DNA of 47,481 nucleotides from Candidatus Methanoperedens sp. (lineage in GTDB: Archaea > Halobacteriota > Methanosarcinia > Methanosarcinales > Methanoperedenaceae). The stretch is taken from assembly GCA_012026835.1 (NCBI GenBank), contig VEPN01000022.1, positions 1-47,481 on the forward strand. Direction: 5' to 3'. The position numbers and the translations under genes are program-made. Every line of letters starts with the position of its first letter. The stretch's first letter is position 1. Shown here one piece after another: positions 1 to 47,481 of this stretch. The notes beneath the pieces are model-generated. The model was given only the letters and a program-made list of their open reading frames with translations. It made no database searches and was not told where the DNA came from.

Positions 1-56
1 GGCAAAGTATTTATATATGTCGATAGAATTTTTGTGAAAATCAGGTCATAGCTAAC

Positions 57-72
57 AAAAAGATAGCTTTTT
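57..72 (-). terminator. Possible terminator downstream of PAN
   Basis: A perfect six-base-pair inverted repeat with a four-base loop (AAAAAG, ATAG, CTTTTT) lies about 100 bases past the PAN stop codon. On the minus strand it ends in a T run, as archaeal termination sites do. The flanking 175 bases are A+T-rich and show no gene. The stem is weak, so this is tentative. Confidence 0.25.
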
Positions 73-175
73 AAGTCAAATAGCTAATTGGATTTCTTCG
101 TAGGACTTTCCAAACAAACATACTAATCTTAGCTTGCGGTAAATAACCTAAATAAAGACTTATTTGCAAGACCTA

Positions 176-1414
176 TCAGGCAAACATACCTTCAGAATGG
201 AGACTGGGTTTTGTGCTTGAGATAGTTAGTTTCTTAATCGCTTTTAAGAAATCATCCATTATAATACTATAACGCTCTTCTCTTACTGCAAACATCCCTG
301 CTTCCATTGTTACTGCCCTGAGATCAGAGCCATTAGCGTTTTCCGTAAGCGCGGCAAGTTCATCAAAATCAACATCTTCTGCAAGCTTCATCTTTCTTGA
401 ATGTATTTTCAGGATCATTGCCCGCGCTTCCTTGCCTGGCATCGGGATTGAGATGAACCTGTCAAATCTTCCGGGTCGCAAGAGCGCAGGGTCGAGGATA
501 TCCGGCCTGTTGGTTGCCGCAATGATCCTGACATCACCGCGCGCATTGAAGCCGTCCATCTCTGAAAGAAGCTGCATCAGTGTTCGCTGGACTTCCCTGT
601 CACCTGAGGTTGCAGTATCGATACGTCTTGCCCCGATTGAGTCCAGCTCATCGATAAATATAATGCTTGGGGATTTATCTTTTGCCATTTTAAAGAGGTC
701 CCTGACAAGCCTTGCGCCCTCTCCGATATATTTCTGTACGAGTTCGGATCCCACAATCCTTATAAAAGATGCTTTTGTCTGGCTTGCCACGGCTTTTGCA
801 AGAAGCGTCTTTCCGGTTCCCGGAGGCCCATACAGTAATACTCCTTTTGGGGGTTCTATCCCGATACGTTCAAATACTTCAGGCCTGGTAAGAGGCAGCT
901 CAACGGTTTCGCGAACCTCCCGTATCTGCTCCTCAAGGCCGCCGATATCTGAGTATGACGTACTCGGGGAATCAATCACTTCCATGGCGTTCACGTAGGG
1001 ATCGCGTGAAGACGGTAAAACGCCTATTATGGCAAGACTCTGGTAATTCAAAGAAACCCGCGCTCCTGGCACGAGTTCCGAACTGTTTATGATCTGCGAT
1101 GAACCTACAACGAATTGCGGGCCCGTACTGCTGCGGATTATCACTTTGCCATTCTCCAGAACATCCACGACGCTGCCTACGACAAGAGGGGGTGCTTTCA
1201 GCCGTTCAAGCTCGCTTTTTATTTGTCTCAATTCTCTTTCGTATTTAAGTTTCTGGCCCTCTGTAAAGCGCTTCTCTAACTCTATCTTATTAGCCTGTTC
1301 CCTCAGAAGGTTATTCCTTTCTTCAAGCATCTTGATCCTGTCCATCAGATAACGGGAAAAATCGTCGCTTCCCATCCCGATAGGAACATCCCGGTTTTCC
1401 TGAGCTTCAGACAT
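176..1414 (-). CDS. pan: Proteasome-activating nucleotidase (PAN)
   Basis: This 412-residue AAA+ ATPase unfolds substrates and feeds them into the 20S proteasome in the cytoplasm. An N-terminal coiled coil (about residues 22-75) is followed by an OB-fold (about 76-135) and the AAA module, with Walker A GPPGTGKT at 196-203, Walker B around 251-256 (IIFIDE) and a second-region-of-homology sequence ending in RPGRFDR. Length and order match PAN and the eukaryotic Rpt subunits. The C-terminal tripeptide is MFA, where the proteasome-docking HbYX motif would have Tyr in the middle, so Phe replaces it here. It is divergent from aMBF1, with 57 bases between the two starts, and both transcripts may be leaderless. 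Confidence 0.95.
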
Positions 1415-1471
1415 TTAGTATCGAATGATATTTAAGCGTGAACGGTATATAGAGTTTTCGTAGCGATAAAA
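1415..1471. promoter_or_regulatory. Divergent promoter of pan and aMBF1
   Basis: The 57 bases between the two starts contain GGTATATAG at about 1442-1450, some 25 bases before the aMBF1 ATG. On the minus strand CTTAAATATC lies about 20-25 bases before the PAN ATG. These are archaeal box A-like sequences at distances that leave almost no 5' leader, and no Shine-Dalgarno sequence precedes either ATG, which suggests leaderless mRNAs. Confidence 0.5.
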
Positions 1472-1957
1472 ATGCAATGCGAAATATGCGGTATTGATAT
1501 AAAGGGAAGTCCCATCCGGGTGACCGTGGAAGGAACTGTTCTTGATGTGTGTGGAAAGTGCGCACGCTACGGGAAGCCTTCGGACAAATGGACCCCTGTA
1601 TCCAGGAAGATGTCCCCGACTGAAAAAATGGTTATTTCCCGCAGACCGAGAAGGGATATTTTTGATAAGATGGAAGGTGAGATCAATCCTGATTACGCCC
1701 AGATAATCAGGAAAGCCAGGGAATCAAAGGGATTTACCATAGAAGAGCTTGCCTCAAAGATAATGGAAAAGTCCGCGTTGCTAAAAAAAATCGAGCGTGA
1801 AGAGCTTATACCCGAAGACGCAGTAAGGAAGAAACTTGAAACTGAACTGGAAATAAAACTCACAGAGAGAATATCCTCCCAGGATCAGCGCGGAGGCGGC
1901 TTTATAAGGGGAACCACACTTGGGGATGTGGCGATCATAAGAAAAAAAGCAAAATAA
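1472..1957 (+). CDS. aMBF1-type zinc-ribbon HTH protein
   Basis: This 161-residue protein matches archaeal multiprotein bridging factor 1. An N-terminal zinc ribbon is visible as CEIC at residues 3-6 and CGKC at 27-30. A basic linker follows, then a Cro/C1-type helix-turn-helix at roughly residues 75-135. The eukaryotic homologue bridges TBP and activators; the archaeal form is a general transcription or translation-associated factor whose exact role is not settled. It stands alone between PAN and the CBS block. The start is fixed by the zinc ribbon beginning at residue 3 and by the TATA-like sequence 25 bases upstream. Confidence 0.9.
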   Translation: MQCEICGIDIKGSPIRVTVEGTVLDVCGKCARYGKPSDKWTPVSRKMSPTEKMVISRRPRRDIFDKMEGEINPDYAQIIRKARESKGFTIEELASKIMEKSALLKKIEREELIPEDAVRKKLETELEIKLTERISSQDQRGGGFIRGTTLGDVAIIRKKAK

Positions 1958-2153
1958 GGTTCTGGTTAGGTAGACTTTATAAATATGTAATGCATAGTAT
2001 ATAAAAAAGGAGACTGAAGTATTAACCAGATACATTTCCACCAGCCTGTGATATTATTCTTAACCCAGGTACAGATATTCAAAAGTTCCCGCGCCTTGAG
2101 CATAACATATAAACACATCAAAACACATAAATACATACAAGGGAGGAAAATGC
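1958..2153 (+). promoter_or_regulatory. Leader and promoter region of the CBS block
   Basis: These 196 bases hold no gene. TATA-like stretches occur at about 1976-1985, 1998-2006 and 2106-2113. An eight-base inverted repeat (TCTGGTTA at 1961-1968, TAACCAGA at 2023-2030) brackets the first two. A strong Shine-Dalgarno sequence GGGAGG at 2141-2146 sets the ATG at 2154 as the start of the first CBS gene, in preference to the out-of-frame ATG at 2150. Confidence 0.45.
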
Positions 2154-2702
2154 ATGGAAGTCAGAATGCCGGTAAAAGAAATAATGACGAGAGAAGTGGC
2201 AACAGTTGATATTAAAAGCGATGTTCCACAACTTGCAAAAAAAATGATAGAGCGTAACGTCGGCAGCGTCATCATAACTGACAAAAATAAGCCAGTTGGC
2301 ATTGTTACAGAACGGGATATCGTCAGGAAAATAATCTCAAAGAACCTGAAGCCGAAGGACGTCCCGTTAAAAAATTTGATGACAACCCCGTTGATAACCA
2401 TACCTGCAGGAGAAGACGTCACCGATGCAATGCAAAAAATGGTGAAAATGCAGATCCGCAGGTTACCGGCAGTAGAAAATGCGAAACTTGTCGGTATTGT
2501 GACTGATATTGATCTTATCGCCGTCTCTGCCGAGATGGGAAGTATTTTTTCAGACCTTATCAAAATGCACAGGGAAAAAATCTTTGCCCTGGAGGCTCCG
2601 CAGAAAATCCACAGGGGAATATGTGAAGAATGCGGCGATAATGTTGATGATCTCTTACTCGTAAATGGAAAACTTCTTTGCGAGAGTTGCAGGGAAACAT
2701 AA
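2154..2702 (+). CDS. CBS-pair protein with C-terminal zinc ribbon
   Basis: The 182 residues hold two CBS motifs (about 8-62 and 70-127) forming one Bateman module, the fold that binds adenine nucleotides or S-adenosylmethionine and senses energy state. The C-terminus adds a compact zinc ribbon with CEEC at about 156-159 and CESC at about 176-179. CBS-plus-zinc-ribbon proteins are recurrent in archaea and their ligands are mostly unknown. This is the first gene of five consecutive CBS genes on the same strand and has the strongest Shine-Dalgarno sequence in the block. A direct nucleic-acid or protein-binding role for the ribbon is inference. Confidence 0.85.
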   Translation: MEVRMPVKEIMTREVATVDIKSDVPQLAKKMIERNVGSVIITDKNKPVGIVTERDIVRKIISKNLKPKDVPLKNLMTTPLITIPAGEDVTDAMQKMVKMQIRRLPAVENAKLVGIVTDIDLIAVSAEMGSIFSDLIKMHREKIFALEAPQKIHRGICEECGDNVDDLLLVNGKLLCESCRET

Positions 2703-2716
2703 GGCGGAAACTAACA

Positions 2717-2738
2717 TTTATATACACGGCAAAAGGAG
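2717..2738 (+). promoter_or_regulatory. TATA-like sequence and SD before second CBS gene
   Basis: TTTATATA at 2717-2724 lies in the 45-base gap between the first and second CBS genes, followed by AAAGGAG at 2732-2738, an SD sequence nine bases before the ATG at 2748. The TATA-like sequence could give an internal promoter, although a start site 25 bases downstream would fall after the SD, so its use is uncertain. Confidence 0.3.
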
Positions 2739-2747
2739 TATGTTGTT

Positions 2748-3530
2748 ATGAAAGTGGCCGAAATAATGACAAGCAATCCTGTTTTTCTTCATGATGTTGA
2801 TTTTATGACACATGCGCGCCAGGTGATGAGAGACCAGCATAAAAGGACCATGCCTGTCGTGGATAGTAAGAACAGGGTGATCGGTGTATTGACTGAAAAA
2901 GATATTTTAAATATTTATTCTACAAAATCCAATGTAACAGTAGAGGGGTTTGCTTCCGAATTCCCCCCGGTGTACCGCGACATGGAAATAATGCACGCCG
3001 CAAAATTGATGCTGGATGCAGGCATGGGTCGCGTCCCGATATTAAATTCAGGGCAGGATAAGATACTTGTTGGTATTTTGAGCATGGTGGATATTTTCAG
3101 GAACCTGAGCCCGGATAAGATCCCTTCAAAGAAAATCAGAGAAATCATGACGACAGATGTAAAAACGTGTTCTCCAAAAGACAGCATTGCCAAAGTCTGG
3201 CTGAACATGAAATCCACAGGTTTCTCAGGTTATCCCGTTGTAAGAGATGGTAAGATACTCGGGATGGTCACAAGGCGGAACATAATCAATGCCGGTTATG
3301 CAAGGATCGAGCGTGAAGATGAACAGGGAACTAAATCCACGATGTCCCCTCCGGTTGAAAAGGTCATGAGCGCCCCCGCATATACACTATCCCCTGAGGC
3401 CACTTTGATGGAAGCTATCCAGGCATTCCTGAAACTGGACGTGGGAAGACTTTCGGTGGTCGAGAATGGAAAGCTTGTCGGTATAATTGATAGGAATGAC
3501 ATAATTAAAGCTTGTATTAAAAATACCTGA
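2748..3530 (+). CDS. Protein of four tandem CBS motifs (second of five)
   Basis: This 260-residue protein consists almost wholly of four CBS motifs (about 1-58, 62-125, 130-187 and 203-258), that is two Bateman modules with no catalytic domain. Repeated elements such as VGVLTEKDIL-type and VGIIDRNDII-type strand-helix segments mark the end of each motif. Free-standing CBS proteins are thought to be nucleotide-responsive regulators of partner proteins. It sits 45 bases after the previous CBS gene and 12 bases before the next. No transmembrane segment or other domain is visible, and the partner cannot be read from the sequence. Confidence 0.85.
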   Translation: MKVAEIMTSNPVFLHDVDFMTHARQVMRDQHKRTMPVVDSKNRVIGVLTEKDILNIYSTKSNVTVEGFASEFPPVYRDMEIMHAAKLMLDAGMGRVPILNSGQDKILVGILSMVDIFRNLSPDKIPSKKIREIMTTDVKTCSPKDSIAKVWLNMKSTGFSGYPVVRDGKILGMVTRRNIINAGYARIEREDEQGTKSTMSPPVEKVMSAPAYTLSPEATLMEAIQAFLKLDVGRLSVVENGKLVGIIDRNDIIKACIKNT

Positions 3531-3542
3531 TATGGGTGCTTT

Positions 3543-4475
3543 ATGAAAAACCAAAAAGCTAAATCCGGGATAAAAGAAGTTCGGGATGCATATATAAGGA
3601 ATACAGGTCCTCTTGATTTTAAGACCAGGATTTCCGAAAGACATGGGGATGTTATGACTATCGCATCAAGCGATGTTGTGACTATTCCTCCTACAATGCC
3701 TATAATAGAAGCTGTCAGGACCATGTTAAATAACGGCTTCAGGAGACTGCCAATAGCAGATGCGGGTACAAAGCGCCTGATGGGGATAGTAACCTCGCAG
3801 GATATAGTGGATTTCCTGGGTGGCGGGTCAAGATACTTGATAGTAAAGAACAGGTTTAAAGGGAACTTTCTTGCAGCAGTGAACGGGAGCATCAGCGAGA
3901 TTATGGAAGAGAGCGTTGTATCCCTTTATGAGAAAGATTCACTTAAAGACGCTCTGGATACCATGCTGAAACAGAATGTGGGAGGAATCCCCATTATCGA
4001 CGAGAATACCAGGGTGAAAGCAGTGATAACAGAGAAAGACTTTGTTTTTCTCATAGCCAATGTTATCACTGGCAAAAAGGTGGTTGAGTACATGAGCAAG
4101 AATATAGTGACAGCTTCACCTGATATGACAGTGGGGATGGCCTCTAAATCCATGATAAATAACGGCTTCAGGAGGCTTCCTGTTATAAGGGACAATATCC
4201 TCATAGGTATAATTACAGCTTCGGATATCCTGCGTTTCCTTGGCAGCGGGGATATGTTCGAACGTCTTGTTACCGGAAATGCCAGGGAAGTTTTTGATGT
4301 GCCAATCCGCACACTGATAAAAAGGGATGTCATTTTCACAGGCTCGGATATGGATATAGGAGAAGCCGCAGGCATTATGCTTGAGAAAAATGTGGGTTCT
4401 CTCCCCATATTCGAGGATGGAGAAATCAAAGGGATTATAACAGAGCGCGACTTTGTTCGCGCAATTGCGGAATAG
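3543..4475 (+). CDS. Protein of four CBS motifs with N-terminal extension (third of five)
   Basis: This 310-residue protein has a short charged N-terminal stretch (about 1-35) and then four CBS motifs (about 36-95, 113-172, 176-236 and 246-308). The second to fourth motifs end in TEKDFV-, TASDIL- and TERDFV-type helices typical of the family. The phrase NNGFRRLP occurs in both the first and third motifs, pointing to internal duplication of a two-motif unit. It begins 12 bases after the previous gene with only a weak GGTG as SD, so coupled translation is likely. Ligand and partner are unknown. Confidence 0.85.
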   Translation: MKNQKAKSGIKEVRDAYIRNTGPLDFKTRISERHGDVMTIASSDVVTIPPTMPIIEAVRTMLNNGFRRLPIADAGTKRLMGIVTSQDIVDFLGGGSRYLIVKNRFKGNFLAAVNGSISEIMEESVVSLYEKDSLKDALDTMLKQNVGGIPIIDENTRVKAVITEKDFVFLIANVITGKKVVEYMSKNIVTASPDMTVGMASKSMINNGFRRLPVIRDNILIGIITASDILRFLGSGDMFERLVTGNAREVFDVPIRTLIKRDVIFTGSDMDIGEAAGIMLEKNVGSLPIFEDGEIKGIITERDFVRAIAE

Positions 4476-4486
4476 AAGGCATGTTT

Positions 4487-5335
4487 ATGAAAGTCAGAGA
4501 AATAATGAGTTCACCTGTATACGTTGTATCGCCTGAGGAGACTGTAGCAAGGGCAAGGAACCTGATGCTGCGCCATAAGATCGGAAAACTTGTAATCATA
4601 GAAAATAACAAGCCCATCGGCATAGTTACTAAAAAGGATATCAGCAGGAGACTTGACCAGGCAGAGCCGCAATGGCGTCGGCGCCCGATAGACCATATCC
4701 CTATCAGGAAGGTAATGACCGAGAGCCTGATCACAATATACCCGGATGCCACACCAAGGCAGCTTGCAGTATTGATGGTTGAGAACAATATAAGCGGACT
4801 GCCTGTTGTAAACAGCAGGAATGAAGTTACAGGAATCGTCACAAAGTGGGATCTTGTAAGGTATTTTTCAGAGCAGCCCCTGGATCTTAAAGTCAGGGAT
4901 ATGAATATCATTCCAGCGATTACTGTACACAGGCATCACACTATCAACCACATACTTTATGAGCTTGAAGCAAATTCAACTGACAGGGCGGTCGTGCTTG
5001 AGGATAATGATATGCCTGTAGGAATTATCACAAATTCAAATCTCACTTTTACTGAGATGAAAAGCAAGACCGGCGGCCTTCCGCAGAAAGAGGTAAAAAT
5101 GACGCGAAAGGAAAGCACCGGGGGGAGGAAGCAATACAGGTATGTAAAGGATATGCCTTTGGTCGCTGAGGATATAATGTCAAGCCCACTTATCACTGTT
5201 AAGTGTGATGATCTTGCAACATTCGCTGCCGAAATAATGGTAAGTGAAAGAATTAACGGGCTTGCGGTAGTTAATGATAGTGTAATGGGGATTCTGACAG
5301 GGGATAACATAGTAAAATCAATATTGGCACTTTAA
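4487..5335 (+). CDS. Protein of four CBS motifs with basic central linker (fourth of five)
   Basis: The ATG at 4487 is chosen over one six bases earlier because GAAGG at 4475-4479 is too close to the first. The protein has about 282 residues: three CBS motifs (about 1-55, 70-130 and 135-190), a lysine/arginine-rich linker (about 190-225, with QKEVKMTRK) and a final CBS motif (about 226-280). The basic linker is the one departure from the simple CBS chain and could contact nucleic acid, which is inference. It lies only 11 bases after the stop of the third CBS gene, so it is almost certainly in the same transcript. Confidence 0.82.
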   Translation: MKVREIMSSPVYVVSPEETVARARNLMLRHKIGKLVIIENNKPIGIVTKKDISRRLDQAEPQWRRRPIDHIPIRKVMTESLITIYPDATPRQLAVLMVENNISGLPVVNSRNEVTGIVTKWDLVRYFSEQPLDLKVRDMNIIPAITVHRHHTINHILYELEANSTDRAVVLEDNDMPVGIITNSNLTFTEMKSKTGGLPQKEVKMTRKESTGGRKQYRYVKDMPLVAEDIMSSPLITVKCDDLATFAAEIMVSERINGLAVVNDSVMGILTGDNIVKSILAL

Positions 5336-5344
5336 GGTGAGAAC

Positions 5345-6127
5345 ATGATTGTAAAAAACATAATGACAGACCCGATTCTTGTGCATAAGGCAGACAAGAT
5401 TTCGCACGCAATGGAACTGATGGCAAAACATGATACCCGCAGGCTCCTTGTTATTAATGGGGGCGATATCCTTGGTGTTATTACAATGAGGAGCATCGCC
5501 CGGAAACTTGGGACATGGAAAACATCAAATCTCCCTGCCTCATCGCTGCATGTTGCAACAGCAACAACGGATCTATTTTCAAAGGTTCTTCCTGATACAG
5601 ACATCGAAGATGCGATTACATTAATGGACAGGAAAGGCGGGATCCTTGTTGTTACAGACAACAGTAAGATTCTCGGATGGGTAACGCCTCATGAAATCCT
5701 GAGAAATGCACACGCAATAAAAGGTTATGCAGCGGAGATAATGAAAGAGCCGATATCTGTGAGTGTGAACGACAGGGTATCGCATGCAAGGCGCTTAATG
5801 CTGGATAACGATATTGGAAGGCTTCCTGTAGTTGAAAATGGAGATCTTGTCGGTATTATAACAGAGAGAGATGTTGCAAAAAGCCTGATGAATTTCAGGA
5901 CCCTTGTACCTGACAATCAGCAGGATGAAAGAATCCGCAACCTCATCGCCTCAGATATCATGACTCAGAATGTGAAGTCTGTCAGGACGAATACTCCCAT
6001 AGCCGAGGTAATATCATTAATCCTGACTGAAAATATAGGCGGCGTGCCGGTACTGAACCTCAGGGATGAGATGGTAGGAGTTATCAGCAGGAGGGCTATC
6101 ATCAGGCACCTGGCGGCGAAAGGATGA
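5345..6127 (+). CDS. Protein of four CBS motifs, coupled to RNA ligase (fifth of five)
   Basis: These 260 residues form four CBS motifs (about 1-56, 70-122, 128-183 and 200-258). The third contains the canonical sequence VGIITERDV. An AAGGTGAG Shine-Dalgarno sequence precedes the ATG. The stop codon overlaps the start of the RNA ligase gene in an ATGA arrangement, so translation of the two is probably coupled. This makes it the CBS protein most likely to work with the ligase, though the overlap shows only co-expression. Confidence 0.85.
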   Translation: MIVKNIMTDPILVHKADKISHAMELMAKHDTRRLLVINGGDILGVITMRSIARKLGTWKTSNLPASSLHVATATTDLFSKVLPDTDIEDAITLMDRKGGILVVTDNSKILGWVTPHEILRNAHAIKGYAAEIMKEPISVSVNDRVSHARRLMLDNDIGRLPVVENGDLVGIITERDVAKSLMNFRTLVPDNQQDERIRNLIASDIMTQNVKSVRTNTPIAEVISLILTENIGGVPVLNLRDEMVGVISRRAIIRHLAAKG

Positions 6128-7290
6128 GACACGGTGTCTCAGAACTCATAAATAAACTTGATATAGATAAAATTTCAGGGTTGCTTGAGATACCCGGATA
6201 CAGGATAGCAGGCGCAATACAAAGGAAGACATTACAGTATGTTCGAGGAATGCCTGAATTTTTCAGGTTCGATAAGCCTATGTCCACTGTCGAGGGCGGC
6301 ACTTCTATTTTTATTGAACCGTTCGACATCATAAGAGGCTTTCCCAAAATACCACGCACCCTCATACTGTATCCTGCGCTGAAACGGCATTTCACCTCAT
6401 GCGGGAGTGTTATTGTTGAAGAGAAGATGAACGGGTACAATGCCAGGGTCGCCCTTGTCGGTGGTTCGATCGTTGGGCTTACCCGCGGCGGTTTTGTATG
6501 CCCTTATACCACCGAGAAAGCAAACGAGTTGATAGGGCGTGATTTTTTTCTGGAACATCCTGATCTTGTTCTTTGCGGCGAAATGGCCGGCCCGGATAAT
6601 CCCTATGTGCCCAAATCTTTTTATGATATCGAATCCCTTGAGTTTTACTTATTTGATATAAGGGAGAAAATCTCAGGGAAACCTTTGCCTGTTATGGAAA
6701 GGAAGGCGCTCGCGGATAATTTCGGGATCAGGTCGGTGCGATTTTTCGGAGAATATAATGTTGATGAAGCGCATCACCGGGTAACAAGGATAATAAAGGA
6801 ATTCGGGGATTCGCTGCATGAAGGGGTGGTTATTAAAGACCCTCAAATGCGATTGCCCCCTGTAAAGTACACAAGTACGCAGAGCAACTGTGCAGACCTC
6901 AGGTACGCTTTTGAATTTTACAATGACCTTGGAAGGGACTTTTTCTTCCCAAGGGTATGCAGGGAAGCTTTCCAGTCAGTGGAATGGGGCGAGAATGAGG
7001 AGGACAGGAGGAAAAGATGCCAGAGGCTGGGGGAGAGCATCCTGCTGCCTATGATAAATACTATCAACCGTAAAAAGCAGGGCGAGCGAATCAGTGAAAC
7101 CGTACAGATAAGGGTCAGGAAACTGGAAACAGCAAGGAAATTTGAAGAGCATTTACATATCCTGGGAATGGATGCTGTCTTTGAGGAACCCGAAAAGATA
7201 GGTGACGAATACCTGGTACGGATTAAAAAAATATACATGAGTACAAACGACAAAACAGAATCAACCCTCAGGGGAGAACTGTGGAGTTAA
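6124..7290 (+). CDS. ATP-dependent RNA ligase, Rnl3 / Pab1020-like
   Basis: This 388-residue protein matches the archaeal Rnl3 RNA ligases (Pab1020, MTH1221), homodimeric enzymes that join 5'-phosphate and 3'-hydroxyl RNA ends and can circularise RNA. The nucleotidyltransferase motif I is KMNGYN with the AMP-accepting lysine at residue 101. Downstream come a glutamate-bearing region (LEFYLFDIRE, about residues 176-185) and motif IV (EGVVIKDP, about 234-241). The C-terminal third is helical, as in the Rnl3 dimerisation domain. It is ATGA-overlapped with the fifth CBS gene. CBS modules bind adenine nucleotides and the ligase consumes ATP, so a regulatory link is conceivable but inferred only from position. 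Confidence 0.85.
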   Translation: MRHGVSELINKLDIDKISGLLEIPGYRIAGAIQRKTLQYVRGMPEFFRFDKPMSTVEGGTSIFIEPFDIIRGFPKIPRTLILYPALKRHFTSCGSVIVEEKMNGYNARVALVGGSIVGLTRGGFVCPYTTEKANELIGRDFFLEHPDLVLCGEMAGPDNPYVPKSFYDIESLEFYLFDIREKISGKPLPVMERKALADNFGIRSVRFFGEYNVDEAHHRVTRIIKEFGDSLHEGVVIKDPQMRLPPVKYTSTQSNCADLRYAFEFYNDLGRDFFFPRVCREAFQSVEWGENEEDRRKRCQRLGESILLPMINTINRKKQGERISETVQIRVRKLETARKFEEHLHILGMDAVFEEPEKIGDEYLVRIKKIYMSTNDKTESTLRGELWS

Positions 7291-7361
7291 GAGTTTTTAA
7301 AATATTTTTTTTGTAGTGACCTTTATTACTTATACAATACAAATTTGAACAGGGTGAAAAA

Positions 7362-7571
7362 ATGCCGTTCGTTAAAATAATCGATACAGTTGGCTCTTCA
7401 TCTGAGAGCTGGGAGCAGGCCGCCAAAAACGCGATAGAAGATGCGTCCAGGCTTCCGATTTTCAAGCAGAAAGGAAAGATCACAAAAGCCACTATAAAGG
7501 AATTTGATGTCAGGATTGAGGATAACAAGATAGCTGCATATCTTTGCAGGGTAGAGATGTTCCTCGAATAA
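7362..7571 (+). CDS. Dodecin
   Basis: A 69-residue protein with the dodecin signature: a first strand VKIIDTVGSS, one helix with SWEQAAKNAIEDA, then two strands. Dodecins assemble as hollow dodecamers that store flavin or flavin-like cofactors in the cytoplasm. Length is typical. The SD sequence AGGGTG lies seven bases before the ATG, and a T-rich, TATA-bearing 70-base gap separates it from the RNA ligase, so it may have its own promoter. It is followed after eight bases by a winged-helix gene. Which flavin is bound cannot be told from sequence. Confidence 0.85.
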   Translation: MPFVKIIDTVGSSSESWEQAAKNAIEDASRLPIFKQKGKITKATIKEFDVRIEDNKIAAYLCRVEMFLE

Positions 7572-7579
7572 GGGGTAAT

Positions 7580-7882
7580 ATGCCTGAAATAAGCGATGAT
7601 GAGCTTGAGGCCATGCTTGAGCGCCGTCCTTCAGTGAGGGAGGCAAAAGTCGCTGACCACGAGCTCATGGTCAAGGCACTGGAACACCCGACACGGAGGA
7701 AGATGATAAAGGTAATCGGTGTATTTGGCAAGAAAAAAAGCGAACTGCAAAAGGAAGTCGGGGTTAATGAGTCCATATTCAATTTCCAGACAGATTTCCT
7801 GATAAAAGGGAATTATATTAAAATTGAAGAGGACACTTTCAGGCTGACTGACAGGGGGCTTGTGCTGTTGTCGAATATATGA
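7580..7882 (+). CDS. Small winged-helix (ArsR-like) protein
   Basis: The ATG at 7580 follows AAGGGGT closely and fits the protein better than the upstream TTG. The product has 100 residues: an acidic N-terminus, then a winged helix starting at ALEHPTRRKMIKVI (about residues 34-47), a pattern of ArsR-type HTH proteins, and a final wing with FRLTDRGLVLLS. It lacks obvious metal-binding cysteines. It begins eight bases after the dodecin stop, which suggests a dodecin/regulator pair. A DNA-binding role is likely from the fold; the target is unknown. Confidence 0.65.
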   Translation: MPEISDDELEAMLERRPSVREAKVADHELMVKALEHPTRRKMIKVIGVFGKKKSELQKEVGVNESIFNFQTDFLIKGNYIKIEEDTFRLTDRGLVLLSNI

Positions 7883-7924
7883 GTCGCCGAATAATCAAAC
7901 TTTATTCAGATAGTCCTAAATCCT

Positions 7925-9058
7925 CTAATGTATTTTGTTACCATCCAGCGTAGCAGATGTCCAAAGATCCCAGTCATTATCCGGCAGTTTCTGGAGATTA
8001 TCCATATCAAATTTTTGCCTGTTAATATTATAGTCGTCATAAAACCCGTTAGGGATTTCATAGACTTCCTTCGTATCAGGGTCATAAACCCTGTCATTCC
8101 CAAGGATTACGTCGCTTCTTTTTTCAGAGATTATATCATCTGCCCTGTCCCTGTTTTCCCAGGAACTTATTATTATATCCGATGTTTCTGAAAGTGTTTT
8201 CCCGGCTCTTAGAACGCCTTGAGTCGCCTGTGCCTGCTGTGCGAGGCAATTATTAACGTAGGATTGTGAAAGCGAGAAGCTTCCGATGCCTTCAGTCAGC
8301 TTTCCCTGCATGGTTTTGAATTCGTCCTTCTTTGCAGATATCCCTATAAAAGAAAAGGCATAACCGATCCCGCTTCCGGGTGAACCCGAGGCTGGAAGCA
8401 ACGGTGCAACTGTGACATAAAATTGCCCTTCTGCCAATTTGCCATCCTGGGTGAACAAAGCACGTATTATTTTCGTGTCTCCCAGAACAATTGATTGAGT
8501 TTTATTTGAGGAGATAATTTCAATGTCCTTAAGTTCCGGCGTCTGCTGCATGAAGTTCTTTGCTATTTTTGTTTGTGCAATTAAATGGAATTGAGTTAAA
8601 AAGTTCTCAGGAGTAAGTGGATCAATTACAGGCATTTCATACCAGATTATCGGATATCCACCCAAATCCATATACTGTTTATCAACCGTCTTTTGGCCAT
8701 CTGTTAAATAAACAGGACCGACCTCACCAAAGAAAAATATCTGAGTTTCAGGCGCATCTTTATCCCTTATAAGGAACGAGAACGTGGAGCACGAACCGGC
8801 AGTAACGATTTCCCATCCGGCAGGTTTCTTTATTGAAAAGAACCCCCCATCATAAGTTTCCAGTTGGATCATTTCGGCAGGGTTGTTGACTTTGACGGAT
8901 GATACATTTTCAGGGAGGTTTCCTGTGGGCAGGGAACTTTGTTCCTGTGCAGCGCCGGGAAGCTTTTCATTAGTATCCACGCATCCACCGGTTAAAACAA
9001 GCCCTGTGAGAAAGATGCCGACAATAAGGGTATTCCTAATTATACTCATAACAATCAT
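7925..9058 (-). CDS. Putative secreted lipoprotein, unrecognised family
   Basis: The 377-residue product starts with a hydrophobic signal segment ending in a lipobox (LTGGC, Cys about residue 26), after which the mature protein would be lipid-anchored outside the membrane. The rest is a mixed soluble domain with no catalytic motif that I recognise; the C-terminal part carries a VYDPDTKEVYEIPNGFY segment seen in uncharacterised prokaryotic secreted proteins. A second in-frame ATG at 9049 would give a slightly shorter signal peptide; neither start has a clear SD. It is convergent with the winged-helix gene and appears monocistronic. Confidence 0.65.
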   Translation of the reverse strand: MIVMSIIRNTLIVGIFLTGLVLTGGCVDTNEKLPGAAQEQSSLPTGNLPENVSSVKVNNPAEMIQLETYDGGFFSIKKPAGWEIVTAGSCSTFSFLIRDKDAPETQIFFFGEVGPVYLTDGQKTVDKQYMDLGGYPIIWYEMPVIDPLTPENFLTQFHLIAQTKIAKNFMQQTPELKDIEIISSNKTQSIVLGDTKIIRALFTQDGKLAEGQFYVTVAPLLPASGSPGSGIGYAFSFIGISAKKDEFKTMQGKLTEGIGSFSLSQSYVNNCLAQQAQATQGVLRAGKTLSETSDIIISSWENRDRADDIISEKRSDVILGNDRVYDPDTKEVYEIPNGFYDDYNINRQKFDMDNLQKLPDNDWDLWTSATLDGNKIH

Positions 9059-9176
9059 AACAATTGTATTCCAGCTTAAAATAACTTGCTGAGAACGAAA
9101 GCCAAAGAAACCAACATATCTATTTCAGCAGCGGGATAAGAAAATGCATTTATACTTTCCTATATGTGAACAAAAC

Positions 9177-9196
9177 TCTATATTCCCTAATATAGA
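9177..9196 (-). terminator. Hairpin downstream of the radical SAM gene
   Basis: TCTATATT and AATATAGA form a perfect eight-base-pair stem with a CCCT loop, 12 bases past the radical SAM stop codon on the minus strand. A short TTTTG run follows in the direction of transcription. The position suits a transcription end; the surrounding 150 bases between the two genes contain nothing else recognisable. Confidence 0.4.
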
Positions 9197-9208
9197 ATAA
9201 GATACATC

Positions 9209-10843
9209 TTATAATTTTATATATCCCAGTAATTCCTTCTTAATCCCGCTTCTCTTAAAAACATCCTCCTTATCCGTATAGGGTCTTCCAATCACTATCT
9301 TCCCGGCCAGTTTCCTCCCCACGCCAGGTATCTGCTCTACTACCTTCAGCTCCGCCCGGTTAATGTCAATAGGTACAGGTATCCCTGTTATCGACCTGTG
9401 CCCGTGTCCCGTCACCATTATGTCATAAGACCTATTCAGCTCAAGCTGCGCCGGGACGCCAACAAGGAGCGGGTACGTGGCAAGCTGCCGTCCGAATGTT
9501 ATCCTGTCGAAAATCTCCGTCCTTACATCCTTTATGACAGTCCCGGCAGGAGCAACGCGGCGAAGCATCGGAAGGTCTATCTCGTTCCTGATTTTCTCTT
9601 TGTAGCGAAGGAACAGGTCTTTATTTTTTGTTACAAGTTCCTCATGCCCGAACATGGGAGTACCCGTAAAAGTCATCACCTGCCTGATATTCACCCTGCG
9701 CACCATAAGATTACTATTGAGTACTTTTTTCATGAATTCAAAGTTCAATTCAAAGGTTTCTTTAGTCTCCCTCTTTAGCCCATGTACAAAATTGATCCCC
9801 GGCAAAAGTTCCGGAAGACCGCTTGCCCCCCGCGAAGCACCAACCCCATTTAAGAGTCTTATCGCTTCAAATACATCATCAGGCGAAGCTTTCAAATCGT
9901 TTGCTTTTATTACACCGGGGTCTGCGCTTTCCATACCAAGCGCGGCCACATCGCCTGAGGTGTGGTATTTTATTATGGTCTCTGCAATCAGGCGCGATTC
10001 TTCAGGGAACCTTGCCAACGTTACGGGATTTGCATTATCCATATGAAGGACTTCAAGCTGCGGCGCCGCATTCCTTATACCTTTATAAAGCTCCTCGATC
10101 GCGTCCGGGTTGGGAATACCGTTTTCTGCCCTGTACATGAAGAGATCCGGCTGCCTGCCAATCCTGAAATACCTTGTTCCTTCCCGGTAAAGTGCAAAAA
10201 CCTCCTTTATCACATCCCTGACTTCCCGGTAATCCGGCTTCCCATAGAACGGTTCCGTGCAAAAAGAACAATGCGAATTGCGCGGGCAGCCGCGATATGT
10301 CTCAAGCTCGCACATCACATAGGGGTAGTCCGGGTGCTGGCGGATTATGAATGCCCCCTTTTCTCCCCATTCTGCTATCTCAGATGTGCTCCTCATCCTG
10401 TGTACCACGCTGTCCGGGTCTTTGGGATCATCCAGCAAATCATAGATAAAAGCCTCGATGTCTTTCTTTGCAAGGGTAATTCCGGGTATTGCAAGTTCTA
10501 TTGCCGATGTGCCTCCTTCATCCCCGAAACCCAGCCTGATCGGCCCCCCGATTATCTTTGTCCCTTCAAGATGCGAAAGCTCGTTTATCTCCCTCATGCT
10601 TATGGGAGTTGCCCTGAGGTATTTTCCAGGGACAGTCGTGCCCGCAACTATGATTACCAGGTCGAATACGAGTCCCTCTCTACCCTTGCGGATCTGGTCA
10701 ATCGTGCGATAAAAAATATCTGTTTTTTTTATCCCTTTTTCGACCAGAGCCCCGGCTATATACCTCGGGTAGGGCGATATATAAGGCGGCACGCCAAGGC
10801 ATGCTGGTTCATCCACGTATCCGTCGATTATCAGGGCACGCAT
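9209..10843 (-). CDS. Radical SAM protein with C-terminal HhH (COG1031-like)
   Basis: This 544-residue protein has an N-terminal Rossmann-like part resembling B12-binding domains (about 1-130), a radical SAM core, and a C-terminal helix-hairpin-helix with IPGVGRKLAGK (about 510-520). That order fits the archaeal COG1031 group of unknown substrate. The cluster cysteines are C186, C192 and C195, a C-x5-C-x2-C spacing instead of the common C-x3-C-x2-C, followed by TEPFYGKP. The HhH suggests contact with nucleic acid, so an RNA- or DNA-modifying role is possible but unproven. It diverges from the PmbA-like gene across only 40 bases. Confidence 0.8.
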   Translation of the reverse strand: MRALIIDGYVDEPACLGVPPYISPYPRYIAGALVEKGIKKTDIFYRTIDQIRKGREGLVFDLVIIVAGTTVPGKYLRATPISMREINELSHLEGTKIIGGPIRLGFGDEGGTSAIELAIPGITLAKKDIEAFIYDLLDDPKDPDSVVHRMRSTSEIAEWGEKGAFIIRQHPDYPYVMCELETYRGCPRNSHCSFCTEPFYGKPDYREVRDVIKEVFALYREGTRYFRIGRQPDLFMYRAENGIPNPDAIEELYKGIRNAAPQLEVLHMDNANPVTLARFPEESRLIAETIIKYHTSGDVAALGMESADPGVIKANDLKASPDDVFEAIRLLNGVGASRGASGLPELLPGINFVHGLKRETKETFELNFEFMKKVLNSNLMVRRVNIRQVMTFTGTPMFGHEELVTKNKDLFLRYKEKIRNEIDLPMLRRVAPAGTVIKDVRTEIFDRITFGRQLATYPLLVGVPAQLELNRSYDIMVTGHGHRSITGIPVPIDINRAELKVVEQIPGVGRKLAGKIVIGRPYTDKEDVFKRSGIKKELLGYIKL

Positions 10844-10883
10844 AGGTTATCTTTATCGTGCTTTAATTTAATTAACCATTCCC
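10844..10883. promoter_or_regulatory. Compact divergent promoter, radical SAM / PmbA genes
   Basis: Only 40 bases separate the two oppositely directed ATGs. The centre is A+T-rich (TTTAATTTAATTAA at about 10861-10874) and self-complementary in part. There is no room for two separate promoters with leaders, so the core elements probably overlap and the mRNAs are short-leadered or leaderless. Confidence 0.4.
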
Positions 10884-12203
10884 ATGGATGACATTTTTGA
10901 CATCGCGCACAAGGCTCTTGTTTATGCAGAAAAAGCAGGGGCAGATGAAACAGAGATATTTTGCGTAAAAGGCAGGTCAGTAACTATCGATGTGCACAGG
11001 GACGAAATCGACCTTGCGAAAGAGAGCCTGCTCTCTGGCATCGGCATCAGGGCAATAGTCAACGGTGCTGTAGGTTTTTCAAGCACGAACGATATTCCGC
11101 GCATAAAGGAAGCCTGCATCCTTGCAGTAAAATCAGCACGTATAAGGCAAAACGATCCGCAATGGTCAGGGTTTCCTGAAAAAAAGAAGCTGCCGGAAGT
11201 TATAGGTATTTTTGATAAAAAGATTGAAGGCATTGAGATTGAGTCATGCATTGATCTTACTATGGAGCTCATCGATGGAGCAAAAACGATTTCCTCTGTG
11301 ATGCCAACTGCCGGGCATTTTTCCTGTGCAGGTTCAACCCAGTTAATATTGAATTCAAGGGGTGTAGAAATTGAAGAGCATGAGACCGTGGTCCAGGCTT
11401 CCGTGGATACGACCACTAAGGGAACAGATATATCGACGGCCTCGGAGTTCGATGTTTCAAGGAAACTTGATATTGATTTTTTCAAGGTGGGAGAAAAGGC
11501 TTCCCTTCTGGCAAAGAGATCACAAAAAGGCATCCATATTGAAACAATGGATACGCCGGTGCTCCTTGAACCCCTGGCGTTTGCGGATATTCTTGAAAAC
11601 ACGCTTTTGCCTTCATTGAATGCAGATAACGTGCAGAAAGGCCGGTCATCCCTGATAGGGAAAATCAACAGCAGGATCGCCGCCCCTGATCTGTCCCTTA
11701 TCGACGACGGCACATTTCCGGGAGGAATTGGGACAGCTTCATCGGATGATGAGGGGACGCCATCGAAGAGGCGAAATATTGTAAAAAACGGTGCTCTTCG
11801 ATCGTTCCTTTATGACTGTTACACGGCTGGAAAAGAGAAAAAAGAAAGTACAGGTAATGCGGTAAGATCTTCATTTACCTCAACACCCGGAATAAGTATT
11901 CGTAATCTTGTGGTTGAATACCCAAATTCTGATATTATTGCCGGGACACGGGATGGCGTTATCGTAAACACAGTTATCGGCGCACATACAGCGAATCCGA
12001 TATCTGGCGATTTTTCGGTAGAGGCACGAAATTCATTCGTGATCAAGAATGGCAATATCGGGTCACCCATCAAATCCATAATGATCTCAGGAAATATATT
12101 TGATATGCTCTCAAGTATCGACGGCATAGGAAAGGATGTAAGAAAAGTGGGAAATGTTATTACTCCGACTGTGCGGGTTTCGAAAATGAGGGTGGTAGGG
12201 TAA
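10884..12203 (+). CDS. PmbA/TldE-like member of the TldD/PmbA family
   Basis: The 439-residue protein aligns along its whole length with TldD/PmbA proteins, which form a cytoplasmic heterodimeric metallopeptidase (TldD active, TldE/PmbA non-catalytic) acting on peptides. The N-terminal domain has the AGADETEIF and SGIGIRA elements, and the C-terminal domain the SSDDEGTPSKR segment typical of PmbA. I see no HExxxH zinc site, which supports the PmbA rather than TldD side. No tldD partner lies in the window. The stop is ten bases from that of the convergent inositol-phosphate synthase gene. Confidence 0.85.
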   Translation: MDDIFDIAHKALVYAEKAGADETEIFCVKGRSVTIDVHRDEIDLAKESLLSGIGIRAIVNGAVGFSSTNDIPRIKEACILAVKSARIRQNDPQWSGFPEKKKLPEVIGIFDKKIEGIEIESCIDLTMELIDGAKTISSVMPTAGHFSCAGSTQLILNSRGVEIEEHETVVQASVDTTTKGTDISTASEFDVSRKLDIDFFKVGEKASLLAKRSQKGIHIETMDTPVLLEPLAFADILENTLLPSLNADNVQKGRSSLIGKINSRIAAPDLSLIDDGTFPGGIGTASSDDEGTPSKRRNIVKNGALRSFLYDCYTAGKEKKESTGNAVRSSFTSTPGISIRNLVVEYPNSDIIAGTRDGVIVNTVIGAHTANPISGDFSVEARNSFVIKNGNIGSPIKSIMISGNIFDMLSSIDGIGKDVRKVGNVITPTVRVSKMRVVG

Positions 12204-12212
12204 GAGAGAGTC

Positions 12213-13277
12213 TTATTCTTTTATAAACTTCTCAAGCTGTTCCCGCGCATCCTGCTCCCGCATCTGCTGCGGGGGATGCTTCATGAAATAAGCCGATGCA
12301 GGCAATATCGGGCCGCCTATCTTTCTATCAAGCGCTATTTTAGCTATGCGTATTGCATCCACTACAACACCCGCGCTATTGGGGCTGTCCTCTACCGATA
12401 GTTTCAGGTCAATATAGGCCGGGACATCCCCGAATAACCTGAAATCCATCTTCAGGTGGCATATCTTATTATCATTGAGACAATCAATGCATCCGTTTGG
12501 CCCGGCATAGACGTATGCATCATACGGTATCTGTGAAGCCACAGATTCGGTTTTGGAAATCTTCTTGGATTTTAGCCTCGACTGGTCGGTCATGTTGCGA
12601 AAATCTGTATTTCCTCCGATATTCAACTGGTATGTGCTGTCGATTTTTGCGCCCCTATCGACGATCATCTGTGTCAGCGTCCTGTGTACGATAGTTGCCC
12701 CCACAAGGCTTTTAATATCATCCCCTATTACGGGAAGTCTTGATTTCCTGAATTTTTCAGCCCACTGCACGTTAGAAGCAATAAAAACCGGGATGCAGTT
12801 TATAAAAGCGCATCCCGCTTCAAGAGCCTGGGATGCGTACCATTTTACAGCCTCTTCAGAACCTACGGGCAGGTAATTTATCAATATATCGGTTTTTGTC
12901 TTCTTCAAGACAGATGCGACATCTACTGGTTTTTGTTTCTCATCAACGAGAAAATAATCTTTCATATGGGGAGCGACACCATCAAGAACCTGCCCTTTCA
13001 TAACTTCGACACCAAGCTCAGGCATATCTGAAAATTTTTTTGTACAATTAGGTTCCGAAAAAATCGCCCTGGAAATATCAGTTCCTGTTTTGCGCCTGTC
13101 AATATCAAATGCTGCTACAGGTTTTATGTCGGATATAAGATAGTTGCCAAGGGAATTATGCATTAACCCAGGGACAAGCTCATCTGAGTTTTTTATATCC
13201 TTATAGTATTCAAGCCCCTGAATCAGCGAGGAAGCGCAATTACCAATACCTGCGATTGCAATACGAATATCTGCCAT
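12213..13277 (-). CDS. Inositol-1-phosphate synthase (archaeal type)
   Basis: The 354-residue enzyme converts glucose 6-phosphate to 1L-myo-inositol 1-phosphate with NAD. The N-terminus has the dinucleotide-binding sequence GIGNCASSL. A lysine- and asparagine-rich catalytic half includes the NIGGNTDF segment, and the length fits the short archaeal/actinobacterial form. The ATG at 13277 is chosen over a GTG 12 bases upstream because GGTGGG just before it is a good SD. It lies 43 bases downstream of the CDP-alcohol phosphotransferase gene on the same strand. Together the two supply and attach inositol phosphate for archaeal inositol lipids, a pairing known in methanogens. Confidence 0.92.
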   Translation of the reverse strand: MADIRIAIAGIGNCASSLIQGLEYYKDIKNSDELVPGLMHNSLGNYLISDIKPVAAFDIDRRKTGTDISRAIFSEPNCTKKFSDMPELGVEVMKGQVLDGVAPHMKDYFLVDEKQKPVDVASVLKKTKTDILINYLPVGSEEAVKWYASQALEAGCAFINCIPVFIASNVQWAEKFRKSRLPVIGDDIKSLVGATIVHRTLTQMIVDRGAKIDSTYQLNIGGNTDFRNMTDQSRLKSKKISKTESVASQIPYDAYVYAGPNGCIDCLNDNKICHLKMDFRLFGDVPAYIDLKLSVEDSPNSAGVVVDAIRIAKIALDRKIGGPILPASAYFMKHPPQQMREQDAREQLEKFIKE

Positions 13278-13320
13278 TTTAATACCCACCAGTGATAACC
13301 TTAATTCGACTTAAAAGTTG

Positions 13321-13890
13321 TTATTTAAGTATTCTCCTAACATGTATAACTCTCTGGAAAACTGTTATAAAGGAAACTACGGCAACAAGAAGGATAGCCC
13401 AGTTGATCATATAAAGAAAAGCCCCAATTACGAGAATTATTACCCTTACTGCCCTTTCTCCGATTCCCACGCTGGCATTTGCGCCTGCTGCCTCGGCTCG
13501 CGCCCTCGTATAGCTGACCATGTAAGAGCCTACAATGGCAATAGCTCCGATGAACCAATCGGGAAAAGGCGAAAAAGCGGTCAATCCCCCATACATCGCT
13601 CCTATTATGATAACTGCGTCGGCAAACCTGTCGCAGACGGAATCCAGGAAGCCTCCAAATGGGGTAATACGGTTATTCTCCCGGGCAACGGCCCCGTCAA
13701 GGGCGTCAAAAAAACCGCTTAAAAGAAGAAGAATCCCTGCTGTTACAACCTCTCTCTTTGCAAAATAAAAACCGGAAATAAGACTTATTACCAGACCAAA
13801 GATCGTCAGGGTGTTCGGGTTGAAAACGACAGCACTTTTTGCTATAGGTCTTAATATGAACCGGGTGTATTCTTTTATCTTTACTAGCAT
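13321..13890 (-). CDS. Archaetidylinositol phosphate synthase (CDP-alcohol phosphotransferase)
   Basis: This 189-residue membrane enzyme has the full CDP-alcohol phosphotransferase motif: D62, D65-G66, A69-R70, G79, D83 and D87. Several hydrophobic segments (about 28-45, 49-63, 95-110 and 140-175) fit the usual six-helix fold. Family knowledge plus the adjacent inositol-phosphate synthase points to transfer of inositol phosphate onto CDP-archaeol, giving archaetidylinositol phosphate. A different head-group alcohol cannot be excluded from motif alone. The small membrane-protein gene 38 bases upstream may be in the same transcript. Confidence 0.85.
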   Translation of the reverse strand: MLVKIKEYTRFILRPIAKSAVVFNPNTLTIFGLVISLISGFYFAKREVVTAGILLLLSGFFDALDGAVARENNRITPFGGFLDSVCDRFADAVIIIGAMYGGLTAFSPFPDWFIGAIAIVGSYMVSYTRARAEAAGANASVGIGERAVRVIILVIGAFLYMINWAILLVAVVSFITVFQRVIHVRRILK

Positions 13891-13928
13891 TAGTTTGTTG
13901 TTGCTTTGAAAGCTAATATTGTTTTTGA

Positions 13929-14273
13929 TTATTTTATGCTTCGAAAGATCGTACCCACAAAAGCTATCATCGTCAGGGCAAGGGCCAGACCAAAAAATTC
14001 CTGAATGTTTTCAGTTAGAGGATTATAATAGAATAATAGGTGTGGGATATAAATTAAAGATACATGGATTATCAGTAAAAAAGCAAATACAGCAAGCAAT
14101 ATGAACGCATTTCTAAATTCTCCGTACTTCAAAAAGATCCTTGATCTCAATATATCGGGGTCTTTTTTCCGTAAGTATATTACGATATATATCAATAAAA
14201 AAAACGTTATTATGGCTATAGGAAGAACCACGATTTCATTCACAACTTCAAAAACGTTTTTTAATTCAGTCAT
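13929..14273 (-). CDS. Small membrane protein, unknown
   Basis: The 114-residue product has three clear hydrophobic helices (about 14-34, 55-75 and 90-108) separated by short charged loops such as RKKDPDILRSR. I recognise no family. It lies directly upstream of the inositol-lipid genes on the same strand and diverges from the siroheme operon over 47 bases. Its base composition is more A+T-rich than its neighbours. A role with the lipid genes is only suggested by position. Confidence 0.55.
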   Translation of the reverse strand: MTELKNVFEVVNEIVVLPIAIITFFLLIYIVIYLRKKDPDILRSRIFLKYGEFRNAFILLAVFAFLLIIHVSLIYIPHLLFYYNPLTENIQEFFGLALALTMIAFVGTIFRSIK

Positions 14274-14320
14274 ATTATTATATCCATATGCATGCTAATT
14301 AAATAAATTTATCTGATAAC

Positions 14321-14779
14321 ATGGACAAAATTAATATAAGTCTTTTGAAATCCACCCAGGATGGAATCCCGATAGTAGATAAGCCCTTCGAACAGATCGC
14401 CGGTGAACTTGGAATATCCGAGGATGAAGTATTGGACAGGCTTGGAACAATGATTAAGGAAGGAATAATAAGGCGTTTTGGTGCTTCCATCGGCCACAGG
14501 GTTATTGGCATAACAGCAAATGCCATGTGTACATGGAATGTTCCTGATGACCGTGTTGAAGAGGTAGGGGCAATAATGGCAGGTTTTTCGCAGGTTACGC
14601 ATTGCTACGAACGCCCGCGTTACCCGGACTGGAAATATAACCTTTTTACGATGATCCATGCATACTCCCGCGATGAGTGTGAAAAAATAGCAAAAGAGAT
14701 CTCTCTTGCAACAGGTATCAGGGATTACAGCATACTGTTCAGTGAGAGGGAATTCAAGAAAACCGGTGTAAGGTTATGA
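14321..14779 (+). CDS. ahbB: Siroheme decarboxylase subunit, AhbB-like
   Basis: This 152-residue Lrp/AsnC-like protein belongs to the AhbA/AhbB family, which decarboxylates siroheme to didecarboxysiroheme in the alternative heme pathway of archaea and sulfate reducers. An N-terminal winged helix (about 20-60) precedes a ligand domain with HCYERPRYPDW followed by YNLFTMIH; the CYERP and YNLFTM pattern is nearer to AhbB than AhbA. The next gene, precorrin-2 dehydrogenase, overlaps it by ATGA, which supports the pathway assignment. The usual AhbA partner is not next to it and would have to lie elsewhere. Confidence 0.8.
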   Translation: MDKINISLLKSTQDGIPIVDKPFEQIAGELGISEDEVLDRLGTMIKEGIIRRFGASIGHRVIGITANAMCTWNVPDDRVEEVGAIMAGFSQVTHCYERPRYPDWKYNLFTMIHAYSRDECEKIAKEISLATGIRDYSILFSEREFKKTGVRL

Positions 14780-15420
14780 ATGATTTCCTTCCAATAATGA
14801 TCGATCTTGCGGAAAGAGAGGTTGTTATATTCGGGGGTGGCGACGTGGGGGAACGTAAAGCAAAGTTTTTTTGCGATCATGCTATCGTAACAGTTATTAG
14901 CAGGGACTTCACATCCCAATTAGACAAACTTTCTGAGGATAAAAAAATAAAACTTATAAAGGTAAAAGACCTGACAGAACCGGAGATCTGCGAATACATG
15001 AAAAACGCTTTTATTGTAATCCCGGCCACGAATAATGCACTTTTAAATGAGAAGGTTTCCTGGATGGCAGGCCAGGGCGGGAAGCTTGTGAACAGGGTCG
15101 ACGGCATAGGGGATATTATTATCCCGTCGGTAATAGAGCGGGGTGATATCATAATAGGCATCTCAACTCTCGGACAGAGCCCTGCACTTTCTAAATATAT
15201 CCGGCATAAAATCGAAACTGTAGTGACACCCGAATTCAAAGAAATGTCGCGGCTCCAGAACGAAATCCGGGAAATCTTAAAATCCCGGATTCATGACCAG
15301 AAAGAACGCAAGGAAATCCTCTGGAATATCCTTGATGATGAGAATGTTTGGAAAGCATTCGGGGAATCCTATGAAAAGGCATATAAAGTAGCGTTAAAAC
15401 ATATAGATAGGACAGGATAG
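14776..15420 (+). CDS. Precorrin-2 dehydrogenase / siroheme synthase (Met8/CysG-N type)
   Basis: The 214-residue protein oxidises precorrin-2 to sirohydrochlorin with NAD, and some family members also insert iron to give siroheme. The NAD-binding loop GGGDVGERK spans about residues 20-28, and VNRVDGIGDIIIPS (about 109-122) contains the conserved aspartate. A C-terminal helical domain follows. It lacks the methyltransferase half of CysG, as archaeal forms do. It is coupled by overlap to the AhbB-like gene and precedes hemA by 10 bases, so the operon covers both early tetrapyrrole supply and the siroheme branch. Confidence 0.9.
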   Translation: MNDFLPIMIDLAEREVVIFGGGDVGERKAKFFCDHAIVTVISRDFTSQLDKLSEDKKIKLIKVKDLTEPEICEYMKNAFIVIPATNNALLNEKVSWMAGQGGKLVNRVDGIGDIIIPSVIERGDIIIGISTLGQSPALSKYIRHKIETVVTPEFKEMSRLQNEIREILKSRIHDQKERKEILWNILDDENVWKAFGESYEKAYKVALKHIDRTG

Positions 15421-15430
15421 GAGAATCTTA

Positions 15431-16687
15431 ATGAGTGAAATATCAAGCATGCTTATAACGCATACCAAGGCGACTATCGATGAAATGGAAGGCGCATGGC
15501 ATGGCGGCGTAGACCAGATGCTGGTCCGCCTTAAGTCACATGAGCTCGTCGAGGAATGTGCAGTTCTTAAAACATGCAACCGTGTTGAGGTTTATGTGGT
15601 CTCTCCCAAAGGGAGCAAGGTGCTTTTCGAATTCGCAAAAAGGATGAAAGTTTCTTCGAGAATTGTTGATTTCCTTGACCACGACGAGTCAATCAGGCAT
15701 CTCATGCGCGTGACCTCCGGACTTGAATCGATGATAGTAGGTGAAGACCAGATACTCGGCCAGGTAAAAGAACTGTTCATGATGGCAAAGAAGGCTGGAG
15801 CAATTGGAAAAACGCTTGATACAGCATTCAATAAATCCATCCAGGTCGGGAAACGCGTGCGCAGCGAAACAGGAATAAATAAAGGTTCAGTTTCCATAGG
15901 CTCTGCAGCAGTGGAGCTTGCCGAGGAAAATCTTGGCGGACTTGCAGGTAAAACGGTAATGGTGATCGGCGCAGGTGAGATGGGAACGCTTGTTGCAAAG
16001 GCACTTGCGAATAAAAATATCAAGGTCATTTACGTTGCTAACAGGACATTTGATAAAGCGGAAGCGCTTGCGTGCGAGTTGAACGGCAAAGCCGTCAAGT
16101 ACGATTCGATGCAGGATTTCATCCCTGTATCAGACGTGGTAATAAGCGCTACCTCGGCGCCCCATTTCATACTTACAAGCGAGATAATGTGCGGTATAAT
16201 GGGAAAAGAAGATAAAGAGCTCATGCTTGTCGATATAGGAAATCCGCGTAACATCGAAAGCAGTGTCGGGAATATTCAGGGTGTTACCCTTTACAACATC
16301 GATGATCTAAAAAGCATCAGCGATGCAAATCTTGCAAAACGGAAGGAAGAGGCCAAGAAAGCAAAACTCATCATAGAAGAGGAAATCATCCTCCTGAAGA
16401 AACAGTATAAGCGCCAGCAGGCTGACAGCATAATCTCCTCCCTTTATTCAATGGTTGAAAATATCAGGGAAAAGGAGTGCGGGGAGGCAATAAACAAACT
16501 TAAGGCCAGGCATACGATAGGGGATATTGAGCGCGAAGTGCTGGACGATATGACCCATTCATTTGCAAACCAGATCCTTGCAGAACCTACAAAGATATTG
16601 AGGAATGCTGCAGAACATGATGATGAGCGGTTCCTGGATACTGTGGCAGAGCTTTTTAAATTGAACGGGGCCAAAGGGAAGAAGTAG
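15431..16687 (+). CDS. hemA: Glutamyl-tRNA reductase
   Basis: This 418-residue enzyme reduces glutamyl-tRNA to glutamate-1-semialdehyde, the first committed step of tetrapyrrole synthesis (heme, F430, cobamides). The catalytic cysteine is C49 in LKTCNRVEVY. The substrate region has GEDQILGQVKE, and the NADPH domain begins at VMVIGAGEMG. A long C-terminal helix and dimerisation domain complete the usual length. It is the last gene of a three-gene operon with the AhbB-like and precorrin-2 dehydrogenase genes, with SD AGGAG before the ATG. The downstream hem genes (B, C, L) are not in the window. Confidence 0.95.
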   Translation: MSEISSMLITHTKATIDEMEGAWHGGVDQMLVRLKSHELVEECAVLKTCNRVEVYVVSPKGSKVLFEFAKRMKVSSRIVDFLDHDESIRHLMRVTSGLESMIVGEDQILGQVKELFMMAKKAGAIGKTLDTAFNKSIQVGKRVRSETGINKGSVSIGSAAVELAEENLGGLAGKTVMVIGAGEMGTLVAKALANKNIKVIYVANRTFDKAEALACELNGKAVKYDSMQDFIPVSDVVISATSAPHFILTSEIMCGIMGKEDKELMLVDIGNPRNIESSVGNIQGVTLYNIDDLKSISDANLAKRKEEAKKAKLIIEEEIILLKKQYKRQQADSIISSLYSMVENIREKECGEAINKLKARHTIGDIEREVLDDMTHSFANQILAEPTKILRNAAEHDDERFLDTVAELFKLNGAKGKK

Positions 16688-16708
16688 CTAATAACAAATT
16701 TTGGCATC

Positions 16709-16933
16709 TTAAGCTACCGCTTTAATCTCTTCACTTGATATGATTTTAGCGGCATAGTTTAGGGCTGCCAGTATATCTTCATGGGTAATTTCGTATTCAT
16801 CCATAATCTCTTTATAGGTCATTCCCCCGGCAAGTTTGCCTATGATAAGATCTACCGGAATACGTGTTCCGGTTATTACAGGTTTTCCAAATCGGACATT
16901 CTCGCTTATACTAATCCTTGGAGCTAATTCCAT
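16709..16933 (-). CDS. DUF433 small protein (orphan antitoxin-like)
   Basis: The 74-residue protein is a typical DUF433 member: IRFGKPVITGTRIPV-type strand-turn region (here FGKPVITGTR, about 16-25), then a helix-turn-helix with LIIGKLAGGMTYKEI. DUF433 proteins often serve as antitoxins beside a PIN or DUF5615 toxin. No toxin gene is adjacent here; the neighbours are hemA (convergent) and EF-2 (divergent). A TATA-like GTTATATATC element lies about 20 bases before the start. It may be a relic of a toxin-antitoxin pair or a stand-alone regulator. Confidence 0.75.
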   Translation of the reverse strand: MELAPRISISENVRFGKPVITGTRIPVDLIIGKLAGGMTYKEIMDEYEITHEDILAALNYAAKIISSEEIKAVA

Positions 16934-17000
16934 GATGTTTATTTTGATTTTTGGTTATATATCACTTTCCACGGATGTTGTTTTCCCTTTTTTCAAAGTG

Positions 17001-17008
17001 TTTATATA
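17001..17008 (+). promoter_or_regulatory. TATA box of EF-2
   Basis: TTTATATA sits 50 bases before the EF-2 ATG, which predicts a leader of about 25 bases carrying the SD sequence AGAGGT at 17043-17048. This is a good match to an archaeal box A for a highly expressed gene. Confidence 0.55.
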
Positions 17009-17057
17009 GGATAGGATAATAGAGAACCAAAAATTTCCAATAAAGAGGTAATTTATA

Positions 17058-19247
17058 ATGGGCAGACGAAAGAAAATGGTAGAGCGTGTGACAACGCTGA
17101 TGGATAAACCTGAGTTCATCCGTAACATCGGCACGGTTGCACATATCGACCATGGAAAAACAACATTTTCAGATAATCTGATTGCAGGGGCCGGGATGAT
17201 CTCAAAAGAGCTGGCAGGCGAGCAGTTATTCATGGATTTTGATGAAGAGGAACAGAAACGCGGAATTACTATCGATGCAGCTACCGTGTCAATGGTTCAT
17301 GAATTTGATGGCAAGGAATATCTTATAAACCTCATCGATACTCCGGGCCACGTTGATTTTGGCGGCGACGTCACACGCGCCATGAGAGCTGTGGACGGCG
17401 CAATAGTACTGGTCGATGCCGTGGAGGGGCCAATGCCCCAGACCGAAACGGTATTGCGCCAGGCATTGCGTGAAAACGTAACACCTATACTTTTTATCAA
17501 CAAAGTTGACAGGCTCATAAATGAGATAAAGCTCACGCCGCAGGATATGCAAATCCGCCTGGGGGCTGTGATTGATAAAGTCAATAAGATTATAAAAGGC
17601 CTGAAGCCCGACCAGTATGACAACCTGAGACTTGACCCGGCAACAGGAAAAGTGGCTTTTGGCTCGGCGCTCAACAACTGGGCGATAAGCATTCCTTATA
17701 TGAAAAAGACAGGTATAGGTTTTAAGGAAATTATCGAATATTGCAAGGCTGAAAAACAAAATGAACTTGCAATAAAATGTCCTCTTCACGTTGTTATGAA
17801 TGATATGATCATAAGATTCCTTCCAAGTCCTGTCCAGGCCCAGAGAGAGCGAATAAAGGTCATCTGGCACGGGGACAAGGAAAGTGAGATCGGCAAATCC
17901 ATGATAAACGTGGACCGCAACGGCAAAGTTGCTCTCATGATAACCGACATCACAACAGATCCCCATGCAGGCGAAGTAGCAAGCGGCAGGCTTTTCTCAG
18001 GTACGCTTGAGCGGGGTAAGGAAATCTTCATTTCAGGAATGCCAAATGCCAACAGGATACAATCAGTCGGGATTTTCATGGGACCTGAACGTATAGAAGT
18101 TGAAAAAATCCCGGCAGGCAACATAGTCGCATTAACGGGTCTTTCCGATGCCATTGTGGGTTCGACTGCATCGACAGACAAAAGTATGACTCCTTTTGAG
18201 AGTATCAGGCATGTCAGCGAACCTGTAATGACTGTGGCAGTGGAAGCAAAGCACATGAAAGATCTCCCCAAGCTCGTCGAAGTCCTGCGGCAGGTTGCAA
18301 AAGAAGACCCCACTCTTAAAGTAATGATCAACCAGGAAACGGGAGAGCATCTTTTGGCAGGAATGGGCGAACTGCATCTTGAAGTCGTGGCTCACAGGAT
18401 CCAGCGTGATAAACATGTGGAGATCACAACATCAAAACCGCTTGTGGTTTACAGGGAAACCGTTACCAACCATGCCGGGCCTGTAGAAGGAAAATCACCC
18501 AACCGCCATAACAGGTTCTACGTTGAAGTCGAACCATTATCCCAGGAAGTTATACGTCTTATAAAGAACAATGAAATTTCAATGAGGCAGCAGGAAGTAG
18601 AACGCAGGGATATCCTGATGAAGACCGGCATGACCAAGGACGAGGCAAAGGGGATCACCCATATCTATGAGACCAATATCTTCATCGATATGACAAAAGG
18701 TATCCAGTACCTCAACGAGACAATGGAACTTATACTTGAGGGCTTTGAAGAGGTCATGAAAGCAGGTCCGATGTCAAGAGAGCCTGTGATGGGTGTTAAA
18801 GTAAAATTAATGGATGCCAAGCTCCATGAAGACTCGATACACAGGGGACCTGCACAGGTCATCCCGGCATCAAGACAGGCTATCCAGGCTGCAATGCTTA
18901 TGGGAGGCGCAACGCTACTTGAGCCTTTCCAGAAAGTTTTCATCCATGTACCCCAGGACCAGATGGGCGGCGCCATGCGCGAAATGCAGGGTAGGCGCGG
19001 TGTTATCCTTGATATGAAAACAGAGGGTGATACGAGCATAATAGAATCAAAGGCGCCCGTTGCGCAGTTGTTCGGGTTCTCGGGAGATATACGTTCCGCG
19101 ACAGAAGGCAGGGCAATGTGGAGCACGGAATTCCTCGGATTTGAACCCATACCTGCGAACATGCTTAGTGAAATCGTGATGGGCATAAGGCAAAGAAAAG
19201 GACTTAAACTTGAAATGCCAAAACCGAGTGATTTCATAAGCCCCTGA
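17058..19247 (+). CDS. fusA: Elongation factor 2
   Basis: The 729-residue GTPase drives ribosomal translocation. The P-loop is [12 protein letters not shown] near residues 31-42, the DTPGH switch II motif lies near residue 95, and NKVD near 150. Domain IV ends the protein, with the diphthamide-receiving histidine at residue 595 in [12 protein letters not shown]. Size and order match archaeal EF-2. EF-1A follows after 75 bases and S10 next, as in many euryarchaea. The S12/S7 genes that usually come before EF-2 are missing here; hemA and an orphan DUF433 gene stand there instead. Confidence 0.97.
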
Positions 19248-19322
19248 TTAACGGAAGGTTTAAAAACAAAAACAACAATACGGTCACAAAACATATATTA
19301 AAAAATTTACAGGAGAAATATT

Positions 19323-20591
19323 ATGGCAGAGAAACCACATTTAAATTTAGCAGTTATCGGGCATATCGACCACGGGAAGTCAACTCTCGTGGGCCGGTTA
19401 TTGTTTGAAACTGGCGCTGTACCGCCGCATATCATCGAAAAGTACAAAGAAGAGGCAAAAGCAAAAGGCAAAGAATCCTTCGTATTTGCGTGGGTGATGG
19501 ACTCCCTGAAGGAAGAGAGGGACAGGGGTATTACTATCGATGTTGCACACCAGAGATTCGATACCGCAAAATTCTATTTTACGATCGTGGATTGCCCCGG
19601 CCACAGGGATTTCGTAAAGAACATGATCACAGGCGCATCACAGGCCGACGCTGCAATACTTGTATGCGCGGCCAAGGAAGGCGTGCAGTCACAGACAAGG
19701 GAGCATGTATTCCTTGCAAGGACACTTGGCATCACCCAGTTGATCATTGCCCTTAACAAGATGGACGAGGTCAACTACGACAAGGCAAGATACGATGCAG
19801 TAAAAGCAGACCTCAGCACCCTTCTTAAAATGGTCGGTTATAAGCCAGATGAGATTAACTTCATCCCCACATCAGCTTTTAAGGGCGACAACCTTGCCAA
19901 GTCAAGCGAGAACACCAAATGGTACACAGGTCCAACATTATTGGCTGCTCTTGACTTGTTGAAAGTACCTGAGAAACCTGTTAACCTGCCTCTTCGCATC
20001 CCTGTGCAGGATTCGTACACGATTTCAGGTATCGGAACAGTACCAGTCGGCAGAGTCGAGACCGGAAAGATGAAACCCGGTGATAAGATTATATTCATGC
20101 CTGCAAAGGCCGTCGGTGAAGTCAAATCTATTGAAATGCATCACCAGGAAATCAAAGAAGCATTGCCTGGAGATAACATCGGCTGGAACGTCAGAGGCGT
20201 AGATAAAAAGGATATCAGGCGTGGAGATGTCTGCGGGCCTACTGATAAACCTCCCGTTGTCGCTGATGAATTCACAGCACAGATAGTAGTCCTCCAGCAC
20301 CCCTCGGCAGTAGCAGCAGGCTATACACCCGTAATACACTGCCACACTGCGCAGGTTGCAGGTACGATCACAGCCATTCTCAAGAAGCTTGACCCCAAGA
20401 GCGGCCAGGTGACTGCCGAAAATCCCGACTTCATCAAGGCGGGTGATGCTGCTGTTGTCACAATCAAGCCAACAAAGCCTCTTTGCATTGAGAAAGTCAA
20501 AGAGATTCCCCAGCTCGGACGCTTCGCTATCAGGGATATGGGTATGACCATTGCAGCAGGCATGGTCCAGGATATCAAACCCCGCCTGTAA
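19323..20591 (+). CDS. tuf: Elongation factor 1-alpha
   Basis: This 422-residue GTPase brings aminoacyl-tRNA to the ribosome. GTP-binding motifs are GHIDHGKS at residues 13-20, DCPGH, and NKMDEVN. The C-terminal beta-barrel domains carry [13 protein letters not shown]-like and AVGRVETG-type elements of archaeal EF-1A ([13 protein letters not shown] here). SD AGGAG precedes the ATG, and a TATA-like ACATATATT element lies in the 75-base gap from EF-2, so it may also have its own promoter. S10 follows after 33 bases. Confidence 0.97.
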
Positions 20592-20624
20592 ATTCCCTTT
20601 CTTTTTTTTAAAACGAGGATTTAC

Positions 20625-20936
20625 ATGGCTCAAAAAGCAAGGATACGTTTATCAGGGACAAGTCCCTCAACGCTTGACGGGATTTGTACCCAGGTTAAAG
20701 ATATTGCGGTGAAGACCGGAGTAAGTATTTCAGGTCCTGTTCCGCTGCCTACAAAGAAGCTTGTAGTGCCGTGCAGGAAAAGCCCGGACGGCGAGGGAAG
20801 CGCGACCTGGGACCACTGGGAAATGAGAGTTCATAAAAGATTGATCGACCTTGATGCTGATGAAAGGGCGCTGCGGCAGTTAATGCGCATACAGGTGCCC
20901 AAGGATATCAGTATTGAGATCGTTTTAACGAGTTAA
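20625..20936 (+). CDS. rps10: Small ribosomal subunit protein S10
   Basis: The 103-residue protein is ribosomal protein S10 (uS10) of the 30S head. The strand [10 protein letters not shown] opens it, and the conserved loop [19 protein letters not shown] (about residues 40-58) and the segment [12 protein letters not shown] are diagnostic. It is co-directional with EF-2 and EF-1A, an arrangement shared by many archaea. The ATG follows AACGAGG closely. The stop codon overlaps a terminator-like hairpin. Confidence 0.97.
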
Positions 20937-20968
20937 ACTTTAATTTAACCCGTTTTTCTTATTTTTTA
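20932..20968 (+). terminator. Terminator of the EF-2/EF-1A/S10 operon
   Basis: GTTAAA (20932-20937) pairs with TTTAAC (20944-20949), overlapping the S10 stop codon. Two T runs follow (CGTTTTTC and TTTTTT up to about 20967), matching oligo-T termination in archaea. Confidence 0.55.
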
Positions 20969-21074
20969 CGTAGTTGGTTGTTTATTAATTCTTCAATTGA
21001 TTTTTAAAGTTATGTATATATTCTTTGAATATCTTGTATAAGTATATTGATAAAAGTGAATTATTTAGGGTAAT

Positions 21075-21674
21075 ATGGATATTGTAACATCTGGCAAAAA
21101 CATATATTTGAAAAATAAAGTGGTTTCAAAATTAGATCTTTTTGTAATAGATTTTATCAATATCCTGAAAAAATATGCAGATTACACTGTTGTTAGTGGT
21201 TATGTATCAATACTTTTCGGGAGATCTAGAGGGACTGAAGATATTGATATACTGATCAAAATAATTGATCTGGATACTTTCATCAAATTTTACAAAGAAC
21301 TCACCGGAAAAAAATACTGGTTCTTAAATGCAGAAAACCCGATGGAGCTTTATGGAATGCTTGAGGATAAGCTCGCAATTCGTATAGCTGCTAAAGAAGC
21401 CGTTATTCCAAACATCGAAATAAAGTTTATCAAAAGCGATCTTGATAAAGCTTCATTGGATGAGCATAAAGTAGTTAATATAGGTAAGGATACCATCAAT
21501 ATATCCCCTATTGAACTTCAAATAGCTTTCAAACTTTACCTTGGAAGCGATAAGGATATTGAAGATGCAGTTTATTTATATGAAATTTTTATTAAATATA
21601 TTGATAAAAAAAAGTTAAATCAATATATGAATATTTTAAAGGTTAAGGGCGCCAAATATGGAATCGAAATTTGA
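21075..21674 (+). CDS. Nucleotidyltransferase-fold protein
   Basis: The 199-residue protein has the minimal nucleotidyltransferase pattern: GYVSILFGRSRGTEDIDI at about residues 42-59, with D56 and D58 as likely metal ligands. This resembles the AbiEii/MNT-type enzymes found in toxin-antitoxin and abortive-infection pairs. The rest (about 100-199) is helical. The next gene overlaps its last 17 bases and codes for 64 residues, so the two are probably a unit. The region is more A+T-rich than the ribosomal genes before it, suggesting a transferred module. Substrate and toxicity are unknown. Confidence 0.65.
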   Translation: MDIVTSGKNIYLKNKVVSKLDLFVIDFINILKKYADYTVVSGYVSILFGRSRGTEDIDILIKIIDLDTFIKFYKELTGKKYWFLNAENPMELYGMLEDKLAIRIAAKEAVIPNIEIKFIKSDLDKASLDEHKVVNIGKDTINISPIELQIAFKLYLGSDKDIEDAVYLYEIFIKYIDKKKLNQYMNILKVKGAKYGIEI

Positions 21675-21852
21675 TAAAAAACAAAACCAGGCAGAAAGAT
21701 TGAAATTCTTACGATTTTATTGCCAATGGGTCAAATCCGTACCAAATGAAGTATGGAGCAAACAGCAAGCAGAATTCATTGACAGTCTTTTTGACAATGC
21801 AAAAAATTTTTCGTTGGACGCAAAAAAGTACCTGAAATCTATAAAGAAATGA
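21658..21852 (+). CDS. Small helical partner of the nucleotidyltransferase
   Basis: This 64-residue, lysine-rich protein is predicted to be helical (AERLKFLRFYCQWVKSV region, then SKQQAEFIDSLFDNA). No family is recognised. The ATG lies inside the end of the nucleotidyltransferase gene in another frame, so translation is likely coupled. The size and overlap are those of an antitoxin or small regulatory subunit, which is inference from arrangement only. Confidence 0.6.
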   Translation: MESKFDKKQNQAERLKFLRFYCQWVKSVPNEVWSKQQAEFIDSLFDNAKNFSLDAKKYLKSIKK

Positions 21853-21863
21853 AACCTTGAAAA

Positions 21864-24368
21864 TCATGCAATAGTTTTATCCCGGTCGGCCGTTTCGCTC
21901 TCAGGCCTCTCAGGATTCTCCTGGATATCCGGCCTCTCCTTCCTGTAATCCTTCATTCTCCTGATGATCACCTCAGCAAGGAAAAGCAGAAGTGCAGCAA
22001 GAAGGAAGGGCTCTTTCTGGCTTACCGGCTCCTGCACAGTCCTTGTAGATAATTTCTTGATATCAATAAGCAGCAGGCCCTCGACCTCATCCTCATTGTA
22101 AACCCGCCCGCCGCTTGCAGGGATAACAGTATTGAGTTTTTCATTGAAACCGACCTCCCTGTATTCAAGCGGGTAGTTCACTGCTATCCCGTACCCTGAG
22201 AGGTCGTGGAACCCGTTTTTTTCAAGCGATATCGTGGCCTCATACGTCGTCGGCCCTGTTCTTGAGAGCGGCAACTGGGCGCCGTCAAGTTTTACCTGCG
22301 GAAGTTCCTTTGAGGTAATAATGGCTCTTCCCGGTGTGCCGCCCCAGATATCCTCAGCCTGTATCACCACGCCTTCACCCGGCCTGGGGTCACCTATCGC
22401 CCAGTTTATCATAGATGAAATAAGGCGCGAGTTCTCACCGCTATACACAGCAGGGGCCCACATCGTCCGGACACCGCCGTTATCTGTTGAGAACGCGGCC
22501 ACCCTTCCAAGGCCGAAACCCCAGGTGGTCAGGATGGGTTTACCGCGTGTCGTGGATACAAGGCGTTCTCCTCCGAGTTTCGGGGTTATGTCGTTGTATC
22601 CTGTCACCGAGGCCGTTACATTGGTATATTTCGTGATGAAATGATTTGAATCTGCTATTGTGAGCGGGTATTCGTAAATGACAGCAGGAGTCTGGGCAGG
22701 AGCAGGTGTTGCTTCCGGGGCTATCCCGATTAAAGTGCTTGCCCGTTCATCAGGATTCAAAATGATTGACTGCTCACCTCCCGCCAGGGCCAGTTCATTA
22801 TACCTGGCCAACCTATTAGATTCCTTATATTGCAGGTAGTTTGAAAGTATTTGCACAAAATGTATTTTAATTTCCTTATTTGTCAGGTCTTCAACGGTTT
22901 TTTTTGTCTGGTCAAAACCCTCAGGCGGCATCTTCCCGTCTGAGAGCACGATTATCTCTTTTGAGCCGCTGACAGAATCTAATAGATCCTCTGCTGCATG
23001 AAGGCCCTTATCAAGGTCAGTTGGATTATCTCCGCCTTTTGGACCAATATCGCTGATAAAATTTTCAAGCTCGGCTTTATTTGCATCACTGCTCATAGGC
23101 AGAATGCCTGTCTGGGCAGTGACTCCGCTAAAAGCCACTATACCCACACGGGAATCAGGTGTTATCTTCTGTACAATGTTTTCGGCGTTGGCGTCAATAA
23201 GCTCAATAAAGGAATACTCAGCTCCGGGATCTTTAATTGAAGTGCTTCCCGACGAATCAATAAGAATTACAAGATTTCTGCCTCCCTGGTACTCGGCAGC
23301 CCTTGATATTATAGGAAGTATGCTTTCAATCGGTGAATTATTGTAATTCCCTTTATCATAAGAGGAATCACCGCCCACCACGACCAGCCCTCTGCCGCTG
23401 CCCACGTATGTCCTCAAAATATCAACATTCAACTGCCCTGCGGCTTTGTTATCTATTATCACTGCCTTGTAGGAAGAAAGATCATTTGGTACATCGTCTG
23501 CTGTGGTTACATCATAAAGACTCGTCGCTATCTTATAAAGCGGTGAATCCTTATCATTTGTCACCATTACCACTTTTGGCTTGGGCACTACGAACACGGA
23601 TTTATAGAAAACATTGTTGAGATTGGACCTGTCCTCGCTGCTGGGTGTTATCGTAGCTGTTATCCTGTGAGCTCCCAATGAATTAAAGGTATAAGGAACA
23701 GGAATGACCCTTGTGCGGATATTCTGGGTGACAGACTCGCTTTTCACAACCGTGCCATCGATATCGACATCGATACTGTACCTCGTATCATTGGTTGCCT
23801 GCCTGACCACGATATTAAATACGTTCTCATTCCCAATGATGAGGTTCTTGGGGCTTTCTATCTCCACGCTGGCATCATTGTGTATGGGTTTCTGTCTTAC
23901 AGCGAACACGCGTGTCCCTTCAGGGGGCCGGGAAACAAAAGAGATGGCATCGAACAAATCTTTGCCGTAATTATTATTCCCGTCACTCACAAGGACAATA
24001 TTATTATTCCCTTCAGAAGCGCCGATCACCTCATCCCCGATAGGCGATTTTACGCCTGCGAACTGCCTGTATGTTGTAGAGGTTTTTGATTTCAAGGCAT
24101 CTGCAAGTTTTTGCCCTGTATCGGTCTTAAAAAGGTCCATGCTCATGGTCTGGTCCGAGATGACAGTTATCTTTGGAGCATCATCCGTTATGGTGTTTGT
24201 GCCAAGAGTATAAGGCGAGGCAAGTGCAATCACAAGAAGGCTGAGGATGACAACCCGCGAGATTATCAATGGTTTTGGAATACCTTTCCTGACAGCATAC
24301 AACCCCCCAAGGATGATAGGGCTTATAAGCAGAAGAACAAACGGGCTGGCAAACTGGGGCAGGTCCAT
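21864..24368 (-). CDS. Large membrane-anchored VWA-domain protein (BatB-like)
   Basis: The 834-residue protein begins with two hydrophobic helices (about 9-25 and 34-50), as in membrane VWA proteins of MoxR operons. A degenerate VWA-like stretch follows, then a glutamine-amidotransferase-like segment (VVVGGDSSYDKGNY) and a VWA domain with an intact MIDAS start DSSGS near residue 370. A C-terminal helix (about 795-815) anchors the tail. Family knowledge suggests chaperone-like assembly or metal-insertion work with the MoxR ATPase at the membrane. Its start overlaps the stop of the BatA-like gene by one base (TAATG). It is the last gene of the operon. Confidence 0.8.
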   Translation of the reverse strand: MDLPQFASPFVLLLISPIILGGLYAVRKGIPKPLIISRVVILSLLVIALASPYTLGTNTITDDAPKITVISDQTMSMDLFKTDTGQKLADALKSKTSTTYRQFAGVKSPIGDEVIGASEGNNNIVLVSDGNNNYGKDLFDAISFVSRPPEGTRVFAVRQKPIHNDASVEIESPKNLIIGNENVFNIVVRQATNDTRYSIDVDIDGTVVKSESVTQNIRTRVIPVPYTFNSLGAHRITATITPSSEDRSNLNNVFYKSVFVVPKPKVVMVTNDKDSPLYKIATSLYDVTTADDVPNDLSSYKAVIIDNKAAGQLNVDILRTYVGSGRGLVVVGGDSSYDKGNYNNSPIESILPIISRAAEYQGGRNLVILIDSSGSTSIKDPGAEYSFIELIDANAENIVQKITPDSRVGIVAFSGVTAQTGILPMSSDANKAELENFISDIGPKGGDNPTDLDKGLHAAEDLLDSVSGSKEIIVLSDGKMPPEGFDQTKKTVEDLTNKEIKIHFVQILSNYLQYKESNRLARYNELALAGGEQSIILNPDERASTLIGIAPEATPAPAQTPAVIYEYPLTIADSNHFITKYTNVTASVTGYNDITPKLGGERLVSTTRGKPILTTWGFGLGRVAAFSTDNGGVRTMWAPAVYSGENSRLISSMINWAIGDPRPGEGVVIQAEDIWGGTPGRAIITSKELPQVKLDGAQLPLSRTGPTTYEATISLEKNGFHDLSGYGIAVNYPLEYREVGFNEKLNTVIPASGGRVYNEDEVEGLLLIDIKKLSTRTVQEPVSQKEPFLLAALLLFLAEVIIRRMKDYRKERPDIQENPERPESETADRDKTIA

Positions 24369-26230
24369 TACAGTTCACCTCTCCATCGCAGATAATACAG
24401 CTCAAGGAGCACAAGGAACATTGCGGCTATTATGAGATATACTTCAACAGGTTGCGGCTTCCTGATCGTCTGGACGCCGGAAACGATTTCCCTTGAACCT
24501 GACTGGTTCGAACTCACATCCGCAAGACTTTTGCCTGCAAGGTTTGATTCCCTGTCATCGTACAGGTTAACGGCCACGCTCTTTCCCGGAATTTCATAGA
24601 CGCCCACTTCATCAAGCAGCAGAAGGTCTGTAGTAAGGCTGTCACCGCCCGGGGTCTTAACAGACTGTTTTGAAGGCAGTTTGATGAACATCCCTGTTTT
24701 TGCATTGTATTCACTCACATCAAGACTTCCGGTTATCCACTCCAGCATCTGTTTCCAGAAAAGGGGATAACCCGGATTGGCATGGAAATCATTCCAGACC
24801 TTTTCGTTAAGAGGATCAAAGATATTATCCCCCTGCGGGTCTGCAAGACCTGAGTATATCACCATTCCCTTCCCGAATTTCCAGTAGGAAAGCATGACAG
24901 ATTTATCTCCACCTTCCACAAGGGTTACTGCTCCGGGCTTAAGTTGTGCTTTAAAATGCTTCTTGACTTCGATTTTCCCGATATCTATACCTTCTGTCAT
25001 CATGCTGGGCTGTGCCACGGCCAGGGACGTCCTGTTTGCAAGGGAGCCCAGTTCAACAGGTAACAGTTCCATATCCTGTAAACCCTGGGATGCCATTATT
25101 ACCGCATTTCCCCCGTTGCTGACATAATCTGCCAGGGATTTTATCGCATCTGCTGACAATGGTGAACCCACAAAGACGATGGAATTGCCTGATAACGAGG
25201 GGATATTTCTCGTACCTGTTTTTTTGACGTTGGAATTGACCAGGCCCAGAGCCACGACTGATGGTGATTTTGCATTATCGGTTATATACAGGAGATCCTG
25301 TTTCATTGAGCCGGGTATTATTATATAGGCGTTATTATCCGTGACGAGGGCATCCTGGACATTCAGGGATATCTTCGTTGTTCCCTGTGCCAGATTATTG
25401 ATCGCAAAATATTCGTTTGACTCTGCTTTAATATTAAGAGAACTTGAGAGCACGTTCTGGCCGTTTGTCGCAACATCTACCCTGACATCCTGTGCATTTT
25501 TATTATAGTTCATTATTGTGATTTTATAATCGCCATTGGTTTCAAACCAGCCGTTCACAATACCGATATTGTCTGTCCTTCCGCTCATTGTCAAAAAGTC
25601 CACAGTGATGCTGTTTGCTTCTGCAAGTTTCCTTGCGACCGCAGGGTCATCCCCGCTCCAGCTTATGAAATCTGATAAAACAACCATCCTGCCTCCTTCA
25701 GGGAGTAACCTGCGTCCGAGTATGATGGCGCTTGACAGGTCGGTGCTTGTATCTTTTGCCTTTAATTTCCCAAGTGCCTCCGCCGCGCTGCCTGAAGGGA
25801 CTTCTTTTACGACCATGACAGGGACGCTCTCAGCCAGGATTATCGTGTTCCTTCCAGAGAGGAGCTTATTTACTTCCCCGACTGCACGGTCAAACTTCCC
25901 GTCAGCCTTCATGCTTGCCGAGGCGTCAAGGATGAACACGGTATGACCGCCTCCTGCCTCTTCGTTTGCCATAATAAAAGGCGCTGCAATAGCTAACGAG
26001 ATTATAGTCAGCACCAGAAGCTGGATCAGGAACAGCGGGTCTTTCAGGAATTTCCTGAAAATATTAAGCCTTTTTTTCCTCTCAATATCGAGAAGGAACA
26101 TGAGAGAAGGTATTTTTATTTTTTTAGGTCTTGGCCGGAGCAGGTATATTATTATAAGCGGGATAATGGAGAGAAGCGCGTACAACCCCGCGGTATTGGC
26201 GAACTGTATTGAAGTGTCAAGGAGACCCAT
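24368..26230 (-). CDS. BatA-like VWA membrane protein
   Basis: This 620-residue protein starts with a BatA N-terminal domain: a hydrophobic helix (about 15-30) then RPRPKKIKIPSLMFL, followed by a second helix (about 60-80). A VWA domain with MIDAS start DASAS lies near residue 100. A long extracytoplasmic region and a C-terminal helix (about 597-615) complete it. Such proteins act with MoxR ATPases and DUF58 proteins. Here it is separated from the DUF58 gene by the restriction-modification genes, with 37 bases between it and the endonuclease gene. SD GAGGTA precedes the ATG. Confidence 0.82.
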   Translation of the reverse strand: MGLLDTSIQFANTAGLYALLSIIPLIIIYLLRPRPKKIKIPSLMFLLDIERKKRLNIFRKFLKDPLFLIQLLVLTIISLAIAAPFIMANEEAGGGHTVFILDASASMKADGKFDRAVGEVNKLLSGRNTIILAESVPVMVVKEVPSGSAAEALGKLKAKDTSTDLSSAIILGRRLLPEGGRMVVLSDFISWSGDDPAVARKLAEANSITVDFLTMSGRTDNIGIVNGWFETNGDYKITIMNYNKNAQDVRVDVATNGQNVLSSSLNIKAESNEYFAINNLAQGTTKISLNVQDALVTDNNAYIIIPGSMKQDLLYITDNAKSPSVVALGLVNSNVKKTGTRNIPSLSGNSIVFVGSPLSADAIKSLADYVSNGGNAVIMASQGLQDMELLPVELGSLANRTSLAVAQPSMMTEGIDIGKIEVKKHFKAQLKPGAVTLVEGGDKSVMLSYWKFGKGMVIYSGLADPQGDNIFDPLNEKVWNDFHANPGYPLFWKQMLEWITGSLDVSEYNAKTGMFIKLPSKQSVKTPGGDSLTTDLLLLDEVGVYEIPGKSVAVNLYDDRESNLAGKSLADVSSNQSGSREIVSGVQTIRKPQPVEVYLIIAAMFLVLLELYYLRWRGEL

Positions 26231-26267
26231 TTTTTACCTCATTTTCCAAAACAATAAGAACGACATT

Positions 26268-27206
26268 TTAATCACTACATGCAATAAGAAATTTTGGTCC
26301 GTTGAAATGAATCATATGGTCAGGATTGTTCTCTATCCATACTTCAGTTTCCCAGGCTATGTTATCAATGTGTCTTTTAAACTCATGAAAATCTGGAAAT
26401 GCACTGACGTATATCCTTTTGGCTATGCAGCCAATCAATGTCTCTTCGAGTTCTTGTTGACGTTTAGGAGATATCGGGCCATGTGCTGTAACGGCTTCTA
26501 TAAGGAAAAGCTGATTTTTTTGTTGGTCGTAAAGAATAACATCAGGTAATTTATCATGTTTTGTTATTGGAATTTTTAATTCTTTTAACAAATTTTCATC
26601 TGTAAATAGCAATTTTCTGGCAGCATCCCCAACGTATACAACTCTTGTATTTGAGCAAAATCTTGGCCGAAACTCTTTAATTATCTTTACTTGGAGTTCA
26701 TTGTGTTTTCCAGGTGAAAAATTAACTAATGTTCCATCTGGCAAATCCACAGGTATACGATATTTTTTATTACGTTTCTCATACTTTTCAATTAGTTTAC
26801 CTTTATTTTTCTCAAAGTCTTGTAAAGCAAAATCCCAATCTACGATACCATATTTCTTTACTGCCTCCAATGCGTCATCTGCGATTGTATATACTGTTTT
26901 AGGACTATTTGTCGATCTGAACGGATTATCAGGATTTCTAATAGTGATCCCGGCTTGCTCAAACTGATGAAGTGTCTGGCGCCGTATCGTTTCACGAGTA
27001 TTTTCAGCATATTGTTTTCCATAATATTCCTGAATAAAAATTATAATATCATGAATTCGAATAAGTCGCTTTTTAGATTCCGACCATGGCATATCTTTTT
27101 CTAATTCCAGCAAGGCCAGTAATGTCAATGCTGACCTTTCATTTTGTTGAGCCTTTGGTAATCCTATGGCTTTTAATATTTCAATAGCTTCTTCAATTTT
27201 GCTCAT
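26268..27206 (-). CDS. BsuBI/PstI-type restriction endonuclease
   Basis: The roughly 312-residue protein matches the BsuBI/PstI family, whose studied members cut CTGCAG. The catalytic region reads SPGKHNELQ, then PRFCSNTRVVYVGDAARK, HDKLPDVILYD and LIEAVTAHGP, a PD-(D/E)xK-type arrangement with the metal-binding residues in PDV and EAV. The N-terminal half is a helical DNA-binding domain. I prefer the ATG at 27206 because AGTGAT before it is a good SD; a GTG at 27218 overlapping the methyltransferase stop is the alternative. It is A+T-rich compared with the flanking operon and lies downstream of its methyltransferase, so the protecting enzyme is made first. Confidence 0.88.
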   Translation of the reverse strand: MSKIEEAIEILKAIGLPKAQQNERSALTLLALLELEKDMPWSESKKRLIRIHDIIIFIQEYYGKQYAENTRETIRRQTLHQFEQAGITIRNPDNPFRSTNSPKTVYTIADDALEAVKKYGIVDWDFALQDFEKNKGKLIEKYEKRNKKYRIPVDLPDGTLVNFSPGKHNELQVKIIKEFRPRFCSNTRVVYVGDAARKLLFTDENLLKELKIPITKHDKLPDVILYDQQKNQLFLIEAVTAHGPISPKRQQELEETLIGCIAKRIYVSAFPDFHEFKRHIDNIAWETEVWIENNPDHMIHFNGPKFLIACSD

Positions 27207-27214
27207 ATCTATTA

Positions 27215-28810
27215 TCACTTATCTTTAAGCTCAATTTTGATCCCCAATATCTCAGCAACAATATTATCCAGATCAATTTTATTCAGATAATCTCTGGATT
27301 TATAAACGAACTTTCCAATTTTTCCAATATTTTCAATAGCCGGAAGTGGCAAACTTCGAATATCTGTAGCATTTACCTGCGTATTCCCGTTGAGTGATCT
27401 AAAGAATTTATCTACAATAGTTGTGTTTAGTATCGATGCTATACCAAAAGCGTCATAGACTGATAAGTTTGCGTTTGGTTTATGAATATAATTTACATGG
27501 TTCTCAATTCCCACTTTATCATAGGGAAATTCGGATTCCAAAAATACAGATGCGTATAACCTGCGCTTCTGCTCTTTCGAGCTGAAACGTTTAACAAGGA
27601 CATAATTTTTAACAGGTAATAGAAGTGGTTTTGTATCATTGCATACCTGAATTGCAGATGCTTTTTTATTTTTATGGTACGGCCATATAACTCTCATTTC
27701 CTGCATATTATGCATCCATAAAAGGGGAACTGATTTTGATTTTGTTAACTCTGGCAGTAAATATTCCTCAGCACGAAAAGATACCACCGGGCCTGTGGAG
27801 ATTTCCAAACCCAATCCATTTAAGGTGTCAGGCCATGAATCTACAATATGCATAACTTCAATGTCATAAGCGGAAGTAGGTATTCTTATAAAGATATCAC
27901 CATTTTTATGGAATATAATATCTTCAGATTGTACCACAAGCTTGTTTATTTTATCAAAATGTTTGTTTTTACTTTCACTTATTATTAGCGTCTCATGCCT
28001 GTTTATTTGTTTTAACTTTCGTATCTTTATAATTATATTCTCTTGAAGAACTTCATCCTGTTCAAAAATTCCCTTTCTTGATTCGAAAATATGGATATTT
28101 GTTATCTGGGCATTACTCAGTAACCATTGTCTAAATGTCTTGTAATACAAGCCGGAACAAAAACTCCTTGGGGTAATAAATACCATTTCTCCGCTGGGCT
28201 TTATCATACTTGCAGATAACGCCATAAAAAAAGCGTATATGTTGGGCTGGCCGGAAATTAATCCCATCATCACAATAGACTGAGGCGAATCTACATTTAA
28301 TTTATAATAAGGAGGATTTGATATTATAAAATCGTATAAAATCTGTTTCCTGTCCGGCCACATTAAATCGGACTTTGTAAAATAACTTTTATTACGTAAA
28401 ATAAAATCCTGTTCATAAATATTGTACTCAACTTTGTGTCCTTTCATTTCTAATTCTGCTTTGCATGATTCTAAAACCATTTTTAAGAACGGCAACAGGT
28501 TGCGGTCATTCTCATAAACATCCATAGTTAAATTAACAATGTTGTCATTTTTTAATAATCGTTCACAAAAGGCTGCAGTTAGAATTCCAGTACCCGCCCC
28601 CGGATCTAAAAGACGAATTGTATCCTGACGTATTTCAAAAAGACTTGCCATGAATGTGCTTACCTGTTCAGGAGTGAAAAATTGTCCTCTTTGCTTCCTG
28701 ATCTCAATACTATGGGCTCTGGAATACAGTTCTGAAAGCCTCTGTGCATATTTCACTAACCCTTCTTGTTTACCCCTTTCAGGAAGTTTCATGAGTAATT
28801 CTAATTTCAT
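27215..28810 (-). CDS. DNA adenine methyltransferase of the BsuBI/PstI system
   Basis: This 531-residue N6-adenine methyltransferase would protect the sites cut by the neighbouring endonuclease. The N-terminal signature RGQFFTPEQV (41-50) precedes SAM-binding motif I (DPGAGTG, 69-75) and the catalytic motif NPPY at 165-168. The C-terminal half is a target-recognition region. The order motif I then NPPY places it with gamma-type enzymes such as M.PstI. The gene starts 21 bases after the DUF58 stop on the same strand and is distinctly A+T-rich. Several CTGCAG sites in this window (for example 2404, 15903, 28573, 39340) would need its protection. Confidence 0.88.
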   Translation of the reverse strand: MKLELLMKLPERGKQEGLVKYAQRLSELYSRAHSIEIRKQRGQFFTPEQVSTFMASLFEIRQDTIRLLDPGAGTGILTAAFCERLLKNDNIVNLTMDVYENDRNLLPFLKMVLESCKAELEMKGHKVEYNIYEQDFILRNKSYFTKSDLMWPDRKQILYDFIISNPPYYKLNVDSPQSIVMMGLISGQPNIYAFFMALSASMIKPSGEMVFITPRSFCSGLYYKTFRQWLLSNAQITNIHIFESRKGIFEQDEVLQENIIIKIRKLKQINRHETLIISESKNKHFDKINKLVVQSEDIIFHKNGDIFIRIPTSAYDIEVMHIVDSWPDTLNGLGLEISTGPVVSFRAEEYLLPELTKSKSVPLLWMHNMQEMRVIWPYHKNKKASAIQVCNDTKPLLLPVKNYVLVKRFSSKEQKRRLYASVFLESEFPYDKVGIENHVNYIHKPNANLSVYDAFGIASILNTTIVDKFFRSLNGNTQVNATDIRSLPLPAIENIGKIGKFVYKSRDYLNKIDLDNIVAEILGIKIELKDK

Positions 28811-28831
28811 ATATGTTTTCTATTACCTCTA

Positions 28832-29692
28832 TTATTTCCCTTTAACATCCCTCTGGCTTATAACCTCGAATATGGCATCAAAAACAGGCTTATCAGTCGT
28901 GACGCTATAGAAATATGCCCCGGCCATAAGACATGTTTCCTTGATGCCTGCAAGATGGTCGTTGAGACGCTTTTCATATTCAGCGCGGAATCTGGGGCTT
29001 GTATAGATGTCCATTTTGGTGTCGGTCTCAAGGTCGATCAATTTTGCTTCACCGCCGAGGTCAAGGCTTTTCTCGATCGGGTCAAGTACCTGAATCAATA
29101 TAAGCTCGTTGTCCCCGAGCCTGAAAATGCTGTTCTTGATGGAATTTATATCTGCCATGAAATCCGAAATCACTATTACAAGCGATCTTGATTTGATAAC
29201 ACTTGCGTACTTTTCCATGCAATAATCAAAATTCGTCTTCCCGGAAAGCGGCGTGGAATTGAGAAGGTCGATGGTCAGGGATAGATATTTCCTGCCGCGC
29301 TTGGGTTTTGTGATATTTATTTCTTCTCCGAACGTGGATACACCGAATTTCTCGTTATCCTTTGTCACAAGATAGGCAAAACCCAGAGCAAGCATTGCCG
29401 CATACTCGAATTTATTGCGGAAATCCATGCTTTTGCTTGTATCAAGAAGGATATGCGTGGTAAGGCTTTTTTCTTCCTCGAATTCCTTTACATAGAGTTT
29501 CTCGGTTCGCCCGTACACTTTCCAGTCGATTATCTTGAAATCATCCCCCTGCGAGTATTCCCTGTAACTCACAGGTTCCATGCCGCGACCTTTTAAGATC
29601 GAGCGCCGACTGCCGCTATACGCAGTGGACACGCGTTTTCGTATCATGAACGAGAAGCGGTCAAGCTCCTTGAAGAATGAGGTGTCAATCAT
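28832..29692 (-). CDS. DUF58 protein of the MoxR/VWA operon
   Basis: The 286-residue protein is a DUF58 member with the family hallmark YREYSQGDDFKIIDWKVYGR (about 43-62) and a VWA-like fold starting at LLDTSKSMDF. DUF58 proteins usually stand between MoxR and the Bat-type VWA genes. That order is kept here except that a restriction-modification pair follows directly and a repeat cluster precedes it. No membrane helix is visible, so it is probably cytoplasmic. The SD before the ATG is weak. Confidence 0.88.
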   Translation of the reverse strand: MIDTSFFKELDRFSFMIRKRVSTAYSGSRRSILKGRGMEPVSYREYSQGDDFKIIDWKVYGRTEKLYVKEFEEEKSLTTHILLDTSKSMDFRNKFEYAAMLALGFAYLVTKDNEKFGVSTFGEEINITKPKRGRKYLSLTIDLLNSTPLSGKTNFDYCMEKYASVIKSRSLVIVISDFMADINSIKNSIFRLGDNELILIQVLDPIEKSLDLGGEAKLIDLETDTKMDIYTSPRFRAEYEKRLNDHLAGIKETCLMAGAYFYSVTTDKPVFDAIFEVISQRDVKGK

Positions 29693-29746
29693 TTATTTCA
29701 CTTTTCTGATTAAATCCATTATTGGTAGTCAGTTTAATGTGAGATA

Positions 29747-29827
29747 GAACACGGATTGCACGGATGACACGGATACACACGGATTTCGTATCCGTGAAAA
29801 TCCGTCCAATCCGTGTCATCCGTGTTC
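29747..29827. repeat. CACGGAT-type inverted repeat element
   Basis: Units of (A)CACGGAT occur in direct order on the left (29748-29784) and inverted on the right (29785-29827), so the whole can fold into a long hairpin. The centre is CACGGAT-TTCGT-ATCCGTG at 29778-29796. This motif is one I associate with widely dispersed intergenic repeats in several bacterial and archaeal genomes. Confidence 0.8.
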
Positions 29828-29860
29828 TTTGTCGGTGTGGTGATTTCTTTTCATAGCAGA

Positions 29861-29918
29861 GCGCAAAAGTCGCAAAGAACATTGCAGCTATGCTTTGCGT
29901 TCTTCGCGTCCTTTGCGG
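29861..29918. repeat. CGCAAAG-type inverted repeat element
   Basis: CGCAAAAGTCGCAAAGAAC on the left is answered by GCGTTCTTCGCGTCCTTTGC on the right, around a short variable loop. It is built like the preceding element but from a different unit, and belongs to the same class of dispersed intergenic repeats. Confidence 0.75.
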
Positions 29919-29950
29919 TGTAAGACGGTCAATTAATCGCAAACTTACCC

Positions 29951-29990
29951 GATGAACAAATCTACGTTCATCTGCGTTTATCTGCGGTTT
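29951..29990. repeat. TCTGCG-type tandem repeat element
   Basis: TACGTTCATCTGCGTTTATC and TGCGGTTT form imperfect tandem units of the ATCTGCGTTT type. It is the third distinct short repeat in 250 bases and lacks the inverted half seen in the first two. Confidence 0.65.
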
Positions 29991-30114
29991 ATTATATTTT
30001 TTAGTCTTGACAGCTATTTGCATACTCTAATTCCTATATTCTGGGGAAAAATGAAGCTCTCCTTTTATATCAGTCATCAATAATCGCCTATTTATATTTC
30101 AGATGGCAAATCAT

Positions 30115-31062
30115 CTATTTCACGGTTTTCAGGATGTCCGCAATCACCTGGTCTGTTGTCATGCCTTTGCGCTCTGACTCGAATGTAAGAATAACACGGT
30201 GGCGAAGTACTACATAGGCCATGGCATCGATGTCCTCCTTGCTCACATAATTCCTGCCCCTGATAAGGGCCCGTGCCTTGGCTGCCAGGATGATGCCTAT
30301 GGAAGCCCGCGGGGATGCGCCATATTCTATATGCTCGCTCTTCTGCCTTGTGGCGCCCACTATCTTGATAGCTCTTGTTTTAATATCCTCGGCTATGGGG
30401 ACATCACGCGTGAGTTTTTGCAATTCAAGCACCTCGTTCTTCGTGACTGCCCGGTTCACGGAAGGTACGATGTTTTTTGTATACCTGTTTACGATCTCGT
30501 TTTCATCCTCGAACGTGGGGTAATCCATCAATATCTTGAGCAGGAACCTGTCCAGTTGCGCCTCGGGTAATGGATAGGTGCCTTCCATCTCTATGGGGTT
30601 TTGTGTGGCAAGAATGAAAAAAGGCCTGTCCAGGGGATAAGTCTTGTTTGCTACAGTTACCTGTTTTTCCTGCATCGCCTCAAGCAGCGCGCTCTGGGTC
30701 TTGGGCGACGCCCTGTTGATCTCATCAGCGAGCACGATGTTTGCGAACACAGGGCCCGGCTCAAAACGGTACTGCTTCTTCCCGTTCACATCCTCAATGA
30801 TATTTGTGCCAGTGATATCCGAAGGCATAAGATCGGGAGTGCACTGGATCCTGTTGAATTTAAGGTCAAGGGCTTTGGCTATCGTGCTTATGGTAAGTGT
30901 TTTCGCAAGCCCCGGATTGCTCTCGACAAGTGCATGGCTGTTGCACAGGATCGCTATCAGCATCTGTTCGATGGCCTCATGCTGCCCGACAATGACTTTG
31001 CCGATCTCATCGAGCAGTTCCTTGAAAATCCTGTTTGAGCTCTTGTATGTCTCATCACTCAT
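30115..31062 (-). CDS. MoxR-family AAA+ ATPase
   Basis: The 315-residue ATPase belongs to the MoxR group, which works with VWA proteins in maturation or metal insertion of target complexes. Walker A is ESNPGLAKT (about 47-55), in the form usual for MoxR, Walker B is VLADEIN (about 110-116), and sensor 1 falls in ATQNPIEMEGTYPLPEAQLD. The MoxR helical insert and lid are present. It is preceded on the same strand by a membrane protein gene (12 bases away) and followed, after the repeat interval, by DUF58 and the VWA genes. The target is not evident. Confidence 0.93.
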   Translation of the reverse strand: MSDETYKSSNRIFKELLDEIGKVIVGQHEAIEQMLIAILCNSHALVESNPGLAKTLTISTIAKALDLKFNRIQCTPDLMPSDITGTNIIEDVNGKKQYRFEPGPVFANIVLADEINRASPKTQSALLEAMQEKQVTVANKTYPLDRPFFILATQNPIEMEGTYPLPEAQLDRFLLKILMDYPTFEDENEIVNRYTKNIVPSVNRAVTKNEVLELQKLTRDVPIAEDIKTRAIKIVGATRQKSEHIEYGASPRASIGIILAAKARALIRGRNYVSKEDIDAMAYVVLRHRVILTFESERKGMTTDQVIADILKTVK

Positions 31063-31074
31063 GTTTTAACCTCT

Positions 31075-31953
31075 TCATATCTTACTCCGTTCGATTGCAT
31101 ATTTATTGATCAATTCTTTTTCGGTTTCGGATTTTTTCATCAGCGTACTGTATCCCCCGTCGGAAACATTTGAACCCAGCACATCCACAGGGAATGCACC
31201 TGATTTGATGAACTGGTTCTGTGACGGGTCATAATCCTTCGGCACGTTTCCGAGCCCCCCACCCACCTGGAGCGTCAGGTCAACGGGCTTTCCTTCAACC
31301 GGGGCGATGTTCGGTTTGCCGAATATTTCCCCTGACCCTGTATTCCCGGCTTTGTTTTCCTCCATATTCGCGTCTGCGAAAGGGTTGAGTGTCTCATTGG
31401 TGACATTTCCCAGGTTTCCACCTACAGTGTTCATAAAATTCTCCACATCATTCGGCGGTATCCGGGCTTCGGGTGTTATCAGGATTGCTACCGCTGCCAC
31501 AATGAATACTATAGTGAGAATGATTTTTGCAGCTATCCTTCTTTTTGAAAAAAGCTGTGAGGCCGAAACTTTCCCAAGCATTTCGGAAACATAGCTCTTA
31601 AGAGATTCAACGATAACATTGCTTTCGTCCCTGTTATCACAGGCCGTCCTTAACCTTTCATTTAACTCCGGGTATTTATTCTCGATTAAAAGAGTGACGT
31701 TCTTTTTCTTATCTTTCCTGTGGAGTAAAAGCGCCCCGATGAGCGCGATCACAAGAGACACGGCAGGCGGGATGATGCCAAGCGGGATCGGTGGATTTGG
31801 AAATGACTTTTCAAGGAAAAACTGCAGGTTAAGGATGATAAAGGCTGCGTAGGATATACTGGTTATAATGATCAAATCCAGGATAAAGAGGAAACGCATT
31901 TTCTTGAAAAATCCCGCCCTCACAGTCTTTAGTTTATCAAGGAAATCGTCCAT
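31075..31953 (-). CDS. Membrane protein opening the MoxR operon
   Basis: The 292-residue product has three hydrophobic helices in its first half (about 21-45, 58-80 and 143-163), with a cytoplasmic stretch between the second and third. A glycine- and asparagine-rich, probably external tail follows (about 165-292). I recognise no named domain, although membrane proteins of similar layout commonly start MoxR/DUF58/VWA operons. GGTGA before the ATG is a good SD. The stop is 12 bases from the moxR start, so the two are co-transcribed. Confidence 0.7.
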   Translation of the reverse strand: MDDFLDKLKTVRAGFFKKMRFLFILDLIIITSISYAAFIILNLQFFLEKSFPNPPIPLGIIPPAVSLVIALIGALLLHRKDKKKNVTLLIENKYPELNERLRTACDNRDESNVIVESLKSYVSEMLGKVSASQLFSKRRIAAKIILTIVFIVAAVAILITPEARIPPNDVENFMNTVGGNLGNVTNETLNPFADANMEENKAGNTGSGEIFGKPNIAPVEGKPVDLTLQVGGGLGNVPKDYDPSQNQFIKSGAFPVDVLGSNVSDGGYSTLMKKSETEKELINKYAIERSKI

Positions 31954-32395
31954 TTATTCACCTTCGTTCAGTCACCTTCTTTTGCTTTATTGTTATTATT
32001 TATATTAATAATATCGTAATTAGTATTTTTAGTTAAGTTTTGGCCTTGTTTTATCCAATTTTAATACATTTCATAATAAACTATCATTTCCTGAAATAAT
32101 TTCCGGACTCTACATGTCCGATATGTAATGGGAAAGGATATGTTCCAGCAAATGACCTTTTTGGTAGTTTAGCTGAGATTGGTGGTCAGAAACCTAAAAA
32201 GTGCAAAGACTGTGGTGGAACAAGTGAAATTTGATGATGAATTTCATTAAAAATGAATCTGATGAGGATTAACCAATCCACTCGCCCTAATTGGAGCAAT
32301 ACAGAAGACAAAAACATTTCATATGATAAGTGTTAAGATAATGAGAACCATAAGAAAGCTAAAAAGGTTGAGGTATAGATAAAAGGGGCGAAAAC
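31954..32395. other. Interval between the MoxR operon and the accessory stretch
   Basis: These 442 bases are A+T-rich. Apart from the zinc-finger remnant at 32100-32234 I see no gene; T-rich and TATA-like stretches near 32000-32040 probably belong to the promoter of the minus-strand operon, and AAAAGGGGCG at about 32381-32390 is the SD of the next gene. Confidence 0.5.
32100..32234 (+). pseudogene. DnaJ-type zinc-finger remnant
   Basis: One frame reads CPICNGKGYVPAND and ends CKDCGGTSEI before a stop at 32232-32234, giving two CxxCxG halves like those in the DnaJ zinc-finger region. There is a stop in frame at 32097 and no ATG, GTG or TTG start between, so only a C-terminal scrap survives. 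It is a broken gene or a piece carried in by rearrangement. Confidence 0.5.
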
Positions 32396-33430
32396 ATGAG
32401 GATAGATAAAATAAATGTGATGCCAGTACAGAACTCAATAAATCCTGAATTATTGTTTGAAATAGAATTTTTTGTTCGAAGGGATTTTGAAATTCCTGTT
32501 GATATTACAGGCAGTGTACTTTCAGATGAAAATAGGAAGATAGCAAATATCTATGGACTTATGCATATGCCAAATCAGACTTTTGAATTAGCTGCTGAGC
32601 ATCGCCGAAGAAGGGAAGGGGAAGAAAAACGTGTTATTAAATTAATTGCCTCTTTAAATCAGAAAGTATTGGATTATATCGAAACATTAAGAATAAAAGA
32701 TAGAAAAGGTGATGTTAATTTAACTCTCGATATATTCATAAAATTAGTTGTACCAAATACTATGATATCTCCTCTAACTATAGCCAAAATTAATTTAGGA
32801 AGAGATGAATTAGAACACCAAAATAAAAGCCTTGTAGCTTATGAACATAGTGGTGAAGTTACTCCTTCGTATAATAATATGTGGATTTTATCTGGTGATG
32901 GTAGTCCAATATTTATTAAAATAATAGATTATAATTTTAAAAACCAGATTGTTATACGTTCAAGCGATTGGATACACGATTATTGCCCTATATATCAGAC
33001 AGGTCGATTTTCCGTGTTTGAATATTTACTGCCCGATTACATAGAAGGTTCAGGAAGTATAGAGGAGCGATTAAACGAATCAATCAATGCCATTAAAAAG
33101 ATGGAAGAGAGCCTGATTAGGGGAGACTGGAACGGGGTAATTGAAGATTCGAGAGTTGTCTGGGAGCTATTAAGAAATCAAGACGAAATCAAAGATTTAT
33201 TAAAGCGAGATGGATACACGGAGCCAGCATTTGATGATCTAAATGAATGTTTGAAAAAATTATTTGAATTTTCATCAAAGTTTATTCACAGGTTAGATAA
33301 AGAAAAAAAGAAGACAATGCCAGAAATTAGAGCATCCAAAGAAGATGCTTACTTAATATATGCTGTGTCAATGAATATTATAAATCTAATTTCAAAAAAG
33401 ATGCAACGATTAAATCTTAAAATTTCATGA
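32396..33430 (+). CDS. Unrecognised two-part protein of 344 residues
   Basis: The first 210 residues look beta-rich, with alternating hydrophobic strands and a basic patch (about residues 68-80, HRRRREGEEKR). The C-terminal 130 residues are helical, with FSSKFIHRLDKEKKK and then ASKEDAYLIYAV. The helical part recalls HEPN-like or abortive-infection domains but lacks a clear RX4-6H motif. The SD AAAAGGGG precedes the ATG. It is A+T-rich, stands alone after a gene remnant, and opens a stretch of unrelated small genes. I do not assign a function. Confidence 0.6.
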   Translation: MRIDKINVMPVQNSINPELLFEIEFFVRRDFEIPVDITGSVLSDENRKIANIYGLMHMPNQTFELAAEHRRRREGEEKRVIKLIASLNQKVLDYIETLRIKDRKGDVNLTLDIFIKLVVPNTMISPLTIAKINLGRDELEHQNKSLVAYEHSGEVTPSYNNMWILSGDGSPIFIKIIDYNFKNQIVIRSSDWIHDYCPIYQTGRFSVFEYLLPDYIEGSGSIEERLNESINAIKKMEESLIRGDWNGVIEDSRVVWELLRNQDEIKDLLKRDGYTEPAFDDLNECLKKLFEFSSKFIHRLDKEKKKTMPEIRASKEDAYLIYAVSMNIINLISKKMQRLNLKIS

Positions 33431-33678
33431 GAATTAAATCCAAAGATTGTCTCTGGGACGAGTTCGTTAGGTTTAGGACTATTAGATTATTCCAGAAGCT
33501 ATATTGAACAATTATCGATGATATTTAATGGAGAATAAGATTAAGAAGGTTCTGGATAGGAACTGGATGAAGTATTCAAAAGAAGCCTCAAGTTGAATGT
33601 CTCGATTTTCATATACTTAGGATTTATATATGTGTATGATTGATTTACTTCATTGCAACGAAGGACGATGATGATTAA
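33431..33678. other. Interval before the HEPN-like gene
   Basis: No gene is seen in these 248 bases. TTTATATATG at about 33632-33641 is a possible TATA box for the next gene, about 40 bases before its ATG. Confidence 0.4.
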
Positions 33679-34227
33679 ATGGCTAATGAAATTGACAGAG
33701 TAAAAATCTGGAATTCATATTTATGTGAAGCACACAAATTCGCGAGCAAGTTAAAAAATAGTAATGATCTTGACTGCATGGAATTAAAAGGAGGAACACT
33801 CCTACTTGAAGAGCATTACTCTTTAATGACAATATTGCATTTAGCTTTGGCGATTGAGGCACGAACTAATCATCTTCTATTCGAATTGAAAGAAAAAGGG
33901 ACAATCAATATAGACCTACGAGAATCAGTAGAATACCTAAATGGAAAACGAAAATGGGCTATATTACCTCGGATAGCAGGAAAGGAAACAATAATTGATT
34001 TTGATACCATGCCTCATAAATCAATTAAAGAAATATATAAATATAGAGACAGATTTGTTCATGTTCTTTATAGTAAAGAAGATTTCATAGAAAAAATACC
34101 TGATAAAAGTGAAACAATTGGACTTTATAACAACTTTATTGAAGCCATGTGGAATTTGAATGAAATTCTTGGTCGGGTAGAATCAAATGAATCGGGACTA
34201 TCTGCAATGAAACGTCTTAAAGTTTAA
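33679..34227 (+). CDS. HEPN-like protein
   Basis: This 182-residue, largely helical protein has an RX4H motif (R123 to H128 in YRDRFVH), the active-site pattern of HEPN ribonucleases, and an upstream helix (LALAIEARTNHLLFEL, about 55-70) that fits the HEPN four-helix fold. HEPN proteins often act as RNA-cutting toxins in defence or toxin-antitoxin pairs. No nucleotidyltransferase partner of the usual kind adjoins it. The next gene begins 44 bases later. The assignment rests on motif and predicted helices only. Confidence 0.5.
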   Translation: MANEIDRVKIWNSYLCEAHKFASKLKNSNDLDCMELKGGTLLLEEHYSLMTILHLALAIEARTNHLLFELKEKGTINIDLRESVEYLNGKRKWAILPRIAGKETIIDFDTMPHKSIKEIYKYRDRFVHVLYSKEDFIEKIPDKSETIGLYNNFIEAMWNLNEILGRVESNESGLSAMKRLKV

Positions 34228-34271
34228 AATAACGGGAGTGTAACAAAATTTGTGCAGGTTGTGGAGATAAT

Positions 34272-34769
34272 ATGGATATTACAGAAGGAAACTTACAAAT
34301 ATTTTATGGTTGGCTGTTAGGTGTTTTAGGTTCTATTATCACCCCATTTTTAGTTGCTGTTGTTCAAAAATGGCAAGATAAAAGAAATTTTAAGAGGATC
34401 ATAAGGGAAGATATGAAGCTAAAATTATCACATTTGAAAAGTAATAACGAACAGATAACTTTACTTCTTAATGGCGAAACTTTAGATTCACTAATAGCTA
34501 AATTACCAAACTATCAAAAAAAGTTTCTTGTAGTACATGATAATATTTCTACAGATTTATATAATCAAAATTACATAAGATTTTTAGAATATTTCAACAA
34601 CAAACCTGATTTATTGAAATTCTATCAAAGTATTTCACGTTTAACTTTATTTACAGATATCTTAGAAGATTCATATAATAAAAGTGCCAATGAATATAAT
34701 GTAATGTTTCTCACTTATTGGAGTCACCTTCAACACCTCATATCTGATGGAGAGAAGATTTCAATTTAA
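34272..34769 (+). CDS. Small protein with N-terminal membrane helix, unknown
   Basis: The 165-residue product has one clear hydrophobic helix (about residues 12-33, FYGWLLGVLGSIITPFLVAV) then a basic, helical cytoplasmic part starting QKWQDKRNFKRI. No catalytic motif is seen. SD GTGGAG precedes the ATG. It follows the HEPN-like gene on the same strand and may be co-transcribed. A membrane-anchored partner, as in some abortive-infection pairs, is a possibility that position alone suggests. Confidence 0.55.
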   Translation: MDITEGNLQIFYGWLLGVLGSIITPFLVAVVQKWQDKRNFKRIIREDMKLKLSHLKSNNEQITLLLNGETLDSLIAKLPNYQKKFLVVHDNISTDLYNQNYIRFLEYFNNKPDLLKFYQSISRLTLFTDILEDSYNKSANEYNVMFLTYWSHLQHLISDGEKISI

Positions 34770-34869
34770 ACAACAATACTTGGCTATTTTTCTGATACAC
34801 CAAAACGATATATATTTGAAGATATATATGAATTATATAAATATATATTAACTCAGGAAAGTGATTATA

Positions 34870-35151
34870 ATGCCAACATTAGATATTACAGAAAGAATAA
34901 AAATGAGCAGAAAAGAAATTGTTGAGGTAGCTCGAATATTTGAAAAAACGACAGATTATCCAACCAGTTGTTTGGCAGTCGAATTTGCTTCAAAACAAAA
35001 TCTAAATAAAAATCAAATGCTGGTTTTAGGATTTGCAATGGGACAGCACAGTGTTCGATATACTCTTGAGCAGTTTGGTATTGATATCGACAAAATAATG
35101 GAGAATGGACTCATAGATTCAATAGAAAGAGAAAAGAAAATCGGAAAGTAA
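34870..35151 (+). CDS. Small helical protein, unknown
   Basis: The ATG at 34870 is preferred to an upstream GTG at 34861 because GGAAAGTGA just before it can act as SD. The product has 93 residues and is predicted to be all helical, with no cysteines or histidines arranged as a metal site. TATA-like sequences lie in the strongly A+T-rich 100 bases upstream. No family is recognised. Confidence 0.5.
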   Translation: MPTLDITERIKMSRKEIVEVARIFEKTTDYPTSCLAVEFASKQNLNKNQMLVLGFAMGQHSVRYTLEQFGIDIDKIMENGLIDSIEREKKIGK

Positions 35152-35355
35152 AAACAAATTGGAGTGCACCTATCTAAGAAATTAATTTTAATTTTTAATT
35201 CTTCAACATTATGTTATTTTAGCGAAACCATCTATATCTTTTTTATATTAAATCTTCGGGACAATTTTTTACTATCCGAAAGGTTTTTCTGTCCTTACTG
35301 CTATTTCGTGCCTAATCCCAGGGTTTTATGAAGGTTATTGACCCATTTGCGAAGG

Positions 35356-35366
35356 TAGATATACAA
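35356..35366 (+). promoter_or_regulatory. TATA-like box of tRNA-Phe
   Basis: TAGATATACAA lies about 24-34 bases before the first base of the tRNA, the usual distance for an archaeal tRNA promoter. Confidence 0.5.
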
Positions 35367-35389
35367 TGGCGGCAATTAGCCCCTCGTAT

Positions 35390-35463
35390 GCCCAGATAGC
35401 TCAGCCTGGGAGAGCGCTGCGCTGAAGACGCAGATGTCCCCGGTTCAAGTCCGGGTCTGGGCA
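35390..35463 (+). tRNA. tRNA-Phe (anticodon GAA)
   Basis: The cloverleaf is complete: acceptor GCCCAGA with TCTGGGC, D arm GCTC/GAGC, anticodon stem CTGCG/CGCAG around CTGAAGA (anticodon GAA, phenylalanine), a five-base variable loop, and T arm CCCGG/CCGGG around TTCAAGT. The discriminator base is A. No intron, and CCA is not encoded. It lies inside an accessory stretch, and tRNA genes are common integration targets in archaea; I find no second copy of its 3' end in this window. Confidence 0.97.
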
Positions 35464-35506
35464 TAGTTCTTCTTGCACGAATCTTAAACGAGAATGTGGT
35501 TATCAA

Positions 35507-35827
35507 ATGAACGCAGAAAATGAAGAACAGCCAACAGAAGAAGCGGATCATGAGTATAGAGATTTGGTAGATGCGGAAAATGAGTTGTACAACGGACTCA
35601 TAAAAGAATCGATTTTCTCCTTTGCCGCTGTGGTAATATTCGGATATATTGCGGGAACTCTTAATATTTATCTTGGCTACCTCGTGGTGGGATTTATCGT
35701 TTGGGTAGTAGGATTTCGATTAATTGGACTTTCAGTAGCATGGGGAAGGATTCACTCTAAGAGAGTTGAGGTGGGCAACGAAAGCTATGAAACTGATGAA
35801 GGAAATGAAAACGGTTGTGGTGGTTGA
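35507..35827 (+). CDS. Small membrane protein, unknown
   Basis: This 106-residue protein has an acidic N-terminus (about 1-30), two hydrophobic helices (about 38-60 and 62-85) and a charged tail. It begins 43 bases after tRNA-Phe. No family is recognised. The stop is directly followed by the GTG of the lipoprotein gene, so the two are likely one transcript. Confidence 0.55.
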   Translation: MNAENEEQPTEEADHEYRDLVDAENELYNGLIKESIFSFAAVVIFGYIAGTLNIYLGYLVVGFIVWVVGFRLIGLSVAWGRIHSKRVEVGNESYETDEGNENGCGG

Positions 35828-36403
35828 GTGACGTACGATAAAAATAAAAAAGACAATAAATGGAAACTAATCGAAAAAGAAAATAAAATAAAATTAATTA
35901 TATTAGTTGTGATTATTGCAACAATAAGCGCGGGATGTGTGAGCCAGCCAGAAAAAGTAACCGCTCCGGCATTATCAGTATCATCAATCACAATAAACGA
36001 TTCTCAGGAGTTCGGTGTGAAAATGATACCGATATTCAAGACGATCAACGTAGATTTTGATGGGTTTACAGATGCTTATATGAATAAAGACGACGTGACT
36101 GCTGAAATGTACCTCGAATATTTAGAAGACGACAGCATAAAATTTAAAAACGATTTGGAGAATTTTAAAGCTCCCCCAGATTTGATATCATCTATTGAAG
36201 AGTATATAGATTATTTTGAGGAGCTATCTCTTTTTTCGACGTATATGAAGTTATACCTCAAAAGTAATAACACCGAAGATTATTATAAAGCCATGAATCA
36301 CTCAAAAAATGCAACTGCACACATAAAAAGAGCGAACGCTAAACTCCCTTATGCGCCAAGCGCAGATCAAGTTAATATAAATTATAATATAAATTACAAA
36401 TAA
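35828..36403 (+). CDS. Putative lipoprotein, unknown
   Basis: The 191-residue product, with a GTG start immediately after the preceding stop, has a long basic N-terminus, a hydrophobic segment (about 22-36) and a lipobox ATISAGC with the cysteine at about residue 37. A mature helical domain with several acidic stretches follows. The unusually long pre-signal region could mean that the real start is one of the later codons. No family is recognised. Confidence 0.55.
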   Translation: MTYDKNKKDNKWKLIEKENKIKLIILVVIIATISAGCVSQPEKVTAPALSVSSITINDSQEFGVKMIPIFKTINVDFDGFTDAYMNKDDVTAEMYLEYLEDDSIKFKNDLENFKAPPDLISSIEEYIDYFEELSLFSTYMKLYLKSNNTEDYYKAMNHSKNATAHIKRANAKLPYAPSADQVNINYNINYK

Positions 36404-36500
36404 ATCTCGTCAGCTTATATTCATCCCCACCCACTGCATCCAATGAAGCATCCAGATTATTATAACATCAAACTGCATACATTAGAACCTACGGTTTTTG

Positions 36501-36683
36501 ATGACCTCACACAGGCCTGCCGATGTTGAAAATATAGAGGTTGTGGATACCCTGAGCGAGGAAGAGATGGCTGTACTGGCCGTATGCGAGTTGCAGGGAC
36601 AGGTCAGGAACGGTATAGATAGCCGGAACGTCTGCAAAATCGTCAAGGAATGGGAGATTGTGATGGCTGTTGAAGGGTTATGA
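36501..36683 (+). CDS. Small protein or gene fragment, unknown
   Basis: This 60-residue frame has a composition closer to the core genes than to its A+T-rich neighbours and looks like coding sequence: DVENIEVVDTLSEEEMAVLA then RNGIDSRNVCKIVKEW, suggesting a short helix-turn-helix. No SD or promoter is evident and the first few residues look unrelated to the rest, so it may be the tail of a larger broken gene. The 94 bases upstream show nothing else. Confidence 0.3.
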   Translation: MTSHRPADVENIEVVDTLSEEEMAVLAVCELQGQVRNGIDSRNVCKIVKEWEIVMAVEGL

Positions 36684-36700
36684 AGGATCAACTACCGAAG

Positions 36701-36715
36701 ATTATATTATATATA
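36701..36715 (+). promoter_or_regulatory. TATA element of the RelBE-type pair
   Basis: ATTATATTATATATA lies 20-34 bases before the antitoxin ATG, with no SD in the short space between. This indicates a leaderless mRNA for the toxin-antitoxin pair. Confidence 0.5.
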
Positions 36716-36734
36716 GATTCCTATAGATACCTAT

Positions 36735-36971
36735 ATGTCAGCTACCACAACGATCTGTCTGAACCCAAAGGTAAAGGATAAACTTACCTCTCTAAAATCT
36801 CATCCGCGCGAATCGTATAGTTCAGTTATAGATAGATTGACGAACTTGGCAATGGATGAAGAACCACTCAGTGATAAGGCTATTAAGGGTATAGAAGAAG
36901 CCCTTGAAGACATAAAGCACAGACGCCTGCATTCAGAAGAGGAGATCATGGAAGAGTTTGACCTTAAATGA
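36735..36971 (+). CDS. Antitoxin of a RelBE-type pair
   Basis: The 78-residue protein has an N-terminal ribbon-helix-helix-like part (ATTTICLNPKVKDKLTSL, then SYSSVIDRLTNL) and an acidic C-terminal tail, as in antitoxins of RelBE-type pairs. It overlaps the next gene by four bases (ATGA). The antitoxin comes first, as usual, so it is made ahead of the toxin and probably represses its own promoter by binding near the TATA element. The subfamily is not certain. Confidence 0.8.
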   Translation: MSATTTICLNPKVKDKLTSLKSHPRESYSSVIDRLTNLAMDEEPLSDKAIKGIEEALEDIKHRRLHSEEEIMEEFDLK

Positions 36972-37234
36972 GCTACAAGGTCGAATATACTTCAAAGGCA
37001 AGAAAGGATCTTAAAAAGTTACCTCTGGAGATTGCACAGAGCATAATTCGATCAATCAATAGCATTAAGGATGATCCTTATACTTATGTAAAAAAGATCA
37101 AAGGGATACAAAAGAATTCTCTATATTCTCACCGGGTTGGTGAATACCGCGCAATCCTTTACATAGAGAATGAGCGTCTGTTGATCCTGGTGATAGAAGC
37201 AGGCCACAGGAAAAAAATCTACCGGAAATATTGA
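36968..37234 (+). CDS. RelE/ParE-type toxin
   Basis: This 88-residue protein fits the RelE superfamily: an N-terminal strand and helix (YKVEYTSKARKDLKKLP), then GIQKNSLYSHRVGEYRAILY and a final strand LLILVIEAGHRKKIY. The conserved basic residues (lysines in the first helix, R46-like arginines, GHRKKIYRKY end) are those used for cutting mRNA on the ribosome in RelE toxins. It is ATGA-coupled with the antitoxin. Both genes appear intact. Confidence 0.85.
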   Translation: MSYKVEYTSKARKDLKKLPLEIAQSIIRSINSIKDDPYTYVKKIKGIQKNSLYSHRVGEYRAILYIENERLLILVIEAGHRKKIYRKY

Positions 37235-37340
37235 GAGTCAGACAACACTGGTTTTATTGCCATCAGCAATACGGCAAAAATATTCAAAATTGATAAGGCT
37301 TTGTATTATATTGATGATGAAATGTTCAAATCGGCAACGC

Positions 37341-37350
37341 TTATATTTAT
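37341..37350 (+). promoter_or_regulatory. TATA-like box of the isoprenoid operon
   Basis: CTTATATTTA lies about 35-43 bases before the mevalonate kinase ATG, and GGAG at about 37371-37374 is the SD. This is the only promoter-like sequence before the five-gene operon. Confidence 0.45.
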
Positions 37351-37383
37351 CCATGTCGTCTTTAAGGCTGGAGAATTTTCGAA

Positions 37384-38283
37384 ATGACCACTACCTGCTC
37401 AGCCCCGGGCAAGATATACCTCTTTGGAGAGCATGCAGTAGTATATGGCGAACCTGCCATTGCATGCGCTGTGGACCTGCGTACCCGTATAAGCGTGGAA
37501 AAATCAGACGCTATAACTATATCCTCGGACATCGGGACGACAGGACTGGATTTTGATATACATCCGTATGTTTCAGCAGCGATTAAAAAATTAGGTTGCA
37601 TGGAGACCTCGATAAAAATAACCTCTGATATCCCGATGGGATCGGGTCTTGGCTCATCAGCAGCGGTCACCATCGCAACTCTTGCAGCCATTAATATTGA
37701 ATTCGGGCTTGGGCATGATAGCGCAGAACTTGCACGTATGGGGCATGAGATAGAGAAAGAGATACAGGGTGCTGCAAGCCCGACCGATACTTATGTATCG
37801 ACATTCGGGGGAGTAGTTGAGATCCCATCCCGGAAGCGGCTTGAAATACCTGGCTGCGGCATCGTCGTGGGTAACACGAATAAAGGCGCAACTCCCAAAA
37901 AGACAGCACGGCTGGTAAAACAGGTTGCCACTCTCAAAGAAGACTATCCTGAAATTGTAAATCCAATAATCAAGACGATCGGTTCGTTCGCCGTGAAAGG
38001 TGAGAGCCTCCTCCAAAAGAAAGATTACTGTTCCCTCGGCGAACTCATGAACGTGAATCACGGCCTCCTTGATGCCCTTGGCGTCGGCACAGCGGAATTG
38101 TCCTCTCTTGTCTATGCTGCAAGAAACGCAGGCGCATTCGGGGCAAAAATCACAGGTGCCGGGGGTGGCGGATGTATGGTCGCCCTGACTGACTCGCCTG
38201 ATGAGGTGGCATCGGCAATCGAGGCTGCCGGAGGGAAAGTCATAATCACGAAGTTCACCTCAAAAGGAGTGATAAGAGAATGA
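37384..38283 (+). CDS. mvk: Mevalonate kinase
   Basis: The 299-residue GHMP kinase phosphorylates mevalonate, the entry to archaeal isoprenoid lipid synthesis. The ATP loop is MGSGLGSSAAVT (about 85-96), with an N-terminal GKIYLFGEHAVVYG (about 9-22) and a C-terminal GAGGGGCMVAL motif. The next gene overlaps by ATGA. It starts an operon with isopentenyl phosphate kinase, IPP isomerase, RNase J and GGPP synthase, a gene order shared by other methanogens. Confidence 0.95.
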   Translation: MTTTCSAPGKIYLFGEHAVVYGEPAIACAVDLRTRISVEKSDAITISSDIGTTGLDFDIHPYVSAAIKKLGCMETSIKITSDIPMGSGLGSSAAVTIATLAAINIEFGLGHDSAELARMGHEIEKEIQGAASPTDTYVSTFGGVVEIPSRKRLEIPGCGIVVGNTNKGATPKKTARLVKQVATLKEDYPEIVNPIIKTIGSFAVKGESLLQKKDYCSLGELMNVNHGLLDALGVGTAELSSLVYAARNAGAFGAKITGAGGGGCMVALTDSPDEVASAIEAAGGKVIITKFTSKGVIRE

Positions 38284-39044
38284 ATCCTGTAATCCTGAAG
38301 ATCGGCGGGAGCGTGATCACGGAAAAGGGTTCAGTATCAAGCACCAGGAAAGATAATATCGACAGGATATCGCACGAGATCGCATCATTTAAATCCGAAA
38401 CAGATGTGGATCTTATACTTGTTCACGGTGCAGGCTCGTTTGGCCACCCGCAGGCGATGAAGTGGATAAAGGACGGATTTGATGCCAGGGGTGTGTACCA
38501 GACCCACAGCTCTGTAAAAATATTGAATTCGATGGTACTTGATTCATTAACCTGTGCAGGTATCAATGCCCTGCCCATCCATCCTTTAAGTTCCTGTCTT
38601 CTTGAGGACGGCAGGCTTGTGGATATGCAGGTCGAAAAGATAAAAATCATGCTTGATCGGGATATTGTTCCTGTACTCCACGGCGATGTGGTGATGGACA
38701 GGAAACAGGGTGCTTCGGTGCTTTCAGGAGACAGGTTAGTCCCGTATCTTGCTATTGCATTGAACGCATCAAAAATAGGGGCTGGAAGCGATGTTGACGG
38801 CGTGCTTGATGAGAAGGGCGCCGTAATAAAAAAAATAACCCCGCATAACTTTATAGATCTTAAAAATCAAATACGGGGATCGGCTTCATCTGACGTTACG
38901 GGCGGAATGCTCGGGAAGGTGTCGGAATTCCTGGAACTTGCAAAAAAAGGAATAAATTCCCGGATTTTTAATGCAGCCAGAAAAGATATGACCTCTAAAT
39001 TTTTATATGGTGAGGATGTTGGAACATTGATCTCAGACAAATGA
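38280..39044 (+). CDS. Isopentenyl phosphate kinase
   Basis: This 254-residue amino-acid-kinase-fold enzyme converts isopentenyl phosphate to isopentenyl diphosphate, the last step of the modified archaeal mevalonate route. The substrate loop LVHGAGSFGH (about 48-56) carries the conserved histidine, and the N-terminal ILKIGGSVIT is the phosphate-binding loop. It overlaps the mevalonate kinase gene by four bases, which couples their translation. The intervening phosphomevalonate enzymes are not in this window. Confidence 0.93.
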   Translation: MNPVILKIGGSVITEKGSVSSTRKDNIDRISHEIASFKSETDVDLILVHGAGSFGHPQAMKWIKDGFDARGVYQTHSSVKILNSMVLDSLTCAGINALPIHPLSSCLLEDGRLVDMQVEKIKIMLDRDIVPVLHGDVVMDRKQGASVLSGDRLVPYLAIALNASKIGAGSDVDGVLDEKGAVIKKITPHNFIDLKNQIRGSASSDVTGGMLGKVSEFLELAKKGINSRIFNAARKDMTSKFLYGEDVGTLISDK

Positions 39045-39077
39045 GTTAAATATATATGGCGAAATTATAGGTACTGA

Positions 39078-40184
39078 ATGACCACGTCGGACAGGAAGAT
39101 AGAACATCTGTTGTTATGCGTTGAAAAAGACGTTGAAGCGCACAGGACATACAATGGACAGAGAGCCAGCGGTTTTGATGATATTGAGCTTGTCCATAAC
39201 TGCTTGCCTGAGATAAATAAAAAATTTCTCGATATGGAAACTGAGTTCCTGGGCAAGAAATTCAGTGCCCCGCTTCTGATTGCCTCAATGACAGGCGGAC
39301 ATCCTGAAACAAAATCCGTAAATGCTGCACTTGCAGGGGCTGCAGAAGAACTCGGTCTGGGCATAGGCGTGGGCAGCCAGAGGGCAGCTATCGAAGACCC
39401 TGCACTTGAAGATTCATTCCGGGTTGTCAGGGACAAAGCCCCGGATGCGTTCATATACGGCAACGTTGGCGCGGCCCAGATTAATGAGTTCGGAATTGAG
39501 GGACTTGAGCGGGCAGTTGAGATGATAGGGGCCGACGCAATGGCTATCCACCTTAATTTCCTCCAGGAAGCCATACAGCCCGAGGGAAATGTGGACGCGA
39601 CAGGATGCCTGGCAGGTATTAAAAAGATATGCAGCGAACTTTCAGTTCCCGTTATCGTAAAAGAGACCGGGGCGGGCATTGCATATCCACAGGCACAATC
39701 AATATGCGATGCAGGCGCGGCTGCTATCGATGTAGGCGGCCTCGGAGGGACGAGCTGGGCAGGAGTTGAGACGTACAGGGCGCAAAAACGCGGCGACCTG
39801 CTGTCAGACCATCTCGGAAAACAATTCTGGAACTGGGGAATACCCACAGTTGCCAGCATCGTCGAGGCAAAAATCTCAGTCCCGGTCGTAGCGACCGGCG
39901 GTGTGCGTTCAGGTATCGACGTTGCAAAATCGATAGCACTCGGAGCATCCATGTGCGGTATCGCACTGCCTCTTGTTGCCCCTGCATTGAAAGGGCAAAA
40001 GGATGTAGTGGAAAAGCTGACCCTGGTCATTGAAGAACTCAGGGTGGCAATGTTCTTAAGCGGATGCAGTTCTGTTGAAGAACTTGGAAAGACCCCGGTT
40101 GTCATAACCGGGAGGAGCAGGGAGTTCTTAGAGCAGAGGGGATTTGAAACCGGGAAATTTGCCAGGAAAAGATATGATAAATAA
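39078..40184 (+). CDS. fni: Type 2 isopentenyl-diphosphate isomerase
   Basis: The 368-residue FMN-dependent enzyme interconverts IPP and DMAPP. Recognisable parts are LIASMTGGHPET (about 72-83), GIGVGSQRAAIED, the phosphate-binding VGGLGGTSWAG and the C-terminal TGGVRSGIDVAKSIALGA. Length is typical for the archaeal form. It lies 33 bases after isopentenyl phosphate kinase and 19 before RNase J. It provides the DMAPP starter for the GGPP synthase two genes downstream. Confidence 0.95.
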   Translation: MTTSDRKIEHLLLCVEKDVEAHRTYNGQRASGFDDIELVHNCLPEINKKFLDMETEFLGKKFSAPLLIASMTGGHPETKSVNAALAGAAEELGLGIGVGSQRAAIEDPALEDSFRVVRDKAPDAFIYGNVGAAQINEFGIEGLERAVEMIGADAMAIHLNFLQEAIQPEGNVDATGCLAGIKKICSELSVPVIVKETGAGIAYPQAQSICDAGAAAIDVGGLGGTSWAGVETYRAQKRGDLLSDHLGKQFWNWGIPTVASIVEAKISVPVVATGGVRSGIDVAKSIALGASMCGIALPLVAPALKGQKDVVEKLTLVIEELRVAMFLSGCSSVEELGKTPVVITGRSREFLEQRGFETGKFARKRYDK

Positions 40185-40203
40185 CTATTACGGAGTGAAT
40201 TAA

Positions 40204-41541
40204 TTGACGGAAATTGGAATTATAGCGGTCGGCGGTTACAACGAAATGGGAAAAAACATGACCGGCATCAGGATAGATAATGACATCATCGTACTTGATA
40301 TGGGACTGCAGCTTGACAGGGTGCAGATTCATGAGGATGTTGAGATAGATAAAATGCATTCTCTTGACCTGATAAAGATGGGAGCAATCCCCGATGACAC
40401 GGTCATGAAGGAAGTTGGAGGTACAGTAAAAGCAATCGTATGTACACACGGCCACCTTGACCATATAGGGGCAATTCCCAAACTTGCACACAGGTACAAA
40501 GCGCCTATCATTGCCACGCCATATACAGCAGAACTGGTAAAACACGAGATAGAGGATGAGCAGAGGTTCAGGGTAACTAATGAAGTGGTCCCGCTGAAAA
40601 TCGGGGGAGTGTATAATCTTACGCCTGATGTACAGATCGAGTTCATACGCATCCAGCACAGTATCGTGGATTCTGCGTATGCGGCTATACATACGCCTGA
40701 TGGCGTTGTGCTATATGCAAGCGATTTCAAACTGGACAGGACTCCAACACTGGGCGAGCCTCCGGATTTCCCGCGACTCAGGAAGCTTGGGAAAGAAGGC
40801 GTCAGGGCCATGATCACAGAGAGTACGAACTCAGGGCTCTCAGGCAAGACACCCTCTGAGCAGATAGCAAAAGACCTTGTACGCGATGTGCTTCTTGGTA
40901 CTGAGGAGACAGAATCCGGTGTTATAATCACCACATTCTCATCCCATGTTGCAAGGATCAATGCGATTATCCAGGCTGCCGGGGAAATGGACAGGATTCC
41001 CGTGCTTCTCGGGCGCTCAATGGAACGCTACCTTACAATAGCCAGGAACATGAATTATATAAAATTCCCTGGAAATCTTGAAATATACGGAAGCAGGAAC
41101 GCCGTTGATAAAGCGCTGAAGCGTATTTCCCAGGATGGTAAGAAGAAATACCTACCCATAATAACAGGACACCAGGGAGAGCCGGATTCCATTCTCACGA
41201 GGATCGCAAACGGGGAAACGCAGTTCAAGGTAGATCCCGGGGACAAGGTCATTTTTTCCGCAAACGCCATCCCCAACCCCATGACACTTGCGAACAGGTA
41301 CGCGCTTGAGACGAAATTGAAGATGGCAGGGGCACGGATTTACGAGAATGTACATGTTTCGGGCCATGCTTCCAGGGAAGACCACTGGGAACTCCTGAGG
41401 ATGGTAAATCCCGATCAGGTCATACCATCGCATGGTAATATGACGATGCATTCAAGTTATGTCGAGCTTGCCGAGGATGCAGGTTATGTTTTCGGCGATA
41501 CTGTGCACATAATGAGAAACGGTGAGGAAATGCTGTTATGA
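40204..41541 (+). CDS. Archaeal RNase J
   Basis: This 445-residue metallo-beta-lactamase/beta-CASP ribonuclease degrades RNA from the 5' end. The metal site HGHLDH spans residues 82-87, with N-terminal GGYNEMGKNM and a C-terminal VSGHASREDH typical of RNase J. The start is TTG at 40204, set by GGAG eight bases upstream. The next gene overlaps by ATGA. Its place between isoprenoid genes recurs in related archaea; the reason is unknown. Confidence 0.93.
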   Translation: MTEIGIIAVGGYNEMGKNMTGIRIDNDIIVLDMGLQLDRVQIHEDVEIDKMHSLDLIKMGAIPDDTVMKEVGGTVKAIVCTHGHLDHIGAIPKLAHRYKAPIIATPYTAELVKHEIEDEQRFRVTNEVVPLKIGGVYNLTPDVQIEFIRIQHSIVDSAYAAIHTPDGVVLYASDFKLDRTPTLGEPPDFPRLRKLGKEGVRAMITESTNSGLSGKTPSEQIAKDLVRDVLLGTEETESGVIITTFSSHVARINAIIQAAGEMDRIPVLLGRSMERYLTIARNMNYIKFPGNLEIYGSRNAVDKALKRISQDGKKKYLPIITGHQGEPDSILTRIANGETQFKVDPGDKVIFSANAIPNPMTLANRYALETKLKMAGARIYENVHVSGHASREDHWELLRMVNPDQVIPSHGNMTMHSSYVELAEDAGYVFGDTVHIMRNGEEMLL

Positions 41542-42500
41542 TTGAAGAAGCCCTCCAGAAAAGAGCTAAACTGGTGGACGAGGCCATCCCGAAGTTCCTT
41601 CCGATAACACCTCCGGAAGAGCTTTACCGCGCCATGCGCCACCTGCTTGACGCAGGAGGGAAAAGGCTTCGTCCGACAGCGCTGTTGCTTGCGGCTGAAG
41701 CTGTGGGAGGCAAGCCTGAGAACCTGCTTCCGGCTGCCTTGGCTGTGGAACTGGTCCATAATTTTACTTTGGTTCATGACGATATCATGGACGAGGCCGA
41801 CATTCGCAGGGGCCTTACCACAGTTCATAAGAAATGGGGTACACCGAGGGCGATTATCTCAGGGGATGTGCTTTTTTCCAAGGCTTTTGAGATATTATCA
41901 TGCGCCAAAAGCGAACCTTTGCAAATCGTTGAAAGTATAGAACTCCTTTCCAAGACAAGCGCGGATATATGCGAAGGCCAGTGGATGGATATGGATTTCG
42001 CTACCAGGAAAGATGTAACTGAGCAAGAATATATCCGGATGGTCGAAAAAAAAACCGCTGTCCTCTTTGCTGCGGCTTTGAAGATGGGGGCTATATTATC
42101 GGGCGCGAACAGGGATGTTGCGCGGGCATTATGGGATTTCGGATGCCGGACAGGTGTGGGATTCCAGATATATGATGATGTGATAGACCTTATAACCCCT
42201 GAGGAGATACTGGGCAAGGCGCAGGGCGGTGATATCATAGAAGGGAAGCGAACCCTGATAATAATACATGCGCTTTCAAAAGGTGTGACCATCGAGGCAC
42301 TGGGGAAAAACAACGCTACTAAAAGTGAAGTTTCTGCTGCCCTTATGGCCCTCAAGGAATCAGGTTCGATCGATTACGCAATGAATAAGGCCTTAAGTTC
42401 TGTTGAGGGGGGAAAATCCGCGCTTGGGATGCTTCCCGATTCAGAGGCGAAAAAGATACTTGTAGGTCTTGCGGATTTTATGATAGCACGGAAGTATTGA
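41538..42500 (+). CDS. idsA: Geranylgeranyl diphosphate synthase
   Basis: The 320-residue trans-prenyltransferase builds the C15/C20 chains used for archaeal membrane lipids. The first aspartate-rich motif is DDIMD (81-85) and the second is DDVID (about 214-218); GGKRLRP (40-46) binds diphosphate. The residues before the first motif (FTLVH) do not settle chain length, so farnesyl/geranylgeranyl specificity is inferred from context. It ends the isoprenoid operon and is convergent with groEL. Confidence 0.93.
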   Translation: MIEEALQKRAKLVDEAIPKFLPITPPEELYRAMRHLLDAGGKRLRPTALLLAAEAVGGKPENLLPAALAVELVHNFTLVHDDIMDEADIRRGLTTVHKKWGTPRAIISGDVLFSKAFEILSCAKSEPLQIVESIELLSKTSADICEGQWMDMDFATRKDVTEQEYIRMVEKKTAVLFAAALKMGAILSGANRDVARALWDFGCRTGVGFQIYDDVIDLITPEEILGKAQGGDIIEGKRTLIIIHALSKGVTIEALGKNNATKSEVSAALMALKESGSIDYAMNKALSSVEGGKSALGMLPDSEAKKILVGLADFMIARKY

Positions 42501-42539
42501 TGTAAGTATTAATGTAGAGTTTTTTAAAGATAAAAAAGC

Positions 42540-42587
42540 GGATACCCAGATTAGAGTATCCTAAGACACGTGCTAAAATCGTTTTAG
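42540..42587. terminator. Terminator hairpins between idsA and groEL
   Basis: GGATAC (42540-42545) pairs with GTATCC (42556-42561), and CTAAAA-TCG-TTTTAG (42573-42587) is a second perfect small hairpin. They fill the 89-base gap between two convergent operons and are preceded by a T run at about 42519-42525, so termination from both sides is plausible. Confidence 0.5.
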
Positions 42588-42589
42588 GC

Positions 42590-44486
<1,897 letters not shown>

Positions 44487-44540
44487 AGATATACCTCCTT
44501 CTTTGAATTCATACCTGTAGGGGTTTTTCATTGTTTGCGG

Positions 44541-44552
44541 TTCTATATAAAT
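44541..44552 (-). promoter_or_regulatory. TATA box of groES-groEL
   Basis: On the minus strand the sequence reads ATTTATATAGAA, a strong archaeal box A placed 55-66 bases before the GroES ATG, giving a leader of about 30 bases with the SD near its end. Confidence 0.6.
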
Positions 44553-44568
44553 GCTGCGGGAATAGGTT

Positions 44569-44619
44569 CTGTCAAATGTACGTTTGCTACGATAACCTGT
44601 CAAAAAACGTTTGCTATGA
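44569..44619 (-). promoter_or_regulatory. Two direct repeats upstream of the groES TATA box
   Basis: CTGTCAAATGTACGTTTGCT (44569-44588) and CTGTCAAAAAACGTTTGCTA (44597-44616) share CTGTCAAA, then CGTTTGCTA after three or four bases, with GA one base later, at a 28-base step. They lie 17 bases upstream of the box A, where an archaeal activator would bind. Each contains CAAA and TTTG in near-palindromic layout. Confidence 0.5.
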
Positions 44620-44757
44620 AGGGGGATAACCTTTAATTCCTTAAAAACTATTATTAGGAATATATGAACAGATATAAAGAAAAGGTAGAAAATATAATGG
44701 CTTGGATTGATCCGTTTGGATTTAAATTCAAGCCAACTGTAAAGATAGATATTGATA

Positions 44758-45282
44758 CTACCCAAACATCAAAGTTTCATCGTTAGATTGGCCTCCGAGT
44801 TGGATAAATTTGAGATTAGAATATAATAGACAACGATACAAATCTCTTATTGCTTCCATTAACTTGTCTTTGCTGAGACCGTCATGATATATCTCTCTTC
44901 GGAACTCGATGCTTTTTGGCGCATCTTCGTTTGGTCTAATGAAAAAAGTAGGTGTAGCGAAAACAATACCTAATTTAAAAGATGCCCAAAAATCTGTTTT
45001 TGCTTGTGGAGGCATTTTCTTTAACTTCTCAAAAAGTCCTCCAATAAGTTCTAATGTAAGTGTTGCTACAATCAGGTCATTTCTAATTTTGGGCTGCGCA
45101 ACAAAAAACGAGCCATTAGGTGCGTTTGGATTTCTTGCCACAATAGCAAAATAAAATTTCTCATCGGTGTCTTTGTTTTTAATAGTTTCTTTGTACATAC
45201 CTTCTTCTTTAAGCCATTCTATTATTTTCTCACTTATCTTATCAATTTCTTGTTTTGAATTCTTGTTGTTGTAGTTATTCAT
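44758..45282 (-). CDS. Conserved archaeal protein of unknown function (possibly DUF2299-like)
   Basis: The 174-residue protein starts with a lysine-rich stretch, then a mixed alpha/beta domain: helix ISEKIIEWLKEEG, strand FYFAIVARNP, then a helix-rich half with ELIGGLFEKLKKMP. The pattern recalls the DUF2299 family of archaeal proteins, which I cannot confirm. Composition is A+T-rich. It is convergent with nothing well defined, and a 271-base interval with the groES promoter lies downstream. Confidence 0.5.
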   Translation of the reverse strand: MNNYNNKNSKQEIDKISEKIIEWLKEEGMYKETIKNKDTDEKFYFAIVARNPNAPNGSFFVAQPKIRNDLIVATLTLELIGGLFEKLKKMPPQAKTDFWASFKLGIVFATPTFFIRPNEDAPKSIEFRREIYHDGLSKDKLMEAIRDLYRCLLYSNLKFIQLGGQSNDETLMFG

Positions 45283-45541
45283 ATTATCAATTCCTTGAAT
45301 AATGTTTATTCATACTGCTTTACCGATACGCAAGGCTACCGAAAGAAATATAAACCTACAAAACCAACAAAAGAGTTAGTGAATATGTTGGAACGGGTTC
45401 CTTCGGGAGCCTGTTTTCAATTCTACTTAATTCTATAATTACTTCATTAGGGCGTCTCCTGTGGTTGTGGTTGTTCCACATCCATGCTTAACCGATTGTC
45501 TGGATTGTTTATAAAGGTTATGTCATCCTAAAAAGTAAAAA
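45283..45541. other. Interval between the 45.2 kb gene and the transposase
   Basis: No gene is seen. A GGAAC-GG-GTTCC inverted repeat lies at about 45393-45404. The left end of the insertion sequence should fall here, but I could not match its terminal repeat to the sequence on the other side. Confidence 0.35.
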
Positions 45542-46681
45542 TTACTGATTCAAGCTTGCGTTCTGAATCAGTGTTATCCACTTATTATCCCCTTCTACCT
45601 TGATTCCACACGCTTCCGCAGGAGTCTTACCATTAAGTCCCTCGTGCGGTCTGACATAGTTATGGTAAATCTGATAGCCTTTCAGTATCGGTGTATTCTT
45701 CTTTTTCAGTCCACGCATAACCTTTTCCCTATCTCTTATCTCTCCATTGATGCGCTCCATCTTGTTATTATTCTTATCGCCATTGAGTTTTATGGCGTTG
45801 ATATGCTTTGAGCGTGGGCTGGAATTTTGATAAAACACTTGATTAAAAGCATCGTGGTACGCCCCTAATCCATCTGTTATTAGTACGTTAGGTCTTCTGC
45901 CCATGAGTTCCTTGCCTTCTTGGAATAGGTTTTTAGCATCGTGCTTAAACTTAGTGTCTGCAACTTCCTGAGCAATCCAGAAGCGTGTTTCATCGTCCAT
46001 AAGAGCAAACAAGTATTTCATATTACCACTGAATCTTACAAAGACCTCGTCCGCTCGCCACGTATTACCTACATCTGGTTTTAGCTTATCTATATACTGC
46101 TTCATCAATAAAGTGTACTTCTCTATCCAGTTAAAAACCGTCTGATGCGAGACATCAACACCAATCAGCCTAAGCGACTTCTGCGTATTCCTGAGCGACT
46201 CGCCGCTAAAATAGAGTTGCATAGCAGTTGTTACCGCTTGCGGATTGTGTTTTAATTTCTCAAATCCGATATTATAGGAAAAATACTGATTGCAATCTTT
46301 ACAATAAAACTTCTGGATGTCATAGTTCTTGTTATGCCTTACACCGAACTTCTTAATGTTAATTGAGTGACAGAATGGACAATCTGAAACCGTTATTGGC
46401 TGGATTACAACGCTCTTTTTAACCTGTTCTCTTAAGTTAAAACTGAACTCAACCGCAAAGATATGTTTGCACTTAACACCTCTTGATTTGTGGTCAGGGC
46501 AATTACATCTCCATCCAATCTCAGAAAACCTGACTTTGTACCACTTATCTTTTGATTGGGATTTTACTCTATAAAAATGTTCATCTACCCTTTTTATCTG
46601 ACCGTCTTTTTCAGCTATTGCCTTGCCTCTATCTTCTCTTGTTCCTACGGTTTGCATGTTGTTTTCGTTATTGGCAAACAT
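45542..46681 (-). CDS. DDE transposase with SWIM and zinc-ribbon domains (IS6-like)
   Basis: The 379-residue transposase has a SWIM zinc finger (C59, C61, C71, H73), then a zinc ribbon (C101, C104, C127, C130), a helix-turn-helix (about 160-190) and a DDE catalytic domain with D211 (WRADE), D270 (LITDG) and E309 (NKMERINGE). The catalytic part resembles the IS6/IS240 group; the SWIM finger in front is an addition seen in some archaeal elements. All catalytic residues are present, so it may be active. A second ATG eight codons in is an alternative start. Confidence 0.85.
   Translation of the reverse strand: MFANNENNMQTVGTREDRGKAIAEKDGQIKRVDEHFYRVKSQSKDKWYKVRFSEIGWRCNCPDHKSRGVKCKHIFAVEFSFNLREQVKKSVVIQPITVSDCPFCHSINIKKFGVRHNKNYDIQKFYCKDCNQYFSYNIGFEKLKHNPQAVTTAMQLYFSGESLRNTQKSLRLIGVDVSHQTVFNWIEKYTLLMKQYIDKLKPDVGNTWRADEVFVRFSGNMKYLFALMDDETRFWIAQEVADTKFKHDAKNLFQEGKELMGRRPNVLITDGLGAYHDAFNQVFYQNSSPRSKHINAIKLNGDKNNNKMERINGEIRDREKVMRGLKKKNTPILKGYQIYHNYVRPHEGLNGKTPAEACGIKVEGDNKWITLIQNASLNQ
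45544..45572 (-). terminator. Terminator overlapping the transposase stop
   Basis: ACTGATTCA (45544-45552) and TGAATCAGT (45564-45572) form a perfect nine-base-pair stem that includes the last codons of the transposase. In the direction of transcription it is followed by TTTTTAC and TTTTTAG, a structure like an intrinsic terminator. Confidence 0.6.
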
Positions 46682-46797
46682 AATATCACCAAATAGCTAT
46701 TATGTAGCTACAATGTAATAAAGGTTTCGTTTTGTATTTATAATATAGCGACTTTTAAGCACAAAGTATTTATTATATAGCTACATTACTTAATAAT
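46682..46797. promoter_or_regulatory. Divergent promoter with TAGCTA palindromes
   Basis: AATAGCTATT (46692-46701) and TGTAGCTACA (46703-46712) are perfect ten-base palindromes, and TATAGCTACA (46776-46785) repeats the second almost exactly. TATTTATTATATA at about 46767-46779 is a TATA box for the DUF2080 gene 20-30 bases on. The palindromes sit over both promoters, as operator sites would. Confidence 0.5.
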
Positions 46798-46941
46798 ATG
46801 AATGAGCAAATGAAGATAGAGGTTCAAGCGTATCAAGTAGTGGAAAAAACAGTCAAATTGTCGGGCAATTCTGGGCGGGTTTATGTTCCAAAGGAATGGG
46901 TAGGGAAGAGGGTAAAGGTGTTTTTGCTTGAACAAGTTTAG
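46798..46941 (+). CDS. DUF2080 transposon-associated protein
   Basis: The 47-residue product reads IEVQAYQVVEKTVKLSGNSG then RVYVPKEWVGKRVKVFLLEQ, the hallmark of the DUF2080 (putative transposon-encoded) family. The fold suggests a small beta-rich, AbrB-like DNA-binding protein. It is divergent from the transposase and could control it through the palindromes between them, which is inference. The TATA box 20-30 bases upstream and lack of an SD suggest a leaderless mRNA. Confidence 0.8.
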   Translation: MNEQMKIEVQAYQVVEKTVKLSGNSGRVYVPKEWVGKRVKVFLLEQV

Positions 46942-46951
46942 GGGAGATAAC

Positions 46952-47404
46952 ATGGTTGTCGATGAAAGAGTTTTTGATTTTATGGTCGAAGTTGCTTGGA
47001 AAGGGATTGAGGGAACTCAGAGTTCTATAATAGTTTTAGAAAACAAAGCATATAATATGATCTCGGTTTCGGGAATATTTATAGCTGCTATCGTTACTGT
47101 TTTAGTTGGCGTTAATAATCTTCCAAAAAATGTATTTACATTCTTAATTATTGAATCGTTGCTTTTGGTTCTATGTATTGGAGCGGCATTTGGTGTAATC
47201 TGGCTACGAAAACAAGAATTATTAGATATATATGAGGCTATTGATAAAATTGATTTTACAGATATTTATAAAACCAAAGGAGATTTCACCATGTCTATGG
47301 AGGTATGGCAAGAAGAAGGGAAAAAAATATCCAGAAATAAAAGTTTCTGTTTAAAATGGTGCATGGTCTTTTTTTCAGTAACCTTAGGCAACTCCCGTCA
47401 ATAA
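46952..47404 (+). CDS. Membrane protein, probably cut off at its 3' end
   Basis: The ATG at 46952 follows the SD GGGGAG and is preferred to an earlier in-frame TTG. The 150-residue product has two hydrophobic helices (about 36-57 and 61-82), a soluble stretch (about 85-130), and the start of a third helix (FCLKWCMVFFSVTL) that ends abruptly in GNSRQ. The full protein would probably continue with a further membrane segment, so an insertion near 47390 may have replaced its tail. Family not recognised. Confidence 0.5.
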   Translation: MVVDERVFDFMVEVAWKGIEGTQSSIIVLENKAYNMISVSGIFIAAIVTVLVGVNNLPKNVFTFLIIESLLLVLCIGAAFGVIWLRKQELLDIYEAIDKIDFTDIYKTKGDFTMSMEVWQEEGKKISRNKSFCLKWCMVFFSVTLGNSRQ

Positions 47405-47411
47405 GTTGACA

Positions 47412-47421
47412 CCTATAAATA
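47412..47421 (+). promoter_or_regulatory. TATA box before the right-edge gene
   Basis: CCTATAAATA lies 22-31 bases before the ATG at 47443, the distance of a leaderless archaeal promoter. Confidence 0.4.
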
Positions 47422-47442
47422 AATAGTTCATGTTGATATAGT

Positions 47443-47481
47443 ATGCTAAAAGTCAGTTTACGGAGCCAATATCAGCAGATG
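47443..47481 (+). CDS. Start of a gene running off the window (possible transposase)
   Basis: Thirteen codons from ATG (MLKVSLRSQYQQM) are open to the last base. The TATA box upstream supports a true start. The break in the preceding membrane gene makes a second insertion sequence likely, and this may be its transposase, but so few residues cannot show it. Confidence 0.35.
   Translation, partial: MLKVSLRSQYQQM

Follow-up and report, generated by a model that had tools for sequence, protein, structure and literature searches.

The window analysed here comprises 47,481 nucleotides (contig VEPN01000022.1) from Candidatus Methanoperedens and contains five CBS genes arranged head to tail, followed by the gene of an Rnl3-type RNA ligase (Table 1). 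Pfam assigns 2, 4, 4, 4, and 4 CBS domains to the five proteins, which bears out the five consecutive genes and 18 CBS motifs of the first-pass annotation and amounts to 18 of the 3.32-Mb genome's 42 CBS matches. The gaps from gene 1 to the ligase gene measure 45, 12, 11, 9, and −4 nt. The start codon of the ligase, at position 6124, is embedded in an ATGA overlap with gene 5, as had also been noted earlier, and the ligase is intact. The ligase is probably transcribed together with the array. The putative promoter and Shine-Dalgarno stretch in front of gene 1 is kept in nearly all Methanoperedens-type loci, while the sequence further upstream diverges. The dodecin and winged-helix (wHTH) genes reported 3′ of the ligase are both present, but they lie outside the unit: they begin 71 nt past the ligase, behind a T8 run, and no locus other than the window and that of its closest relative has them next to the ligase. 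They were therefore rejected as operon members.

Table 1 Features of the CBS array and the RNA ligase gene in the window.
Feature	Position	Strand	Basis
Putative operon promoter and Shine-Dalgarno sequence	2100..2146	+	GCATAACATATAAACAC, TATA box ~45 nt 5′ of ATG; GGGAGG
Gene 1, two CBS domains and C-terminal rubredoxin-like CxxC...CxxC domain	2154..2702	+	PF00571 x2
Gene 2, SriA orthologue (CM-5), 4 CBS	2748..3530	+	9znf chain 4, E=2.3e-100
Gene 3, SriB orthologue (CM-4; MJ1225-like), 4 CBS	3543..4475	+	9znf chain 5, E=1.1e-118
Gene 4, SriC orthologue (CM-1), 4 CBS	4487..5335 (start 4481 or 4487)	+	9zni chain 6, E=5.7e-111
Gene 5, SriD orthologue (CM-2), 4 CBS	5345..6127	+	chain 7 of 9zng and of 9zni, E=2e-113
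Rnl3 (Pab1020/MthRnl-type) ATP-dependent RNA ligase	6124..7290	+	TIGR01209, PF18330, PF09414
T8 run, candidate transcript end	7305..7312	+	sequence; T7 run in L071
Dodecin	7362-7571		
wHTH (winged-helix) gene	7580-7882		

In a profile search, genes 2, 3, 4, and 5 match one to one the chains 9znf_4, 9znf_5, 9zni_6, and 9zng_7/9zni_7 (E values between 1e-100 and 1e-118), the next-best Sri chain being for each gene no better than 6e-34. The three entries contain uS13, and their PDB titles describe the Methanosarcina acetivorans 70S ribosome with SriA and SriB (9ZNF), SriD (9ZNG), and SriC and SriD (9ZNI). Genes 2–5 are one-to-one orthologues of SriA–SriD, with four CBS domains each and a gene order identical to the chain order 4–7. 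The predicted model of gene 5 superposes on chain 7 of 9zng with a TM score of 0.94 and an rmsd of 1.2 Å, at 55% identity. In addition, gene 2 matches Dri 19–291 (the N-terminal module) and the CBS module of HibA (9sr9_H, E=1e-33), and gene 3 gives a full-length match to MJ1225 (3kh5, E=3e-94). Gene 4 matches Dri 434–633 (the C-terminal module), with the RK..G...RY.K loop aligned. This conserved basic loop between CBS3 and CBS4, 42 residues long and with a median net charge of +4, is common to the C-terminal module of Dri.

A CM-5/4/1/2 gene cluster encoding hibernation factors has been described (PMC13324472; Nat Commun 2026), and the same paper describes CM-1 and CM-4 in dormant M. acetivorans ribosomes. 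It consists of four clustered 4-CBS families, and the likeness of gene 2 to CM-5 and of gene 4 to CM-1 fits the order 5/4/1/2. Dri corresponds to CM-5 plus CM-1, and the HibA module binds AMP (PMC13324472). Dri of Pyrobaculum calidifontis (9E6Q, 9E7F) is a single fused protein whose N-terminal module resembles gene 2 and whose C-terminal module, with the basic loop, resembles gene 4, whereas Methanoperedens carries CM-5 and CM-1 on the separate genes 2 and 4, together with SriB and SriD; Dri is thus ruled out as a label. HibA of Pyrococcus abyssi likewise contains a CBS module related to gene 2 but possesses a C-terminal HPF/RaiA domain. No match to PF02482 (HPF/RaiA) is found by Pfam on genes 1–5 or in the host genome, which rules out HibA as a label and is in line with the reported exclusion between HibA and CM proteins.

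The idea that the CBS proteins are adenylate sensors may hold for part of the array. The T/S-x-x-D motif for adenylate ribose-phosphate is intact in gene 1, in CBS1 and CBS4 of SriB (72 of 72 at both sites), and in CBS1 and CBS2 of SriC, and sensing is plausible from sequence for some members, such as gene 3 with its full-length likeness to MJ1225. Three of the four domains of SriD, on the other hand, have lost the motif.

The five genes represent five ortholog families whose order is fixed in 72 of 72 complete loci. The array is therefore far beyond chance, and both chance clustering and recent tandem duplication are ruled out. The first-pass annotation suggested comparing gene order around Rnl3 homologues, and held that adjacency confined to this genome would speak against its proposal; the clustering proves to be conserved far outside this genome, with array–ligase adjacency found in others. 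In Methanolobus-like genomes, genes 2 and 3 stand together elsewhere, and genes 1, 4, and 5 remain together with the ligase. This split is the same pairing as that seen in the ribosome structures, and counts in favour of the Sri assignment.

The ligase belongs to the Rnl3 family, scoring 391.6 bits against TIGR01209 (cut-off 136.9 bits) and matching PF09414 and PF18330, the Pab1020 C-terminal domain. It harbors the nucleotidyl (lysine) motif EEKMNGYN at residues 99–106 and matches MthRnl (5d1o, E=2.3e-135) and Pab1020 (2vug). As a family member, it is predicted to ligate or circularise RNA with ATP. With MthRnl (5D1O) and Pab1020 (2VUG) it shares the full-length family match, the catalytic motif, and the presence in the genome of HARP, the RNase P-like partner of Rnl3 RNA ligases (PMC12153264). 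In Methanoperedens, however, the local partner of Rnl3 is the Sri array, which has no mention in PMC12153264, and HARP is encoded away from it (G000:C53:86055-86699). Deletion of the ligase in Thermococcus left growth normal, with no defect (PMC12153264). Circularisation of 23S rRNA was not adopted as the job of the ligase, since it is credited to EndA and RtcB (PMC12918454).

In the proposal of the first-pass annotation, adenylate binding would let the CBS proteins turn the ligase on or off directly, providing an energy-sensing control of RNA joining. The conserved adjacency with its ATGA overlap, the ribose-phosphate motifs kept in gene 1, SriB, and SriC, and the use of ATP by the ligase speak for such a switch. 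The distribution across 295 genomes argues against it, and led to its rejection as the main function of the CBS proteins. Ligase and HARP occur together in 117 genomes, the ligase alone in 3, HARP alone in 5, and neither in 170, so that ligase presence follows HARP (MCC 0.94) rather than the array (MCC 0.35). The array lacks a ligase in 84 of the 192 genomes that bear it, the ligase lacks an array in 12, haloarchaeal-type genomes among those with a ligase and no array, and relatives have lost ligase and HARP jointly and retained the CBS genes (a pattern seen in G059, G065, G083, and G014). Moreover, the Sri proteins of M. acetivorans bind ribosomes, SriD has largely lost the ligand motif, and no complex of a CBS chain with the ligase is known. 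A literature search that included MTH1221 and MTH1223 found no link between CBS proteins and RNA ligase. We consider direct control of the ligase very unlikely. A role of the 4-CBS proteins as transcription regulators is even less credible. The HhpR protein, which is placed in CM-3, is a stand-alone CBS module (PMC13324472) and offers a precedent, but this assignment was rejected because genes 2–5 match the Sri chains far better than HhpR, and the genome encodes its HhpR-like protein elsewhere, in another gene on contig C53 (L152:13804-14664).

The linkage could also be mere inherited gene order, with ligase and Sri factors sharing a transcript in some lineages and no function. The coupling of the ligase to HARP instead of the array agrees with this, as does its location away from the array in Ethanoperedens and Argoarchaeum. 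In Methanosarcina, the tight packing that runs into the ligase in Methanoperedens is replaced by long spacers; more than 1 kb separates gene 5 from the ligase, with an opposite-strand gene in between in L037, which makes co-transcription improbable in that genus. Even so, in genomes that possess both array and ligase, the ligase nearly always sits immediately downstream of the array, while the outer neighbours turn over. Among 37 array–ligase loci, pairs with a ligase identity below 45% share these neighbours in 3 of 293 cases upstream and 0 of 293 downstream, and Archaeoglobaceae-like genomes keep the ligase beside genes 1 and 3 with genes 2, 4, and 5 absent. Neighbour replacement on both sides at the same divergence, together with this retention, suggests that the array–ligase junction is selectively preserved, and we regard inheritance alone as a possible but doubtful explanation.

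We conclude, with a probability of about 0.85, that the locus is the Sri ribosome-hibernation operon of Candidatus Methanoperedens, with Rnl3 as an accessory cistron acting with HARP on RNA ends. The most likely task of the cluster is to make ribosomes dormant, and not to regulate the RNA ligase of the same operon, because four of its five genes are orthologues of the ribosome-bound SriA–SriD. By analogy with M. acetivorans, where ribosome binding is known, each Sri protein would form a disc of four CBS domains and bind idle 70S ribosomes as two pairs, SriA plus SriB and SriC plus SriD, shutting them off and protecting them at low energy. As in Dri, SriA would cover the peptidyl-transferase region, and SriC would use its basic loop to cover the mRNA channel. 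The switch may be tuned by adenylates bound to SriB and perhaps also to gene 1 and SriC. Rnl3 and the HARP nuclease may act on RNA ends in small-RNA circularisation or in tRNA or rRNA repair, and a ligase made together with the hibernation factors would seal stable RNAs while ribosomes rest. Against this picture speak the separability of ligase and array across genomes, the wide spacing in Methanosarcina, the lack of a ligase chain in the ribosome entries 9ZNF, 9ZNG, and 9ZNI, and the normal growth of the Thermococcus deletion strain. Going further, we tentatively suggest that the Sri programme has an RNA end-processing arm made up of Rnl3 and HARP, which would reseal or circularise RNAs (rRNA nicks, tRNAs, and guide RNAs) needed through dormancy while idle ribosomes are capped by Sri proteins; the CBS–rubredoxin protein would then give the operon a redox- or metal-linked input. 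This extension is rather improbable as a whole.

The CM-5/4/1/2 cluster as hibernation factors (PMC13324472) and the Sri proteins on M. acetivorans ribosomes were already known, whereas the connection between Rnl3/HARP and this operon, and the operon's fifth member, the CBS–rubredoxin-like protein, appear to be newly described here. The description of the cluster in PMC13324472 contains no occurrence of RNA ligase, and the open literature yielded no paper joining Rnl3/HARP with ribosome hibernation. What looked like an oddity in a methane oxidiser of environmental importance can thus be given the name of a known system, and the reading as ligase control, though plausible, is corrected. The conserved place of the ligase by the hibernation array provides a direct, testable lead on the role of Rnl3/HARP in archaea, namely RNA maintenance in dormancy.

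Gene 1 is a conserved companion of the hibernation factors. It falls outside the CM scheme, in which single-tandem CBS proteins are set aside (PMC13324472), and its rubredoxin-like C-terminal domain was absent from the first-pass description. Its AlphaFold model (pLDDT 81) gives a full-length Foldseek match to TA0289 (1pvm/2qh1), a CBS–rubredoxin-like protein (1PVM, 2QH1) of the same two-CBS and Cys4 architecture. The two proteins share about 27% identity, and gene 1 differs in heading a hibernation-factor operon. The four cysteines of its CxxC...CxxC motif are present without exception in sets of 14 and of 30 orthologues.

The five CBS genes that precede the ligase gene in the window are separated by gaps of 45, 12, 11, and 9 nt, and gene 5 overlaps the ligase gene by 4 nt, confirming the coupled five-gene row described by the first-pass annotation. 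The window forms contig C34 of the host genome (3.32 Mb, 99.8% complete), which has 42 CBS matches, 18 of them within this array. The ligase is a full-length Rnl3, whose nearest public relatives belong to uncultured archaea and Candidatus Methanoperedens. A putative promoter located 5' of gene 1 is kept in nearly all Methanoperedens-type loci, and the DNA further upstream diverges. The only other sizeable gap, between genes 1 and 2, often contains a second TATA-like stretch, thus transcription may also start internally. On the other side, a T8 run separates the dodecin and winged-helix genes from the ligase, and, apart from the window, only its nearest relative (locus L071) has these two genes beside the ligase. 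Immediately 5' of the array, the window has aMBF1, as do five other Methanoperedens-type loci.

Coordinates of the array, the ligase, and associated features
Feature	Sequence	Position	Remark
CBS genes 1-5	window	2154-6127	2, 4, 4, 4, 4 CBS domains
Rnl3 ligase gene	window	6124-7290	
aMBF1	window	1472-1957	
OapC/OapB/Era-like GTPase cassette	L095	2476-3907	also L048, L158, L159, L161, L163-L165
EF-Tu/SelB-like GTPase homologue	L032	11167-12207	also L033, L037
Locus with divided gene 5	L161 (genome G010, contig C1)	15290-19866	ligase match just downstream
HARP	L152 (host genome G000, contig C53)	8056-8700	
HhpR-like (CM-3) 4-CBS protein	L152 (host genome G000, contig C53)	13804-14664	

The gene order extends well beyond this genome. 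Among 70 ligase loci of the phylum, the window counted in, 61 have same-strand CBS genes upstream, the nearest within 1.5 kb, and the remaining nine (L050-L058) contain divergent ligases, haloarchaeal-type by inferred group name, with no CBS genes nearby. Among 80 named loci, CBS genes are located upstream of the ligase in 74; three Methanosarcina loci (L132, L136, and L147) are truncated by contig ends, and three from Ethanoperedens and Argoarchaeum have no CBS gene within 8 kb. In all 72 five-gene loci, the closest counterpart of each CBS protein in other loci occupies the same position; the genes therefore represent five old ortholog families rather than recent copies. Archaeoglobaceae-like genomes (family f7) retain genes 1 and 3 together with the ligase. 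In Methanolobus-like genomes (genus g6) the array is split: genes 1, 4, and 5 stay linked to the ligase, while genes 2 and 3 are paired elsewhere (G261, G266, G276, and G247) or gene 3 is absent.

Profile searches with genes 2-5 matched four distinct chains in three cryo-EM entries, which also contain ribosomal protein uS13: gene 2 matched 9znf_4 (2.3e-100), gene 3 9znf_5 (1.1e-118), gene 4 9zni_6 (5.7e-111), and gene 5 both 9zng_7 and 9zni_7 (2e-113). The entry titles describe M. acetivorans 70S ribosomes with SriA and SriB (9znf), with SriD (9zng), and with SriC and SriD (9zni). Gene 5 thus corresponds to SriD because of 9zng, and gene 4 to SriC because of 9zni, whereas chain and gene order suggest that gene 2 is SriA and gene 3 is SriB. 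One Methanosarcina gene 3 shows near-identity to 9znf_5 along its entire length, and the structure predicted for gene 5 of the window fits 9zng_7 with a TM of 0.94 at 1.2 Å. The CBS genes are of a known kind, the Sri/CM hibernation factors, here met in Methanoperedens. The CBS-module families CM-1 to CM-6 were defined in independent work on hibernation factors of archaea, published in 2026 (PMC13324472). According to that study, a CM-5/4/1/2 cluster occurs in methanogens, dormant ribosomes of M. acetivorans contain CM-1 and CM-4, and Dri arose by CM-5/CM-1 fusion. The order 5/4/1/2 would also supply CM numbers for genes 3 and 5. The first module of Dri aligns to gene 2 and the second to gene 4, sharing with the latter a basic RK..G...RY.K loop between CBS3 and CBS4. 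In a separate entry, 9sr9, whose set includes a P. abyssi-type ribosome (9sra), the 392-residue, four-CBS chain H labelled 'Dehydrogenase' is probably HibA.

Gene 1 ends in a rubredoxin-like domain with four invariant cysteines, and its predicted structure (pLDDT 81) matches the CBS-rubredoxin-like protein TA0289 over the full length. Present in 242 of 295 genomes, it is distributed more broadly than the other array members and is kept together with gene 3 in Archaeoglobaceae-like genomes. No separate chain matching gene 1 was found in the ribosome entries. Family f8 genomes (for example, G142 and G180) carry several gene 1-like CBS-rubredoxin genes, up to nine per genome, and lack both gene 3 and the ligase.

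All 72 sequences carry the T/S-x-x-D ribose-phosphate motif at the two sites of gene 1, in CBS1 and CBS4 of gene 3, and in CBS1 of gene 4; CBS2 of gene 4 has it in 71 of 72, and gene 5 lacks it at three of its four sites. Along its length, gene 3 also matches the putative archaeal AMPK-gamma homologue MJ1225. Motif retention and this match make adenylate sensing plausible for some members of the array. For the HibA module, the preferred ligand is AMP (Kd 12 uM), but native complexes contained no nucleotide (PMC13324472).

The first-pass annotation had proposed that the CBS proteins sense adenylates and thereby control RNA joining by the ligase; whether array and ligase depend on each other tests this directly. 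Across 295 genomes of the phylum (raw counts, uncorrected for kinship, a gene missing from an incomplete assembly scored as absent), ligase and gene 3 occur together in 99, ligase alone in 21, gene 3 alone in 84, and neither in 91 (MCC 0.35), whereas ligase and HARP, an RNase P-like protein, occur together in 117, ligase alone in 3, HARP alone in 5, and neither in 170 (MCC 0.94). Nine of the 21 ligase-only genomes are Methanolobus-like, a genus retaining other array genes; recounting them gives 108 genomes with array and ligase and 84 with the array but no ligase. Within genus g34, ligase and HARP are both present in G026 and both absent from G059, G065, and G083, yet genes 1 and 3 persist in these three and G059 has all five CBS genes. 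In G010, gene 5 is in two pieces followed by a 54-residue ligase match, reflecting either ligase decay or an assembly error, and HARP is still present. Since it is kept in ligase-less genomes, the array works without the ligase, and the phyletic pattern points to HARP as the functional partner of the ligase, in agreement with an earlier report (PMC12153264). The proposal is thus largely replaced: the sensing part stays plausible, with the ribosome rather than the ligase as the plausible target of switching. In the host genome, HARP lies about 5 kb from an HhpR-like protein.

The position of the ligase beside the array is not random. Among the 293 locus pairs whose ligases are less than 45% identical, only 3 have genes beyond the array in common and 0 have genes beyond the ligase in common, so the array-ligase junction has outlived its surroundings. 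On the preferred reading, an RNA end-processing enzyme would be co-expressed with hibernation factors; the chief competing explanation is that gene order was simply inherited. We found no description of a conserved Rnl3 cistron beside Sri/CM genes in the accessible texts, a coverage that leaves out the primary Dri/Sri reports. In many families, with or without the ligase, a conserved, divergently oriented OapC, OapB, and Era-like GTPase cassette, not present in the window, is located upstream of the array. In Methanosarcinaceae, the ligase is followed by a gene for an EF-Tu/SelB-like GTPase homologue, a neighbour that is also related to translation.
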